A stretch of DNA of 64,000 bases from Verrucomicrobia bacterium IMCC26134 (GTDB lineage: Bacteria > Verrucomicrobiota > Verrucomicrobiia > Opitutales > Opitutaceae), in the NCBI GenBank assembly GCA_000972765.1, contig CP011265.1, forward strand, positions 1,798,001 to 1,862,000, read 5' to 3'. Under the pieces are notes generated by a model. That model searched no databases. It had not been told where the DNA came from and worked only from the letters and a program-made list of their open reading frames with translations. A program made the translations under genes and the position numbers. This document shows, piece by piece, positions 1-64,000 of this stretch; position 1 is the first letter of the stretch; the number at the start of each line of letters is the position of its first letter.

Positions 1-2
1 CC

Positions 3-119
3 CTCGCCTTCCGAGCGTTTAATTACGGTAATGTCCTGCACGATGGGGCTACTCTGACTGCTCTGCGCAACTGCTACTGGACCAAGGCCAACTACAGCGA
101 CTGCAAAAGTGAAAGTTGA
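3..119 (+). CDS. C-terminal end of an unidentified protein (partial)
   Basis: An open frame runs in from the window edge for 38 codons and stops at TGA 117-119. The visible residues are rich in Asn, Tyr and Thr, contain two Cys (NCYW and SDCK) and end in SES. Composition is less GC-rich than the neighbouring genes. I do not recognise a family from this tail. It converges on glgB, whose stop lies about 90 bases away. Reality as a gene is uncertain because only a short fragment is visible. Confidence 0.35.
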   Translation, partial: LAFRAFNYGNVLHDGATLTALRNCYWTKANYSDCKSES

Positions 120-207
120 GGCAATGGCATATCGGAGATGCATGACGGAATTAACGTAGCGCGAAGGCATCTAAGTGCAATCCCCTTACCCGAGGCACGG
201 CAGTGAT

Positions 208-2424
208 TCACGCTTCTCTTTCAGTCCATTTAAATAGTGTGGTGGTAAGTGGCGGCAGCGTGAGACGGAGGCTATAGTCAAACCCGTTCCACGGCACGTC
301 CTCGGAGGAAACACCGCCTCCGTTGCCCAGACCTGAACCGCCATAATATTCACTATTGGAATTGATTAGCTCGCGCCACCAACCGCGGCGGGGCACACCG
401 ATGAGGTAGTCCGCACGAACCACCGGCGTGTAGTTACCCACTACAGCGATAAACGTGCGTTCTTTGCCATCGTGGCGAAGGTAGCTGACGACACTGTTGT
501 CCGCATCGTTGCAGTTAATCCAGCGAAAGGCGGATGCGTTCAGGTCATTGCAGCCCAGTGCGGGCTCGTCCCGGTAGATACGGTTCAAGTCCCGAACAAG
601 GAGACGAGTGCCCTCGTGGTCGATATACTGGAGCAAATGCCAGTCGAGGGTCCCTGCGTAGGCCCACTCGCGACTTTGCCCGAACTCGCAACCCATGAAG
701 AGAAGTTTTTTGCCAGGCCAGGCCCACATATGCGCATAGAGTGAACGCAGATGCGCCGCTTTTTCACGTATTTCACCGCCGGGCATTTTTCCTAGCATGG
801 AGCTTTTACCATGCACAACCTCGTCGTGGGAGAAGACGGTGATAAATCTTTCAGAATACTGATAAAGAGCACCGAAGGTAAAATCGTTGTGGTGCCACTT
901 GCGGTGGGCGGTATCCTTTTGGAAATACTGGATGGTATCGTGCATCCAGCCCATGTTCCACTTCAGGTCGAAGCCGATACCTCCCTCGGCAACGGATTTG
1001 GTGATACCGGCGAACGCGGTGGATTCTTCCGCGATCATCAATACTCCAGGGTAATAATGATGCACCAGACGGTTGGTTTCGCGTAAAAAGGCTATGGCCT
1101 CGAGGTTTTCGCGCCCGCCGTATTTATTGGGTATCCACTCGCCCTCTTTTCGGGAGTAGTCGAGGTAGAGCATGGAAGCGACCGCATCAACCCGCAAGCC
1201 GTCGAGGTGGTAGCGATCAAGCCAGGCGAGTGCGTTGGCGACAAGGAAACAGCGGACTTCATGACGACCGAAATTGAAAATCAAGGTCCCCCAATCCATG
1301 TGTGCACCTTGCTTGGGGTCGCTATGCTCGTAGAGGTGCGTGCCATCAAACTCGGCGAGCGCAAATTCATCTCTCGGAAAGTGGGCGGGCACCCAATCGA
1401 GAATCACGCCGATGCCGCGCTGGTGCAGGTGATCGACGAAAAACGCAAAATCTTCGGGTCGTCCAAAGCGGTGGGTAGGTGCAAAAAATCCAGTGACCTG
1501 ATAGCCCCACGATCCATCGAAAGGATGCTCCGCCACAGGCATAATCTCCACATGAGTGAACCCCATCTCGACCACGTAATCAGCCAGTGCGGGCGCGAGT
1601 TCACGATAGGTGAGCGGGCGATTGGCATCGGCGAGCTTGTGCTTCCACGAGCCGAGGTGAACTTCGTAAACGGAGAGAGGACGATCCAGTCGATCTGACT
1701 CGGAACGGCGGCGATCCATCCAAACTGAGTCGCCCCATTGGTGCTTGCGTGTGTTACAGACAATGGAGGCATTCCCTGGCGGAGCCTCAAAACGAGTTCC
1801 GTAGGGATCGGTTTTTACCGAGATATCGCCCGACTGGGTGCGCAATTCAAACTTGTAGAGCTCACCCTCGCCGAGGCCGGGTATGAACAACTCCCAGACA
1901 CCGGATGCACCAAGCGGACGCATCGGGTGGTAGCGTCCGTCCCAAGAGTTGAAGTTACCCACCACCGAAACACGGGCCGCGCTGGGAGCCCAGACGGAAA
2001 AGGCGACCCCGGGGACGCCGTCTAGCACACGATTATGAGCGCCTAGTTTCTCGTAGATGCGGTGTTCGTTCCCTTCGTTGAAAAGATACAAATCCTGATC
2101 ACTTAGGGTCGGTAAAAAACGATAAGGGTCATGGAACTGCCTTATCTCTCCGTTGCTGCGCGTGACCTGCAGTTGATAGATGAAATGCGCTTTGCGCTTG
2201 GGCTGGAAGAGCTCAAACAAGCCGCTCTCATGCAGCTTCTCCATCTGCTGGATGTCACCCGACCCAACGTCAACCACCGCGCATGAAACCGCGTCGGATA
2301 AAAAGGCCCGAACCACGATTCCGCTGGTTCGCCCGATTTTGGCTAAATGCATGCCCAGCAGGCTATGCGGGTGGGCGCACGTTGCACCGGTGAAGGAGGC
2401 GAGTTCTTCGGGGCTTAGGATCAT
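208..2424 (-). CDS. glgB: 1,4-alpha-glucan branching enzyme
   Basis: Forms alpha-1,6 branches in glycogen by cutting and re-attaching alpha-1,4 chains in the cytoplasm. The 738-residue length is usual for GH13 branching enzymes with an extra N-terminal module. Order: N1 beta-sandwich (about 20-115), CBM48 (about 135-220), then the catalytic barrel. Visible catalytic motifs are GLRVDAVASMLYLD with nucleophile Asp413, IAEEST with acid/base Glu466, and FSHDEVVHGKSSM for transition-state binding. The start gives MILSPEEL. The ppc gene lies upstream on the same strand with about 100 bases between. No other glycogen genes are in the window, so regulation cannot be inferred. Confidence 0.95.
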   Translation of the reverse strand: MILSPEELASFTGATCAHPHSLLGMHLAKIGRTSGIVVRAFLSDAVSCAVVDVGSGDIQQMEKLHESGLFELFQPKRKAHFIYQLQVTRSNGEIRQFHDPYRFLPTLSDQDLYLFNEGNEHRIYEKLGAHNRVLDGVPGVAFSVWAPSAARVSVVGNFNSWDGRYHPMRPLGASGVWELFIPGLGEGELYKFELRTQSGDISVKTDPYGTRFEAPPGNASIVCNTRKHQWGDSVWMDRRRSESDRLDRPLSVYEVHLGSWKHKLADANRPLTYRELAPALADYVVEMGFTHVEIMPVAEHPFDGSWGYQVTGFFAPTHRFGRPEDFAFFVDHLHQRGIGVILDWVPAHFPRDEFALAEFDGTHLYEHSDPKQGAHMDWGTLIFNFGRHEVRCFLVANALAWLDRYHLDGLRVDAVASMLYLDYSRKEGEWIPNKYGGRENLEAIAFLRETNRLVHHYYPGVLMIAEESTAFAGITKSVAEGGIGFDLKWNMGWMHDTIQYFQKDTAHRKWHHNDFTFGALYQYSERFITVFSHDEVVHGKSSMLGKMPGGEIREKAAHLRSLYAHMWAWPGKKLLFMGCEFGQSREWAYAGTLDWHLLQYIDHEGTRLLVRDLNRIYRDEPALGCNDLNASAFRWINCNDADNSVVSYLRHDGKERTFIAVVGNYTPVVRADYLIGVPRRGWWRELINSNSEYYGGSGLGNGGGVSSEDVPWNGFDYSLRLTLPPLTTTLFKWTEREA

Positions 2425-2526
2425 GGTGTTTTACTGGAAAACGGAAACCCCGCCCAGTATGGGCGATACGAATCCGGTTGTGCAGACGAAAGACAAAGTG
2501 AAAAAAAGGGCTCTGGCGACCCGCGA

Positions 2527-5313
2527 TTATCCGGTATTTTTCAAACCACCGGAAATGCCGTTGATTGTCAGTTCGATGACTGAGCGGGTTGCGTCCTCCT
2601 CTGCTTTTTCTATTCCGCCCGCTCGTAAACGGCGGAGCATCTCCACCTGGAGGTAGTTGAGCGGATCGATATAAGGGTTTCGAAGCTCGATGGATTTACG
2701 CAGCACGGTTTCATGTCCGAGCAACTGGCGCTGGCCAGTGACCGAGAGGATGGCCGCCTCGGTGCGGGCAAACTCTGCCTCGAGAATCGCAAGTATCTTT
2801 TGCCGCACGCGTGGATCCGAAACGAGAGATGCGTATAAACGCGCAATACCCATATCGGCCTTTCGCATAGTGAGCTGCGCGTTGTCGATAAGGGTTTGGA
2901 AAAAAGGCCACTTCGTGTGCATCTCCCGAAGCAATTCCCGGCCGGCGCGGCCTCGCTGGAGCACGGGTTCCAGAGCTGATCCGAGACCATACCAACCGGG
3001 GAAGTTGAACCGGCTTTGCATCCATGAAAAAACCCAAGGTATGGCGCGGAGGTCGGTTACGCTTTGGGTGGCGCGACGAAAGGTCGGCCGCGAACCAAGC
3101 TTAAGGTTGCCGATTTCGTCTATCGGGGTGGCTTCCTTCCAGAAGGCGATGAACTCGGGATCATCGTGCACCAGTTTTTTATAGGCGGCGAAACCGGCCG
3201 CGCTCATCGATTCAAGCACCTCCGTCCAAGCTTCGGGGACCGGAGCGGTATTCTCGGCCGCGTGTATTCCGAGCAGCACCCCGTAGGTCATCTGCTCAAG
3301 AATACGATGAGCAAGCTCGGGGTCGTGATAACGGGTGGATAAAACCTCTCCCTGCTCTGTTACGCGAATGCCACCATCGCGCAGTGCGATGGGTTGAGCG
3401 AGGATGGCCTTGGCGGCCGGTCCGCCTCCTCTGGCAATCGAGCCACCCCGGCCGTGAAAAAGGGTCACTCGCACACCCGCTGCAACACAGACCGAGGCAA
3501 TTTCATTCTGTGCCTTGTAGAGCGCCCAGTTTGCCGTGAGGTAGCCGCAGTCCTTGTTGGAGTCCGAGTAGCCAAGCATCACATGCTGATGTCGTCCGTT
3601 AGCGGAAAGCAAAGGTGCGTAAGTTGAATTGGCGAATAGGTCGGAGAGAACCCGCGGGGCGTTGTTAAGATCCTCCAATGTCTCAAATAGCGGCGAGATA
3701 GGTAAGTCTGCACCAGCAAGACGCATGATCAAAGCGACTTCCAGCACGTCGGATACCTCTGTCGTCATGCTGATGATATAAACACCAAGACAATCGCGCC
3801 CAAAACGGAGCTGCGCGACGGCAGACAACACGAGAGGCTCGATGACATGGCGTGTGGCGGAGGATAAAGCTGCGACCGCGGCAGGTGACAGGAGCTTGGC
3901 CCGAGCTGTCGCGGTTGCCAGCACTTCCCGTCGTTCGGCCTCTCCAAGTTTGGGGTAATCAGGCCTGCCCAACAGTTCAGCGACCGCCGTCTCATGCGGG
4001 CCCGAATGTTGCCGTATATCGAGCCGCGAAGTGTGCAGGCCAAAGACATCAAGTCGCGTCTGGGTGTCGTGTAGTTCACCGTCCACCAGGATCGCCCCCT
4101 TCCCTGAGGCCAGACTGCGGGCCAATGTGTCGAGAATTTCCTTGGCGTCGGATGCATGAAAAGCTGCCTCGGCCGGCTGCGTGGAGGCGGGCTTTAAATC
4201 GGTCTCGGCGCCGCCCAAGGCGCGCTGCAGGCGTTCGCGCAAGCCGGCCAGAACGAGCCGGTAGGGTTCATGGGGGTAACGCTTCGTCAGCGCATCGATA
4301 CGTTCGGATAAATGACGATTTTCCCTTAGCAAACGCTTCATCTCCGGCGTGATCGTCTCCCGTCTGTCAGACACGGTCAGACTTCGCCCGAGTTCGCGAG
4401 TATGTTGCGCCAGCTTTTCGATCGCGAGTTGGCGATGCAAGCCGAGCACTTCAGAGGTTACGGAGGCGGTTACGTTTGGATTGCCGTCGCGATCGCCTCC
4501 GATCCAAGATCCGAAGGTCAGCCAGCGCACCGGCGGCTTTACGCTTGGATAATGGCGGGCCAGTGCGCGTTGCATATCGGTCTGCAGCCTGGGCAAAGCC
4601 TGGTAGAGAGTAGTATCGAAATACCAGAGTCCGGTGCGGGCTTCGTCCGTCACGAGCGGACGTTCAATCCGGCTTCGATCGGTAAGCCAGAGTGACGCAA
4701 TCTCGCGCTCGATGGCCGATGGGTTGCCAAGTTGTCCAGGGGCCTGCCCGCTGTCTTGCTGTAAAAGTCCAGCGAGCCGTCGTAGTTTGGTTAAAAGGGT
4801 GCGGCGTTTGGATTCGGTCGGATGCGCCGTAAAAACCAACTCGATGGCGATACGGTCGACCAGTTTCTGCATGGTCTCGCCAGACACGCCGCGAACCTTG
4901 AGTTCGGCAACGGCGGACTCTATGGACTCGCGCAAAGGTGGTGGAGCGGCCTCGGAACGACCATGTGATCGATCGATCTCCGCGCGGCGACGGCGAAGCA
5001 GAAGGATGCGGAAGTTTTCCTCCGCGAGGTTAACCAATTCAAAATAGAGCGTGAAGGCCATCGCCTGGTTAAAGGCCTCCGTTGGCGTGAGCGCTTTGAC
5101 AGCGGCGGTCAGCTCGCCGGGAGCCGACGTTTGCCCGCCGCGAACAGCTTTGGCCAAGCCGCGCAGGCGCTCCACCGTTTGAAGCGTTTCAGCTCCCTCC
5201 AAGCGGGTGATCACCCGACCCAGCGCGGAACCTAGCACCCGGACCTCGGCGCGAAGACGCGAGAGTTCGTTGACGGCGGTGGACTGTTTTGCGGACGAGA
5301 CTTTTAGGCCCAT
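2527..5313 (-). CDS. ppc: phosphoenolpyruvate carboxylase
   Basis: Carboxylates phosphoenolpyruvate with bicarbonate to oxaloacetate, refilling the TCA cycle. At 928 residues it matches the family. Visible motifs are TAHPTESKRRTLL (catalytic His region), GSWIGGDRDGNPNVT, LGYSDSNKDCGYL, and the mobile glycine loop FHGRGGSIARGGGP; it ends in the typical NTG C-terminus. The frame stays open to 5628, but that extension is Arg/Ser-rich, unlike PEPC, and overlaps the divergent lptD-like gene; ATG at 5313 (MGLKVSSAKQ) is the sensible start. The divergent spacer to the lptD-like start is about 130 bases and must hold both promoters. Confidence 0.96.
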   Translation of the reverse strand: MGLKVSSAKQSTAVNELSRLRAEVRVLGSALGRVITRLEGAETLQTVERLRGLAKAVRGGQTSAPGELTAAVKALTPTEAFNQAMAFTLYFELVNLAEENFRILLLRRRRAEIDRSHGRSEAAPPPLRESIESAVAELKVRGVSGETMQKLVDRIAIELVFTAHPTESKRRTLLTKLRRLAGLLQQDSGQAPGQLGNPSAIEREIASLWLTDRSRIERPLVTDEARTGLWYFDTTLYQALPRLQTDMQRALARHYPSVKPPVRWLTFGSWIGGDRDGNPNVTASVTSEVLGLHRQLAIEKLAQHTRELGRSLTVSDRRETITPEMKRLLRENRHLSERIDALTKRYPHEPYRLVLAGLRERLQRALGGAETDLKPASTQPAEAAFHASDAKEILDTLARSLASGKGAILVDGELHDTQTRLDVFGLHTSRLDIRQHSGPHETAVAELLGRPDYPKLGEAERREVLATATARAKLLSPAAVAALSSATRHVIEPLVLSAVAQLRFGRDCLGVYIISMTTEVSDVLEVALIMRLAGADLPISPLFETLEDLNNAPRVLSDLFANSTYAPLLSANGRHQHVMLGYSDSNKDCGYLTANWALYKAQNEIASVCVAAGVRVTLFHGRGGSIARGGGPAAKAILAQPIALRDGGIRVTEQGEVLSTRYHDPELAHRILEQMTYGVLLGIHAAENTAPVPEAWTEVLESMSAAGFAAYKKLVHDDPEFIAFWKEATPIDEIGNLKLGSRPTFRRATQSVTDLRAIPWVFSWMQSRFNFPGWYGLGSALEPVLQRGRAGRELLREMHTKWPFFQTLIDNAQLTMRKADMGIARLYASLVSDPRVRQKILAILEAEFARTEAAILSVTGQRQLLGHETVLRKSIELRNPYIDPLNYLQVEMLRRLRAGGIEKAEEDATRSVIELTINGISGGLKNTG

Positions 5314-5443
5314 ATGGTTGTTAAATGACGGAAACGGCCGGCACCTTGGCCCGCCCCCTTCGCTCCGCAAAGCGAAAAGTGGGCCAATCCTTCGCATAAC
5401 GGGAGCTTGCTTGCACCGTTCGCTCCGCTTTGCTCCGCCGATT

Positions 5444-7573
5444 GTGAACCGCCGTATCGCCCCGCTCACCGTCGCCCTGCTTGTCGCCATTTCCAGTCTT
5501 CGCGCCGCCGAAGACTCCCCACCTGTGCTTACTGCGCTAAGCACGAGGTTTACGGCCGATGAGTCCGTATTCACGGGCGATGCTCGTCTGGCGCACGAAA
5601 GCCTGGTGCTTACCGCCGATGAGATCACCTACCGCCCCTCGGAGCGGCTGGCCATTGCGCGTGGCCACGTCGTGATAACGCGGTCCGATCAACGTCTGGT
5701 CTCAGAGGTCGTCCGTTATCATCTCGATACCCGCACGTTTACCGTCGGTCGTTTTCGCGTAGGTCAACAAGAGGTGCTCGCCGAGGGCACGGGAGCCGAG
5801 GGTAACCCCCGGAAACTCGATATCGTGGATGCCACCGTGAGTTTTGGTGAGCCCGAGCCACTCAACCCGGTCGTGCGTTCTGGGTTAATGACATACTCCC
5901 ACCCGGATAACCAGCCCGACACGGTGCAGCTCCAAAAAAATCGTCTGGGCATCGGCTCGGTGAATGTCCTGCCCTTGCCCACCTTCGTTGAGTCGCCTTC
6001 CGCTCCGACTTTGAGCGGATTTGAAGCTCAAGCCGGTTTCGGCGGCAAGCTGGGCACTTATCTTGACCTTACAGTCACTGCACCGGCCAGCTCGAGCACT
6101 GCCCTCGGCGCCGAACTGGGTCTTTTCACCAAACGCGGTGTCCTTTTCGGGCCAGTGGCAAGATACAAAGCCCGAGACGCTGACGGTGTAGGAGCGCAAG
6201 GTAGTCTTCGCACCGGCTACATCGAAGACCAGGGTGACACCGGCCTCGATATAGTCGACCGCCCCATCGATAGTTCACGCGGTTTTGTCGATTGGGAGCA
6301 TCATCAGCTTTTTACTCCAAAACTATCGCTTGATGGCCGGGTCAATTACTGGACGGACTCGGAGGTCACCCGCGATTTCCGTCGTGACGACTTCAACAAG
6401 GTGCAAGCACCGGACAACTGGTTGGAGACGGCATTTTCCGGCGAAAACTATGTCGTCTCCGCCTTCACCCGTGTGCGCACAAACGACTTTTCCGTCGTCC
6501 AGGAAAGATTACCGGAGCTTAGGGTTGATTTCCTGCCGGTCGAACTCGGTCGTGGTGTCTATCACCGCCTCAATGCCGGCGTCGCGGTGTTGAAGGAAAA
6601 TCCGGTGCTTGCCGTCCCCACGATCACTAGCAAACGCGCTGATCTTTACTACGGTCTCACCCGCCCTTTTTCACCGCGTGAATGGTTTAGCCTGACTCCG
6701 GTCGCTGGAGTGCGGGTGACTCATTACGCCGACACCGCGCTTGGCAGCGCAGACTCCGCCTACACTCGCTCTATCGGTGAGCTAGGTTTCGACGCCAAGG
6801 CTTTTGAGCATAGCGCAACTTGGGACTACAAGAACCAGCGCTGGGGTATCAACGGCCTCCGCCACATCGCCACACCGCGTCTTTCCTACCGCTTCAGTCC
6901 GACAGCCGATAACGGCCGTGTTCACATCCCGGTCATCGATGACGATGTCTTTAGCACTTACCTGCGCCCGATTGGCATCGCCGATCAACGAAACATAGAC
7001 CAGCTTCCCGCCACCGATACCGTTCGCCTGGGTTACGATCACGTCCTGCAAACGAGGGATAAGATTTACGGTTCACGCAACCTCGCTCAACTCAGCCTCG
7101 CGGCGGACGAGCATCTATCGGCCGAAGCCGCCCGCTCCCAAGGGGTCCTGCGTAACCACACCGATCTGCATACCTTTTTCGCACTCACCCCGGTGCATTG
7201 GTTGCGTTATGATTTCTATAATCGCAGTGTGGTCCAATCCGGCAAGACGACCGAATTCAACACCGGCCTCACCCTCAAGGATGCCGATGTTTGGAGTTTC
7301 CGACTCGGCACCGACTATCTCGAAGACCCCGTCAAGGCGCGTGTCATTGAACAATACACGGCCGACTTCACCCGTCGCCTGAACGAAATCTACTCCGCCC
7401 GCATTCAGCTCCGCTATGATTTCCGTGCCAGCGTGTTCACGGAACAAAACTACATAGTGCGCCAGAGACTCAGCCATTTCTGGCTGATGAACTACGTCTT
7501 CAGTCTGCAAGATGGCAATGGCCGCGAAGGTGGCTTCGCCTTTACCGTCCGCGTCGAGACCACCGCCTTCTGA
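5444..7573 (+). CDS. lptD: LptD-like LPS assembly outer-membrane protein
   Basis: Probable beta-barrel translocon that inserts lipopolysaccharide into the outer leaflet. From GTG 5444 the product is 709 residues and begins with a clear signal peptide (MNRRIAPLTVALLVAISSLRA, cut near 21). An OstA/LptA-like beta-jellyroll follows (about 30-130: TADEITYRPSERLAIARGHV), then a long region of alternating polar and aromatic strands ending in Phe, as outer-membrane barrels do. The protein contains no cysteine at all, so the disulfides that mature E. coli LptD cannot form. The open frame begins at 5207, but the extension lies over ppc. It starts a tight plus-strand series with rsmB 11 bases downstream. 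Exact subfamily is uncertain. Confidence 0.82.
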   Translation: MNRRIAPLTVALLVAISSLRAAEDSPPVLTALSTRFTADESVFTGDARLAHESLVLTADEITYRPSERLAIARGHVVITRSDQRLVSEVVRYHLDTRTFTVGRFRVGQQEVLAEGTGAEGNPRKLDIVDATVSFGEPEPLNPVVRSGLMTYSHPDNQPDTVQLQKNRLGIGSVNVLPLPTFVESPSAPTLSGFEAQAGFGGKLGTYLDLTVTAPASSSTALGAELGLFTKRGVLFGPVARYKARDADGVGAQGSLRTGYIEDQGDTGLDIVDRPIDSSRGFVDWEHHQLFTPKLSLDGRVNYWTDSEVTRDFRRDDFNKVQAPDNWLETAFSGENYVVSAFTRVRTNDFSVVQERLPELRVDFLPVELGRGVYHRLNAGVAVLKENPVLAVPTITSKRADLYYGLTRPFSPREWFSLTPVAGVRVTHYADTALGSADSAYTRSIGELGFDAKAFEHSATWDYKNQRWGINGLRHIATPRLSYRFSPTADNGRVHIPVIDDDVFSTYLRPIGIADQRNIDQLPATDTVRLGYDHVLQTRDKIYGSRNLAQLSLAADEHLSAEAARSQGVLRNHTDLHTFFALTPVHWLRYDFYNRSVVQSGKTTEFNTGLTLKDADVWSFRLGTDYLEDPVKARVIEQYTADFTRRLNEIYSARIQLRYDFRASVFTEQNYIVRQRLSHFWLMNYVFSLQDGNGREGGFAFTVRVETTAF

Positions 7574-7584
7574 ATTCATCCTAC

Positions 7585-8823
7585 GTGAGTGTCGCCCGCA
7601 ATCAGGCTCGCATTGTTCGCGACCTCTGGAATCGCCTGCAACCGCTGGATCGAGGGACGCCGGCGCGCTTGCAAGCACTTCTCTCCGACCGTCGTTTTGG
7701 ATCACGTGACCGACGGCTATATCGTGAACTCCTGTTGACCGCCATCCGTTACGCGCGCGTCTTGCCCGGGCTAGATGATGAAAACTGGTCTTCCCTGCTG
7801 GCGTTCGCCTGCGCCTCTACGCGCGAGACAACCGCGTTTCGCGAAGCCTATGCGGGCGGTCCTGTTGATAGTGAACGCCGCATCTCCCCTACCCCGCTTG
7901 AACTAATGCCTGATTGGTTTACCGCCGAGCTCGACACCGGCCAGGAGGCAACGGTAGCCGCGACCGCGCTGCTTGCGCGCGCCCCGGTCTGGGTCCGTCT
8001 TCAGACTGACGATCATGCCACCGTGTTGGCCGAGTTGGCCGCGCTTGGGCTGAAGGCCGAGCCGCACTCCGTTCTACCGGATGCCTGGCGACTGCCGCCG
8101 GAGTCCGCTGTCACCGCCAGTATTTCGTATCAAAACGGTTACTACGAGATTCAAGATCTGGGTTCCCAGCTGATCCTTGCCTCTCTCGATCTTCGCCCCG
8201 CGGACCGCCCGGTGCGCTGGCTCGATTTCTGCGCCGGTGCAGGCGGTAAAACCTTGCAGCTCGGACGCCTGCTTGGCCCGCAAGCCCGGATTGAAGCCAC
8301 CGATATCCGGCCCGCCGCCCTCGCTGAACTGCGCGCGAGGGCGCTTCGCGCCCGGCTGGCCAATGTATACACGGTCCCTCGTCCGGTTGGACACTACGAC
8401 GGCGTGCTGGTGGATGCCCCCTGTTCAGGTAGCGGCACATGGAGGCGATCACCTCATTTAATGGCTTGCACGGGACTGGCTGACCTCGATGCCAGCGCCA
8501 AATTGCAGGCCACGATACTGAATGAGGCCTCAAGCCGGGTGGCACCAGGCGGATTGCTGATTTACGCCACTTGCTCGATCTTCCGACGGGAGAATCGTGA
8601 TGTTTCGGCTGCATTTTTATCTTCGCACTCAGACCAGTTTGATTCCGTCGCGCCCGCCCTTGATTTCGGATTCCATTCATTTGCGAAGGATGGAGCTGGC
8701 TCATGCGGCCTCCGCCTTGCGCCGGGGGTTTTCGACAATGACGGCTTCTACGTCGCGGTGTTTCGTCGCCGCGCCACTTTGACGTTGCCCGAGCCTGTTC
8801 CCGGCCAAACATCCGCATCTTAA
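7585..8823 (+). CDS. rsmB: RsmB/NOP-type rRNA (cytosine-C5) methyltransferase
   Basis: SAM-dependent m5C methyltransferase, most likely acting on 16S rRNA. The N-terminal 130 residues form a NusB-like helical domain (RLYRELLLTAIRYARVLPG). The catalytic domain shows the SAM site DFCAGAGGKTLQLGRLLG, the Cys-bearing motif DAPCSGSGTWRRSP and the nucleophile motif ATCSIFRREN. Length (412) fits the family. The GTG start lies 11 bases after the lptD-like stop and scpA begins 4 bases after its stop, so the three are probably co-transcribed. Position specificity (C967 in E. coli RsmB) cannot be read from sequence alone. Confidence 0.88.
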   Translation: MSVARNQARIVRDLWNRLQPLDRGTPARLQALLSDRRFGSRDRRLYRELLLTAIRYARVLPGLDDENWSSLLAFACASTRETTAFREAYAGGPVDSERRISPTPLELMPDWFTAELDTGQEATVAATALLARAPVWVRLQTDDHATVLAELAALGLKAEPHSVLPDAWRLPPESAVTASISYQNGYYEIQDLGSQLILASLDLRPADRPVRWLDFCAGAGGKTLQLGRLLGPQARIEATDIRPAALAELRARALRARLANVYTVPRPVGHYDGVLVDAPCSGSGTWRRSPHLMACTGLADLDASAKLQATILNEASSRVAPGGLLIYATCSIFRRENRDVSAAFLSSHSDQFDSVAPALDFGFHSFAKDGAGSCGLRLAPGVFDNDGFYVAVFRRRATLTLPEPVPGQTSAS

Positions 8824-8827
8824 CACC

Positions 8828-9679
8828 GTGGTTCCAGACGCCGATCTCCGCATAAAGCTCCCCGTATTCGAGGGTCCGCTTGACCTGCTCCTTTTTCTCA
8901 TCCGGAAAAACGAGTTGGACATCTACGATATACCCATCGAATCCGTTACTCGGCAATACATCGCCGTGCTGCGCGAAATGAAGTCCCTTGATCTCGAGGT
9001 CGCGGGAGAATTTTTCGTGATGGCTGCTTCGTTGATGGAAATCAAGAGCCGCATGTTACTGCCCCGCGGCCTGGCTGCGATCGCCGACAACACGGATGAC
9101 GACGCGCTCGACCCCCGCTGGGAGTTGGTTCATCAGTTGCTCCAGTATAAGAAATTCAAAGAAGCCGCCGCCAAACTCGACGAACTCTCCGCCTTTCAAC
9201 GCGATTTAATGGTCAGGCATGTCTCCGTCCTGTCTATTTCCGACCAGGACCGTGTGCTTAAACCCGTCGATCGCATCGAGCTTTGGAATGTATTCAATAT
9301 CGTCCTCCGTCGCCTGGCCGAGAAACTGGTTGTCGGTGAGATTCAGGATGAACAGGTCACCGTTGCCGACAAGATGGAAGAGCTCCTGATCTTCCTGCGC
9401 ACACGAAAGCGCTTTCTTTTTACCGAACTCTTCACCGGCACGGTCACCGTCCGTGTGCTGGTAGCCACTTTTGTCGCGGTATTGGAGCTTACCCGTCTGA
9501 GGAAAATGCGCGTCAATCAGGACGAGGCCTATTCCGATATCATCTGCACCGCCGTGCCGGACGACGACACCGGACCGGTGTTGCTTAAACCCGATAATGA
9601 AGCCGCATCTTCCACTTCGAACGATGAAGTGCAAAAGCCGCTTGAAACGTCGTCCGAAGAAAACACCTTGGATTTGTGA
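8828..9679 (+). CDS. scpA: segregation and condensation protein A (kleisin)
   Basis: Kleisin subunit bridging SMC heads in the chromosome-condensing SMC-ScpAB complex. The N-terminus carries the diagnostic FEGPLDLLLFLIRKNELDIYD motif, followed by the helical stretch with MAASLMEIKSRMLLP. A winged-helix-like C-terminal part (about 195-250) precedes an acidic, probably disordered tail. Length 283 is slightly long for the family because of that tail. GTG start; the stop overlaps the next gene by 4 bases (GTGA), implying translational coupling. No scpB is adjacent, unlike the common scpA-scpB pair. Confidence 0.92.
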   Translation: MVPDADLRIKLPVFEGPLDLLLFLIRKNELDIYDIPIESVTRQYIAVLREMKSLDLEVAGEFFVMAASLMEIKSRMLLPRGLAAIADNTDDDALDPRWELVHQLLQYKKFKEAAAKLDELSAFQRDLMVRHVSVLSISDQDRVLKPVDRIELWNVFNIVLRRLAEKLVVGEIQDEQVTVADKMEELLIFLRTRKRFLFTELFTGTVTVRVLVATFVAVLELTRLRKMRVNQDEAYSDIICTAVPDDDTGPVLLKPDNEAASSTSNDEVQKPLETSSEENTLDL

Positions 9680-9951
9680 GTAAACGCGATCGCCAGTCAT
9701 CTTCAGAAAAATCCAAGCCCCCGGTGAAGAGCAAGGGGCTCCTCGGCGTTGGCCTCGATAACACTGACGGCCATAAACGTATCACCACCGGCGAGAAATT
9801 CGTCCTGGTAGGCGGCTCGGCCGAAACACATGACCGCATGGCCGAAACCACCATCAAGACCTTAGAAGAGCTCAAGCGGCGGGATAAACACCTCGAAACC
9901 ATTGAACCTCGCGAACTCGCCGAAATTATACATAAATCAACCCCGCGTTGA
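9676..9951 (+). CDS. small charged protein of unknown function
   Basis: A 91-residue protein whose GTG start overlaps the scpA stop codon by 4 bases. The first 20 residues are a Lys/Ser/Pro-rich, probably disordered segment. A more ordered part follows with GLLGVGLDNTDGHKRITTG and GEKFVLVGGSAETHDRM, then an amphipathic helix rich in Glu/Lys. No signal peptide, membrane segment or catalytic motif is visible. The translational coupling to scpA suggests a role with chromosome segregation or simple co-expression; I do not recognise the family. Confidence 0.75.
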   Translation: MSKRDRQSSSEKSKPPVKSKGLLGVGLDNTDGHKRITTGEKFVLVGGSAETHDRMAETTIKTLEELKRRDKHLETIEPRELAEIIHKSTPR

Positions 9952-9996
9952 GAACGGTTGCGTTCTTCATCCCACCTCCCTCCAATCTCTCTCGCT

Positions 9997-10392
9997 ATGA
10001 GCTCACTTCCCTCCCCTGCCCCGGATAACAATGCAACACCCGCGCCAGCGCCTAAACTCACGCTCACGCCCAAACCACCTGCACCCGCTCCCGTTGCCTT
10101 GTCTGTGCCGGTTTCTGCCGAAACGCCTGCCGAGGTGGTAAGCCCGACGGCCTCGGCTGCAGCGACCGAAGCCCCGGCGCCAAAGCCCACGCTCGTTCCC
10201 AAGCAGTCGCTAAAGCTCCAGTCCAATCCCGATTCAGAAAGCAAACTGCCCAACAACGGAGCCTTCATTTCGCCCATGCCAAACCTGAAGGATTCTGACG
10301 GCGATGTCTCCCCTGTCTTTACCGTGATTTCCGGCCTGGCCGCCGCCGCCGCCCTCACCTTCGCGTATCTCCTCTTCCTTAAAAACAAGTAA
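9997..10392 (+). CDS. Pro/Ala-rich tail-anchored membrane protein, unknown function
   Basis: From ATG 9997 the product has 131 residues. About 80 residues are a low-complexity Pro/Ala/Lys/Thr chain (repeats like APKLTLTPKPPAPAP), then NGAFISPMPNLKDSDGD, then one membrane segment near the C-terminus (VISGLAAAAALTFAYLLFL) ending in KNK. This looks like a protein anchored by its C-terminal helix with a flexible proline-rich arm, or a linker of an envelope complex. A frame opening 39 bases earlier adds residues of no evident value. It lies between the scpA group and trxA. Function unknown. Confidence 0.7.
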   Translation: MSSLPSPAPDNNATPAPAPKLTLTPKPPAPAPVALSVPVSAETPAEVVSPTASAAATEAPAPKPTLVPKQSLKLQSNPDSESKLPNNGAFISPMPNLKDSDGDVSPVFTVISGLAAAAALTFAYLLFLKNK

Positions 10393-10417
10393 GCCTTTCC
10401 GTTTTCCAACACCTATC

Positions 10418-10741
10418 ATGTCTCAAGAACTTGCTCATTTCGACGACGACTCTTTCAAAACTGCAATTGCCGGCCCTCTGCCTGTTCTTGTTGATTTCTG
10501 GGCGCCATGGTGCGGCCCCTGCAAGGCCATCGCGCCTATTCTTGCCGAACTCGCCACAGAACTCGCCGGTAAAATTCAGATCGGCAAAGTGAACGTCGAT
10601 GACCACAGTGAGCTCTCCATACAATATAACGTGCGGGCGATTCCGACCATGTTGCTCTTCAAAAATGGGGTGATCGTTGAAACGCTGGTAGGTATCCAGT
10701 CCAAGGACTCACTCAAGGCGAAGTTGATCGCCAAACTCTGA
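10418..10741 (+). CDS. trxA: thioredoxin
   Basis: Cytoplasmic thiol-disulfide oxidoreductase of 107 residues, the usual size. The active site WCGPC is at residues 31-35 within DFWAPWCGPCKAIAPIL. Further family marks are KVNVDDHSELSIQYNVRAIPTMLLFKNG, with the cis-proline of AIPT. It lies 25 bases after the preceding gene and is followed by a strong intrinsic terminator, so it ends this transcript. Confidence 0.96.
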   Translation: MSQELAHFDDDSFKTAIAGPLPVLVDFWAPWCGPCKAIAPILAELATELAGKIQIGKVNVDDHSELSIQYNVRAIPTMLLFKNGVIVETLVGIQSKDSLKAKLIAKL

Positions 10742-10779
10742 TCTCTCTCCGGTCATCAGTCCCGGCCTCCTGTTCTCCC

Positions 10780-10808
10780 GCCCGGCCTTCGCAGGCCGGG
10801 TTTTTTTT
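10780..10808 (+). terminator. intrinsic terminator after trxA
   Basis: A GC-rich hairpin (CCCGGCCT paired with AGGCCGGG over a short loop) is followed directly by eight T. It separates trxA from the Rsm22-like gene. Confidence 0.9.
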
Positions 10809-10826
10809 GCGCCATCGCTAACTCAC

Positions 10827-11870
10827 ATGCCTGATTTCGAACACCTCGACTGGTCCGCGCTTGATCGCCTGCGCGGCACTTTTCTTGCCGATGCCGCCGG
10901 GCGCGCTGCTCCCTATTGGCAGAACCAAGAAACGCTTGCTGCGTATGACGCCACCTACGGCGAACGCATCGGCTGGAAATGGGACGCCCTTCTTCAAGAA
11001 CTGACCTTGCGCTCGTGGAAGCCAAGCCCCGGCTCCGTGCTTGTTGACTGGGGCTGCGGCAGCGGAGTAGCCGGACGTCGCGTGCTCGCAGCCTTTGGAG
11101 CATCTCATTTCTCCGGCCTGCATCTTCACGACCACGCAACCGAGGCGATGGCATTCTCATCCGCGCGCGCGCGTGAATCGTTCCCGGACATCCCGTTACT
11201 CGACTCGGTCTCCTTCCGGCTTTCAGCCGCGCCTTTCACCTTGGTTGTCAGTCACGTGCTCAACGAACTCCCGGCCGATGCCCGCGCCAACCTTTTGGAA
11301 CTGGCGGGCCGTGCGTCCGCAGTGATTTGGGTAGAGCCTGGCACACATGCCGATAGTCGTTCTCTCGCCTCAGTGCGTGATGGCTTCCGCACCACGCATC
11401 GTATTGTCGCGCCCTGCACGCACCGTGAAAACTGCCCGCTCTTCGCCGAGGCCAACGCCCGCGATTGGTGTCACTTCTTCGCCCACCCTCCGGCAGGAGT
11501 TCAGAATGACTCCTCTTGGGTCCGTTTTGCCCTTCGTGCCGGGATTGATCTCCGCAGTCAGGCTTACAGCTGTCTGGTCCTTGATCGCTTGTCCACGCCC
11601 GCGCTGCCGACGCCCGCCGGGGGTGTGAAAGCCGTCCGTGTGCTCGGCCGTCCCGAGGTCTTCAAACCTTACGCCCGGCTACTCGCTTGTGCATCCGACG
11701 GCATGCATTTCGTGGAGCTTTCGAAACGCACTGACCCAGCCCTGGTCAAACGTCTCGCCAAAGCCCCCCCTCTGCCACTTTACGATCTGGTCCATGAGGG
11801 ATCGCGAGTTACTTCGTTGGTCCCTCTTTTCGCCGAACAAACCGCTCAGGCAGATTCAACCAAAGACTAG
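10827..11870 (+). CDS. Rsm22-like ribosomal small-subunit methyltransferase-family protein
   Basis: A 347-residue protein with a SAM-binding fold: VDWGCGSGVAG (residues 73-83), then VSHVLNELP at the position of motif IV. Beyond it are Cys197, Cys203 and Cys215 in APCTHRENCPL...RDWCHFF, and Cys249 in YSCLV. This pattern is the mark of the Rsm22/METTL17 family, which acts in assembly of the small ribosomal subunit; in the mitochondrial member equivalent cysteines hold an iron-sulfur cluster. Cluster binding here is inference. It starts 19 bases after the trxA terminator and is followed 6 bases later by an MFS gene. True methyltransferase activity is not established for the family. Confidence 0.75.
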   Translation: MPDFEHLDWSALDRLRGTFLADAAGRAAPYWQNQETLAAYDATYGERIGWKWDALLQELTLRSWKPSPGSVLVDWGCGSGVAGRRVLAAFGASHFSGLHLHDHATEAMAFSSARARESFPDIPLLDSVSFRLSAAPFTLVVSHVLNELPADARANLLELAGRASAVIWVEPGTHADSRSLASVRDGFRTTHRIVAPCTHRENCPLFAEANARDWCHFFAHPPAGVQNDSSWVRFALRAGIDLRSQAYSCLVLDRLSTPALPTPAGGVKAVRVLGRPEVFKPYARLLACASDGMHFVELSKRTDPALVKRLAKAPPLPLYDLVHEGSRVTSLVPLFAEQTAQADSTKD

Positions 11871-11876
11871 CCCCCC

Positions 11877-13163
11877 ATGTCTACATCCAGTTCCCCTACC
11901 ACTCCGGCACGCAACTCAACGAGACGCATCCTCTTTGCCAGTCTCGCCGGCACAACCATCGAGTTTTTTGATTTCTACATTTATGCAACGGCGGCGGTGC
12001 TGGTTTTTCCGAAACTTTTTTTCCCTGGCTCCGATCCAGCGCTGGCGACCCTGCAATCCCTCGCCACCTTCGCGCTCGCCTTTTTTGCCCGACCAGTCGG
12101 CTCGGCCGTGTTCGGTCATTTTGGCGACCGGATAGGCCGCAAAGCCACACTGGTCGCAGCTTTGCTAACGATGGGCTTGTCTACCGTATGCATCGGCCTG
12201 CTGCCTACCTACGCGAGCATCGGTGTGCTCGCGCCCGTGTTGCTCGCGCTTTGCCGCTTTGGTCAGGGCTTTGGTCTCGGCGGCGAATGGGGCGGGGCCA
12301 TTTTACTGGCAACGGAGAACGCGCCCCCCGGCAAACGTGCCTGGTTCGGCATGTTTCCCCAGCTCGGGGCGCCACTCGGCTTTCTAGGCTCGGGCGGCAT
12401 TTTCCTCCTACTATCCGAGACCCTGACCGACGCACAGTTTCTCGCCTATGGCTGGCGCCTGCCTTTCCTCGCGAGCAGTCTACTCGTGCTCGTGGGTCTC
12501 TACGTGCGGCTCAATATCACCGAGACACCTGCCTTTCGTGAAGCCATGGAGAAAAAGGAACGCGTTGAGGTGCCGATCATCACTATTTTCCGCACCCACA
12601 CCTGGCCTCTTTTTATCGGCACTCTCATCGCCATCGCGACCTTTCTCCTGTTCTATTTGCTGACGGTTTTTTGTCTAAGCTGGGGAACAAGCAAACTCGG
12701 CTACAGCCGTGAGAAGTTTTTGCTGATTCAAATGGCCGGGGTCTTGTTTTTTGCGGCGACCATTCCGATTTCCGCCATCTGGGCCGACCGCCACGGACGC
12801 CGTCTCACCTTGATTCTTATCACCGGCGCTATCGTGGCGTTTGGCCTCGTCTTTGGCGGTCTCTTCGAAGCTGGCTTGGCAGGTGTTGTGGCCACCCAGT
12901 TTATCGGCTTTGGATTGATGGGGCTGACCTACGGCCCGATGGGCACGATTCTTTCAGAACTCTTCCCAACCGCCGTTCGCTACACCGGTGCTTCCCTGAC
13001 CTTTAATCTGGCCGGTATCTTCGGTGCATCGCTCGCCCCCTCGGTAGCAACGTGGCTGGCCATGAATTACGGGCTTTCCTGCGTGGGCTACTACCTTGCC
13101 GCCGCCGCCTCGCTGAGTCTGCTCGCCTTGTTTTTAAGCAAGGAAACACGCCATACAGCCTGA
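11877..13163 (+). CDS. MFS transporter, metabolite:H+ symporter type
   Basis: A 428-residue integral membrane protein with about 12 hydrophobic segments. The region between TM2 and TM3 holds the MFS signature GHFGDRIGRKATLV, and a second copy occurs mid-protein (AIWADRHGRRLTL). The N-terminal GTTIEFFDFYIYATAAVLVFPKLFFP and FGQGFGLGGEWGGAILLATENAP are typical of the MHS group (ProP, ShiA, KgtP), which take up organic acids or osmolytes with protons. The substrate cannot be assigned. It follows the Rsm22-like gene by 6 bases. Confidence 0.88.
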   Translation: MSTSSSPTTPARNSTRRILFASLAGTTIEFFDFYIYATAAVLVFPKLFFPGSDPALATLQSLATFALAFFARPVGSAVFGHFGDRIGRKATLVAALLTMGLSTVCIGLLPTYASIGVLAPVLLALCRFGQGFGLGGEWGGAILLATENAPPGKRAWFGMFPQLGAPLGFLGSGGIFLLLSETLTDAQFLAYGWRLPFLASSLLVLVGLYVRLNITETPAFREAMEKKERVEVPIITIFRTHTWPLFIGTLIAIATFLLFYLLTVFCLSWGTSKLGYSREKFLLIQMAGVLFFAATIPISAIWADRHGRRLTLILITGAIVAFGLVFGGLFEAGLAGVVATQFIGFGLMGLTYGPMGTILSELFPTAVRYTGASLTFNLAGIFGASLAPSVATWLAMNYGLSCVGYYLAAAASLSLLALFLSKETRHTA

Positions 13164-13168
13164 GGGAC

Positions 13169-13804
13169 TCAGGGGCGCACGTGGGGATTTTGCGCTTTCT
13201 CCTGTGCGACCGTGGTTTCAGGGCCGTGTCCGGGATAAAGCACGGTCGTATCTGGCAACGTGTAAATCTGGGTGCGTATCGAGTGGGAAAGCATAGCCAT
13301 GCCTCCGCCCGGAAAGTCAGTGCGACCTACGCTTCCGTTGAAAATCGCGTCACCGCACATCGCCACATCATCCGCCGCGTTCCAGAATAAAACACTTCCG
13401 GGGCAATGCCCCGGAACATGGCGCACCTCCCACTTTTTACCCAAGGCATTGATTGCATCGCCCTGCGTGACCCAGCGGTCCACCTTCACGGCTTCGAGCC
13501 GTATCGTTTTTGGCAGAAACACCTCCATTACGCCCGGAGTCTCCAATAATATTTTATCAGCGGCGTGCGCGCTCACGCGTGCACCGGAGGCTCTCACAAC
13601 TGCACCTACCCCCTGCATGTGGTCCCAGTGGCCATGGGTGAGCCAAAGCTCGATCAGTTTGCAGCGCTCCTGGGCGAGGATGGGCGCGACTTGCGACCAG
13701 ACTTCGTCAGGTGCGTCGATCAAAACCGCCTCGCCGTGCATGACATCGGTGAGCAGGTAGGCGTTGGTTTCGATCGGTCCGCCGGGCAATACATGGATCT
13801 TCAT
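13169..13804 (-). CDS. metallo-beta-lactamase-fold hydrolase, glyoxalase II-like
   Basis: A 211-residue cytoplasmic protein with the metal-site motif LTHGHWDHMQG, a downstream His in HVPGHCPGSVLFW, an Asp in AMCGDAIFNGSVGRTDFPGG and a final YPGHGPET. This arrangement is typical of the small glyoxalase-II-like hydrolases (YcbL/GloB2-type) that bind two metal ions. Substrate is unknown; a thioester hydrolase is most likely. It is convergent with the MFS gene and lies 56 bases downstream of murJ on the same strand. Confidence 0.86.
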   Translation of the reverse strand: MKIHVLPGGPIETNAYLLTDVMHGEAVLIDAPDEVWSQVAPILAQERCKLIELWLTHGHWDHMQGVGAVVRASGARVSAHAADKILLETPGVMEVFLPKTIRLEAVKVDRWVTQGDAINALGKKWEVRHVPGHCPGSVLFWNAADDVAMCGDAIFNGSVGRTDFPGGGMAMLSHSIRTQIYTLPDTTVLYPGHGPETTVAQEKAQNPHVRP

Positions 13805-13860
13805 CGTTCGTCAGCACACTCCAACAACTCGCGTTCGCAAGTCCCGAGCGACGATAGCGC

Positions 13861-15528
13861 TCACGCTCCCCTGCCGCGTTTCAGTTTGCGACGGATCAGA
13901 GCGATCAACTCGTCGCGTCCTTCCACCCGCAGGACCCACGCGGCGACTGTGAAAACACCTAAGCCGAGCGAGATGGACATCGCCAGTCCGGCTATATCCC
14001 GCCAGCCGGGAAGCGCCAGTATTCTGCCAAAACCGCTCGATGCGTCCACCGTCGCGACGACGGCGTCCTTGCCCTCCTGACTCATGATCCGCTCCCAGCC
14101 GCTCCACGCGCCTGCCACGGCCAGCGCCATCACCGAGCCCGCCGCCAGCACCTTGAGCGTGTGAGGTCCGAGGTGGGCGAAGCCCAGACCGGTGTGTTTA
14201 CCAGTCAATCGCACCTGCAAAAACCACGCTTGCGTCAGAACCGCCAGTGTGGCGCCCATCGCCAGCCCCGCGGTGCCCGCCCAGCGCATCAGCACAAGAC
14301 TGGCGGCCACGTTTACGCAAAAACTCGCCAGCGCCGCGCGCACCGGCGTCTCGGTGTCTTTCTGCGCGTAAAAGGCCCGGAGCGCCAGACTCACGAACGC
14401 CAGAAAAGGCAACGCGAGCGCGCTCACCCGAAGCACAGGGATCATCAATTCAGTCGCCTCCGCGTTGAACTGCCCGTGCTGAAACAACACGCGGATGATC
14501 GGTTTCGCCAGCACCACCAGGCCGAAGGCAGCCGGCACGTTGACGAGAATGATCAATCGCATGCCCTGACGGTAATCCTTCGCCAGGGAGTGCATATCCC
14601 CCGCCGCCGCGTGCATCGCGATCTGCGGAAAAAACACCGTCGAAATCGCGATCGCGAACACTCCGATCGGCAACTCCATCAACCGCGTGGATAAGTTCAG
14701 CACCGTCGCCGCCGCGTCGTCGAGCGAGAGTCCGAGCAGGCGGGACACCGTCATGTTGATCAGGTAGATTGCCGAGCCGAAGAGCGTCGGCACCATCAGC
14801 CGCGCTATCTGCTTTACTCCGGAACTTGTCCGCAAGCCCGTGCAGGGCCTCCAGCCCAGCCGCCACAGGGCAGCCGCCGGCACGAGCAGTTGAAGGGCTC
14901 CACCCGCCAGCACCCCGGCGCAGAGCCAGTGCATCGCCGCCGGTCCGCGTCCCAGGCCCTCGCCCCGGCCCCATACCGCCAAACCAAGGAAGCCCATCAT
15001 GCACAGGTTCAGCCACACTGGCGAGAGCGCCGGCTCAATAAAGCGTCCGCGTGTCTGCAACGCAGCGCTGAAAACCGCCGCCAGACACACCATCACCATG
15101 TAGGGAAAAAGCCAGACACCCAGCTCGGCGCCTTGAACCCAGCGTCCCACCGTAGCCGCGTCACACCCCACCTCGATCAGCGTTGGCCCCCAGCTCCCTG
15201 ATCCAGCCAGAAACAGCATGGCGACCGTTGTGATCCCTGCCGTAAGAGCGAGCGTCCAGTTGGCCACCTCGCCTACTAGGCCGAAGGCGCCCGCATCGCC
15301 GTTGCGTCGTGTTTCCTCCTGGAGGGTGGGCACGAAGGCCGCAGTCAAAGCCCCTTCGCCAAGCAGACGGCGGAACAGATTCGGCAGCGTAAACGCCGTC
15401 ACAAAGGCCGAGGCCAGCGCCGTGGTGCCGAAGACCGCCGTCACCGCCATGTCACGCCCGAGTCCGAGCACGCGCGAAACCAAGGTCACCCCTGACACCA
15501 CTCCGATGTTGCGCAATGCTTTGCCCAT
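13861..15528 (-). CDS. murJ: lipid II flippase MurJ
   Basis: Flips lipid II across the inner membrane for peptidoglycan synthesis. The 555-residue protein has about 14 membrane helices. The N-terminus shows the family signature VSGVTLVSRVLGLGRDMAV, then FTLPNLFRRLLGEGALTAAFVP. Internal ISTVFFPQIA and RAFYAQKDTETPVR are also typical of MviN/MurJ. Its start lies about 130 bases from the divergent pta start, which leaves room for two promoters. Confidence 0.94.
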   Translation of the reverse strand: MGKALRNIGVVSGVTLVSRVLGLGRDMAVTAVFGTTALASAFVTAFTLPNLFRRLLGEGALTAAFVPTLQEETRRNGDAGAFGLVGEVANWTLALTAGITTVAMLFLAGSGSWGPTLIEVGCDAATVGRWVQGAELGVWLFPYMVMVCLAAVFSAALQTRGRFIEPALSPVWLNLCMMGFLGLAVWGRGEGLGRGPAAMHWLCAGVLAGGALQLLVPAAALWRLGWRPCTGLRTSSGVKQIARLMVPTLFGSAIYLINMTVSRLLGLSLDDAAATVLNLSTRLMELPIGVFAIAISTVFFPQIAMHAAAGDMHSLAKDYRQGMRLIILVNVPAAFGLVVLAKPIIRVLFQHGQFNAEATELMIPVLRVSALALPFLAFVSLALRAFYAQKDTETPVRAALASFCVNVAASLVLMRWAGTAGLAMGATLAVLTQAWFLQVRLTGKHTGLGFAHLGPHTLKVLAAGSVMALAVAGAWSGWERIMSQEGKDAVVATVDASSGFGRILALPGWRDIAGLAMSISLGLGVFTVAAWVLRVEGRDELIALIRRKLKRGRGA

Positions 15529-15661
15529 TTAGATTTCCGCACCGTCGCAGCCGTCCGCCGTGCTTACAAGTTTACAAGTTTTAGAACCACATCCGTGTCC
15601 CCACTTCGCCACCGGCATTGACGACCATCATGTCGGCGCCCACCTTTTAAACCGCACCCCC

Positions 15662-16693
15662 ATGCCGCTCATCGCCAAACTCACCGAGAAACTTCAGCGC
15701 CACCCTAAACGCATCGTTTTCGCCGAGGGCGCAGATCCGCGCATCCTGCAGGCGGCACGCCAATGGGTGACTCGCCGCATGGGCGCACCCATACTTCTAG
15801 GCGATCGGGTCGCCATCAAGGAGGCAGCGGCAAAGCTCGATATCAACTTGCAGGGCATTCGTATCATCGAGCCTGCCCGCAGCGAGGATTTCGACGCCTT
15901 CGTTATCCAGCTCGAGCAACTCCGTCGCATCAAGGGCCTGAAGCTCGCCGAGGCCGGTGCGGCCATGAAAGAAAACGGCTACTTCGCCACCATGATGGTC
16001 GCCACCGGCCAGGCCGACGCCCTTGTATCCGGAGCCACCCTCACTGCATCCAGCGCTCTCCGTCCCATCTTCCAAATCATACCTCGTCTGCCTGGCGTTC
16101 AGCACGCCTCCTCCCTCATGGTGCTGGACTTCGACGAAAAGAAGGTGGGGTCGGATGGATCGCTCTTCCTTACGGATTGCGGCGTCATTCCCGATCCCAC
16201 CGCCGAGCAGCTCTGCGATATTGCCCTCTCCACCGCCAGCATCGCCCGCCACCTCACCAACGAAGTGCCGCGCGTCGCCATGCTGAGCTACTCGACGAAG
16301 AGTCTCTCCAACCAGCCAACGTTGGTCAAAGTCCGCCACGCCACCGAACTGGCTCGAGCGAAGGCGAAGGCCCTCAATTTCGAACTCGAAATCGAGGGTG
16401 AGATCCAGGTGGACGCCGCCCTCGATCTCGCGGTCGCCAAAATAAAAGGGGTCCAGAACTCCGTGGGCGGTCGCGCCAATGTGCTCGTGTTTCCCGATCT
16501 GAATTCGGGCAATATCGCCTTCAAGCTCGTCCAGATTTTAGCCGGTGCAAATACCTTTGGCCAGATCATCACCGGGCTCAGTAAACCCGCAGCCGAGATC
16601 TCCCGTGGCGCCAGTGCACACGATGTCTTTGGCGCGGCTACGATCGTAGGCGTCCAGGCCATCGATCGCCGTCTCCTCCATGGAACAGCGTAA
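15662..16693 (+). CDS. pta: phosphate acetyltransferase, catalytic domain only
   Basis: Interconverts acetyl-CoA and acetyl phosphate. From ATG 15662 (MPLIAKLTEKLQ) the product is 343 residues, the size of the isolated PTA_PTB domain. Motifs seen are RIVFAEGADPRILQAA, VSGATLTASSALRPIFQIIP, MVLDFDEKKVGSDGSLFLTDCGV and VFPDLNSGNIAFKLVQ. The N-terminal BioD-like and DRTGG domains of enterobacterial Pta are missing here and form the separate next gene. A frame opening at 15560 adds a Cys/His-rich stretch unlike the family. No acetate kinase gene is in the window. Confidence 0.92.
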   Translation: MPLIAKLTEKLQRHPKRIVFAEGADPRILQAARQWVTRRMGAPILLGDRVAIKEAAAKLDINLQGIRIIEPARSEDFDAFVIQLEQLRRIKGLKLAEAGAAMKENGYFATMMVATGQADALVSGATLTASSALRPIFQIIPRLPGVQHASSLMVLDFDEKKVGSDGSLFLTDCGVIPDPTAEQLCDIALSTASIARHLTNEVPRVAMLSYSTKSLSNQPTLVKVRHATELARAKAKALNFELEIEGEIQVDAALDLAVAKIKGVQNSVGGRANVLVFPDLNSGNIAFKLVQILAGANTFGQIITGLSKPAAEISRGASAHDVFGAATIVGVQAIDRRLLHGTA

Positions 16694-16723
16694 GTCCCCC
16701 GGCCCCTGCACCTCCAGCGAATC

Positions 16724-17947
16724 ATGCCTTCAGCCTCAATTATCACACCGGATGCGCCCTTGAGCGGCGACTCCTGTCCTGCGGGCGACGCGGCAGCGAC
16801 CAATCCGTTTTCCCTGCCGGCCCTACCGCTCCAAAGCAAACCGAACAACACGGTTACCAAGCGCATCTTCGTCGCCGCCACGCGCATGAACGATGGCAAG
16901 ACAACCACCTGTCTCGGTCTCTACGGCGCACTCCAGTCCATCTTCCCACGCGTTGGCTTCATCAAGCCGGTTGGGCAGCGTTTCGTTGACGTGCAGGGGC
17001 AGAAAATCGACGAGGACTCTGTCCTGCTCGACTCCATCTTCCAGGTGCGCGTGCCGATCGAGAGCATGAGTCCCGTCGCCATTGACGGCACCTTCACCCG
17101 GCGATTTCTCGAAAATCCATCGGAGTTGCTTCCCGCCCTCGAAGATAAGATCTGCCGCTCTTTCGACCGGGTGTCTTGGGAAAAAGATTTCACCATCATC
17201 GAGGGCTCGGGGCACGCCGGCGTGGGCTCGGTTTTCGACTTATCAAACGCCCGTGTCGCCCAACTGCTCAACGCCAAGGTCATTCTCGTCTCCCCAGGCG
17301 GAATCGGACGTCCCATCGACGAGCTTTCGCTCAATAAATCCCTATTCGATAAGTTCGGCGTGGAGGTCATCGGCGCGATTCTCAACAAGGTGGAGAGCGA
17401 CAAAATAGACCTCGTCCGGGAATATGCCGGGCTTGGCCTCGCGCGTCTCGGCATTCCTCTGCTCGGTGTGCTGCCCGTCCAGAAGGCACTCAGCGCGCCC
17501 AACCTTTCTCAAATCGCCGAGGAGATTCAGGGGAAGTGGCTGAACGGTCGTCGTGGCGGCGCCAAACAACGCGTGCAACGTGTGATCGTCGGCGCCATGG
17601 CCGCCAAGGGGATCGTCGACTACCTGCAACCCGGCACACTCATCATCACCCCCGGCGATCGAGATGACATCATCCTCGCCGCGCTTGCCAGCGCCACCCT
17701 CTCCGGCGGCGGCCAGATCGCCGGCCTCGTGGTCACGAATGACGTCCGTCCCCACCCGAAACTCGCCGAGTTGCTCGCCCAGACCGAGATCCCGGTCATC
17801 GCCACTCGCGAGGAAAGCTACGAGGTCACCAGCCGCATCAACCACATGTCGGTCAAGACCCAACCGCAGGACACGGACAAGTTTCCCATCATCAAGAAAC
17901 TCATCGCCGACCACGTGGACCTGGCCAAAATCATCGCCAGTGTTTAA
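16724..17947 (+). CDS. BioD-like/DRTGG-domain protein, stand-alone Pta regulatory half
   Basis: A 407-residue protein resembling the N-terminal part of long Pta enzymes. Residues 45-260 form a BioD-like P-loop fold (FVAATRMNDGKTTTCLGLYGAL, GFIKPVGQRFVD, IIEGSGHAGVGSV). The DRTGG-like domain follows at about 270-390 (VIVGAMAAKGIVDYLQPGTLIITPGDRDDIILAAL). The first 40 residues are low-complexity and probably disordered. It starts 30 bases after the catalytic pta, so the two subunits are probably made together and may associate. In long Pta enzymes this region mediates allosteric control; that role here is inferred. It converges with hrpB. Confidence 0.8.
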   Translation: MPSASIITPDAPLSGDSCPAGDAAATNPFSLPALPLQSKPNNTVTKRIFVAATRMNDGKTTTCLGLYGALQSIFPRVGFIKPVGQRFVDVQGQKIDEDSVLLDSIFQVRVPIESMSPVAIDGTFTRRFLENPSELLPALEDKICRSFDRVSWEKDFTIIEGSGHAGVGSVFDLSNARVAQLLNAKVILVSPGGIGRPIDELSLNKSLFDKFGVEVIGAILNKVESDKIDLVREYAGLGLARLGIPLLGVLPVQKALSAPNLSQIAEEIQGKWLNGRRGGAKQRVQRVIVGAMAAKGIVDYLQPGTLIITPGDRDDIILAALASATLSGGGQIAGLVVTNDVRPHPKLAELLAQTEIPVIATREESYEVTSRINHMSVKTQPQDTDKFPIIKKLIADHVDLAKIIASV

Positions 17948-17965
17948 GCTACCCTCGTGACGGCG

Positions 17966-20533
17966 CTACCGCCACTCATGGCGTGGATAACGACGGCTCA
18001 ACTCTGTTTTTACGGTCGGATACATATCGCGCCAGAAGCTCGTCAAGTCATCCGTCACTTGAATGGGCCTGTAATTCGGGGCCAGCACATGGATCTTCAC
18101 CGGCACCCGTCCGTGGCCGAGGGTAAACCTGCCGTCGATACCGTAGAGCTCTTGTATCCGGGCGGCCATCACGGGAGGACCTTCCTTGGCATATTCCAGC
18201 TTCGCCTTGCGCCCATTGGCCATCGTCAGCCGCTCCGGCAGGTAATCGTCTAGCACGGCAAGTTGCTCCGCCGTCAGCCAGTCGCGCAGCACCTCCATGA
18301 TGGCTGACTTCTCCTTGTCCTTGACCGCCCGGGCGCCGAGTTCGCCGTAGCACACCTGCTCGATCAGCGTCGCCCGATCGGCCTCTGTGAGCGGGTTTAC
18401 CTCAAGCTCAGGGAACCACTCCGCCAACCGGTTCACGCGCGTGATCCATTGCTCAATACTCTCGTCCCAAGCCTCGATCACGATGCGCCCCGCCAGCACT
18501 TCCTTGGTCAACAGTGCCGCGGCTTCGCCATGCGGAGCCTCGTCGCCGCTCACCTTTGCCTCCAGCACGAGGTCGCGAAACCGCCGCTCGCGACGCGTGA
18601 TCACCCGTTTCGACTGCTCGTCATAAACCACGCCGCGCGTTTCGCGATAATCCGCAGGGAACAACTCCTTCAGCCACGGCTCTTCCACCGCCGTTGCCAA
18701 GGTCAGCAGGGTGCTGACCTCGCCGTCGCCGCGCCCGATCTCGCTCACTTCCGCGACGACGAGCAGGGGAGCCTTCTGGATGGCGCTCTCGCGCGCCAGC
18801 ACCCCGCGCCGAGCGTGGACCAGTTCGCAACGCAGCGTGCCGCCATCGAGGCGTTTCGCCACTTGGTCGGAGAAGCCCGCCAGCACACACTTGCGCACCG
18901 CCACGCCGTCGACGCGTTTCTCGGTCACGTCGAGCCCCTCCTTCTCCGCGATTTCCAAAAACGAAGCGAACAAAGGTGCCACCGCCCGCGCACCCTGCGC
19001 ATGGATGCCCAACCGGCGACACGCATCCAGTCCGTAGTTGGCCTGTTCGGCATAGCGCCAGGCACGCATGAGCAGGAAAAAATCACTTTCCGTCTCCTCG
19101 CCCAGCACCTCATCGCGCGCGTCGTCCACCGCCCGGGGCAGCCCGCGCTGTAAAAAGCTCCGCCCCTGTGTGAGTGCGGCCATGAGCGCCACCGGTCGCA
19201 CGCAGCCTCGTGCATCCGCCTCGAGCAGCATGCGGGCATAGCGGGGATGCACCGGAAACCTCAGCATACGCCGTCCGACGTCCGTGATCTTTGCCGGCCC
19301 CCTGACCTCGCTCGCCAGCGCCCCGAGGTCGGTCAGCAACATCTCCGCCCGTTCCAGCGCCTTTGCCTCGGGTTTTTCCAGCCAGGGAAAGCCCGCCACG
19401 TCATCGATACCGCTCGCTTTAAGCGTAAGCACGACCTCGCTCAGATCCAGCCGCTTCACTTCGGGCAACTCCTGCGCCTGACGGCCGGCGTGCTCGCGTT
19501 CGGTCCAAAGTCGGACGCAGCGTCCGGGGGCAGTGCGGCCTGCGCGGCCGGCACGTTGATCGGCGCTCGCCCGCGAAATCTTTTCCACCAGCAGCGTGTT
19601 GATGCCGCGGTTTGGATCGAACTTCGCCTGACGGGCCAACCCTGCATCCACCACGATGGTGACGCCGTCGATGGTAAGCGAGGTTTCAGCCACGTTGGTC
19701 GAGACGATAATCTTGCGCGCACTCGTCCTCGCCACCGCGCGATCCTGCGCCTCGGGAGGCAATTCACCGTGCAAGGGAAGCACTGCGCACCCGTTAAGCA
19801 CCCGGTGCCCACCGAGGGCCTGCAAGGTCCTCCCGATCTCATACGCTCCCGGCATAAACACCAAAAAGTCCCCTTCCGTCTCCGTCGCCAGACGCGCACA
19901 CTCACGTGCCGCGACCTCCCATACCGGCTCATTCTCGAAATTCACCGTCTTTGCGAGATACTCGATCGCCACCGGATAACTTCTCCCTTGCGAGGTCAGT
20001 ATCTCGCAGGGTGCCAGATAATCCGCGAGCACCGCTGCATCGAGCGTCGCCGACATTACCACGATCTTCAAATCGGGTCGCGTCGTGGCCTGAATCTGCA
20101 TCGCCCTCGCCAGCGAGATGTCGCCGTAGAGGTGCCGCTCGTGAAATTCGTCAAAAACCAACGCCGACACCCCGCGCAACCTCGCATCGAACGACATCTG
20201 CCGCAGCAAAATGCCCTCGGTCACAAAGCGCACCCGCGTCTTGGCCGACACCCGCGACTCCAGCCGGATCTGGTAACCCACCTCCTGCCCCAGCTCGCAC
20301 CCGACCTCCTCCGCCACCCTCCTTGCCAACATACGCGCCGCCAGCCGGCGCGGCTGCAGCACCACGACTTCGCCCTCGTTTAAAAATCCATGCTCGCGCA
20401 GCATTTGCGGGATTTGGGTCGATTTGCCGGAGCCGGTAGGAGCCTGCACGACCACTCGTCCGGTCGCTCGCAACGCCTTGACCAGGTCGTTTTCGAGTTC
20501 ATAGATGGGCAGATTGCGCGGTGAAACAGGCAT
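17966..20533 (-). CDS. hrpB: ATP-dependent helicase HrpB
   Basis: DEAH-family RNA helicase of 855 residues. Motif I is QAPTGSGKSTQIPQML (about 35-50), motif II is DEFHERHLYGD as in HrpB, motif III is MSATLDAAVLA, and motif VI is DQRAGRAGRTAPG. A helicase-associated helical region follows. The HrpB-specific C-terminal domain ends with GRVPVKIHVLAPNYRP and SFWRDMYPTVKTELSRRYP. Cellular substrates of bacterial HrpB are poorly known. Its 5' end faces the divergent 37-residue gene with about 180 bases between. Confidence 0.95.
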   Translation of the reverse strand: MPVSPRNLPIYELENDLVKALRATGRVVVQAPTGSGKSTQIPQMLREHGFLNEGEVVVLQPRRLAARMLARRVAEEVGCELGQEVGYQIRLESRVSAKTRVRFVTEGILLRQMSFDARLRGVSALVFDEFHERHLYGDISLARAMQIQATTRPDLKIVVMSATLDAAVLADYLAPCEILTSQGRSYPVAIEYLAKTVNFENEPVWEVAARECARLATETEGDFLVFMPGAYEIGRTLQALGGHRVLNGCAVLPLHGELPPEAQDRAVARTSARKIIVSTNVAETSLTIDGVTIVVDAGLARQAKFDPNRGINTLLVEKISRASADQRAGRAGRTAPGRCVRLWTEREHAGRQAQELPEVKRLDLSEVVLTLKASGIDDVAGFPWLEKPEAKALERAEMLLTDLGALASEVRGPAKITDVGRRMLRFPVHPRYARMLLEADARGCVRPVALMAALTQGRSFLQRGLPRAVDDARDEVLGEETESDFFLLMRAWRYAEQANYGLDACRRLGIHAQGARAVAPLFASFLEIAEKEGLDVTEKRVDGVAVRKCVLAGFSDQVAKRLDGGTLRCELVHARRGVLARESAIQKAPLLVVAEVSEIGRGDGEVSTLLTLATAVEEPWLKELFPADYRETRGVVYDEQSKRVITRRERRFRDLVLEAKVSGDEAPHGEAAALLTKEVLAGRIVIEAWDESIEQWITRVNRLAEWFPELEVNPLTEADRATLIEQVCYGELGARAVKDKEKSAIMEVLRDWLTAEQLAVLDDYLPERLTMANGRKAKLEYAKEGPPVMAARIQELYGIDGRFTLGHGRVPVKIHVLAPNYRPIQVTDDLTSFWRDMYPTVKTELSRRYPRHEWR

Positions 20534-20657
20534 GGTGCGGATGCGCGTTTGTTTTCGTTTACCGTCCGCATGTCCAGCCTGCGCCAGACGCGCCCCTCAC
20601 GCAGACGGGAATCACACCGTTATCTGAGGCCGTTTGGGTTTACTTTCATACCGACGC

Positions 20658-20686
20658 TTGACTCGTCGCACCGCCTCCCCCGTATT
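20658..20686 (+). promoter_or_regulatory. possible sigma70-type promoter for the 37-residue gene
   Basis: A good -35 match TTGACT (20658-20663) is followed after 17 bases by CGTATT, a weak -10 match at 20681-20686. It sits about 27 bases before the ATG of the small basic protein. Proposed from spacing and one good hexamer only. Confidence 0.3.
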
Positions 20687-20712
20687 TCTCGATTTTAACC
20701 AATTCCAATACC

Positions 20713-20826
20713 ATGGGCCAACAATCCAACAAGATCATCAAACGTAAACGCCGCGAAGCCTATCTCAAGCGCCGCAAGGTCGCTGTCGCCCTCGCCGCCA
20801 AGAAGTCCAAGGGCGCCAAGAAGTAA
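20713..20826 (+). CDS. 37-residue highly basic protein, possibly ribosome-associated
   Basis: A short gene encoding MGQQSNKIIKRKRREAYLKR followed by RKVAVALAAKKSKGAKK. Seventeen of 37 residues are Lys or Arg; there is one acidic residue and no Cys. The composition and an Arg/Lys helix followed by an Ala/Lys tail resemble tiny ribosomal proteins. It stands alone with a strong terminator 28 bases after the stop. It lies upstream of rimO, which modifies ribosomal protein S12, and next to an RNA helicase. I have the impression that similar short proteins occur in other Verrucomicrobiota; that is memory, not a search. Nucleic-acid or ribosome binding is inference. Confidence 0.72.
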   Translation: MGQQSNKIIKRKRREAYLKRRKVAVALAAKKSKGAKK

Positions 20827-20853
20827 GCCCACGGCTCTTTCGACTTTTAAAAA

Positions 20854-20882
20854 CCGCGGCTCGAAAAAGCCGCGGTTTTTTC
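20854..20882 (+). terminator. intrinsic terminator after the 37-residue gene
   Basis: Perfect stem CCGCGGCT/AGCCGCGG with an A-rich loop, followed by six T. It isolates the small gene from rimO. Confidence 0.92.
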
Positions 20883-20937
20883 GTATCCCGGCCTCCACGT
20901 TTTCCATCCACGTCCCGTCCTTTTCCCTGTCCCTTTC

Positions 20938-22353
20938 ATGAGCGTCAAAGTCAGTCTCGTTTCCCTCGGTTGCGCCAAAAATCTCGTCGATAGCGAGATC
21001 ATGGTCGGCCATCTTCACAAGGCCGGCATGACCGTGGTTCCCGATCAAGATAAAGCCGACGTCGTCATCGTTAACACCTGTTCCTTTATCGATTCCTCAA
21101 AAGAGGAGTCCATCAACCATATCCTTGAGGCCCACGCCACCCGCGGCATGAAGAAACGCCGCGCCGGCCAGAAGCTGATCGTCGCCGGTTGCATGTCCCA
21201 GCGTTTCTCGAAGGAACTCCCCGAAGCCCTGCCCGAGGTGGATGCCTTCATCGGTCTCGACCAGCTCACCACCGTGGGCGCCATCATCGACGAGCTCACC
21301 GGCACCGTGCGGGCCAAGGGCGAAGCCCCGGTGAATTTTGTCCAAGGTCGCTCCACCTACATACCCGATTACGACACGCCCCGCTTCCGTCTTACCCCCA
21401 AGCATTTCGCCTACATCAAGATCGCCGAGGGCTGCAACCACCCCTGCACCTTTTGCATCATCCCGCAGATCCGCGGACGCCACCGCTCCCGCACCGTCGA
21501 GAGTGTCGTCGCCGAGGCCCGCCAACTGGTCGCCGAAGGGGTGAAAGAGATCAATCTCATCAGCCAGGACACCACCTACTTTGGCATGGACACCTGGGAG
21601 CAACGACCCAACCCGCGCACCCCCGTCGATTCGTCGCGCGGCACCGCCCTGACTACCCTCCTCCGTCAGCTCAACGCCATCGAGGGGAATTTCTGGATAC
21701 GCCTGCTCTACACCCACCCCGCCCATTGGTCCGACGAACTCATCAAGACCATCGCCGAGTGCCCCAAGGTCGCCCGCTACATCGACATTCCCCTTCAACA
21801 CATTAGCGACCACATGCTCGGCCGCATGCAACGCGAGACCAGCGGTGACTACATCCGCGACCTCATCGCCCGCATTCGCGCCGGCATCCCGGGCATCGCG
21901 GTGCGCACCACCTTCATCGTCGGCTTCCCCGGCGAAACCGAGGCGGACGTCGATGAGTTGTGTGAATTCATTCGCGAGGCGAAGTTCGAACGCCTCGGCG
22001 TGTTTCGCTACTCCGCCGAGGACGGCACCCGCGCCGCCAAGATGGACGAGCAACTTACCGTGAAGGTGAAAGAAGCCCGTTGGCACAAGACCATGGCGCT
22101 CCAGCAGGAGATCGCTGCCGAGGTCAGTAAATCCTATGTTGGTAAAACCATTCGCGTGCTTGTCGAAGAACCCGGCGTCGCCCGCGGTGAGGCGGATGCA
22201 CCCGATATCGACGGGCGCGTTTACGTGCCGCGCAGCCTGCCCGTCGGAGAGTTCGCCGACGTCACCATAACCGACTTTCGCGACTATGATTTGCTCGCCT
22301 TGCCCAAGGGCCAGAAGCCCAAGGAATTCAAGGTCGCCAAACAGGCCCAGTAA
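20938..22353 (+). CDS. rimO: ribosomal protein S12 methylthiotransferase RimO
   Basis: Radical-SAM enzyme that adds a methylthio group to the conserved Asp of ribosomal protein S12. The N-terminal UPF0004 domain begins VSLVSLGCAKNLVDSE, the RimO signature, with further Cys in VNTCSF and VAGCMSQ for the second iron-sulfur cluster. The radical-SAM motif is CNHPCTFCIIPQIRGRHRSR. A TRAM domain ends the protein (about 400-465). Length 471 is normal. RimO rather than MiaB is chosen from the LGCAKNLVDSE and IRGRHRSR motifs. Confidence 0.95.
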   Translation: MSVKVSLVSLGCAKNLVDSEIMVGHLHKAGMTVVPDQDKADVVIVNTCSFIDSSKEESINHILEAHATRGMKKRRAGQKLIVAGCMSQRFSKELPEALPEVDAFIGLDQLTTVGAIIDELTGTVRAKGEAPVNFVQGRSTYIPDYDTPRFRLTPKHFAYIKIAEGCNHPCTFCIIPQIRGRHRSRTVESVVAEARQLVAEGVKEINLISQDTTYFGMDTWEQRPNPRTPVDSSRGTALTTLLRQLNAIEGNFWIRLLYTHPAHWSDELIKTIAECPKVARYIDIPLQHISDHMLGRMQRETSGDYIRDLIARIRAGIPGIAVRTTFIVGFPGETEADVDELCEFIREAKFERLGVFRYSAEDGTRAAKMDEQLTVKVKEARWHKTMALQQEIAAEVSKSYVGKTIRVLVEEPGVARGEADAPDIDGRVYVPRSLPVGEFADVTITDFRDYDLLALPKGQKPKEFKVAKQAQ

Positions 22354-22383
22354 AGGTCAGCCCGCATCGCTTAGTTGATGAGT

Positions 22384-22410
22384 CACCCGACACGCCTGAC
22401 GTGGCGGGTG
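22384..22410. other. stem-loop downstream of rimO
   Basis: Eleven-base arms (CACCCGACACG and CGTGGCGGGTG, one mismatch) around a five-base loop. No T run follows, so it is not a classic terminator; it may stabilise the rimO transcript 3' end or act as a weak terminator. Confidence 0.45.
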
Positions 22411-22502
22411 CAAGGGCGAATGCCAGTTACGGCCCAGTGTCTAAAACTCAAAATCGCCTTGGAATTCTGGCTGGTAACGGTGTTAGTTGACCGAATCACA
22501 TC

Positions 22503-24056
22503 TTGACCGAATCCATTTTCATTCACTACCACCTGGACGTCGCGATACTTCTAGCTCTCACGCTCCTAACGCTTTGGCTGAGCCGGATTGCTATTCGTCG
22601 AAAACAGGCGGACGCGAAACTTCCATCCGGGTTATTTGCCTTGCTAGCTTTGATTCTTGTCGCGGGCATTATTTCAAGTGAATATGCGGAAGACGATGTG
22701 CGGGAGCAAATTAAGCAACTCGTTTCCGGACTTTCTCCCACCTTTGCTTACGAACTGCAATCCAAGGGACATGCCAAAATCACCCTGGAAACGTCGCCCG
22801 ACGACAGCACTTACCTAGACATTATCGAGCGCGAAAAGGCATGGTTGAAGCTCAATCCGCATGTCGCCGATATATACACTTATCGCCGGCTGCCCGATGG
22901 GGAAATCGTTTTTATCGCGGACTCCGAAACCGACTATAACCACGACGGTAAATATGAGGGGGATCGAGAACAGCGCACTGCCATAGGTGAGCACTACGAT
23001 AATCCATCCCCGGAAACCCTCAAAGCACTCGATGGTGAGGCAGCTTTCGACACCGAAATAGTAACCGATAAATGGGGCACATGGGTGAGTTTTAATCAAC
23101 CCATGTTCGATCATCAGGGCAGGGTCGAGGCTGTGCTGGGTGTAGATTTCCCGGCATCGAGCTGGCTCAATGCTATCCTGGTAGTGCGCGTTACGAGTCT
23201 TGTAATCTCCTACATTCTGATCCTCACCATTATCTCCAGCACCTCCCTGAATATATTAATGAAGTCGGAGGTCGATGCGCACAAACGAACCGAACTCGCA
23301 CTGCTTGCCGCCAAGAAGGCGGCGGATGCCGCCAGCTTGGCCAAGAGCGTTTTTCTGGCCAATATGAGCCACGAGATACGCACTCCGATGAATAGCATTA
23401 TCGGCTATAGCATTTTGTTGCTCGATAGCCCCTTGGACACCGAGCAACGCGGCTACGTTGTGAACCTATCGAGCTCCGCCGATTCCCTGCTGGTTCTTAT
23501 TAATGACATCCTGGACTTTTCAAAAATAGAGGCCGGTCAAGTTGTTCTGGAGGCCATTCCTTACAGCCTTGATGAAACCATTGATAACCTGAAGCACCTG
23601 CTCACGCCGAACGTTCAGGCCAAAGGGCTTCGTTTTGTCGTGGATATTCAACCGAGAGGCCTCGTGCTCGTGGGCGACCCGCTACGGATCCGGCAGATTC
23701 TGCTCAACCTTCTCTCCAACGCGATTAAGTTCACCCACGCCGGCGAAGTGACGTTTGATGTTTCCTGGATGGCCTGCAAATCAATCCCCCACGAAGGCAG
23801 ACTGCGTTGCACAGTGCGGGATACAGGCATCGGAATCCCCGCGGATAAAATCACCCAGCTTTTCCGCCGATTCTCCCAATTGGACGCTTCGACAACGCGC
23901 CGGTATGGCGGCAGCGGGCTTGGGCTGATGATCTCGCATGAACTCACATCCCTCATGGGCGGCTCCATTCAGGTTTCCAGCACGCCCGGGCAAGGGTCGG
24001 TCTTCACGGTCGATATCCCCGCTAAATTAAACACGGAGTCGCTTCCTTCACTTTAG
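22503..24056 (+). CDS. membrane sensor histidine kinase with extracytoplasmic Cache-like domain
   Basis: A 517-residue kinase. Hydrophobic segments lie at about 12-30, 41-58 and 225-248, with a roughly 165-residue domain between the last two outside the membrane. That domain resembles Cache sensors (DKWGTWVSFNQPMFDHQGRVEAVLGVDF) and carries a DxNxDG loop (Asp144-Asn146-Asp148-Gly149) like calcium-binding loops. HisKA has [10 protein letters not shown] with His290; the ATPase domain has NLLSNAIKF, DTGIGIP and GGSGLGL. There is no receiver and no regulator gene adjacent, so it is an orphan. The start is TTG with poor Shine-Dalgarno sequence; the exact start is uncertain. The ligand is unknown. 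Confidence 0.88.
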   Translation: MTESIFIHYHLDVAILLALTLLTLWLSRIAIRRKQADAKLPSGLFALLALILVAGIISSEYAEDDVREQIKQLVSGLSPTFAYELQSKGHAKITLETSPDDSTYLDIIEREKAWLKLNPHVADIYTYRRLPDGEIVFIADSETDYNHDGKYEGDREQRTAIGEHYDNPSPETLKALDGEAAFDTEIVTDKWGTWVSFNQPMFDHQGRVEAVLGVDFPASSWLNAILVVRVTSLVISYILILTIISSTSLNILMKSEVDAHKRTELALLAAKKAADAASLAKSVFLANMSHEIRTPMNSIIGYSILLLDSPLDTEQRGYVVNLSSSADSLLVLINDILDFSKIEAGQVVLEAIPYSLDETIDNLKHLLTPNVQAKGLRFVVDIQPRGLVLVGDPLRIRQILLNLLSNAIKFTHAGEVTFDVSWMACKSIPHEGRLRCTVRDTGIGIPADKITQLFRRFSQLDASTTRRYGGSGLGLMISHELTSLMGGSIQVSSTPGQGSVFTVDIPAKLNTESLPSL

Positions 24057-24209
24057 TTTTTTTAAAACGCAGTCGCGTCGCTCAAAACGCTCCTTTTACC
24101 CGTGGACCCGGTCTCAACCCTTCACACGGAGTCGGGGCATTTTCTGGCTCGCCGCGCTTGGTGTTAAGCGACGAAATCTATTTTCGCCTGTCTCTACCTT
24201 CCTTTCATC

Positions 24210-25577
24210 ATGTCCGCCCCGTCGCCGCTGCCCGCAACGCTTGCCCTAGTCCCCTTCAGAAAACCCGTGACCGGAGTGGTCGAGATCCCAGGCTCCAAGA
24301 GTCTGACCAATAGAGCATTGCTGCTCGCCGCGCTTTGCGACCGCCCCGTTACCTTGACCGGCGCGCTCTTCAGCGACGACACCCGTCTCATGGCCGAGGC
24401 CCTGCGCAAACTTGGGCTTACCGTGCATGCCAGCGAAGATACGCACAGGATCGAGGTTGCCGGCCAATCCAGTATCTTCAAATCCACCGCGCCCGTGGAT
24501 ATTTTTGTCGGCCTCGCTGGCACCGCCGCACGGTTCCTCACCGCACTCTGCGCCGCCGCACCACGCGGCGTCTATCGCATCCAAGGCACCGAACGCATGA
24601 ACCAGCGTCCGATGAAAGGATTGATCGACGCCCTCCGCGCCCTCGGCGCTGATATACGCTGCACCAGCGTAGAGGGCTTTTTCCCGATCGAGATCCACGC
24701 TCGCGGACTGCGAGGCGGTCCTGTTGCGATAGATGCCACGGAAAGCAGTCAGATGCTGTCGGCCCTCCTCATGATCGCGCCTTTAGCCGATCATCCCGTC
24801 GAGGTCACTGCCGTCGGCGGTGTGCGCTGGCCCTTTGTCAATATGACCGCGCTCATGATGCAGGCCTTCCAGCCTGATCTGGAGAAAAACGTCGAACGCA
24901 TCGATGACACCCGCTTCCGCATCAAAAAAGGCACCTCGCCGGTCTACTCCGCCAAGGGCATCCACGCCATCGAGCCAGACGCCACCGCCGCCAGTTACTT
25001 CGCCGCTTTGCCGCTCGTCGTCGGCGGACGGACCAAGCTGGCCCACCTTCACCTCGGCCTCCAGGGAGATACCGCCTTCCTGGACGTGCTCCGCCGGGTT
25101 GGCGCGGTCGTCGAACCCGGTCCCGGCGGCTTTGAGGTCTCCTACGCCAAAGGATCTGCTCGCGCCGGTGTTACGGAAAATTTCAATGAGTTCTCCGACA
25201 CCTTCCTCACCCTTGCCGCTATCGCTCCGCTCCTCTCCGGCCCGACTCGCATCACTGGCATAGCCCACTCGCGCAAACAGGAGACCGACCGCGTCGCCGG
25301 TATGGTCCGCGAACTCCGCAAATTAGGCCAGGAGGTCGATGAACACGCCGATGGCGATGGCCTGACCATTTCGCCCCGTCCGCTTAAATCGGGCGTGGTC
25401 ATCGAAACCTACCACGACCACCGTTTCGCCATGAGTTTTGCTATTCTCGGTTGCCACGATCTCAACGGAGACGGCTCCGCCTGGCTCAGCCTCGACAACC
25501 CCGCCTGCTGCGCGAAAACCTTTCCCCACTTTTTTGATTTGCTCGCCTCGCTCCGTCTAAAATCCTCCGCCCCCTGA
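24210..25577 (+). CDS. aroA: 3-phosphoshikimate 1-carboxyvinyltransferase (EPSP synthase)
   Basis: Joins shikimate-3-phosphate and phosphoenolpyruvate in aromatic amino-acid synthesis. Motifs are VEIPGSKSLTNRALLLAAL (phosphate and S3P binding), VGLAGTAARFLTAL, GTERMNQRPMKGLIDALRALG and HDHRFAMSFAILG. Length 455 is typical. The stop overlaps the cmk start by one base (TGATG), so translation is coupled. About 150 bases separate it from the kinase upstream, with no clear element in that gap. Confidence 0.95.
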   Translation: MSAPSPLPATLALVPFRKPVTGVVEIPGSKSLTNRALLLAALCDRPVTLTGALFSDDTRLMAEALRKLGLTVHASEDTHRIEVAGQSSIFKSTAPVDIFVGLAGTAARFLTALCAAAPRGVYRIQGTERMNQRPMKGLIDALRALGADIRCTSVEGFFPIEIHARGLRGGPVAIDATESSQMLSALLMIAPLADHPVEVTAVGGVRWPFVNMTALMMQAFQPDLEKNVERIDDTRFRIKKGTSPVYSAKGIHAIEPDATAASYFAALPLVVGGRTKLAHLHLGLQGDTAFLDVLRRVGAVVEPGPGGFEVSYAKGSARAGVTENFNEFSDTFLTLAAIAPLLSGPTRITGIAHSRKQETDRVAGMVRELRKLGQEVDEHADGDGLTISPRPLKSGVVIETYHDHRFAMSFAILGCHDLNGDGSAWLSLDNPACCAKTFPHFFDLLASLRLKSSAP

Positions 25578-26248
25578 TGGCCTCCAACCCTTTTCTCATC
25601 ATCGCCATCGACGGCGGCGCCGCCGCCGGTAAATCGACCACCGCCCGCGCCCTCAGCGAGCGCTTTCACTTTCTGCACGTTGACACCGGCTCCTACTATC
25701 GCGCGCTCACCGCCGAGTTGCTCCGTGCCGGCCTGGCCCCCGCCGATTTACCCGCGGTCGAGGCTTCCCTCGCCCATCTCGCCCTCGGGACCCGGGTCGA
25801 AGGCCGCCGAGCCCTCATGGAGGTCGGCGGACGCGTCGTTCCCGAACCCGAGTTGCGCAGCCCCGCCGTCAACGCCCTCGTCTCTCACTTCGCCGCCCTG
25901 CCCTCCGTGCGTGCCGCGTTGCTGGCCTACCAACGCGAACAGGCCGGCGTCGCCCGCCGGCATGGTTTTTCCGGTCTCGTGATGGAAGGTCGTGACATTG
26001 GCACCATTATCTTTCCCGACGCGGACTTCCGGTTTTTTCTGCACGCCGACCCCGCCGAGCGCGCCCGCCGCCGTGCCGCCGAAGGTCAGCAGGACTCCAT
26101 TGCGGAGCGAGACCGCCTGGATAGCTCGCGTAAATCCGCCCCGCTCGTCTGTCCCGTCGGCGCGATCGACATCGATTCTACCTTTCTCGACTTGGAAACC
26201 GTGGTTGAAACCGTCGCGGCGCCCATCGCCGCACGTCTGGCCGGTTGA
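25577..26248 (+). CDS. cmk: cytidylate kinase
   Basis: Phosphorylates CMP and dCMP with ATP. The P-loop is IDGGAAAGKSTTARAL at residues 10-25; next come HVDTGSYYRALT and VMEGRDIGTIIFPDADFRFFL, all family hallmarks. The lid-like segment is ARRRAAEGQQ. At 223 residues it is of normal size. It is translationally coupled to aroA and lies 15 bases before plsC. The aroA-cmk pairing is common in bacteria. Confidence 0.95.
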   Translation: MASNPFLIIAIDGGAAAGKSTTARALSERFHFLHVDTGSYYRALTAELLRAGLAPADLPAVEASLAHLALGTRVEGRRALMEVGGRVVPEPELRSPAVNALVSHFAALPSVRAALLAYQREQAGVARRHGFSGLVMEGRDIGTIIFPDADFRFFLHADPAERARRRAAEGQQDSIAERDRLDSSRKSAPLVCPVGAIDIDSTFLDLETVVETVAAPIAARLAG

Positions 26249-26263
26249 GTCAGACCCGCCCGC

Positions 26264-26920
26264 ATGAGCCGATTCGATCAAGTTGAGATGGAGCCCTTGT
26301 ATGGGCTGAGTAACTATATCATCAACGTCGCCCACGACATGTTTTTCCGCGGCGAAGTCGTCGGCTTGGAAAACATCCCGGCCTGCGGCGCCTTCCTCGT
26401 CGCCGCCAACCACGCCAGCCACCTTGACCCCCCTTTCATCGGCGCTCGCATACAACGCCAGATGGCGTTTTTTGCCCGCAAGACACTCTGGAAACCGGGC
26501 ATGCCCTCGCGCTGGCTCGACCGCGTCGGTGCGATTCCGGTGGATCGTGACGGCGGTTCCGACTTGAAAGCCATCAAGCGCGTGCTCGCCACTCTCGCCG
26601 AGGGAAAGGCGCTCGTGCTCTTCCCTGAAGGCACGCGTTCGTCCAACGGTGTTTTGCAACCCGCCAAGTCCGGAGTGGGCCTGATTGCGTGCAAAACCGG
26701 CGTGCCTGTTATACCCGTGCGTATCTTCAACTCCCATATCGCCTTCGGTCGCGGCGGCGCGGTCGCCCTAGGCACACCGGTGCACATTGTTTACGGTGCC
26801 CCGATCCCCGCCTCGGTTTATGACGTCCCCGCCGACGGCAAGGAGCGCTACCAACGCGCCAGTGAACGGATCATGGCCGGTATCGCCGCTCTGTCACTTC
26901 CTCCCATGCCGGTGATATGA
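26264..26920 (+). CDS. plsC: 1-acyl-sn-glycerol-3-phosphate acyltransferase
   Basis: Acylates lysophosphatidic acid to phosphatidic acid at the inner membrane. The catalytic HX4D motif is AANHASHLDPP; the substrate motif FPEGTRSSNG follows, with the third block GVPVIPVRIFNS. 218 residues, close to the small PlsC proteins. It is the last gene of the aroA-cmk-plsC group and is followed by a two-way terminator. Confidence 0.92.
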   Translation: MSRFDQVEMEPLYGLSNYIINVAHDMFFRGEVVGLENIPACGAFLVAANHASHLDPPFIGARIQRQMAFFARKTLWKPGMPSRWLDRVGAIPVDRDGGSDLKAIKRVLATLAEGKALVLFPEGTRSSNGVLQPAKSGVGLIACKTGVPVIPVRIFNSHIAFGRGGAVALGTPVHIVYGAPIPASVYDVPADGKERYQRASERIMAGIAALSLPPMPVI

Positions 26921-26923
26921 GAC

Positions 26924-26955
26924 AAAAAAGCCCCCGTGCTAACGGGGGCTTTAAA
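26924..26955. terminator. bidirectional terminator between plsC and tRNA-Thr
   Basis: Stem GCCCCCGT/ACGGGGGC with a four-base loop. Read on the minus strand it is followed by six T, so it suits the tRNA transcript best; read on the plus strand it is followed by TTTAAAA after plsC. Confidence 0.85.
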
Positions 26956-26956
26956 A

Positions 26957-27032
26957 TGGAGCCGAGCATCGGGCTCGAACCGACGACCTATGCTTTACGA
27001 AAGCATTGCTCTACCAACTGAGCTAGCTCGGC
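26957..27032 (-). tRNA. tRNA-Thr (anticodon CGT)
   Basis: Cloverleaf on the minus strand: acceptor GCCGAGC/GCTCGGC, D arm GCTC...GAGC, anticodon stem ATGCT/AGCAT around TTCGTAA with anticodon CGT, T loop TTCGAGC and an encoded CCA end. Reads ACG codons. 76 bases. Confidence 0.95.
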
Positions 27033-27098
27033 CTAAACGAGGCTTGGAACAAACTCGCCCGCGCCGGTGGAGCAAGCTTCTTTTCCCCAAAACCTCCC

Positions 27099-28232
27099 AT
27101 GCCATCTCTCGCTACCGACCTTTTTGACTACATCTTGCCGCCGCGACTCATCGCGCAAAGCCCGGCTGAACGACGTGACGCCTCCCGCCTGCTCATCGTC
27201 CACCGCGACACTCATCGTATCGAACACCGCCTATTTTCCGATATCGGCGAATATTTGCGACCGGGCGACACTCTCTTCCGCAACAATGCAGCCGTCCTGC
27301 CCGCCCGTCTGCTTGCCCAACGCCCCACGGGCGGTGCCGTCGAGTGCCTCCTGCTCCGTCCCGCTCCCGATGGAGAGACGTGGTGGTGCTTGATTCGTCC
27401 GGGTAAAAAGCTCCCGGTGGGTGCCACCTTCGGCATCCACGGCGCTTTCACCGGAACCGTGCTCGAAAAGGACGCGGAGGGGGCCGCCCGCATCGCATTT
27501 GCCTGCCAGCCCGGGCCCGATGGCACTCCCTCAAGCATCACCTCCGTCGCCAACCGGCTCGGAGAAGTCCCGCTGCCTCCCTACATCGAACGCCAACACA
27601 CCGCGGAGGAACGCCGTGCCGATCTGGAGCGCTATCAAACCGTTTACGCCGACCACAATCGACAGGTCGCGGCCGCCGCGCCCACTGCCGGGCTCCATTT
27701 CACACCGGAATTACTCGCCGCTCTGGCCTTGCAAGGTGTCCGCACCGCCGACCTTACCCTGCATGTGGGGCTCGGCACGTTTAAGCCTATCGCCACCGAT
27801 ACCATCGAGGCGCACGCCATCCATCGCGAGATCTACGAGGTGCCGCCCGCCACCCAATCAGCCCTGCTCGCCCCCTGCCTGGGCACTCGTCGTATCGCAG
27901 TGGGCACGACCAGTGTGCGATCCTTGGAAGACTTCTGGCAAAAACATCACGCCTCTACCCAGTCGTCGTCTTCGCCTGTCACTCCAACTGATCTCCTCCG
28001 CACCCATGTTAGCGAATCGGCGATTTATCTTTACCCGCCGCATCCGTTTCCGGCTCTGGACGGGCTGATCACAAACTTCCATCAGCCTCGTTCCACCTTG
28101 CTCTGCCTGGTCAGCGCCTTCCTTACCCCCGGATCGACCGAAGGCATCGTCTGGCTGCGCGAGATTTACGCCGAAGCCATCGCCCGCGAGTATCGTTTCT
28201 TCAGCTACGGCGATGCGATGCTCATTGTGTGA
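27099..28232 (+). CDS. queA: S-adenosylmethionine:tRNA ribosyltransferase-isomerase
   Basis: Transfers the ribosyl part of SAM to 7-aminomethyl-7-deazaguanine in tRNA, making epoxyqueuosine. Family motifs are YILPPRLIAQSPAERRDASRLL near the start, AAPTAGLHFTPELL, LHVGLGTFKPI and ITNFHQPRSTLLCLVSAFL. Length 377 is typical. It lies divergently from tRNA-Thr, 66 bases away. No other queuosine gene is in the window. Confidence 0.95.
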   Translation: MPSLATDLFDYILPPRLIAQSPAERRDASRLLIVHRDTHRIEHRLFSDIGEYLRPGDTLFRNNAAVLPARLLAQRPTGGAVECLLLRPAPDGETWWCLIRPGKKLPVGATFGIHGAFTGTVLEKDAEGAARIAFACQPGPDGTPSSITSVANRLGEVPLPPYIERQHTAEERRADLERYQTVYADHNRQVAAAAPTAGLHFTPELLAALALQGVRTADLTLHVGLGTFKPIATDTIEAHAIHREIYEVPPATQSALLAPCLGTRRIAVGTTSVRSLEDFWQKHHASTQSSSSPVTPTDLLRTHVSESAIYLYPPHPFPALDGLITNFHQPRSTLLCLVSAFLTPGSTEGIVWLREIYAEAIAREYRFFSYGDAMLIV

Positions 28233-28287
28233 CATTTTGGCAACGTAGCTTGCTCTCCACGGTGGACCGTATTGCCTCACGCCTTAC

Positions 28288-28599
28288 ATGAACGAAACGT
28301 CCGACGCCCATCCGCCAATTTCCAGCGGAACCATATCCGCCTGGCGCATCTTGCTGCGCGGCGCTGGCGTATTGCTAATCCTTTTCGTTTTCTGCTTCTG
28401 GGCCGCCAAAGGATACAACAAGGGGTGGTCCCAGAACCGCGTGCCTGTAAAACACCTCGATGCGGTGACCGAGATAGAATTCACCACCTACGAAAAACGC
28501 TTTGTTCCCGGTGTGGACTATCTCGCCGGAGGTAGCGTGCTCGGTGCGTTGATTTTTAGTGCAACTTTTTTTGGAAACAGGCGGTCCAACCCAGTCTGA
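28288..28599 (+). CDS. small two-helix membrane protein, unknown function
   Basis: A 103-residue protein with two hydrophobic stretches: ILLRGAGVLLILFVFCFWAA (about 16-35) and YLAGGSVLGALIFSATFF (about 76-95). Between them is a polar loop of about 40 residues. No catalytic motif is visible. It begins 55 bases after queA and precedes a YceI-family gene by 66 bases. I do not recognise the family. Confidence 0.65.
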   Translation: MNETSDAHPPISSGTISAWRILLRGAGVLLILFVFCFWAAKGYNKGWSQNRVPVKHLDAVTEIEFTTYEKRFVPGVDYLAGGSVLGALIFSATFFGNRRSNPV

Positions 28600-28665
28600 T
28601 CTTTCGGCTCCGCACATGCGCTTTTCATTTTCTCAAACGTAAACCCTTTTCCTCCTATTGCTCAC

Positions 28666-29289
28666 ATGCCTGCATCCCTACGCTCCATCGCCTTCGCCGG
28701 CTTTACTATTATCTCGGCAATCGCCGCCCCTAAATCCTTCGACTTGAAAGACCCGAAGGGTGTTAATGCCATCCAATTCAAACTCGACTCTATTCTCGAG
28801 CCTATTGTCGGCACCGCCAACACCATCACCGGCAACGTCAGCTTCGATCCTGCCTCCATTCCCGCCACCAGCGGCAAGGTCTCCGTCGCCGCCGCTTCAA
28901 TTGTTGTGCCAAACTCCAAGATGAACGAACATCTCCTGAGCGCCGCTTGGGTCGATGCCGCCACTAATCCCGAGATCAGTTTCGCCTTCACCGCACTGGC
29001 CGATGTAAAAGCAACCGGTCCCAACAAATGGACCGCCTCAGCCAACGGCCAATTTTCACTCAAGGGCGTAACCAAAGACATTTCAGTGCCCGTGACCCTG
29101 AGCTACCTCGAGGGGCAATATGGCACCCGTCTCGGCAAACCCGAATTGGGCGGCGACCTGCTCGTCGTGCGCGGCGAGTTTTCCGTCGCCCGAGGCGACT
29201 ACGGAATCAAGCCCGGTGAAAGCGAAGACAAGGTCGCTCCTGTCGTCCAACTCACCTTCGCTCTCGTAGGCAGCGCGCCACAGCCCTGA
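28666..29289 (+). CDS. YceI-family periplasmic lipid-binding-type protein
   Basis: A 207-residue exported protein. Residues 1-20 form a signal peptide (LRSIAFAGFTIISAIAA). The rest fits the YceI lipocalin-like barrel: NTITGNVSFDPASIPATSGKV, MNEHLLSAAWVDAATNPEISF, and LKGVTKDISVPVTLSYLE. YceI proteins bind long isoprenoid-type lipids in their barrel; the ligand here is not known. It may interest with regard to quinones, since menaquinone genes lie 3 kb away, but that link is speculative. A terminator follows. Confidence 0.85.
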   Translation: MPASLRSIAFAGFTIISAIAAPKSFDLKDPKGVNAIQFKLDSILEPIVGTANTITGNVSFDPASIPATSGKVSVAAASIVVPNSKMNEHLLSAAWVDAATNPEISFAFTALADVKATGPNKWTASANGQFSLKGVTKDISVPVTLSYLEGQYGTRLGKPELGGDLLVVRGEFSVARGDYGIKPGESEDKVAPVVQLTFALVGSAPQP

Positions 29290-29327
29290 GCACGTTTCGC
29301 CCCCACCTCGGCTTTAGAACATCTATC

Positions 29328-29360
29328 GCCGCGCGATTCATAGAATCGCGCGGCTTTTTC
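29328..29360 (+). terminator. intrinsic terminator after the YceI-family gene
   Basis: Long perfect stem GCCGCGCGATTC/GAATCGCGCGGC with a tiny loop, followed by a T-rich tail (TTTTTCTTTTT). Confidence 0.92.
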
Positions 29361-29404
29361 TTTTTCTGCGACTTTCCCAAGATTTTCGGTTTACTCCCAG
29401 TCCC

Positions 29405-29767
29405 ATGACCGACACCGAGCTACAGACCCTGATCGAAGACGCCACCTTTGACTACACGATGGGCGATACCGACGCCGCTGTTGCCAAGCTCGACCGTGCT
29501 ACCGCCACTCATCCTGACGCTTTCGAAGCCTGGCACGCCCTCGCCGAGATCAGCTTTAGCGCCCGCCGTCTCGATGCAGCCCTGAACGCTGCAGAGCACG
29601 CCCTAGCGCTTCGCGCCGACGACCTCTTTATCAACACCACCCTCTCGCGCATCTGGATGGAAAAGGGCGACAAGGCCACCGCGGAGAAATTCGGGGCCCA
29701 AGCCAAGATCCTAGGATGGAAGGATCAGCTCAAAAACCCCTCCGCCCACGAGGGCGGACTTGCGTAG
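29405..29767 (+). CDS. small TPR-repeat protein
   Basis: A 120-residue soluble protein made of about three tetratricopeptide helix pairs: ATATHPDAFEAWHALAEISF, LDAALNAAEHALALRADDLF, and INTTLSRIWMEKGDKATAEKFG. No signal peptide. Such small TPR proteins act as protein-binding adaptors; the partner is unknown. It lies about 215 bases before accA; I see no gene in that gap. Confidence 0.82.
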   Translation: MTDTELQTLIEDATFDYTMGDTDAAVAKLDRATATHPDAFEAWHALAEISFSARRLDAALNAAEHALALRADDLFINTTLSRIWMEKGDKATAEKFGAQAKILGWKDQLKNPSAHEGGLA

Positions 29768-29984
29768 CCTTCACCGTTCGTCGTTCGCCGCTATGATCGA
29801 GATCGGACTCTGGCTTACGACGGCCCGCTCGCTGCACTGCCGCCGCTGCCTATTCTCTTGCCACGCCCCGGATGGGTTCAACCGCAACCTGATCGCACGC
29901 AAAAGCCCTGCGTTTACGCCGTCATATCCATCCTCGACCGCCCGTTGACAGCGTGCCGCCCATCTTCCTAACTGACCTAGCATC

Positions 29985-30965
29985 ATGGAAGCACCCACTT
30001 ATACGCTCGAGTTTGAAAAGCCTCTCCGCGACCTCAGCGCTCAACTTGAGCAGTTGCGTAAGCAGTCACTCGAAAACAACCTGGACCTTGCCAGCGAGAT
30101 TGCCGCCATCGAGCGCAAGATCGCTGCCACCCAACGCGAGATCTACTCCAGCCTTACTCCCTGGCAGCGAGTCCAGATCGCCCGCCACCCCAAGCGCCCC
30201 TACGCGTTGGACTATGTAAACTACATACTCACCGGCTTCCAAGAGCTGCACGGCGACCGCCAGTTCAACGACGACCGGGCCCTCATCGGCGGCACCGCCT
30301 TCTTCAACGGCCAGTCGGTCATGGTTATCGCCCAGCAAAAAGGCCGCGATACAAAGGAGAAGATCGCCCGCAACTTCGGCATGCCCCAGCCCGAGGGCTA
30401 CCGCAAGGCGCTCCGCCTGATGAAACTCGCCGAAAAGTTCGGCCTGCCCGTATTCACCTTCATCGACACTCCCGGAGCCTATCCCGGGCTAGGCTCAGAA
30501 GAGCGCCACGTTTCCGAAGCCATCGCCGTCAACCTTCGCGAGATGAGCCTTCTCCGCGTGCCAACTATCTCCATCGTCGTCGGCGAAGGTGGCTCCGGTG
30601 GCGCCCTCGGCATCGGAGTCACCGACCGGGTGCTGATTTTCGACAACAGCTACTATTCCGTCATCTCCCCCGAGGGTTGCGCCGCCATCCTTTGGAAGGA
30701 TCCCGCCGCCGCCCCCAAGGCTGCCGAGGCCCTCAAGCTCAACGCCGACGTGCTCGAAAAACTCGGTGTCGTCGACGAAGTGATCGCCGAACCCTTCGGC
30801 GGTGCGCACAACGACCCCGAGCAGGCCGCCGCCACCCTCAAATACGCCCTGCAAAAACACCTCAACGATCTGCGCGGCCTCAGCGCCACCAAGTTACTCG
30901 ATGCGCGCTACGAGCGCTACCGGCACCTCGGCGTCTATCAGGAAGACGGCGCCGTCCACGCCTGA
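29985..30965 (+). CDS. accA: acetyl-CoA carboxylase carboxyltransferase subunit alpha
   Basis: Transfers the carboxyl group from biotin to acetyl-CoA together with AccD, the first step in fatty-acid synthesis. The N-terminal helical part (LEFEKPLRDLSAQLEQLRKQS) precedes the crotonase-like core with HPKRPYALDYVNYIL, FELHGDR-like FQELHGDRQFNDD, FIDTPGAYPGLGSEERHVSEAIA and VVGEGGSGGALGIGVTDRVL. Length 326 matches. AccD is not in the window. A terminator follows its stop. Confidence 0.95.
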   Translation: MEAPTYTLEFEKPLRDLSAQLEQLRKQSLENNLDLASEIAAIERKIAATQREIYSSLTPWQRVQIARHPKRPYALDYVNYILTGFQELHGDRQFNDDRALIGGTAFFNGQSVMVIAQQKGRDTKEKIARNFGMPQPEGYRKALRLMKLAEKFGLPVFTFIDTPGAYPGLGSEERHVSEAIAVNLREMSLLRVPTISIVVGEGGSGGALGIGVTDRVLIFDNSYYSVISPEGCAAILWKDPAAAPKAAEALKLNADVLEKLGVVDEVIAEPFGGAHNDPEQAAATLKYALQKHLNDLRGLSATKLLDARYERYRHLGVYQEDGAVHA

Positions 30966-30985
30966 TCTTCACTCCTTTGCCCACC

Positions 30986-31013
30986 ACGCCGCCCCATCCC
31001 GGGCGGCGTTTTT
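30986..31013 (+). terminator. intrinsic terminator after accA
   Basis: Stem CGCCGCCC/GGGCGGCG with a short loop and five T directly after it. Confidence 0.88.
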
Positions 31014-31039
31014 AGTGCCTCACTCCATCCGCGCCGCAC

Positions 31040-31780
31040 ATGAGCGAAGCCGCCACTTCTCATCCCGCGTCAGAGTCCACGCCCAACCGCCTGCGCGATC
31101 TCGCCGCTGGCCAGCGCCCGCAAGAGCGGGCATTGGCGCACGGGGTGGGCGCACTTTCCGACGCCGAATTGCTCGCCCTTATTTTACGCAGCGGCACCAA
31201 GGGGCACGACGTCGTCACCCTCTCCAACCGCCTGCTCGCCGAAGCCGGCTCCCTCCACGCCCTCGCCCGCTGGCAAGACCGCGATTTTCGCCGCCTCAAG
31301 GGCATAGGCCGCGTCAAAGCCCTCCAGCTTTGCACCGTCATGGAAATCGCCCGCCGCGTCCTGACCGCCGAACGCTATACCCCGCCCGAGCTCTGTGAGC
31401 CGCACGATATCTACGCATACCTTCGCACCCGCGCCTTGGGCCTCGACGTGGAAAAATGCTGGGTTCTCACCCTCAACAGCCGCAACCGCCTGCTGCGCTG
31501 CACCGAGCTGACCTCTGGCACCAGCGTTCAAACCCTCGTGCGCCCCGCCGAGGTGCTGCGAGAGGTGATACGCGAGGGCGCCCAGTCTTTTGTTGTCGCC
31601 CACAACCACCCCACCGGCGACCCGTTGCCGAGCAGTGCGGATGCCCGCGTCACCCAAAATCTCCGCGCCGCCGCCGAAGCCGTGGGTCTGCTCCTGGCCG
31701 ATCACCTGATCGTCGGGGACCCCATGATCGACCCCTGCAAAGTCGGTTACTACAGCTTCCGCACCGCCGGCCGGCTCTGA
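31040..31780 (+). CDS. radC: RadC family JAB-domain protein
   Basis: A 246-residue protein with a helix-hairpin-helix-like N-terminal region (ALSDAELLALILRSGTKGHDV and LKGIGRVKALQL) and a JAB/MPN metalloprotease-like domain. The metal motif is HNHPTGDPLPSSAD, preceded by a conserved Glu. ADHLIVGD is the typical ending motif. The name comes from an old link with DNA repair that has been questioned; real function is unknown. Stand-alone gene after the accA terminator. Confidence 0.92.
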   Translation: MSEAATSHPASESTPNRLRDLAAGQRPQERALAHGVGALSDAELLALILRSGTKGHDVVTLSNRLLAEAGSLHALARWQDRDFRRLKGIGRVKALQLCTVMEIARRVLTAERYTPPELCEPHDIYAYLRTRALGLDVEKCWVLTLNSRNRLLRCTELTSGTSVQTLVRPAEVLREVIREGAQSFVVAHNHPTGDPLPSSADARVTQNLRAAAEAVGLLLADHLIVGDPMIDPCKVGYYSFRTAGRL

Positions 31781-31871
31781 AATCCAAGCGCGGTAACGAC
31801 CGGTTAACCCGGGCGGCCGCTTTTCGGAAGGCCTCGAAAAACAACTGGCGTTTTACAGCCTAAGCGACCGG

Positions 31872-32159
31872 CTAAGCTTCCCTTGATCGCGTCTTATCCG
31901 GGTATTCCAAGATAACCAAGACGTAGGAATAGACCCGCGGCGCATTCAATTCCTGCCGGGTGTGAATGAGCTTGGGGGTGAGGCTTCGGCAGATCGGCCG
32001 GACTTGCATCACTCGCCAGCCTTCGCGAATCCGCCGGCGGTATTCATCTTCCTGCACGCCTTCAATTATCACGGTGTCGTGCAGACCGTTGGTGGCGATG
32101 AATCCGAGGCGCCCCGGACCCACTATTCCGGCAATGGCTTTGGATATGTTTTCACCCAT
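31872..32159 (-). CDS. 95-residue protein of unknown function
   Basis: Minus-strand gene downstream of menB. From ATG 32159 the product is 95 residues: MGENISKAIAGIVGPGRLGF, then HDTVIIEGVQEDEYRRRIREGW and a strand-rich ending PRVYSYVLVILEYPD. A frame opening at 32225 adds 22 basic residues without clear value. The pattern of short strands and one charged helix suggests a small alpha/beta domain. No signal peptide, membrane segment or metal motif is seen. It may be transcribed with menB, whose stop is about 100 bases upstream. Confidence 0.55.
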   Translation of the reverse strand: MGENISKAIAGIVGPGRLGFIATNGLHDTVIIEGVQEDEYRRRIREGWRVMQVRPICRSLTPKLIHTRQELNAPRVYSYVLVILEYPDKTRSREA

Positions 32160-32256
32160 AAGACTGATTTTGCCCCAGGCGGCGCGACTGCGCAACCCGA
32201 GCCGAGCGATTGGCTTTTTACGCAAGCAGTCGGATCCCCCGCATCACGAGACGTGG

Positions 32257-33093
32257 TCAAGGCAACCAGGGAAACCGGCGGGCATCAGGTTTGCGCTTCT
32301 CCTGCTGGGCACCGTGAAACTCCTTCGCTTCCGGGGACATATAATACAGCAGGGTGGCATTTCCCGCCAGCTCCTGTATGCCGGCCATGCCATCGAGTTC
32401 GGCATTAAATGCGCTCTTGAGCGCGCGGATCGCAAGTGGCGAATGGCCGAGTATTTCTTTGGCCCACTTCACGCCCTCCGCCTCGAGTTCCGCCACCGGC
32501 ACCACTGTATTCACCAGCCCCATAGCGAGCGCCTGCTGTGCGTTATATTGACGGCAAAGATACCAGATCTCACGCGCTTTACGCTGACCAACCAAGCGCG
32601 CCAGATAACTGGAACCAAAGCCGGCGTCGAAACTCCCCATGCGGGGCCCCACTTGGCCGAAGATCCCATTATCTGCCGAGATCGTCAGATCACACACCAC
32701 GTGCAGCACATGTCCGCCGCCAATCGCGTAGCCGGCCACCAACGCGATCACCACCTTCGGCATCGAACGAATCAATTTCTGCAAATCCAAAACATTAAGC
32801 CGGGGCACCCCATCGGTGCCGACATAGCCAGCCGGACCACGCACCCCCTGGTCGCCGCCGGCGCAGAACGCATATTTTCCGTCGGTGTGAGGTCCCGCAC
32901 CAGTCAGCAAAACCACGCCCACCGAGGGGTCCTCACGTGCGTCGAGAAAAGCCTCATACATCTGCGCAACAGTATCTGGCGTGAAGGCGTTACGTTTGTG
33001 GGGGCGATTGATGGTCACCTTGGCGATGCCGTCTGCCTTATGGTAGAGGATGTCCGAGTAGGTTTTAACGGTTTTCCAAACGAGGGCGCTCAT
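32257..33093 (-). CDS. menB: 1,4-dihydroxy-2-naphthoyl-CoA synthase
   Basis: Ring-closing crotonase-fold enzyme of menaquinone synthesis. 278 residues. Motifs are [27 protein letters not shown] (oxyanion hole), [23 protein letters not shown], and [21 protein letters not shown], which is distinctive for MenB among crotonases. The C-terminus ends [14 protein letters not shown], also typical. It shares the minus strand with menD and menF but is separated from them by kup on the opposite strand. The 115 bases to the kup start form a divergent promoter region. Confidence 0.95.
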
Positions 33094-33208
33094 GATTAGA
33101 GTAGAAACGTGCCTTTCATCCGTCTGGCGTCAACGCCCGGCGCGCCTTCAAGAAACAATTCGACTCCCCCTCCCTTCGCTGCGAAAGACTCACGCTCCTT
33201 CTGATTAA

Positions 33209-35134
33209 ATGAGCACCGCCGCCGCGTCTCCCCTCCTCTCCACTCGAGCTAAAGTCGGCCTAAGCCTCGGGGCACTTGGCGTCGTCTTTGGCGATATCGG
33301 AACCAGCCCGCTCTACACAATGCGCGAGTGCCTGCACCACTTGCAGAACGTGCAGATGGACCGCACCGAGGGCGTGATCGGCATCCTCTCGCTCATGTTT
33401 TGGGCGGTCATCTTTTCGGTTAATTTCAAATACATCGCCTTCGTTACCAAGGCCGATAACCGCGGCGAGGGCGGTATATTCGCCCTTCTCGCCCTGTCAT
33501 CCGCCCACCACAATCCTGATGCCGAGGTCAAACCAGTTGCCAACAAACGCCGTGGCGTCGGCTTCGCCACGATTCTGGTGCTATTTGGCGCCGCCCTTCT
33601 CTACGGCGATGGCGTCATCACTCCGGCAATCTCGGTGCTCAGCGCCGCCGAAGGCCTCAAGGATATCAGCCCGATGTTTGCAAAGTATGTCGTGCCCATA
33701 GCCGTCACGATCCTCGCCGCACTTTTTTATATTCAAAAGCACGGCACCCGCGCCATGGGCCGTATATTTGGTCCGGTCATGCTGGTCTGGTTCGTCGTTC
33801 TGGGCCTGCTAGGCCTGCTACACATCGGCGACGCCCCCGAGGTCTTCCGCGCCTTGAATCCGCTTCACGGCATCAAGCTTCTTCTCAACCACCCGGGCCA
33901 CGCCGCCGCCGTGCTCGGGAGCGTGGTGCTCACCATCACGGGTGCTGAGGCACTCTACGCCGACATGGGACACTTCGGTCGTTCTGCCATCGTCCGCGCC
34001 TGGCATCTGATTGTCTGCCCCGGCCTCATGCTCAACTACTTCGGCCAGGGCGCCTACGCCATCAACCACCCCGAGTCGGCGAACAACATTTTCTTCGCCC
34101 TCGCCCCGGACGGTCCTCTGCGCCTGGGACTTGTTGTGCTTTCCATTCTCGCCGCAATCATCGCGAGTCAGGCGCTCATCACCGGCACATTTTCTCTCAC
34201 CCGGCAGGCCATTCAGCTCGGCTATTTTCCGCGTCTGAAAATCCTCCACACCAACGCCGACCAGGAGGGCCAGATCTACCTTCCGTTGATCAATTTCCTG
34301 CTCGCCGCTGGTGCGATCGCCGTCGTCATCCAGTTCGGCTCCTCCACCGCGCTCGCCGCCGCCTACGGCATCGCCGTCACCGGCACCATGGCGGTCACGA
34401 GTTTCGCCTTGTTTCATGTCATGCGCAGCCGCTGGAACTGGAAATGGTGGCACGCGGGCGCACTGTGCAGCGTGTTTATGGTTTTCGACTTGGTTTTCTT
34501 CGGAGCCAATCTGCACAAATTCGCGGACGGGGGGTGGTTCCCCATCGTAGTCGCACTCGCCCTAGTCGCCATCATGCACGCATGGAAAAGCGGTCGTAAC
34601 GAGATCCAGGAAAAGGTATACGGTGCCGCCATCGCCGAACTAGAACTCTCACACATCGCCAAGAGCAAAAACATCGTCCGTGTTCCAGGCAGTGCCGTCT
34701 TCATGGTCGCCACCCCCAAGGGCACCCCCCTCGCATTGCTCCACCACTTGAAGGCAAACAAGTGCCTCCAAAAGACCACGGTTCTACTCACTATCCTCAC
34801 CGATGAGGTGCCCTCTGTGCTGGAAGAGGATCGTATGACCCTTGAAAATATGGGAGAGGGCGTATGGCGCGCCGTCGGGCGCTACGGCTACATGGAGTCC
34901 CCTGACGTAGCCCGTTTACTCGAGCGCATCCGTTGCCAGGGAGTCCCCCTTAACCTCGCGTCCACCACGTTCTACTTTAACCGCGAGATGATCATAACCG
35001 GGGGCAGTGCCCGGATGTTCGAGTGGCAAAAAAAGCTTTACGCTTTCCTCAGTCGAAATGCTTCGCCGGTAAAAGACTACTACCAGATCATGCCGACGCA
35101 GATTATCGAGATCGGCCTTCCGGTGCAGCTTTGA
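33209..35134 (+). CDS. kup: KUP-family potassium uptake protein
   Basis: Inner-membrane K+/H+ symporter of 641 residues. The N-terminus has the family signature LGALGVVFGDIGTSPLYTMREC; about 12 membrane helices follow, with KADNRGEGGIFALLAL and GVITPAISVLSAAEGL. A cytoplasmic C-terminal domain of about 190 residues includes VPGSAVFMVATPKGTPLALLHHLK and ends near LPVQL. It lies between menB and menD on the other strand, convergent with menD. Confidence 0.95.
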   Translation: MSTAAASPLLSTRAKVGLSLGALGVVFGDIGTSPLYTMRECLHHLQNVQMDRTEGVIGILSLMFWAVIFSVNFKYIAFVTKADNRGEGGIFALLALSSAHHNPDAEVKPVANKRRGVGFATILVLFGAALLYGDGVITPAISVLSAAEGLKDISPMFAKYVVPIAVTILAALFYIQKHGTRAMGRIFGPVMLVWFVVLGLLGLLHIGDAPEVFRALNPLHGIKLLLNHPGHAAAVLGSVVLTITGAEALYADMGHFGRSAIVRAWHLIVCPGLMLNYFGQGAYAINHPESANNIFFALAPDGPLRLGLVVLSILAAIIASQALITGTFSLTRQAIQLGYFPRLKILHTNADQEGQIYLPLINFLLAAGAIAVVIQFGSSTALAAAYGIAVTGTMAVTSFALFHVMRSRWNWKWWHAGALCSVFMVFDLVFFGANLHKFADGGWFPIVVALALVAIMHAWKSGRNEIQEKVYGAAIAELELSHIAKSKNIVRVPGSAVFMVATPKGTPLALLHHLKANKCLQKTTVLLTILTDEVPSVLEEDRMTLENMGEGVWRAVGRYGYMESPDVARLLERIRCQGVPLNLASTTFYFNREMIITGGSARMFEWQKKLYAFLSRNASPVKDYYQIMPTQIIEIGLPVQL

Positions 35135-35204
35135 TCCTGATTTTCGTAGCCAAGGGATGATTTCCTGCGCAGCAGTGTGGTTTGAGGCTGAATCTGCTCT
35201 CCAC

Positions 35205-36908
35205 TCAAGCAACCGCATCGCCGGCGGCGCAGGCAGCCTCGGCCAGTAACAACTGGCGCGTCGTCACGTCGTTCGTCCGATCGGTCCGCACTTCGATCAC
35301 CCGTAGGCCTTGAGCATCCATATGGACACCTAGCATGGCTTTTAACTCGGCCGGTATGGCCGCAATGAAATGCGGAACGGCATAGGCTGCACACAAGCGG
35401 CCTATGTCCACGTGTTGGGGAGTTGCCCAATACTCCTCGAAGTGCGGGTTGTTTTTTGCCACCGGCAAATGCCCGAAAATACCGCCTCCTTGATTGTTGA
35501 TCACCACCACCGTGAGGGATCCGCTCAGTTTGGATGCACTTAAAAATCCGTTGGTGTCGTGCAAAAGGGCAAGGTCCCCAGTGAGCAGCACCGTGGGTTC
35601 GCCTTCGTGTGCCACCCCCAGCGCAGTCGAGAGCATGCCATCTATGCCGTTGGCCCCCCGGTTGGCGATCACTCGCGGGCCGTCCGATCTCACCGGGGCA
35701 AAATACTCGAGGTCGCGAACCGGCATGCTGCTGGCGACAAAAAGCGTCTGTCCGCCCGTCATGGTCTCCGCAACCGTGCGGGTAAACGCTCCCTCAAATG
35801 ACCGCTGGTTCACCACCTTGCCGAGCACTGCCTGAGCGGCCGACTCGGCTCGCGCCCAGCACTTCTTCCAGCCCGCATCCACTCGTTGCGAAGCCTGGGA
35901 GTGAAGAGGACTGCGAATTACCCTGGTGCGTCCGTGGAGAGCGTCACGATTATCGGGCCGGCTCGAAAGATGAATCATAGGGATATCCAACGCAGCAAGC
36001 CACGCTCGCAGAACTTTGCTCGCCGGCATTTCGCCGACCAGCACGACGTGCGACGGTTTCAGTGCGCTGGCACAGCGGGAGTCACGCAAGACAGCATCGT
36101 AAGCGGCGACGATGAACGCATTCGGCGAACCCTTTAATCGCTCCGGCGCGAGCCCATCAGCCAGAATCGGCCAGCCTAGTTCTTTCGCCAAATTTTCAGC
36201 CGTCCCGCTGCCTGCGGCTCCACCGGCAATGATGATTCCTCGTTCAGCACCCTCCACAAAGCAGAGTTCAAGTGCGCTCCGTTCCACCACCGCCGGCAGC
36301 TCCGGCAAAGCGAAAAAGTTATCCCAATCAACCGCGCCGGCCAGTGGCTCCGCCGTCCCGTCCGCCAGCGGCGGCAATGGATCGCGAAAGGGCGCGTTCA
36401 GGTGCACCGGTCCGCCGTCCTCGGCCCGTTCGCAGGCATGGCGCAGCGTCTGTCGCAGGTATTTCAGCAGCTCCACCCGAGGTTCAGGCACCGCCAGTTC
36501 GTGATAAAAAGTCACGAATGAACCGTAGAGCTTCTGCTGGTCGATTGTTTGCCCCGAAGCACAATCCCGCAACTCCGGCGGACGATCCGCAGTGATTACA
36601 ATCAGCGGTGTGCCGCTCTCTTTCGCCTCGATGATCGAGGGTAGATAATGCGCTCCCGCCGATCCGCTGGTGCAAAGCAGCACCACCGGCCTGCCGGTGC
36701 GCTTCGCGATACCGAGCGCGAAAAAGCCCGCCGAACGCTCGTCCAGCACCGCGGTCGTCCCGATCCCCTGATTGCACACCAGCGCCATCGTGAGCGGGGT
36801 ATTGCGCGAGCCCGGCGAGATCACCGCGTGGCGAACACCTGCGCGATAAAGCGTCTCCGCGGCCACCGAACACCACAGCGAGTTCGTATTTCTAAAATCG
36901 AGGTTCAT
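35205..36908 (-). CDS. menD: 2-succinyl-5-enolpyruvyl-6-hydroxy-3-cyclohexene-1-carboxylate synthase (MenD)
   Basis: Thiamine-diphosphate enzyme that joins isochorismate and 2-oxoglutarate in menaquinone synthesis. The 567 residues begin with the MenD pattern LYRAGVRHAVISPGSRNTPL, then VLDERSAGFFALGIAKRTGRPV, with the cofactor Glu in DERS. The substrate loop TADRPPELRDCASGQTIDQ and the ThDP motif LTGDLALLHDTNGFL...VVINNQGGGIF are present. It follows menF on the same strand by 26 bases, so menF-menD form an operon. Confidence 0.95.
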   Translation of the reverse strand: MNLDFRNTNSLWCSVAAETLYRAGVRHAVISPGSRNTPLTMALVCNQGIGTTAVLDERSAGFFALGIAKRTGRPVVLLCTSGSAGAHYLPSIIEAKESGTPLIVITADRPPELRDCASGQTIDQQKLYGSFVTFYHELAVPEPRVELLKYLRQTLRHACERAEDGGPVHLNAPFRDPLPPLADGTAEPLAGAVDWDNFFALPELPAVVERSALELCFVEGAERGIIIAGGAAGSGTAENLAKELGWPILADGLAPERLKGSPNAFIVAAYDAVLRDSRCASALKPSHVVLVGEMPASKVLRAWLAALDIPMIHLSSRPDNRDALHGRTRVIRSPLHSQASQRVDAGWKKCWARAESAAQAVLGKVVNQRSFEGAFTRTVAETMTGGQTLFVASSMPVRDLEYFAPVRSDGPRVIANRGANGIDGMLSTALGVAHEGEPTVLLTGDLALLHDTNGFLSASKLSGSLTVVVINNQGGGIFGHLPVAKNNPHFEEYWATPQHVDIGRLCAAYAVPHFIAAIPAELKAMLGVHMDAQGLRVIEVRTDRTNDVTTRQLLLAEAACAAGDAVA

Positions 36909-36934
36909 CGTGCGTGACTGTTTAAGTAGTTTTC

Positions 36935-38344
36935 TCAGCTTCGCAACGCGGCCAGCAGAGCCTGAAACTTCAGCTCGGTCTCGGCAAATTCACGATCCGG
37001 CTGCGAGCCGGCCACGATGCCCGCCCCTGCATAAACGCGAGCATGCGCACCGTCGATGAGCGCCGAGCGCAGCCCGACAAAAAACTCGCCTCCTCCGCGC
37101 GCATTGACCCAGCCAAGCGCGCCTGCATACAGGCCGCGCGGGAAGCCCTCCAGTTCACGGATGCAACTCAGGGCTGCCTCGCGCGGCGTGCCACCCACCG
37201 CAGGCGTAGGATGCAGCACGGCGAGCAAATCCAGCAGGCGCACGCCGTCGGGCAATGCCCCGCGCATCGGCGTGTGCAGGTGCTGCACATTGGCCAGCTT
37301 TCTCACCGAGGGCAGGGCAACCGGCTCAAGCAGCACACCCAGCGGCGCCAAACGCCGTATAATCGAGCCGATCACATGTGAATGCTCGCGAACGTCCTTC
37401 TCGCTTCGCAGCAATGCCGCCGCCAGCGCAGCATCTTCACTCGCACCGGCTCCGCGTCGGATTGAACCCGCCAGCGCCTCCGTTTCTATCATGCCTTGGC
37501 TGACGCGAATAAGTCTTTCCGGAGAGGCCCCGATGAAGCTCTGGCCCGCGCCGTTGGCGGCCGAAAACGCGTAGCAGTCCGGAAAGCGCTGCCGCAGACC
37601 GTTCAGCATGGTCAATGGATGCAAGGCACGGTCGGCAGTGAGATCGAGTGCGCGCGCGAGCACGATCTTCTTGAATTCGCCGGCCTCGATCCGCGCGAGG
37701 CCGCGCCGCACGTTCGCCAGATAATCGCCGGTTTCAGACTGGATGAACCTCAGTTCTTCCGCCGACTCCTCGGCCGCGACAAAATCCAGCCGCGCAAACT
37801 TCCCGTGCGCCCGCCACACCCGGTCTGCGAGTGCGTTGAGGTCGCTGGTCGCATCGACCACGATGTTCGCCACCGCCGTCGTCACTTCACCCGCTCGCGC
37901 CACCTGCCAGCGCGGGACAAAGACATGCGCAGACGGAAACGCCTCGCCGGGCTCGACCTCGTCCTGAAAGGTGAAACTCGTGAAGAAATGCGGTCCGCCG
38001 AAGGGAGCGTTTACGTCGCCTACCGCCACCGTGCGCGCCAGCGTTTCATCGATAAATCGCTGCACCGCCTCAAACCGCCCGGGACCGTGTGCCGTCGCGC
38101 TCAAGGCCACTTCCGCTCCGGCCAGCGCGCTTCCGATCGAGGGACGCTCGGTGTAAAAATGCGGCTCCGCAGGATCGAAAATCGCCTCCAGCACCGCCAG
38201 GGGATCCAGCGCGGGAACAACCAGCGAAATACTTGCCATCACCGGACGCCCGTCCGCTGCCGCTTTCGCCTGACACCCGCCCAAGAACGCCCGTAAAGCC
38301 TCCGGAGAGGCGTCCTCTGCGGGGTTGATGGGCAGGATTGTCAT
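36935..38344 (-). CDS. menF: isochorismate synthase
   Basis: Converts chorismate to isochorismate, the first committed step to menaquinone. From ATG 38344 (MTILPINPAED) it has 469 residues. The chorismate-binding domain fills the second half: EFKKIVLARALDLT, IETEALAGSIRRGA, HLHTPMRG, HPTPAVGGTPREAAL and YAGALGWVNARGGGEFFVGLRSALI. A frame opening at 38503 would overlap metG and is Arg-rich, so it is rejected. It starts 25 bases after the metG stop and precedes menD by 26 bases. With menD adjacent, MenF is preferred over EntC or salicylate synthase. Confidence 0.92.
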   Translation of the reverse strand: MTILPINPAEDASPEALRAFLGGCQAKAAADGRPVMASISLVVPALDPLAVLEAIFDPAEPHFYTERPSIGSALAGAEVALSATAHGPGRFEAVQRFIDETLARTVAVGDVNAPFGGPHFFTSFTFQDEVEPGEAFPSAHVFVPRWQVARAGEVTTAVANIVVDATSDLNALADRVWRAHGKFARLDFVAAEESAEELRFIQSETGDYLANVRRGLARIEAGEFKKIVLARALDLTADRALHPLTMLNGLRQRFPDCYAFSAANGAGQSFIGASPERLIRVSQGMIETEALAGSIRRGAGASEDAALAAALLRSEKDVREHSHVIGSIIRRLAPLGVLLEPVALPSVRKLANVQHLHTPMRGALPDGVRLLDLLAVLHPTPAVGGTPREAALSCIRELEGFPRGLYAGALGWVNARGGGEFFVGLRSALIDGAHARVYAGAGIVAGSQPDREFAETELKFQALLAALRS

Positions 38345-38369
38345 ACGATAAGCCGGCAGGCCGGATGGC

Positions 38370-39917
38370 TCAGGCCTTGGCCGCGCCAGCCTCCGGTGCC
38401 TGCGGACGCGGGAAAAGAATCGCCGTCTCCGCCACGCTCGCGCCGGTGAGCGCAGAGCCCCACTCCAGTCTCTCGCGCCAGATGCCGGATGGTGCGTAAC
38501 CAATCACTCGATACACTTTCTCCGTCGTCTCGGGCATCACCGCTGGCAATAGCGTCACCGCCAGACGCAGAGACTCTGCCATGGTGGCCAACGCCGTGGC
38601 GAGGAGCGCTTGGTCCGCAGCCTCAGCCGACTTGCCCAGCTTCCAGGGTGCGCGCTGCTCGACGTAGCGATTGGTCGCGGTGACAAACGCGAAGGCTCGC
38701 TCCAGGGCGATGTGAAACTGGAAGCCTTCGCTGAGCGTGATGAACTCGTCGCGGGTCTTGGCCCACAGCGTTTTGAGTTCAGACTCCAGCTCCGCGTCGG
38801 GCGCCGCCGCCGCCGGCACCTTGCCACCGGCAAAGCGATTTACCATGTTGAGCGTCCGGTTCACCAGATTGCCGAGATTATTCGCCAGCTCGCTATTGTA
38901 GCGCACGAGGAACTGGTTCACTGAAAAGTCGCTGTCCTGCCCCACGCTCATCTCCCGGATCATAAAGAAGCGCAGCGCATCCACGCCATATTGATCGGCG
39001 AAACCCATTGGATCGACGAAGTTGCCCGTGCTCTTGGACATCTTCGACCCGTTGATAGACCACCAACCGTGGGCCAGTAGCGCTTTCGGGATAGGCAGCC
39101 CGCACGCCTTGAGCATAATCGGCCAATACACGGCGTGCGGCGGCACTAGAATGTCTTTGCCGATGACATGGAAATCCGCCGGCCAGAGGCCAGGCTTCCC
39201 CTCCACGGCGGAGTAGTAGTTCACCAGCGCATCAAACCACACATAGGTCACGTAATTCGTGTCGAAGGGCAGCGGGATGCCCCACTCCAGTCGTTCCCGC
39301 GGACGCGATATGCAGAGGTCGTTAAGTGGTTCGGCCAAGAACTCTAAAACCTGCTTCTGCCGGTAACGGGGGAACACGAAGTCGTCGTTGTCCTTCAAAT
39401 ACTGGACCAGCCACTCTTGGTAGGCTTTGAGTTTAAAAAAATAATTCGATTCCGTGATCTGCGTCACCTCGCCGAAAATCTCCGGCCAGCTGCCGTCGGG
39501 GTTGCGATCCTTGTCCTGCAAAAACTGCTCCTGTCGGGTGGAGTAGAAACCCTGATATTCCGCCTTGTATATCTCCCCCTTGTCAAAGAGCTGCTGCAGC
39601 AGGCGCGAGACCACGCTCTTGTGGCGAAGCTCGGTGGTGCGGATGAAGTCGTTATTGGATATGTTTAACTTCACGCACATGGCGCGAAACTCCTCGGAAA
39701 CCTCGTCGCAGAATTGTTGAGGGTCTATGCCGCGCTTTTTCGCGCTTTGCTGCACTTTCTGCCCGTGCTCATCGACTCCGGTGAGGAAATAGACCTCGTC
39801 GCCCATTAGGCGGCGAAATCGTGCGATCACGTCTGTCAGCACCTTTTCGTAGGCGTGGCCGAGGTGCGGCGATCCGTTCACGTAGTCGATGGCGGTCGTG
39901 ATGTAAAAGGTCTTCAT
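38370..39917 (-). CDS. metG: methionyl-tRNA synthetase
   Basis: Charges tRNA-Met with methionine. 515 residues of the short bacterial type without the C-terminal tRNA-binding domain. The HIGH motif appears as GSPHLGHAYEKVL and the KMSKS motif as KMSKSTGNFVDP. The connective-peptide region (YQGFYSTRQEQFLQDKDRN) lacks the Cys pairs that bind zinc in E. coli-type MetRS, as in other zinc-free forms. An anticodon-binding helical domain ends the protein. It is the first gene of a probable metG-menF-menD transcript and is divergent from the sensor kinase at 40 kb. Confidence 0.95.
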   Translation of the reverse strand: MKTFYITTAIDYVNGSPHLGHAYEKVLTDVIARFRRLMGDEVYFLTGVDEHGQKVQQSAKKRGIDPQQFCDEVSEEFRAMCVKLNISNNDFIRTTELRHKSVVSRLLQQLFDKGEIYKAEYQGFYSTRQEQFLQDKDRNPDGSWPEIFGEVTQITESNYFFKLKAYQEWLVQYLKDNDDFVFPRYRQKQVLEFLAEPLNDLCISRPRERLEWGIPLPFDTNYVTYVWFDALVNYYSAVEGKPGLWPADFHVIGKDILVPPHAVYWPIMLKACGLPIPKALLAHGWWSINGSKMSKSTGNFVDPMGFADQYGVDALRFFMIREMSVGQDSDFSVNQFLVRYNSELANNLGNLVNRTLNMVNRFAGGKVPAAAAPDAELESELKTLWAKTRDEFITLSEGFQFHIALERAFAFVTATNRYVEQRAPWKLGKSAEAADQALLATALATMAESLRLAVTLLPAVMPETTEKVYRVIGYAPSGIWRERLEWGSALTGASVAETAILFPRPQAPEAGAAKA

Positions 39918-40008
39918 GCGCGTAGCGATTTAGACAAAACCCGACTCTCCCGCTTGTCGAAGGTTTTGACGAGTTCCTGCGCTTCTGCATCTTACTTGGA
40001 ATCCTGCC

Positions 40009-41058
40009 ATGGGCACGCTGTTCCGTCTTATCATTTTTATTTTCGCCCTTGGCGTGCTTGGCACCGGCACCGCCTGGTTGCTGGCCAAGGAGCGTCAAAG
40101 GGAGTCGGTTCGCGAACAGTTGCTGTCCGCTCCAGCGGGTTCAGCCGAGGCCAACCGGCGCGAAATCATTAAACGACTTCAATCCTCCGCTGAACAGGAC
40201 CTGTTTTTTTTCGGCGCCCTGGCGATCAGCTGTATTTTCATCATGGCGATCATTCCTTTGCGTGTCGCCGCTGAGAATACCCCCGACTCGACTGATCGCG
40301 CGGATAATCCCGTGCGGCGCGAGATGAACGGACTGGAGCAACTCGCCCGCACCACGGTCGCGCAACGCGCGGAATTGACGCAGGAACGCGAATCCCGCCA
40401 CCACAGTGAACAGGACCTCTACCTTCAGCAGATCCTCGCCAACCATGCCTTGCAGGGAAAAATACGCCTGGGTCGAGATCTGCACGACGGTCTGGTGCAA
40501 TCTCTTTACGCCACCGGCCTGATGCTCGAATCCGCCTCCCGGCTTGTGGCCGACAACCCTGCGCAGGCCTCCAGCGTCTTGGTCGCCGCAAAATCGAATT
40601 TAAAAGCCTCAATAAAAGATACCCGAGCCATCATTGACGGCCTTAGCCCCGATGCACTCGAAAATCGCAGCTTGGCTGACTCGATCCATGCCTTGCTCGA
40701 TCACCTCGACGCCGGTCGGCTCGAACACCGCAGCGTAACGCTTTCAACCGATCTGCCTGCCTTGCCCGACTCGGTGGTCACGGAGTTGCTTCAGATCATT
40801 CGGGAATCGGTCAGCAACGCTCTGCGCCACGGTCAGGCCAAGCGTCTCGACCTCAGCTTCGCCCCCTCGTCCGCCGGACTGAATCTCGTCATTCGAGACA
40901 ACGGTTGTGGTTTCGATCCGGCCACCGTGAATCGTGGCCACGGGCTGGATAATCTTGCCGCCCGCGCCCGTTTGCTTGGCGGAAAACTCGTCGTCGATAG
41001 CAAGCCTGGGCTTGGCACTTGCGTGAACCTCTCACTCCCCTTGCCCTTCAAGGTATGA
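40009..41058 (+). CDS. NarL-type sensor histidine kinase
   Basis: A 349-residue membrane kinase with hydrophobic segments at about 4-25 and 66-87 and a short periplasmic loop between them, so it may sense the membrane state rather than a soluble ligand. A coiled-coil linker (about 105-145) leads to HisKA_3 with IRLGRDLHDGLVQSL (His159). The ATPase domain has ELLQIIRESVSNALRHG, IRDNGCGFDP and GHGLDNLAARARLLGGKL. The stop overlaps the regulator start by 4 bases (ATGA). The signal is unknown. Confidence 0.92.
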   Translation: MGTLFRLIIFIFALGVLGTGTAWLLAKERQRESVREQLLSAPAGSAEANRREIIKRLQSSAEQDLFFFGALAISCIFIMAIIPLRVAAENTPDSTDRADNPVRREMNGLEQLARTTVAQRAELTQERESRHHSEQDLYLQQILANHALQGKIRLGRDLHDGLVQSLYATGLMLESASRLVADNPAQASSVLVAAKSNLKASIKDTRAIIDGLSPDALENRSLADSIHALLDHLDAGRLEHRSVTLSTDLPALPDSVVTELLQIIRESVSNALRHGQAKRLDLSFAPSSAGLNLVIRDNGCGFDPATVNRGHGLDNLAARARLLGGKLVVDSKPGLGTCVNLSLPLPFKV

Positions 41059-41708
41059 AAGCCGCTCAACCTGCGCCCATACGACTCGCCTTGGTCGAGG
41101 ATAGCGAATTGGTCCGCCTCGGTCTGCGCACATTACTGGGACTACATGCCGCCGAAATTGTAATCGTAGCCGAGGCCGCCTCGGTAGAAGAAGCGCTCAA
41201 AGTGATCCCGCCCCATCGACCCGATGTTATCCTGCTGGATATGCGCCTGCCAGATGGCACCGGCGTGGAGGTATGCCGCCGCCTGCTTGCCCTCCACCCC
41301 TCGCGAGTGCTGTTTCTCACCTCCTCGATCGATGACAACCTGATTGCCGACGCAATTCGAGCCGGCGCCTCCGGATACCTGCTGAAAGACATCCACGGCG
41401 AGGAACTCGTCCGATCCATCCTCGATGTCGCCGCCGGTGGCGAAGCGCTGGACGCTGCCGTCACCGCGTCGCTGATGCGCACCCTGCGCGGCTCCGTCCC
41501 CGTTTCCGCAGCAAACGTCTCCACCACTGAACGACGCATGCTGGCCCTTTTGGCCGAGGGTAAAACAAACAAGGAAATCGCCTCCGATCTGGGTATTGCG
41601 GAAAAGACGGTTAAAAATAATTTCACCGCTCTTTTTAATAAACTCGGTCTTGTGCGTCGCTCCCAAGCCGCTGCTTTCTACATAGAGCATCTGCGCGGCG
41701 AACACTGA
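41055..41708 (+). CDS. LuxR/NarL-family response regulator
   Basis: DNA-binding partner of the preceding kinase. From ATG 41055 it has 217 residues. The receiver (residues 8-130) has the acidic pair at EDSE, phospho-acceptor Asp62 in ILLDMRLPDGTG, and the Lys of YLLKDI. The C-terminal helix-turn-helix is at about 152-210: TTERRMLALLAEGKTNKEIA and KTVKNNFTALFNKLGL. A frame opening at 41019 lies within the kinase gene; the 4-base overlap argues for coupling at 41055. Target genes are not evident. Confidence 0.93.
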   Translation: MKAAQPAPIRLALVEDSELVRLGLRTLLGLHAAEIVIVAEAASVEEALKVIPPHRPDVILLDMRLPDGTGVEVCRRLLALHPSRVLFLTSSIDDNLIADAIRAGASGYLLKDIHGEELVRSILDVAAGGEALDAAVTASLMRTLRGSVPVSAANVSTTERRMLALLAEGKTNKEIASDLGIAEKTVKNNFTALFNKLGLVRRSQAAAFYIEHLRGEH

Positions 41709-41711
41709 TAC

Positions 41712-42569
41712 TTACACCAACCACGGCTCGACCGCTGCGCCCATCCGCTGCCGGCAAAAAGCCGCCATGTCAGGAGCGAGCGGAGCGCGATATTCCCGGG
41801 CGCCCTCGCCATTCGCTCCACCCAGAATCTCGATCTTGGCGCAATGCAAGGCTTGCCTGGGAAGCAATAGTTTTTCCTCCAGTGCAGGCGTCCAGCCGTG
41901 GTCGATAAACTCCAGATAACATCGTGCGTCAGGACCGTAGATTTTATCCCCCACAACCGCATGGCCCAGCCACTGTGCGTGCGCCCTTATCTGATGCTTA
42001 CGCCCCGTATCGATGCCGACCTCCGCCAGAGTGAAACCTCCGGTCGCGAGCAAGGGAGTAAACCGCGAGCGCGCCTCTTTGCCGTCAGGCCTCACCGCTG
42101 TTTTTACGTAAACCGGACTATGTTCGTCGTCGCCCAGTGGCTGATCCACCGCAATGGGCGCGTTCAACTCACCGGTCAGCACCGCCAGATAGGTTTTCTT
42201 CACCCGGCGCGCCATCATCGCCCGCTGCAGGATGGAGGCCCAGCGCTCGTCTTTGGCAAAGAGCACCACGCCGCTCGTCTCGCGATCGAGTCGGAACACC
42301 AGGTGGGCTCGCTCCAGACCGCATCCCGCCTTCACCGCTCCCGCCAGGCTCGACCACGGTCCCGCCTTGGAGGGGTGGCACACCACATCACCGGGTTTGT
42401 TAAACGCCAGCACCGCCTCGTCATCCACAATCTGCCACGACGAAAGTTCTTCGGGGGCAATCATGCGCACCCGGGACAGGTCCTGCGGCCGCGGAGGCCA
42501 GGCGCAGGCCTTCAATCGGCCGCCGTAAGTGCCGTCTTCGCCAGCGTCAGCGCTTTGCATGTCACTCAC
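41712..42569 (-). CDS. RluA-family pseudouridine synthase
   Basis: Isomerises uridine in rRNA or tRNA. The 285-residue protein has the family active-site motif LVFRLDRETSGVVLFAK with the catalytic Asp in RLDRETSG, and DDEAVLAFNKPGDVVCHPSK upstream. The motif GRKHQIRAHAQWLGHAVVGDKIYG closes the catalytic domain. No S4 domain is seen, so it may be closest to the RluA or TruC groups; the exact target cannot be assigned. GTG start overlaps the upstream SDR stop by 4 bases. Confidence 0.88.
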   Translation of the reverse strand: MSDMQSADAGEDGTYGGRLKACAWPPRPQDLSRVRMIAPEELSSWQIVDDEAVLAFNKPGDVVCHPSKAGPWSSLAGAVKAGCGLERAHLVFRLDRETSGVVLFAKDERWASILQRAMMARRVKKTYLAVLTGELNAPIAVDQPLGDDEHSPVYVKTAVRPDGKEARSRFTPLLATGGFTLAEVGIDTGRKHQIRAHAQWLGHAVVGDKIYGPDARCYLEFIDHGWTPALEEKLLLPRQALHCAKIEILGGANGEGAREYRAPLAPDMAAFCRQRMGAAVEPWLV

Positions 42570-43348
42570 GTATTTACCTTGTTCATACGAAACCTGGCCA
42601 GAACTGCCGCTCCTAAGCGGGCAGCGAAGGGCTTGGGCAAGCGCGAGGAGGTCGCCGCCATCAGCCAGTTAAACCACCCGGTGACCACTTGACGCCGCCC
42701 AGAGGCTAGCGCCCGCAACGCCTCGTCCACCACCTGCTCGCTGGTTTGCCCCCATCGATCGCTCACCGCGCCTTTTTTCATGCCGGCGCGTTGAAAAAAT
42801 TCCGTCGCCGTAGGACCGGGACACACCGCCAGCACCTGCACGCCGCAGTGCCGCATCTCCTCCCCCAGCGCCAGACTCCAATGCAATACGAAAGCCTTTG
42901 TCGCCCCATAGACCGCCATGAACGCGGTTGGCTGAAACGCAGCCGTCGAGGCGATATTCACCACCGCTCCGCCCCGCTCTTTGAGTGCCGGCAGCAATCG
43001 CGACGTTAAATCCACCAGCGCACGCACGTTTACGTCCACCATCTCGGTTTGATGCGTAAGAGTCAGGTCTTCGCTCCTGCCATAACCCCCGAATCCGCTG
43101 TTGTTGATCAAGAGAACCCTGCCTTTGACGGGTTCTTCGTTTAGAATCCTTAATACCTCGATGGCACCCCGCTCAATTTGTCGCGGATCGCTCAAATCAC
43201 AGTGAACATGGCGCAACTTAAGCTGACTCAGATTTAACGACGGTTCTCGTCGTGAAAGGTTGCAAATCACCACGTTTTGATTCACAGCATTAATTCGTTC
43301 AATGAACGCCTTCCCAATACCGGAGGAACCCCCCGTGATAATGATCAT
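42566..43348 (-). CDS. short-chain dehydrogenase/reductase
   Basis: NAD(P)-dependent oxidoreductase of 260 residues. The Rossmann motif is at the very start (IIITGGSSGIGKAFIERI); next are LLINNSGFGGYG, the catalytic Ser in VVNIASTAAF and the catalytic pair YGATK. This resembles the DltE/YdfG-like SDR proteins with broad or unknown substrates. The open frame reaches 43831, but that part lies antisense to the hibernation factor; ATG 43348 (or 43384) is the real start. It is translationally coupled to the pseudouridine synthase downstream. Confidence 0.88.
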   Translation of the reverse strand: MIIITGGSSGIGKAFIERINAVNQNVVICNLSRREPSLNLSQLKLRHVHCDLSDPRQIERGAIEVLRILNEEPVKGRVLLINNSGFGGYGRSEDLTLTHQTEMVDVNVRALVDLTSRLLPALKERGGAVVNIASTAAFQPTAFMAVYGATKAFVLHWSLALGEEMRHCGVQVLAVCPGPTATEFFQRAGMKKGAVSDRWGQTSEQVVDEALRALASGRRQVVTGWFNWLMAATSSRLPKPFAARLGAAVLARFRMNKVNT

Positions 43349-43438
43349 GGAATACAAGGATAGAGCGTCAGCGACAGAAGTCATGCCCCATGACCTCGCA
43401 CTCATTCTGGCCAAGGTAAACCCAGATAAAAAGGAACT

Positions 43439-43807
43439 ATGAACAGAGAAAACATCAGTAATGATATCATCGTGTCCGGCATTCACCTCGACCTCACGCC
43501 TGCATTGAAGCAGTTCGTGGAGGAGAAAGCGGTTCGTCTCTTCCGTCATGAAGAGCGCATCGTCCGCCTCCGCGTCGAGCTCGAGTGCGACCCCAAACAA
43601 GACGTAGCCCATCGTTTCACCGCCAAAGGACACATAGAAATTAACGGCCCCGACATGAATGCGTCTGTGTCCGAGGATGAATGCCATAAAGCCGTCGCCC
43701 TGCTTGTCGACAAGCTCGACCGTATGCTCGGCCGCCGGTCTCAGCTCCAAAAAGCCCGCCGCCACCCTCATACCAAGTCGGCCGCCGTGCTGGACGAAGT
43801 AGGCTAA
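43439..43807 (+). CDS. hpf: ribosome hibernation promoting factor, short form
   Basis: Binds the 30S subunit and silences ribosomes in stationary phase. The 122-residue product has the HPF/YfiA alpha/beta fold: IVSGIHLDLTPALKQFVEEKA, RVELECDPKQD, and KGHIEINGPDMNASVSEDECHKAVALLVDKLDRML. It lacks the C-terminal dimerisation domain of long HPF. An AAGGA element lies 3 bases before the ATG, one of few Shine-Dalgarno-like sites here. A terminator follows about 100 bases downstream. It is divergent from the SDR gene. Confidence 0.93.
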   Translation: MNRENISNDIIVSGIHLDLTPALKQFVEEKAVRLFRHEERIVRLRVELECDPKQDVAHRFTAKGHIEINGPDMNASVSEDECHKAVALLVDKLDRMLGRRSQLQKARRHPHTKSAAVLDEVG

Positions 43808-43911
43808 GCGCTCGCCCTCGTCTATCCGCACCGCCCGCGCTTGTGCGCCCGCGGCCTGCGTTTCAACCCTTGGTGGTGTCGGGGTCAGGACACCCTTGGT
43901 TTACTCATAAA

Positions 43912-43949
43912 AACCCGCCGGCTCCACCTTGGCCAAGGCGGGTTTTTTA
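43912..43949 (+). terminator. intrinsic terminator after hpf
   Basis: Stem AACCCGCC/GGCGGGTT-like (AACCCGCC with AGGCGGGTT) around a GC-rich loop that contains its own TTGGCCAA palindrome; a run of six T follows. Confidence 0.85.
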
Positions 43950-43986
43950 TTGTCCGCACCGCTCCCTCCCGCTCGGAAACAGCCCA

Positions 43987-44024
43987 TAAAAAAGCCCGTC
44001 ACCGCAAAAACGGCGACGGGCTTT
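43987..44024 (-). terminator. terminator for tRNA-Arg
   Basis: Stem AGCCCGTC.CCG/CGG.GACGGGCT with an A-rich loop. On the minus strand it lies just after the tRNA and is followed by TTTTTT. On the plus strand only three T follow. Confidence 0.82.
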
Positions 44025-44035
44025 ATGCCGTAAAG

Positions 44036-44112
44036 TGGTGCAGTTGAAGGGAATCGAACCCCTAACCTTCTGATTCGTAGTCAGATGCTCTATCCAATTG
44101 AGCTACAACTGC
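44036..44112 (-). tRNA. tRNA-Arg (anticodon ACG)
   Basis: Minus-strand cloverleaf: acceptor GCAGTTG/CAACTGC, D arm with AGCTC, anticodon stem TCTGA/TCAGA around CTACGAA with anticodon ACG (A34 would be changed to inosine), T loop TTCGATT and encoded CCA. 77 bases. Confidence 0.95.
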
Positions 44113-44249
44113 GTGCTGGGAGGTGAGAGAAAGCAAGGTTGGGAAATACAGAGCAAGCGCTTTTTCAAAAAACATTTCAGACAGACCTCGCACTTATTTT
44201 CATGCGAATGCCTTTTCATTCGACTCATGGTGTATCCTAATCAGGAATC

Positions 44250-46391
44250 ATGCGTCATTTGCCATCAATGCGTTGCCCCTTCCGTCTTTCCGCCCTGCTC
44301 CTTAGCGTTGCTATCGCGCAGTCCCTAATCCTTTCGAAGCCGCTGCTTGCCCAGGCACCCCCGACTGAGGCCACCAAGCCCGCCGCTGCCCCAAAACCAG
44401 TTCTAGCGACCCAGGCCAGCCCTTTGCCCGATCCGAATGTCCTCGTCGGTCCACTCTTACTCCGTGATGTCGGCGTCGGCGAGGTTCTTGATTTGGTTGA
44501 ACGCTGGACCGGCCGAATCCTTCTTCGTCCCGCCTCCTTACCGCCCGGCACCTACGCCCTAACTTTAGACAAGCCCCTGCCCAAGGCCGAAGCCCTTCGT
44601 GCGCTCGAAACACTACTTAATATGAATGGGGTCGGCCTCAGCCCCCTCGGCGACCGCTTTTTGAAGGTAACCCCCCTCAATTTGATACGCACCGACGCAC
44701 CCGACTTCATCGAAGGCAGCACCCTAGGAATGCAGTCCAGCGGTCGCATCGTCGCTAAAATCTTCTCTCTGGATTTCCTTCGCGCCGCTGAGTTTGTGCC
44801 GCAAATCAGCCGCCTCCTGAACCCCGCCCTCGGAGCGGAGCCGGTCATATTCGAAAAAAACAACTCGGTCCTGCTCACCGACTCTTTGAGCAACCTTCAG
44901 CGTATCGAGCAGCTCCTGCTCACCATCGATCGCCCCGCCTCTTCGGGTCTCGCCATCAAAACCTACAACCTCGAGTTCGCCAAAGCGTCCGACATCGCCA
45001 ATAAACTCCGCACGCTTTTGAGCGGAGCCCTCGCCGCCCAGATCGGCGCCACAACCACTTATCAGCCCGATGACCGAACCAACCAACTCCTGCTGATCAG
45101 CGACCCCCGCGAGCAGGCTTTCTTCGACAGTCTGGTTTCTCGTCTCGATGTTAAGGCCGACCCAAGCACCCGCAGTGAGGTTATCTTCCTGAAACACGCG
45201 AACGCCATCGACGTTGAGGCGTTGCTCGGCAAGCTCATCAGCGGCCAGAACACCACCGCACGCAGCACCGGAGGCGACACAGGCCGCGCTGGCGCTAGCT
45301 CACGTCGCACCCCCGGTGCCACCCCGGCTGCACCAACTCCGGCCACCCCCGCTGCCGTCGCCACCACGACCAGCCCCGGCGCACCCTCCGAAGAGTTTAG
45401 CAGCTTGCTGACCATCGTGGCTGACGAACGCTCCAATGCCATCATCGTGGCCGGCACTCCCGACGACATCCGTCTCGTCGCCTCCCTGGTTAACCGCATC
45501 GATGTTCTGCTCGCCCAGGTTCGCATCGAGATCGTGGTGGCCGAGGTCACCCTCTCCAATGATATCACGAGCGGCATCGATTCACTCGGTCTGCGGGTGG
45601 ACAACAATAAACTCACCGGCTTCACCGCTTCCGGAGCAGGTGCCAGCATCGGAGCCCAGGGCGCCGGCACCAGCAGCCTGACGAGTTTTGCCACGAGCAC
45701 GGGCTACGGCCAGAACCTCACCGGTGCCATCGGTATTGGCTCATCCCCCCGCAAGGATAACACCGCCATCCTTTCGGTTCCCTCCATTGTAACGAGCCAC
45801 AACAAAAAGGCCGAGATTTTCGTAGGCGAAACCCGCCCCGTCATTTCCGGCACCACCTCCGGCTCTTCTGGTTCCTCCACCGGCCTAACTACCAGTTCGA
45901 GTGTCACCCAGCAAAAAATCGGTATCCGGCTGACCGTGCTCCCCCTCATCGGCAACGATGGCTCCATCCAACTCGAAATCACGCAGGTTGTGGAAGACAT
46001 CCTAGGCAAAGTCATTATTGACGGCAACGAGCAGCCCATCGTCGGCGAACGCACCACGGAGTCCTTCGTCAGCGCCAAAAACGGCGACATCATCGTCCTC
46101 GGCGGCCTGCAGCGCGCCAATCAGGGAAAAACCACTTCCAGCCTCGGCCCCATCCCTTTCCTCGGCGATCTTTTTGGAAAGCGCAGCTACTCCAAAGGCC
46201 GCACCGAGCTCATCTTCTTTCTTCGTCCGACGGTGCTAACCGGCACCACGCTGGATAACGTCGAAGCCCTCAAGCGCATAGACTCGACCTCGCAAGCTAA
46301 AGAGGTCCGCGCCATCATAGACACCCGTCCCGCCGCCGCCTCGGCGACTCCTGCTCCCGCAGCTGTCAGCGAGTCCTCCGAAAAACACTAA
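44250..46391 (+). CDS. gspD: type II secretion secretin GspD
   Basis: Outer-membrane secretin ring of a type II secretion or related pilus system. 713 residues. A signal peptide covers about 1-36 (LSALLLSVAIAQSLIL). N0-N3 ring-forming domains follow (VEVILD-like GEVLDLVERWTGRILLRPA; RVAKIFSLDFLRAAEFVPQIS; TYQPDDRTNQLLLISDPRE). A Pro/Ala/Thr-rich linker sits near 350-380. The secretin domain has VRIEIVVAEVTL, VPSIVTSHNKKAEIFVGETRPVISG and GDIIVLGGLQR. The stop is 2 bases before gspE. It could also serve a type IV pilus (PilQ); the gspEF neighbours do not exclude this. Confidence 0.9.
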   Translation: MRHLPSMRCPFRLSALLLSVAIAQSLILSKPLLAQAPPTEATKPAAAPKPVLATQASPLPDPNVLVGPLLLRDVGVGEVLDLVERWTGRILLRPASLPPGTYALTLDKPLPKAEALRALETLLNMNGVGLSPLGDRFLKVTPLNLIRTDAPDFIEGSTLGMQSSGRIVAKIFSLDFLRAAEFVPQISRLLNPALGAEPVIFEKNNSVLLTDSLSNLQRIEQLLLTIDRPASSGLAIKTYNLEFAKASDIANKLRTLLSGALAAQIGATTTYQPDDRTNQLLLISDPREQAFFDSLVSRLDVKADPSTRSEVIFLKHANAIDVEALLGKLISGQNTTARSTGGDTGRAGASSRRTPGATPAAPTPATPAAVATTTSPGAPSEEFSSLLTIVADERSNAIIVAGTPDDIRLVASLVNRIDVLLAQVRIEIVVAEVTLSNDITSGIDSLGLRVDNNKLTGFTASGAGASIGAQGAGTSSLTSFATSTGYGQNLTGAIGIGSSPRKDNTAILSVPSIVTSHNKKAEIFVGETRPVISGTTSGSSGSSTGLTTSSSVTQQKIGIRLTVLPLIGNDGSIQLEITQVVEDILGKVIIDGNEQPIVGERTTESFVSAKNGDIIVLGGLQRANQGKTTSSLGPIPFLGDLFGKRSYSKGRTELIFFLRPTVLTGTTLDNVEALKRIDSTSQAKEVRAIIDTRPAAASATPAPAAVSESSEKH

Positions 46392-46393
46392 TC

Positions 46394-48157
46394 ATGAGCC
46401 ACCCCGCCTCCACGCCTAGCGGGGGACACGCTCCGTCCCGCCCTTTTTCATTGGACAGTCTTCTCGCCGCCGACGCTTCCGCTCCGGTCATCGAGGCCCC
46501 TCGCTCCGAGCGTCTGATTGCACTCGCCACCGCCCTCGGCAGTTCAGCCGAGGCCGCACTTGCCTCGCTCGCCGCCGCTGCCGGCATTCCCGCTCTCGCC
46601 GACCCTGCCATCGACCTTGAATCGATTCGCATTCTGCCGGCCCGCCTCGTTCACGAATACCAGCTCATACCCGTTTCGATCAAGTCTGTGGCCCCTTCGG
46701 CCGCACCCTCCGAAGTCCTTTACGAGACTGTAGCCACGACCGAAAACGCACCTCCGGCACCGCTTTATCTCGCCACCGCCTGGCCGCCTACCGCCGAGAT
46801 CGCCGACTGGATCGCTACTTTCACCCCCCGTCCGCTCGTCTGGTATCTCGCTTCCGCCGAACGCGTCCGCGAGCTCATCGTCGCCAACTACGGTGTCGGC
46901 GGCGGGTCGCTGGAAGATGAATTAGACTCCAATCTACCAGCCCTCGTCTCCTCCGAAGCCGAAGCCGACGAGGACGCCGCAGTCGTGCGCTTCGTCACCG
47001 ATGTCATCTCCCAGGGCATCACCGAGGCCGCAACCGACGTTCACTTTGAACCACAGGAGGAGCAGCTTCGCATCCGCTACCGCATCGACGGTCTTCTAGT
47101 TCACGTTCCGGTGCCGGACAACCTTCGCCGGTTTCAGGATGCCATCCTCTCGCGCCTCAAAATCATGGCGCGGCTCAACATTTCCGAAAAACGCCTCCCG
47201 CAGGACGGCCGCATTAATTTCAAGGCCGGCACCACCGCCCTCGATATCCGCGTATCCACCTTTCCCACCCTTTACGGCGAGTCCATCTCCCTCCGTCTCC
47301 TCAACCAGAAGAAGGAAGCCTACAACATGGACCGTCTCGGCATGTCCCAGGCCGAGCAAGCCGTCATCGGAAAGGTCCTCGACTATCCCCACGGCATCAT
47401 CCTCGTCACCGGGCCCACTGGTTCAGGCAAATCGACTTCGCTCAACGCGTTTCTACGCAAGATCAACTCACCAGATCTCCGCATCGTCACAATCGAGGAC
47501 CCCGTCGAATACGAGGTGCCCGGTGCCAACCAGATGCAGACCCGGGCCGAGATCGGCCTGACTTTCGCTTCCGCCCTCCGCTCCGTGCTGCGCCAAGACC
47601 CTGATGTCATCATGGTCGGCGAGGTTCGCGACCTTGAGACCGCGGAGATCGCCATCCGCGCCTCCCTCACCGGTCACTTGGTGTTCTCCACCCTCCATAC
47701 CAACGATGCCCCGGGCGCCATCACCCGTCTCATCGACATGGGCGTCGAGCCCTTCCTCGTCGCCTCGGCCGTTGAGCTCGTCATTGCGCAGCGTCTCGTC
47801 CGCCGCCTTTGCCCTGCCTGCACCAAACCCGCCCCCATCGACCACGATCGAGTGCAGGCTGACTTGGTCGCGCTCGGCCTCCCCCCCACCCTCGCCGACG
47901 GCGTCACTCAACTCAACGCCCCGGTCGGTTGCCGAGCTTGTCGCAATACCGGCTATCGCGGCCGTATCGGTATCTTCGAGATTCTCCACCCCAAGCCGCT
48001 CCACGATCTCATTGTCAAACGCGAGTCGGGGCGTGCGCTGACCGAACAAGCCATCGCGAATGGCATGACCACCCTCTCCGAATCAGGCTGGGAACGCGTT
48101 CGCAACGGTCAGACCACCTTCGACGAACTTCTGCGCGCCCTTGCGACGACTGATTAA
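46394..48157 (+). CDS. gspE: type II secretion ATPase GspE
   Basis: Cytoplasmic ATPase that powers pseudopilus assembly. 587 residues. An N-terminal N1E-like domain (about 20-170) is followed by the ATPase: AATDVHFEPQEEQLRIRYRIDG, Walker A GPTGSGKST at 340-348, Asp-box TIEDPVEYEVPGANQMQ, Walker B-region RQDPDVIMVGEVRD and the His box LTGHLVFSTLHTNDA. Cys473/Cys476 and Cys513/Cys516 form the GspE zinc-binding tetracysteine module. It lies 2 bases after gspD and 38 bases before gspF; the second gap holds a CTAG repeat. Confidence 0.93.
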   Translation: MSHPASTPSGGHAPSRPFSLDSLLAADASAPVIEAPRSERLIALATALGSSAEAALASLAAAAGIPALADPAIDLESIRILPARLVHEYQLIPVSIKSVAPSAAPSEVLYETVATTENAPPAPLYLATAWPPTAEIADWIATFTPRPLVWYLASAERVRELIVANYGVGGGSLEDELDSNLPALVSSEAEADEDAAVVRFVTDVISQGITEAATDVHFEPQEEQLRIRYRIDGLLVHVPVPDNLRRFQDAILSRLKIMARLNISEKRLPQDGRINFKAGTTALDIRVSTFPTLYGESISLRLLNQKKEAYNMDRLGMSQAEQAVIGKVLDYPHGIILVTGPTGSGKSTSLNAFLRKINSPDLRIVTIEDPVEYEVPGANQMQTRAEIGLTFASALRSVLRQDPDVIMVGEVRDLETAEIAIRASLTGHLVFSTLHTNDAPGAITRLIDMGVEPFLVASAVELVIAQRLVRRLCPACTKPAPIDHDRVQADLVALGLPPTLADGVTQLNAPVGCRACRNTGYRGRIGIFEILHPKPLHDLIVKRESGRALTEQAIANGMTTLSESGWERVRNGQTTFDELLRALATTD

Positions 48158-48160
48158 CCT

Positions 48161-48187
48161 CTAGCTGCTAGCCGCTAGTTTCTAGCT
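48161..48187. repeat. four CTAG units with exact 7-base spacing
   Basis: CTAG occurs at 48161, 48168, 48175 and 48182, giving a 7-base period in the gspE-gspF gap. CTAG is usually scarce in bacterial DNA, so four in 25 bases stand out. Origin unknown. Confidence 0.7.
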
Positions 48188-48195
48188 CCTGGATC

Positions 48196-49470
48196 ATGCC
48201 TACCTTTACCTACCGTGCCCGAGACGCCGCCGGCGCCACTTCCAGTGGAAGCATGGATGCTCCTTCACGCCGCGACGCCTTACGCCGTCTCCAAACCCGG
48301 AATCTGCAACCGATCTCACTGGAGGAATCCTCCGGCGCCAAACCTGCCCGCGCCAAATCCACCGCCGGTGCATCATCTTCCAATGCGGCAAAGCCGGCCT
48401 TGACGTCGAGTTCTGCATCAAAAGTCCCCGCCGATCCCACAAGCAAGGAGTGCCTCCCCTTCCTTGAGGCCATTTCCGATCTCGTGCGCGGCGGTCTCTC
48501 CGCCGGCGAGGCCATCCGCCTGCTCTCGGTCCGCGTGCAACAACCCAGACTCCGCACGCTTTGCACCGCCCTATGGGCCGCCCTGAGCGAAGGCCAGACG
48601 CTCTCCGTCGCCCTCGCCGCCCACCCGCAGGTTTTCGACGGCCAGACCATCAACCTCGTTGCCGCCGGCGAGGCCACGGGAAATCTCCGTGACGTCCTCG
48701 ACCGACTCATCGCTCACTTCACCGAGCAGCAAGAGTTGCGCGCCAAACTCATCGGCGCCCTCGCCTACCCCGTCTTCGTCTGCTTGCTCGCCGGCGGCGT
48801 CATCCTTTTCTTCCTTTTCTTCCTGCTGCCCCGTTTGCGCGGCCTGCTGACCTCGCTGGGAGGTGAATTGCCCTTCGCCACGAAGATTCTCGTCAATCTC
48901 TCCGAGTTCACCCTCCACTACGGAGCCTTTGCGCTTATCGCCGGCGTCATCGCCTTCATCTCCTTCTGGCAATGGCGCCGCACGGCCGCAGGGCGTCTCG
49001 CCGCTGACGAGCTGGCCCTGCGCATGCCGATCGTAAAGGGCTACGCAGTCCGCAGCTCCGTCCTCAATTTCGCCCACACCCTCGCCGTGCTGCTCGAGAA
49101 CGGCATCACCACCGCGGAGGCCCTTCGCCTCGCCGAGAAAACCATCGCCAACGAAGCCGTTCGCGCCCGCCTGCGCGAGTCCACCGACCGCGTGCTCGAG
49201 GGCGAAAGCCTATCCCTCGCCCTCGGCCGCACTGGCATCTTTGCCCCGCTGCTGCTAGATCGCCTCGCCGTCTCCGAACAGACCGGCAACCTCGCCCCCG
49301 GCCTGCGCGACATCGCCCGAACCTGCCGCAACGACCTCGACCGCTGGCTGAACACGTTTACCAAGAGCATCTCCGCCGGCGTGCTCGTGGTCGCCTTCAG
49401 TTTCGTTGCATTCATCGCCTACGCCATCGTCAGCGCCGTCTTCCAGGTGAGCGCGAGCTTCCGGTTCTAA
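48196..49470 (+). CDS. gspF: type II secretion inner-membrane protein GspF
   Basis: Inner-membrane platform protein. 424 residues with two GspF domains. The start MPTFTYRARDAAGATSSGSMDA is typical. A Ser/Ala/Lys-rich linker of about 35 residues (49-85) precedes the first domain (LEAISDLVRGGLSAGEAIRLLS; VAAGEATGNLRDVLDRLIAHF). Membrane segments lie near 195-215, 240-260 and 395-420. The second domain repeats the pattern (FAHTLAVLLENGITTAEALRLAEKT; LAVSEQTGNLAPGLRDIA). Pseudopilin genes do not follow; surE does. Confidence 0.92.
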   Translation: MPTFTYRARDAAGATSSGSMDAPSRRDALRRLQTRNLQPISLEESSGAKPARAKSTAGASSSNAAKPALTSSSASKVPADPTSKECLPFLEAISDLVRGGLSAGEAIRLLSVRVQQPRLRTLCTALWAALSEGQTLSVALAAHPQVFDGQTINLVAAGEATGNLRDVLDRLIAHFTEQQELRAKLIGALAYPVFVCLLAGGVILFFLFFLLPRLRGLLTSLGGELPFATKILVNLSEFTLHYGAFALIAGVIAFISFWQWRRTAAGRLAADELALRMPIVKGYAVRSSVLNFAHTLAVLLENGITTAEALRLAEKTIANEAVRARLRESTDRVLEGESLSLALGRTGIFAPLLLDRLAVSEQTGNLAPGLRDIARTCRNDLDRWLNTFTKSISAGVLVVAFSFVAFIAYAIVSAVFQVSASFRF

Positions 49471-49479
49471 GCGGTAAAA

Positions 49480-49522
49480 AATCAGAAGGCCGCAAGGATT
49501 TCGCCCTTTAGGATTTCTGATT
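49480..49522. repeat. inverted and direct repeats between gspF and surE
   Basis: AATCAGAA (49480-49487) and TTCTGATT (49515-49522) are inverted copies; AGGATTT occurs twice (49495 and 49510). No T run follows, so termination is unlikely by the classic mechanism. Confidence 0.45.
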
Positions 49523-49541
49523 CCGCTCCTTCATGGCGCCT

Positions 49542-50321
49542 ATGCGCCTCCTGGTTTCCAACGACGACGGCATCGCCTCGCCTTTCCTTCATGCCCTGGT
49601 CCATGCCCTGATTGCTGACGGGCACACGCTCTTCGTCGTCGCCCCGTTGCACGAACAGAGCTGGACGGGCGCCAGTAAATGCCGCCATCGGCCCGTCGCC
49701 TCCACCACCGCTGACTATGGCTTTGGTTGTCCCACGTGGACGGTGGACGGCACTCCCTCGGACTGCGTAAACATCGCCCTCGCCCACCTTCTGCCCGGTG
49801 GCCCCGCCTCGCTCGACGGCGTGGTGAGCGGAATCAATTTCGGGCTCAACACGACCCTCGGCTTCATCCTCGCCAGCGGCACCATCGCCGCCGCCTGGGA
49901 GGGTGCGCTGCACGGCCTCCCATCCGTCGCCTGCTCGCAAGACATCAGCCAGGACGAGTTCATTACCCTCCAAAAAGACAATTCGCTCGCGGCCCTGCCT
50001 GCCCTCGCCACCACGATCGCACACAGCGCCGCCCACGCCGCCCGCCTCGCCGGCGAACTCCTGCCCGCCACCGGTCGCGAAAAGTTTCTCGTGCACAACC
50101 TCAACTTCCCTGTCGGTTGCACCCCGGCCACCCAGCTGGTGCGCACCGTCCCCGCTCGGGTCATCGTCCCCGGTCTTTTCAGCCCGGCCGCCGACGACGG
50201 CACGCACCGTTTCGTTTTCGCCAATGTCATCGACCGCTCCCCGCCCGGCATCGTCACCGACAAGGCCACCGTCGCGGCCGGACACATCAGCCACAGCGTG
50301 CTCGACTACACCCGCCTTTAG
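49542..50321 (+). CDS. surE: 5'-nucleotidase SurE
   Basis: Metal-dependent nucleoside monophosphatase. The N-terminus MRLLVSNDDGIASPF carries the paired Asp residues that bind the metal; the signature VDGTPSDCVNIAL and GVVSGINFGLNTTLGFILASGTIAAAWEG also fit. 259 residues from ATG 49542, matching the family start; an ATG 9 bases earlier is possible. It lies after the gsp genes and 18 bases before the glycosylase gene, so it may be read with the latter. Confidence 0.92.
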   Translation: MRLLVSNDDGIASPFLHALVHALIADGHTLFVVAPLHEQSWTGASKCRHRPVASTTADYGFGCPTWTVDGTPSDCVNIALAHLLPGGPASLDGVVSGINFGLNTTLGFILASGTIAAAWEGALHGLPSVACSQDISQDEFITLQKDNSLAALPALATTIAHSAAHAARLAGELLPATGREKFLVHNLNFPVGCTPATQLVRTVPARVIVPGLFSPAADDGTHRFVFANVIDRSPPGIVTDKATVAAGHISHSVLDYTRL

Positions 50322-50339
50322 TCCCGCATTCACCGCCCC

Positions 50340-51059
50340 ATGTCCGATCTCCTAGCCCAAGCCGCCACCTTGCGCGATGCCGTCGATCGCCTGCGCTTTG
50401 CCCTGCCCGTCGCTTACACCTACAACCCCTTGAGCTACGCCTGGGCCCCGCACGCCGCCTACCTCACCCGCTACGGCACCGCGCCTAAACGCGTCGTCTT
50501 CCTCGGTATGAACCCCGGTCCCTTCGGCATGGCCCAGTGCGGTGTGCCCTTCGGCGAGATCGCTTCCGTGCGAGACTGGCTGCGCATCAATGAGCCCGTT
50601 GACATGCCCTTCCCCGAACACCCCAAGCGCCCCGTGACCGGCTTCGCCTGCGCCCGCAGCGAGGTCAGCGGCAAACGTCTCTGGGGGCTATTCGCCGCCC
50701 GCTTCGGCACGCCCGAGGCTTTTTTCGCCGACCATTTCGTGCTCAACTACTGCCCGCTCGTATGGATGAGCGAGAGCGGCGCCAATCTCACCCCAGACAA
50801 ACTCACCGCCGCCGAACGCGCCGCCGTGGACGCTCCTTGCCGCGCCCACCTCCGCGCGGTGCTCGACACCCTCCAGCCCACCCATCTCGTCGGCGTCGGC
50901 GCCTACGCGGCGCAAAAATTCGCCGAGCTCAGCACCGCTGCCGACAGCTGGAAGATCACCCAAATCCTCCACCCCAGCCCAGCCAGCCCCGCCGCCAATA
51001 AAGACTGGGCCGGAGACGTCACCCGCACGCTCGTCGCCGCCGGAATATGGACCGGCTGA
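50340..51059 (+). CDS. SMUG1-like uracil-DNA glycosylase
   Basis: Likely excises uracil, and perhaps oxidised pyrimidines, from DNA. The 239-residue protein has the SMUG1 active-site motif FLGMNPGPFGMAQCGVPFG (Asn58) and the second motif HPSPASPAANKDW (His211), both close to animal SMUG1 rather than to UDG families 1, 4 or 5. FVLNYCPLVWM and LVGVGAYAAQKF are typical strands of the fold. SMUG1-like proteins occur in only some bacteria. It sits 18 bases after surE, a nucleotidase, which suggests nucleotide or DNA housekeeping. Confidence 0.85.
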   Translation: MSDLLAQAATLRDAVDRLRFALPVAYTYNPLSYAWAPHAAYLTRYGTAPKRVVFLGMNPGPFGMAQCGVPFGEIASVRDWLRINEPVDMPFPEHPKRPVTGFACARSEVSGKRLWGLFAARFGTPEAFFADHFVLNYCPLVWMSESGANLTPDKLTAAERAAVDAPCRAHLRAVLDTLQPTHLVGVGAYAAQKFAELSTAADSWKITQILHPSPASPAANKDWAGDVTRTLVAAGIWTG

Positions 51060-51152
51060 TCCTTGTCATTTTCGACGTCACCACGCTTTAAAACTTAATC
51101 CTGCAACTTCCGCTGGCGGCGCGTCTGCGTTTCACCTACCGTGCATCACTCC

Positions 51153-52133
51153 ATGATCGAAGTCGAAAATCTCACCCGCATATTCCGCACGTATAAGAAA
51201 AAGCCCGGCTTCTGGGGCGGCGTGAAGGGGCTTTTCCATCGCGACTTCGAGGAACTGGCCGCCGCCAAGGACATCTCTTTCTCAATCGCCGAGGGCGAGT
51301 TCGTGGGTTTTCTCGGGCCCAACGGCGCGGGCAAGACCACCACGCTCAAAATGCTCTCGGGCCTCATCTACCCGACCAGCGGAAGCGCCACCGTCGCCGG
51401 CTACAATCCCTCCAAACGCGAAACCGCCTACCGCCGTCTTTTTGCGCTCGTGATGGGCCAGAAAAACCAACTCTGGTGGGATCTGCCAGCCCAAGAATCT
51501 TTTCTGCTCCTGCGGCACATCTACGGTCTGCCTGCCGCCCAATACAAGGAGACCCTAGACGAGCTCGTCACACTTCTAGGCGTGTCGGAAAAATTGAACG
51601 TCATGGTCCGCGAGCTTTCCCTCGGCGAACGCATGAAGATGGAGCTCATCGCCGCCCTGCTCCATCGTCCACGTGTGCTCTTCCTCGACGAACCCACCAT
51701 CGGTCTCGACGTCGTGTCGCAAAAGGCCGTCCGTAATTTCCTTCGCGAGCACAACCGCAAGCATCGCACCACCATCCTGCTGACCAGTCACTACATGGCC
51801 GACATCCAGGCGCTCTGCGACCGGGTCATCGTCATCGACAAGGGCCGAAAGATTTACGACGGGGGCCTCGATCGCCTCGAAAGTGTCGGCGGCCGCAAAA
51901 AAATCATCAAATTCCGCCCCGCCACCCTGCCCTTCCCTGTGCTTTCCGACCTTGGCGAGGGTCGCTCCACGTCTGCAGACGACGGCGAAATCACCCTTCA
52001 AGTGCCAAGCGATGAGGTCGTGGCCGTCTCTCAACGCATCCTCGCCGCCGGCCCCGTCGCCGACATCACCATCGAAGACGTCCCGCTCGAAGACCTCATC
52101 GCCGCCCTTTTCGGACGCACCGACCCGGTTTGA
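51153..52133 (+). CDS. ABC transporter ATP-binding protein, ABC-2 type
   Basis: ATPase subunit of 326 residues. Walker A is GPNGAGKTTTLKMLSGL; the Q-loop region ALVMGQKNQLWWDLPAQESF, the ABC signature LSLGERMKMELI, Walker B RVLFLDEPTIGLD and the H-loop LLTSHYM follow. A C-terminal extension of about 80 residues is typical for export ATPases of the ABC-2 group. The upstream GTG at 51141 could add 4 residues. No permease gene follows; instead there is tRNA-Tyr. The partner and substrate are unknown. Confidence 0.9.
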   Translation: MIEVENLTRIFRTYKKKPGFWGGVKGLFHRDFEELAAAKDISFSIAEGEFVGFLGPNGAGKTTTLKMLSGLIYPTSGSATVAGYNPSKRETAYRRLFALVMGQKNQLWWDLPAQESFLLLRHIYGLPAAQYKETLDELVTLLGVSEKLNVMVRELSLGERMKMELIAALLHRPRVLFLDEPTIGLDVVSQKAVRNFLREHNRKHRTTILLTSHYMADIQALCDRVIVIDKGRKIYDGGLDRLESVGGRKKIIKFRPATLPFPVLSDLGEGRSTSADDGEITLQVPSDEVVAVSQRILAAGPVADITIEDVPLEDLIAALFGRTDPV

Positions 52134-52278
52134 TGCCCTGGCATTAGCCCAGTTGACGCCCCCGGATCGCCCCGCGGTCGGCCTCAGCACAACGCACGAA
52201 GACAGGGTTTTTTGCGGAACCGTAAAAAATACCTTGAACTCGCCGCCCCGCCTCGCGACGGTTCGCCCTCCCGTTTTT

Positions 52279-52364
52279 GGTGCGATATCCAAGTGGCCAA
52301 AGGACGTTGACTGTAAATCAATTCAGCTTGCTGTTCGCTGGTTCGACTCCAGCTCGCACCACCA
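52279..52364 (+). tRNA. tRNA-Tyr (anticodon GTA)
   Basis: Type II tRNA of 86 bases: acceptor GGTGCGA/TCGCACC, anticodon loop CTGTAAA with anticodon GTA between TTGA/TCAA, long variable arm, T loop TTCGACT and encoded CCA. The preceding 145 bases after the ABC gene hold no other feature I can support. Confidence 0.95.
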
Positions 52365-52371
52365 CTCTTAA

Positions 52372-52400
52372 AACCCCGTCCTAAAAGACGGGGTTTTTTG
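52372..52400 (+). terminator. terminator after tRNA-Tyr
   Basis: Stem AACCCCGTC/GACGGGGTT with an A-rich loop and a run of six T. Confidence 0.92.
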
Positions 52401-52516
52401 TTGGCCGATTTTCTTCATAAGCCTTCACCCCATCGCCGGTCCTAGTCGCCGCTTGCCTGTCCTGCGCGAGCGTTCACCATTGTCTATCAGTGGTTAACCA
52501 ACCGCCCGACCACGTT

Positions 52517-53995
52517 ATGACCGCCGCTATGCAACCCTCGTTCGCCGATCTCGACCCCGTGGTCACGACCTCCCTCTGGTCGCATCTTTTCACGGTCGGT
52601 GGGGTCCTGCTCGCCGTCTTCGCCTTGGCCCGTCTACTCGGGGAACGTCGTCAGCCGGCCAACACCGTCGCCTGGTTGCTCGCCATCGTCCTGGTTCCTT
52701 ATTTTGGAGTGCCTCTGTTTCTCCTCATCGGCGGCCGTAAAATAAAGCGTCTCGCCGCCCGTAAACGCCGTCTTCGTCTCACCCTGCCCGCCTCGCGCAC
52801 CAAAAGGGCCACGGAGGCCACCCTCGCCAATCCCACCGCACAGACCATCGCTACCAACGGCGCTGGCGAACCCTTAGGTGGGAACGAGGTCCGCCTGCTC
52901 ACTTCCGGCCAGGATACCTATTTCGAACTCGAGCGGCAGATTTTGGCCGCGCGACACACCATTCACATCGCCACTTTCATCCTCGCCCGCGATCCCGTCG
53001 GACGTCGCATCGTAAACCTCCTCGCCCGCCGCGCCCGCGAGGGTGTCCGGGTGCGCCTGCAACTCGACGCTTTGGGCTGCTTTTTTTCCAGTCGTAGCTT
53101 CGTAAATCCGATCCGCGATGCCGGCGGCGAAGTCGCCCGTTTTTTGCCTGTCCTCCCGCTCTCTTCAGCCGGCTCCGCCAATCTTCGCAACCACCGTAAA
53201 ATCGCCGTTTTCGACCACCACACCGCCCTCGTCGGCGGGCATAACCTCGCCCGCGAATACCTCGGGCCGCATCCTTGGCGTAAACGTTGGACCGACCTCG
53301 GCGCCGTCATCTCCGGACCTGCCGCCACCTTGCTCGACGAGGTGTTCCTCGCCGATTGGTCCTTCGCCAGCGGCCAATCGCTCGAGTCGCTTCATAAATC
53401 CCTTGCCGCCGCCGTCGCCATCCCGCTTGCCGTAAATCCCTCCGCAGCCTCAGACATCCAGGTCGTCGCCAGTGGTCCGGATGTCACCGGTGATCCGCTT
53501 TACGAGGGCATTCTTTCAATGATCCAAGAGGCGACCCACAATATATGGCTGGTCACACCTTACTTCATTCCTGACGAGGTCATCCTGCGCACGCTCGTCG
53601 TAAAGGCCCGGGCCGGCCGCGCGGTCACCCTGATCCTGCCTGCCAGTTCCAATCATCCGCTCGCCGACTACGCCCGCCGGCCTTACCTGCGCCAGCTTGT
53701 GCGCGCCGGTGCCCGCGTGCTCGCCTACGAGCCGCGAATGTTGCATGCCAAGGCAGTCCTGGTCGACGATCGGATCGGTCTCATCGGTTCGGCCAATGTT
53801 GATATGCGCAGCCTTTTTGTAAACTTTGAGATCGGCGTGGTCATGCACAGTCAGAGCGATGTCCAAGCTTTGCGTGCCTGGGTCGGCGAGTTGGCGCGCG
53901 AGTGTCGACCGATCACCCTCGCAAAGTTAAAACGCCGCCGCTTCCCCGCCAATTTAGCCGAGGACCTCAGCCGCCTTTTCGCGCCGCTGCTCTGA
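52517..53995 (+). CDS. cls: cardiolipin synthase
   Basis: Phospholipase D-family enzyme that makes cardiolipin at the inner membrane. From ATG 52517 it has 492 residues. Two N-terminal membrane segments (SHLFTVGGVLLAVFALARLL; VAWLLAIVLVPYFGVPLFLLI) precede two HKD motifs: NHRKIAVFDHHTALVGGHN and LHAKAVLVDDRIGLIGSAN. This layout is that of ClsA-type enzymes. A GTG 27 bases earlier is an alternative start. It converges with the HPt gene with 45 bases between stops. Confidence 0.92.
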   Translation: MTAAMQPSFADLDPVVTTSLWSHLFTVGGVLLAVFALARLLGERRQPANTVAWLLAIVLVPYFGVPLFLLIGGRKIKRLAARKRRLRLTLPASRTKRATEATLANPTAQTIATNGAGEPLGGNEVRLLTSGQDTYFELERQILAARHTIHIATFILARDPVGRRIVNLLARRAREGVRVRLQLDALGCFFSSRSFVNPIRDAGGEVARFLPVLPLSSAGSANLRNHRKIAVFDHHTALVGGHNLAREYLGPHPWRKRWTDLGAVISGPAATLLDEVFLADWSFASGQSLESLHKSLAAAVAIPLAVNPSAASDIQVVASGPDVTGDPLYEGILSMIQEATHNIWLVTPYFIPDEVILRTLVVKARAGRAVTLILPASSNHPLADYARRPYLRQLVRAGARVLAYEPRMLHAKAVLVDDRIGLIGSANVDMRSLFVNFEIGVVMHSQSDVQALRAWVGELARECRPITLAKLKRRRFPANLAEDLSRLFAPLL

Positions 53996-54040
53996 TGCGC
54001 GTTGGGCTAGGAAACTGATGCCTCCCGTAAAAAAGTCCGC

Positions 54041-54418
54041 TTAAGTCACACCGCCGGCGTCGAGCCATGGATGCCGCTCGCTTACTTTACGTTGAGAGAC
54101 GACGAACATTTCGATGATCGCTGCGCATTCGCTCCGCCATTCCACGAGAGGGGAAGGCGCTTTCTCGACCGCCTGCATTCGTCGTGCTAACACAATCAGA
54201 CCCCACATTGAAACGACTCCACGCAAGCGGTGCATGCACAACTTCATCTCGGCATCTGTGCACAGTTCGCCAACTACCGTAAGTTCACGTCGCACCTCGT
54301 CGATCATGTCGCACCACATGTCCAGTAGCACAGCGCGTTGCGAATCGCAGTCTGACTCACCTAAAAGATCCGTCAATTGGTCCCAATCCACAGGGCTGTC
54401 GTGGGGTGTCATCTGCAT
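54041..54418 (-). CDS. stand-alone HPt phosphotransfer protein
   Basis: A 125-residue soluble, all-helical protein. The central motif MHRLRGVVSMWGL has the phospho-acceptor His63 followed by the basic residue and Gly expected in HPt domains (HxLKG). Flanking helices (RAVLLDMWCDMIDEVRRELTVV; LARRMQAVEKA) match the four-helix bundle. It would receive a phosphoryl group from a receiver and pass it on. It lies divergently upstream of the hybrid kinase cluster, which supports a shared phosphorelay. No kinase or receiver domain is fused to it. HPt sequences are weakly conserved, so the assignment rests on the motif and context. Confidence 0.78.
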   Translation of the reverse strand: MQMTPHDSPVDWDQLTDLLGESDCDSQRAVLLDMWCDMIDEVRRELTVVGELCTDAEMKLCMHRLRGVVSMWGLIVLARRMQAVEKAPSPLVEWRSECAAIIEMFVVSQRKVSERHPWLDAGGVT

Positions 54419-54860
54419 GTGCTTCTCCCGTTGAATACGCTAACTGCATAGCCATCAAGGCCCGAAAATGGAATCGGGGACTGCGGCTTCGGAGATAAAA
54501 CAAATGGAAACATAGCTGTTAATGGATCTGCTGGCTAAGGATTGTTAAGGCTCACGCTGCCGGTCAACGTCACAAAAGCAGTAACGGAGAGGCTTTTTTT
54601 GGGGAAAATGCTTATGCCCTTACGTCCATGTTTCGGTCCGTGATTTCTAAGGTGGAAAATTAAGAAATATTTAATCTCCTCTTCCACCTCGGGTGAATCG
54701 CGATTCCAACGATACTTGAAGGTGATTTATTCATGCTAAAATCCTTCGTCACGCTTGGTTGCGTTCATAAATCCTCTCAATTTCGGTCCCAAGACTGAAT
54801 CGTCACGCGGCGCCGCATATATGTGCCATTGTTGTTGCGGCTACTTCTACTCGTAGTTTA
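54419..54860. other. 442-base AT-richer divergent intergenic region
   Basis: The only gene-free stretch of more than 400 bases. It is visibly less GC-rich than its surroundings and has stops in all plus frames. It contains an inverted repeat at 54650-54689. I see no clear sigma70 promoter. The upstream part of the broken kinase may have decayed into its right-hand end: its frame is open from 54771. Confidence 0.6.
54650..54689. repeat. nested inverted repeat upstream of the kinase cluster
   Basis: Outer arms AGGTGGAA and TTCCACCT (8 bases, perfect) enclose inner arms ATTAA and TTAAT. It is A/T-rich in the middle and not followed by T, so an operator or RNA hairpin is more likely than a terminator. 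Confidence 0.55.
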
Positions 54861-56629
54861 TTGCGAAGGGCTGGCGATGCTCGTGCCGCAAAGCCTCGGA
54901 CTTTCTTTAAACATCACGACCAGTCTGCTGGATTGCTCGTTGCGCTTAGGAATGTTCTCAACGGCGCTAAAGCCCAGAAGTTTAACGAAGAACTACTAAG
55001 CGAGCGAAACCTCGCCCGCCAGGCCGCCACCACCCGCGCCGAACACCTCGCCGTGGAGGCACAGGCGGCGGTATTGGCCAAGGCCGTTTTTCTCGCCAAG
55101 ATGTCCCATGAAATACGCACGCCGACGAATGCGGTCATTGGCATGTCTCACCTCCTTCTCGATCCCCCCCTCAACCCAGAGCAGCGGGAATACGCCCATA
55201 CCATATTTAGCGGAGGAGAGTCGCTCCTTTACCTTATCAATAACATATTGGATTTCTCGAGGATCGACTCCGGCCACTTCGAGCCCGAACTCGCACCGCT
55301 GAGTCTGCGTGACTGCATTGAGAGCGCCATCGAGGAATTGGCCATCCCTGCCAATGCAAAGGGCCTTGAACTGCTCTATAGGCTGGAGGACTGCGTGCCC
55401 GAATCCGTCTTGGGTGATATGGCCCGAATCCGCCAGATTCTGGTCAACCTCATCGACAACGCGGTCAAGTTCACCGAACACGGTGAGATTCTCGTAACCG
55501 TCTCCGCAGCGCCTGTAGTTCCATGGGAAATCCACGGTCAACTTCGCTTCTCCGTGCGCGACACGGGCATTGGTATTCCCTTCGCTCGTTTTGATCGCCT
55601 CTTCAAGACCTTCAGCCGGGTCGTCACCTCCAGCACGCGTAAATATGGCGGCACTGGCCTTGGGTTCTCCATCTGCAATAAACTCGTTGCGTGCATGGGC
55701 GGTCGTATCCGCGTGGAATCAATTCCGGACCGGGGTTCTGATTTCCGGTTCGACCTCCCCCTGCATCCAACTCCTTCGTTGCAATACGCCCCTCCTCTTC
55801 CCCCCGCCCTTACTTGCAGGTCGCAAGGTTTTGCTTGTAGTCAGTAACCTCACTCGGCTCAAGAATCTTACCCGCCGCATTCGGCGTTGGGGCTTAATCC
55901 CCGCCACTGCGACTTCAGCTCGAGCCGCCGTCCGTCTCGTGGACGAAAGGCACCCCTTCGACATCACTATCTTGGACTTTAAGATTCCCGATATGGACGG
56001 CGGCCAACTCGCCACCGAGCTCCGCCGTCGTCACTTCCCCAAACAACTTCCCTTGATCGCAATATCTACGCTTGGAGATTACGGTCAGGAACTCAACGTT
56101 GAGCCCTATCGGTTGCCTTCTCACCAAGCCCCTGAAAATCTCCGTCCTCTTCAAAGCCATTACTAGTTTCTTCGAATCCAATCCAGTGCCTTCCGATCGT
56201 CTGCCCGTGCTGGACAACCAGCACGCCATACGTCACCCGCTGCGCATTTTGCTCGCCGAAGATCAGGCCGTGAACCTTCGCGTCGCCCAGTTAATGCTGT
56301 CTCGCCTGGGCTACACGTGCACCTGTGTTTCAGATGGCCGCCAGGTTATTGATCTGGTGACCCTTGATTCCTTTGATGCCATCCTGCTGGATGTCCAGAT
56401 GCCGTCACTCGACGGGCTCAAAACGGCCGCCGAGCTTGTCGCCACCCTGCCCGTATCTGTTCGCCCTTGGATTATTGCCATGACCGCCAACGCCATGGAG
56501 GGTGACCGTGAAGAATGCCTTGCCGCCGGCATGGATGATTACCTCTCCAAACCCATCTCCGCCAAACCACTGGCTCAAGCCCTGACTAATGCCTCCGAGC
56601 GGCTCGCTTTACGTCGCGTTATCAAGTAA
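54861..56629 (+). pseudogene. hybrid histidine kinase (HisKA-HATPase-REC-REC) broken by two frameshifts
   Basis: Three frames together spell one hybrid kinase. The first (to 55847) has the H box [30 protein letters not shown] and GGTGLGFSI. The reading then must pass to the next frame at CTTCCCCCCGCCC (about 55800-55805), giving a receiver [17 protein letters not shown]...ITILDFKIPDMDGG. That receiver lacks the usual acidic pair. A second shift at GAGCCCTATC (about 56104) restores LLTKPLKIS and leads to a canonical receiver ([31 protein letters not shown]). Removing one C at each site would repair the gene. The N-terminus is short, without a sensor domain, so it may also be truncated. Sequencing error is not excluded. 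Confidence 0.8.
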
Positions 56630-56651
56630 CAAATAGGACCTTCTTCACCTC

Positions 56652-58352
56652 ATGCCCGCCATCCCAAGGCCCCTTATCGAACACGGTCGCATCGCAGCCC
56701 TCCGCAGGCTGGGGCTGCTTGATACCGCCGCCGAAGAAAACTTTGACCGTGTTTCCCGCCTTGCCGCGCGTATTTTGGAAACACCTGTCGTGCTCCTTTC
56801 TTTTGTCGAAGAGGATCGTCAGTTTTTCAAATCCTCCATCGGCCTCACGGGCGAAGTAGCAGTCTCACGCCAGACGCCGCTCAGCCACTCATTTTGCCAA
56901 TACGTTGTTACATCGGCCGCGCCTCTTATCGTTGAGGATGCCCCAAACCACCCGCTAGTCTGCGGAAATCTTGCCATCCCCGAACTTGGCGTGGCCGCCT
57001 ATCTGGGCATTCCAATCCACGATGAAGAAGGCTACGTGCTTGGTTCGTTATGCGCCATCGACCACAAGCCGCGTAAATGGTCCGAAGCCCAAATCGCACT
57101 GCTCAAGGATCTGGCTGCCCTTGTCATGAGTGAGTTGGCCTTGCGTCAGCGCAATCAAGCTCTGCAAACCGCAAACGCAAACGCGGTGGAGGCCACCCGC
57201 GCCAAGGCCGAGTTCATGGCCAACATGTCGCACGAGATTCGCAACCCGATGAACGCCATCATCGGCATGTCCGACCTGCTTATCGACACCGAGCTCACCG
57301 CCGAGCAACGCGAATTCGCGAGCATTATCCGCAAGGGGGGCGCATCGCTGCTCGCCCTCATCAACGACATTCTGGATTATTCAAAGGTAGAGTCTGGCAA
57401 ACTCGTGCTCGAACAGGTCCCCGTCTCCCTGCACGGATGCATCGACCTCGCCCTCGATCTCACTCGCCACGCCACCACGGAAAAGGGCCTCGCCGTATCC
57501 GCCTCAATCGCTGCCGACGTGCCTACGCTCATTCTGGGCGACCCCAACCGCATCGGACAGATTCTGGTCAATCTGATCGGCAATGCGGTCAAGTTCACCG
57601 CAAAGGGCGAGGTATTGATCTCCGTCACCCGGATACCCGCCACCCCTGCACTGACGGAGCAACTCCTTTTCTCTGTGCGCGACACGGGCATCGGCATCTC
57701 AGCTGACCGGCTCGACCGGCTTTTCAAGGCATTCAGTCAGGTCGATGACTCCACCACGCGCAACTACGGTGGCACCGGACTCGGCCTATCGATATGCGAG
57801 GGCCTGGTTAAATGCATGGGCGGCCGCATACGTGTCACCTCCTCCCCAGGTGCAGGTTCCGATTTTCAATTCGAACTTCCCTTGCATATCTACAAAGAAG
57901 TGGGCTCTGCTGCTGACGGCATTTCCACCTCTCATTCCATGACCGATTGTAATGCGGTTGCCTCCGCGCCACTGCGCATCCTTGTCGCCGAGGATAACCA
58001 CACAAACCAGGGTGTTATTCGCCTCTTTCTCAATCGACTCGGCCACACTTGCACCATTGTGGACGACGGCGTCGAAGCCATGGCGGCCACCCTCGCCCAA
58101 TCGTTTGATGTCATACTTCTGGATGTGCAGATGCCTCGACTCGACGGCTTCGAGACTGCCCGCCGGCTATGCGCCGCCCTCCCGGTCGGCAACCGTCCGT
58201 GGATCATCGCTTTGACCGCCCAAGCCCTGCAAGGAGACAGAGAAAAATGTCTTTCCGCAGGGATGGACGATTACCTCGCCAAGCCCATGAACAGCAGCTC
58301 ACTGGCCAAGGCCCTCGCCTATGCCAAGGAACAACTGGCCGTCCGTCGCTAA
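56652..58352 (+). CDS. GAF-domain hybrid histidine kinase with receiver
   Basis: A 566-residue soluble kinase. The GAF domain (about 25-165) has [22 protein letters not shown] and [21 protein letters not shown]. The H box is [14 protein letters not shown] with His194; Asn replaces the usual Thr four residues after His. ATPase motifs are [16 protein letters not shown] and GGTGLGLSI. The C-terminal receiver has VAEDNHTN, phospho-acceptor Asp491 in [12 protein letters not shown] and DDYLAKP. It starts 22 bases after the broken kinase and its receiver closely resembles the last receiver of that gene. With no HPt or output domain it needs a separate phosphotransfer partner. The GAF ligand is unknown. 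Confidence 0.92.
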
Positions 58353-58403
58353 GCCAACTCATATTGCCCGCAACCGCTCTGTAACTTTTAATCTTCTCGA
58401 ATC

Positions 58404-58970
58404 ATGAAAGGAATGGTTTTTACCCAGCTCATAGAAATGGCCGACACGATGCTCGGCCCGGATCAGGTCGAGGCAATCATTGCCAAAGCCGACCTTCCCT
58501 CCGGAGGCGCCTATACTGCCGTCGGCAACTATCCCCACTCCGAAGCCGTGACCCTTGTGGGGGCATTCAGCGAGGCCTCCGGCGTGCCAGTCCCCGCACT
58601 GCTTGAGGGCTTTGGCGAGCACATGCTGCGCTTTTTCCACTCCAATTATCCCGCTTTCTTCAGCACCTGTCCCGACGCCTTTACTTTTCTCGAAAGCGTG
58701 GAGACCTACGTCCATGTCGAGGTGAAAAAACTTTACCCCGACGCCGAGTTGCCCCGCTTCTCCACCTACCGCATGGGACCTGGCCGACTCCGCTTCGACT
58801 ACTACTCGTCCCGCCATCTCGAGAACCTCGCCGCCGGACTCATCAAGGGCACGTTGAAGCTCTATAACGAATACGCCGTCGTCACGCACGATTCGATTGA
58901 GGGTGAGCATGGGCCTTGCGTGCGTTTCCTCATAGATAAAACGACTTCTTCGATTCAGCCTTCCGCGTGA
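58404..58970 (+). CDS. H-NOX heme-based gas sensor
   Basis: A 188-residue heme protein that binds nitric oxide, judging from its family and pocket. The proximal ligand is His104 in YVHVEVKKLYPDAELPRF, Pro117 is the conserved heme-distorting proline, and Tyr133-Ser135-Arg137 form the YxSxR motif that holds the heme propionates. At the place of the distal Tyr140 of the oxygen-binding Thermoanaerobacter protein this one has Leu142, and Leu at the Trp9 site. That nonpolar pocket is characteristic of NO sensors. The stop overlaps the next kinase start by 4 bases (GTGA), so the two are co-translated and probably partners. Confidence 0.93.
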   Translation: MKGMVFTQLIEMADTMLGPDQVEAIIAKADLPSGGAYTAVGNYPHSEAVTLVGAFSEASGVPVPALLEGFGEHMLRFFHSNYPAFFSTCPDAFTFLESVETYVHVEVKKLYPDAELPRFSTYRMGPGRLRFDYYSSRHLENLAAGLIKGTLKLYNEYAVVTHDSIEGEHGPCVRFLIDKTTSSIQPSA

Positions 58971-60322
58971 TCCCCCAGGAGCATACGCCCGCAGATCCCG
59001 TTTTGCTTGCCCGTCGTCTTGACCGGGAGCGCCGTGCCCGACTGGAGTCCGAGCGTTTGCTGGAGGCGAAATCCCGCGAACTCCATCTCGCGAATCAGGA
59101 CCTCGCCCAGCTCAACACCCGCCTCGAAGCTCGCGTTGCCGAGCGCACGCATGAACTCGAGGTCGCCCGCCAAGACGCCGTCAAAGCCAGTGCGGCCAAA
59201 AGCGAGTTCTTCGCCCATATGAGCCACGAGATCCGCACTCCGCTCAACGGCGTCATCGGTGCCGCCGCCTTGCTGCGCAACGACCTCACTCACCCCCAGC
59301 ACCTCACCCTGATCGATACCGTCACCTCCTCCGCCGATATCCTGCTCGCACTGGTTAACGATGTGCTGGACTTCGAGCGAATAGAGTCCGGACGGCTCGA
59401 GTTCTTTCCTGCGCCATTTGACCTTCCGTCCGTAATCGCTCGGTGCGGTGAACTTTTTGGACCCAGTGCCCGGGCCAAGGGCCTGGAGCTAGTCCTGTCC
59501 TGCCGGCTACCCGACTCACTACTAGTTGTCGGCGACACGCTACGTCTCCAGCAGGTCCTCGTCAACTTGGTCGGCAATGCGGTCAAGTTCACCCGCACCG
59601 GAAAGGTAACCCTCACCGTTGAGCCCCAGCCTCGCAACCCGGGAGAGTCTTCACGCTACCAGTTCAGCGTGGCCGACACGGGTCCAGGCCTCGACGTAGA
59701 GCAACAGGCACGCCTGTTTCAACCCTACTCGCAGGCTGGCCGTAATCCCGCGGATCGCAAAGGTGGGTCGGGCCTTGGTCTGGTCACTTGCGAACGCCTC
59801 GTCACGCTGGCCGGCGGCAAGCTAGAACTTCAGAGTCGGCCCGGCATCGGTTCGGTTTTCACCTTCACTTTGACTCTGCCAGAAGCGCTTATCGTCGGCC
59901 ACCATGCAGCACCCTCCGCGCTCTCCATTCCAAAGGATGTAAACTCGCTGCGCATCGTCATCGCCGACGACGTCAAAACGAACGTGGACGTTCTCAATCT
60001 TATCCTCTGCCGCATGGGTCATACCGTCACCCCCTATCTGTCCGGCCTTGAGGCGATCGAACACGTTCAAACCAAGCCCGCCGATCTTGTGTTCCTCGAC
60101 CTGCATATGCCAACGGTGGACGGTTTCGAGGCCGCCCGTCGCATCCGTGCCATTCCCAACGTGGGCGCGCGGATCGGACTCATCGCCTTCACCGCCGACG
60201 CCCAGGTGGAGACAAACGACGCCTGCCTCGCCGTCGGCTTTGATGCCTGTCTGCACAAACCCATCCGTCCCACCCTGGTCAAGGAAACCATCGCCCGGGT
60301 TTACGCTAAGCGATCGGTTTAA
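58967..60322 (+). CDS. H-NOX-associated hybrid histidine kinase (HnoK-like)
   Basis: A 451-residue soluble kinase with no sensor domain of its own. Residues 15-80 form a long charged coiled coil, a likely docking and dimer region for H-NOX. The H box is [11 protein letters not shown] with His87; ATPase motifs are [16 protein letters not shown] and GGSGLGL. The C-terminal receiver has IADDVKTN, Asp378 in [12 protein letters not shown] and HKPIRP. In Shewanella and Vibrio, NO-bound H-NOX inhibits such a partner kinase. The GTG start overlaps the H-NOX stop. Phosphoryl flow to the nearby HPt protein is inferred. Confidence 0.9.
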
Positions 60323-60480
60323 GATAGCTTGCACCCCCGCTCGCCCCCAAGAAGTGCCGCGGCGCCGGTCTGCTTCGCCGTTGAGCCGCTCCGGCATCAT
60401 CGCCCTCGTGCCTACGCTTAATTCTTACAGGCAACTTTGATGTCGCTCGAAAAACTTCCTGCCCCCCTTTTTACAGATAG

Positions 60481-63777
<3,297 letters not shown>

Positions 63778-63827
63778 GCCCTTCCTTCAACCCACTCGCC
63801 GTCGCGATCATCCGACCGAATTCATTC

Positions 63828-64000
63828 ATGAACTCAGCCCGCGCCCTGCTCACACTTTTCTTTTCTATCGCGTTCAGCGCCCTGCACAGCGCTCAGCCGT
63901 CCTCCATCCCGGTTCGCGCTGCTGTGCCTGATTCCACGCGTATCCTGCCCATATCCGGCGATACCGCCGTCGGCACGCGTCACGCACTGTTCACCCACCG
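63828..64000 (+). CDS. exported protein, N-terminal fragment
   Basis: The gene starts 50 bases after lacZ and runs out of the window. The first 22 or so residues (MNSARALLTLFFSIAFSALH) form a signal peptide, followed by a Ser/Pro/Ala-rich stretch. No domain is visible in the 57 residues seen. Its position suggests a role with the exported beta-galactosidase, for example another glycoside hydrolase or esterase, but nothing in the fragment proves this. Confidence 0.65.
   Translation, partial: MNSARALLTLFFSIAFSALHSAQPSSIPVRAAVPDSTRILPISGDTAVGTRHALFTH

Follow-up and report, generated by a model that had tools for sequence, protein, structure and literature searches.

A phylum-wide family of short basic proteins in Verrucomicrobiota, encoded beside rimO in Verrucomicrobia bacterium IMCC26134, as a candidate ribosomal protein

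Between the genes for a helicase and for a uS12 methylthiotransferase of Verrucomicrobia bacterium IMCC26134 lies an open reading frame of only 37 residues, which raises the question of whether so short a frame is a gene at all and, if it is, what kind of protein it encodes. The window analysed here is a stretch of 64,000 nucleotides (contig CP011265.1, positions 1,798,001 to 1,862,000), to which the coordinates of the features below refer. The frame (20713..20826, forward strand; start ATG, stop TAA) encodes MGQQSNKIIKRKRREAYLKRRKVAVALAAKKSKGAKK and is alone in a gap of 404 bases, flanked upstream by the divergent gene hrpB for an ATP-dependent helicase (17966..20533, reverse strand; TIGR01970, 613 bits) and downstream by rimO (20938..22353, forward strand), the product of which matches TIGR01125 with 474 bits against a cut-off of 357. 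RimO modifies uS12. A preliminary description of this DNA had proposed a stand-alone Lys/Arg-rich gene of 37 residues beside rimO, and the frame does translate as claimed, with the neighbour confirmed as RimO by TIGR01125. The same description called nearly half of the residues basic, which is slightly overstated for a protein that is nevertheless strongly basic: it has 10 lysines, 5 arginines and one acidic residue (K/R 15/37, 41%), a pI of 11.9 and a charge of about +13.5 at pH 7.

Composition sets the frame apart from its surroundings, as it is the only one among the 368 window frames of 30-60 residues with at least 40% K+R, and a chance control of 30 first-order Markov sequences matched to it in composition yielded a mean of 0.27 such frames and a maximum of 2. 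In all 24 loci recovered in the first search the ATG is at the same position and the core is conserved, while the tail varies. For codons 2-23, compared in 23 of these loci (253 pairs, L014 excluded), pN is 0.168 and pS 0.552, giving a pN/pS of about 0.3, and pN is lower than pS in 250 of the 253 pairs; the other two forward frames have ratios of 1.2 and 1.0 and contain 18 and 12 stops. Conservation and pN/pS thus rule out a chance frame, and 20713-20826 is a genuine conserved coding gene, under purifying selection in its core and free to vary in its tail. No RNA gene was detected in the hrpB-rimO gap by ARAGORN or Rfam, and an RNA element was likewise discarded, the Rfam search of 16000-28000 giving one tRNA only. 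A Shine-Dalgarno-like motif was seen in none of the 24 first-search loci within the stretch scored, and in 52 of 124 across all loci.

The gene also has transcription signals of its own. A -35-like element, TTGACT (20658..20663, forward strand), lies about 50 nt 5' of the ATG, and CTTGACT is found upstream in 23 of the 24 first-search loci, the one locus lacking it (L014) coming from another family. The distance from TTGAC to the ATG is -50 to -55 in 22 of these loci and -65 in L013, with none in L014, and when the window is aligned to two close relatives, the longest identical upstream block is CGCTTGACTC. As a bare word, CTTGACTC occurs in the window at chance level (1 found versus 1.6 expected), and its weight therefore derives from its conservation across loci and not from its rarity. 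On the 3' side, a hairpin at 20849..20880 (forward strand) combines a perfect 13-bp stem with an A-run before and a T-run after it, and has a local folding energy of -21.3 kcal/mol; a strict search for a hairpin followed by a T-run gave a match in 14 of the 24 loci. This hairpin is an intrinsic terminator, probably a bidirectional one, between the gene and rimO. A stock motif scanner reported neither the TTGACT promoter nor the 20849-20880 terminator. Both had been put forward in the preliminary description, and both are upheld, because CTTGACT is conserved and the 13-bp stem is present 3' of the stop.

How far does this gene extend beyond the organism in which it was noticed? The preliminary description had held that a lack of homologues would speak against its reading, and had pointed to Verrucomicrobiota and Chlamydiota as the groups to search. 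A plain-sequence search recovered homologues in 24 of 38 genomes, the organism's own included. At E ≤ 0.1, a 19-sequence profile gave matches within the order in 69 of 177 genomes and within the phylum in 209 of 288. A 66-sequence profile at E ≤ 0.01 was positive in 291 of 383 phylum genomes (completeness filter 90), or in 280 of 369 when the count is confined to those with a completeness of 90% or more and a contamination of 5% or less. Every positive row listed has a single match, except for G274 and G285 with two each. Named genomes scanned for MG[QK]Qx[NS]K[VI][IEQ]K gave 490 pattern matches, including 312 confirmed relatives; the best 80 of these 312 all belong to Verrucomicrobia or Lentisphaerae by record title, and no Chlamydiota homologue is present among these 80. 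A lack of homologues is thus decisively contradicted. The family is phylum-wide and present in most of the genomes sampled, the phylum being, as judged by the named matches, Verrucomicrobiota with Lentisphaeria. One member, from a record titled Akkermansia muciniphila (L152), closely resembles the one in L178, the title of which reads Chthoniobacteraceae, and the bin of the former may be mislabelled. A mobile-element origin was set aside when a tblastn search with one divergent member (L079/L105) gave no match in plasmids and phages, although this negative is weak because of the low-complexity filter of BLAST. The family is not named in the titles or abstract openings found in the PMC open-access literature; small-protein catalogues such as PMC11364881 may contain it as anonymous clusters.

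Alignment of the members reveals a conserved core, MGQQ-NK--KRxRRxAYLKRKK, followed by a variable tail. Since 80 loci had been fetched by the N-terminal pattern, counts over all 80 cores would be inflated, and we therefore used the 34 distinct cores of the 44 loci found by sequence and profile searches. Among these, Q4, K10 and R14 are present in 34/34, R20 in 33, K22 in 32, G2 and K7 in 31 each, R13 in 30 and Y17 in 29. The proteins are mostly small, with a median length of 35 residues and 81 of 100 distinct proteins no longer than 45; these 100 come from the 122 members without unread residues in a set of 124 loci, which is uneven in that Lentisphaeria and Prosthecobacter-like genomes are over-represented. 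In some lineages the tails are Lys/Ala/Pro-rich or acidic, and several of the loci L127, L143-L150, L175 and L181 fuse the core to long repetitive tails of these kinds that vary between species.

The family is not universal in the phylum. About a quarter of the good-quality genomes have no match, in places by whole clades within the window's own order. Families of that order such as f11, f22, f3 and f4 lack it in nearly complete genomes, as do some genomes of single genera in otherwise positive families, among them f1, f20 and f21, of which f1 is presumably the Opitutaceae and its order the Opitutales. Other families of the order provide a means of distinguishing real loss from oversight, because there the gene precedes a small conserved gene, cluster 11, which is followed by an OGG-type glycosylase gene. 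Cluster 11 encodes about 155 residues, has no Pfam match in the copy tested (L014), and lies between the small gene and the glycosylase gene in L014, L086, L087, L088, L127, L139, L154 and L174; the pair persists in genomes that have lost the small gene. Among 19 negative genomes, the glycosylase was located in 10 and cluster 11 adjoined it in 8, and in all 8 of these, where synteny is readable, no family ORF is present at the locus. The same screen printed four short K/R-rich frames in L190 and L194, none of which has the core, and it was applied as well to the glycosylase loci L191 and L195, which have no cluster 11 match. In these 8 genomes, then, the gene is not overlooked and its loss is real, because the synteny can be read and the ORF is absent, whereas the other negatives rest on the profile search. 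It follows from the 8 syntenic loci that the gene is dispensable.

Searches against known families gave little to build on. Neither the 37-residue protein nor 25 diverse members have a credible match among Pfam or NCBIfam models, and no PDB sequence is matched credibly by the single sequence or by profiles. The RNase P protein RnpA was rejected, since NF002513, which has a cut-off of 240 bits, scored 15.2 bits (E 0.02) and matched 1 of the 25 members; CBFB_NFYA, touched by 3 of the 25 with a best E of 0.01, is not credible; and Synaptobrevin (E 0.087), L32 (0.78), RPAP3 (2.8 and 3.1) and LCMT2 (4.8) were set aside as weak. By these comparisons the family has no model in the Pfam and NCBIfam releases searched.

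The neighbouring genes offer a first indication of function, and here the clades differ. The hrpB gene is a neighbour in the window's own locus only, as judged by tblastn over the 24 first-search loci, and is not conserved in this position. RimO follows in the same orientation in 22 of the 24 and was not found within 1.3-1.5 kb in L008 and L014. Over the whole set it follows in 23 of 124 loci, namely the 22 of the first search, which come from near relatives, and a further one whose title reads Opitutae; some loci have short flanks, 7 of the 124 having fewer than 600 bases downstream. Upstream, a homologue of Rsm22 occurs in 8 of the 124 (PF09243, E 1.6e-16 in L005, the copy tested, which no NCBIfam model matches). 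This Rsm22/METTL17 homologue lies 60-80 bases before the small gene in L005, L006, L007, L009, L010, L015, L016 and L121, the match in L010 ending about 700 away, and in some near relatives Rsm22 upstream and RimO downstream thus make up a small-subunit mini-cluster. Rsm22/METTL17 is described as an assembly factor of the mitochondrial small subunit, positioned between head and body, where it prevents the settling of h31, a helix of the decoding centre (PMC9892005). Other neighbours are a transglutaminase-like protein on the opposite strand (30 loci), ispF (18), the OGG-type glycosylase (8), a YacP-type NYN nuclease (5) and leuS (5, two of them on the same contig). The YacP-type nuclease lies 3' of the gene in L071, L072, L073, L085 and L181, and in L072 the small gene's stop codon directly adjoins the start of the nuclease gene. 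LpxA and MutL are also found outside the window's family, where most neighbours (IspF, the transglutaminase-like protein, the glycosylase, LpxA and MutL) have no tie to translation. With RimO in 23 of 124 loci and differing neighbours in other clades, the small-subunit context is therefore a feature of the window's own family only.

Two further lines of evidence concern the protein itself. Its gene has a codon log-ratio of 4.4 over the 36 codons on which this test rests, a value reached by 23% of the segments from the ribosomal region but by 1% of ordinary ones; the bS22-like gene of the same genome has 3.5. The reference comprised 22 genes of the str-S10-spc-alpha region, chosen by eye with fusA included, versus 34 long window ORFs; the identities of uS5, uL14 and uS7 in that region were confirmed, and the other ribosomal gene names (L186) are our own presumed assignments. 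AlphaFold2, run with 40 sequences, predicts one helix over residues 7-36 (mean pLDDT 86.8, pTM 0.47), and a single predicted helix carries little information on function.

Taken together, the basic helix, the fixed side chains, the mostly single copy, the ribosomal-like codons and the small-subunit neighbours in its own family make a constitutive ribosomal protein, or a stoichiometric ribosome-bound peptide of the bS22, bTHX or bL37 kind, the best reading, which we favour with modest confidence. On this proposal a short free N-terminus with fixed residues, MGQQxNK, would lead into one basic helix, KRxRRxAYLKRKK, laid into an rRNA pocket, and the variable tail would follow after the helix. The small subunit would be the favoured position because RimO and Rsm22 adjoin the gene in the window's own family. 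We infer the binding to rRNA, the location on the ribosome and the small rather than the large subunit. The suggestion of the preliminary description, a lineage-specific ribosomal protein or RNA chaperone, is partly supported: the first of these agrees with the codon usage, predicted helix, charge, core and own-family neighbours, but the adjacency to rimO on which the suggestion leaned is not general. Counting against a ribosomal protein are the absence of the gene by clades, the mostly non-translational neighbours outside the window's family, and the Lys/Ala/Pro-rich tails of Prosthecobacter-like genomes, which resemble DNA-binding tails.

The first of these points would be better accommodated if the peptide were a transient ribosome-assembly factor or RNA chaperone, one that aids the folding of 16S rRNA beside Rsm22 and RimO and then leaves: the loss by whole clades is more in keeping with an accessory factor than with a core protein, and the own-family neighbours include RimO, which modifies the small subunit, and in 8 loci the Rsm22 homologue, related to an assembly factor. 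We consider such a role possible but unlikely, in that the ribosomal-protein-like codon usage suggests high expression, side chains fixed across the phylum suit a static pocket, and the neighbours differ in other clades.

The tails, for instance in L143 and L175, and the high pI bring to mind a nucleoid-associated, histone H1-like protein that binds DNA. The other small basic protein of PVC bacteria is said to behave in this manner, Lagkouvardos and colleagues having reportedly found in 2014 that it binds both DNA and RNA unspecifically. A DNA-binding role of this sort is improbable for the present family, in which non-basic core residues (Q4, G2 and Y17) are fixed as well, the 81 of 100 distinct members that are no longer than 45 residues have no Lys/Ala/Pro tail, and no credible likeness to a DNA-binding family emerged, the CBFB_NFYA matches included.

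Still less probable is a peptide of ribosome hibernation or dormancy that blocks the mRNA/tRNA channel. This notion arises from the top PDB match of a 25-sequence profile, CCDC124 (two sequences, with E 0.049 and 0.56; a methyltransferase ranks third at E 4.8), and CCDC124 is a ribosome-bound dormancy factor. The match falls to E 0.52 with a larger profile, it involves a low-complexity basic helix, and the codon usage of the small gene resembles that of ribosomal genes.

Identity with the PVC signature protein CT421.2, of which we take TIGR04137 to be the model, or with bS22 (COX24_C) can be dismissed as highly improbable, for although all three proteins are small, basic and present in these bacteria, both of the others have separate loci in this genome, TIGR04137 at C1:245749 (84 bits, the model having no match to the 37-residue ORF) and COX24_C at C1:1507054 (25.5 bits, over the cut-off).

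The comparison with these proteins is instructive in its own right. Like bS22, the new protein is a basic, helical protein of about 30 residues from a stand-alone gene that annotation easily overlooks, but it belongs to another sequence family. Neither it nor any of the 25 members matches PF08213 at E ≤ 1, and a profile comparison with a bS22-like alignment, a thin profile of two sequences, gave a probability of 3%. The COX24_C/bS22-like protein of the organism, 33 residues long and encoded outside the window (G000, C1:1507054-1507140, L093), weakly matches two PDB chains: 9i5v_10 (E 0.0087) is an AURKAIP1/COX24 domain protein, and 7jil_5 (E 0.026) has the annotation S22 or L38. COX24_C matches 207 of 288 phylum genomes at E ≤ 0.01, 131 of them over the cut-off, and its misses include many genomes of genus g87 (family f29). 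It co-occurs with the new family in many genomes, and in the few inspected by eye (G017, G214, G352) the loci are separate. In Borrelia, bS22 is described as an unannotated protein recognised through cryo-EM density, which binds an rRNA pocket of h2, h27, h44 and h45 and has similar counterparts in eL41 and mS38 (PMC10618245). The PVC signature protein shares with the new family its small size, its occurrence in PVC bacteria and a function that is not known, but is described as about 53 residues or longer and as reported also from Chlamydiae, Lentisphaerae and Planctomycetes (PMC3444138). TIGR04137 was over its cut-off in 19 of 19 genomes searched, the organism's own included.

A likeness to bTHX (PF17070) can also be drawn, this being a very short basic small-subunit protein starting with MG, as the Thermus sequence does, whereas the 37-residue ORF has no match to the Thx model and bTHX was over the cut-off in 0 of 193 phylum genomes, the organism's own included, with two sub-threshold matches. 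Mycobacterial bL37, a tiny helical ribosomal protein described as lying where Borrelia uL30 has its N-terminal extension (PMC10618245), is alike in size and helicity and differs in that the PDB searches gave no sequence match between the two. We found no uL30 in 96 phylum genomes, 12 of 14 control genomes being positive, and in the organism's own genome about 80 bases separate uS5 from the apparent uL15 (L186:6233-6314), leaving no room for it. A replacement of bS22, bS21, bTHX or uL30 by the new protein was rejected for want of any anticorrelation, as COX24_C co-occurs with it, bS21 is present in 191 of 193 phylum genomes, bTHX is over the cut-off in none of 193 and uL30 was found in none of 96. 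The negative genomes of family f11 also have no uL30, and the 37-residue protein is therefore no simple replacement of it.

The best PDB match of the organism's uS7, 183 bits over 148 residues, suggests, though it does not prove, that the ribosomes solved so far include none from a near relative. Short basic ribosomal proteins are described as having been recognised when ribosomes of new lineages were solved, Borrelia bS22 being one example (PMC10618245). The present proteins add a coding family that the Pfam and NCBIfam releases used do not contain, and the family offers a defined sequence to seek in a ribosome map of the phylum, while the clades of the same order without the gene constitute a natural experiment. 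In its full form our proposal, which we advance tentatively and with the balance inclining slightly to doubt, is that of a ribosomal protein specific to the phylum and not yet described, a single basic helix with MGQQxNK as its anchor, basal in the phylum and secondarily lost in some clades of the window's order. If this is true, the ribosomes of the phylum would have a composition of their own, with the 37-residue protein and bS22, and without uL30 and bTHX.
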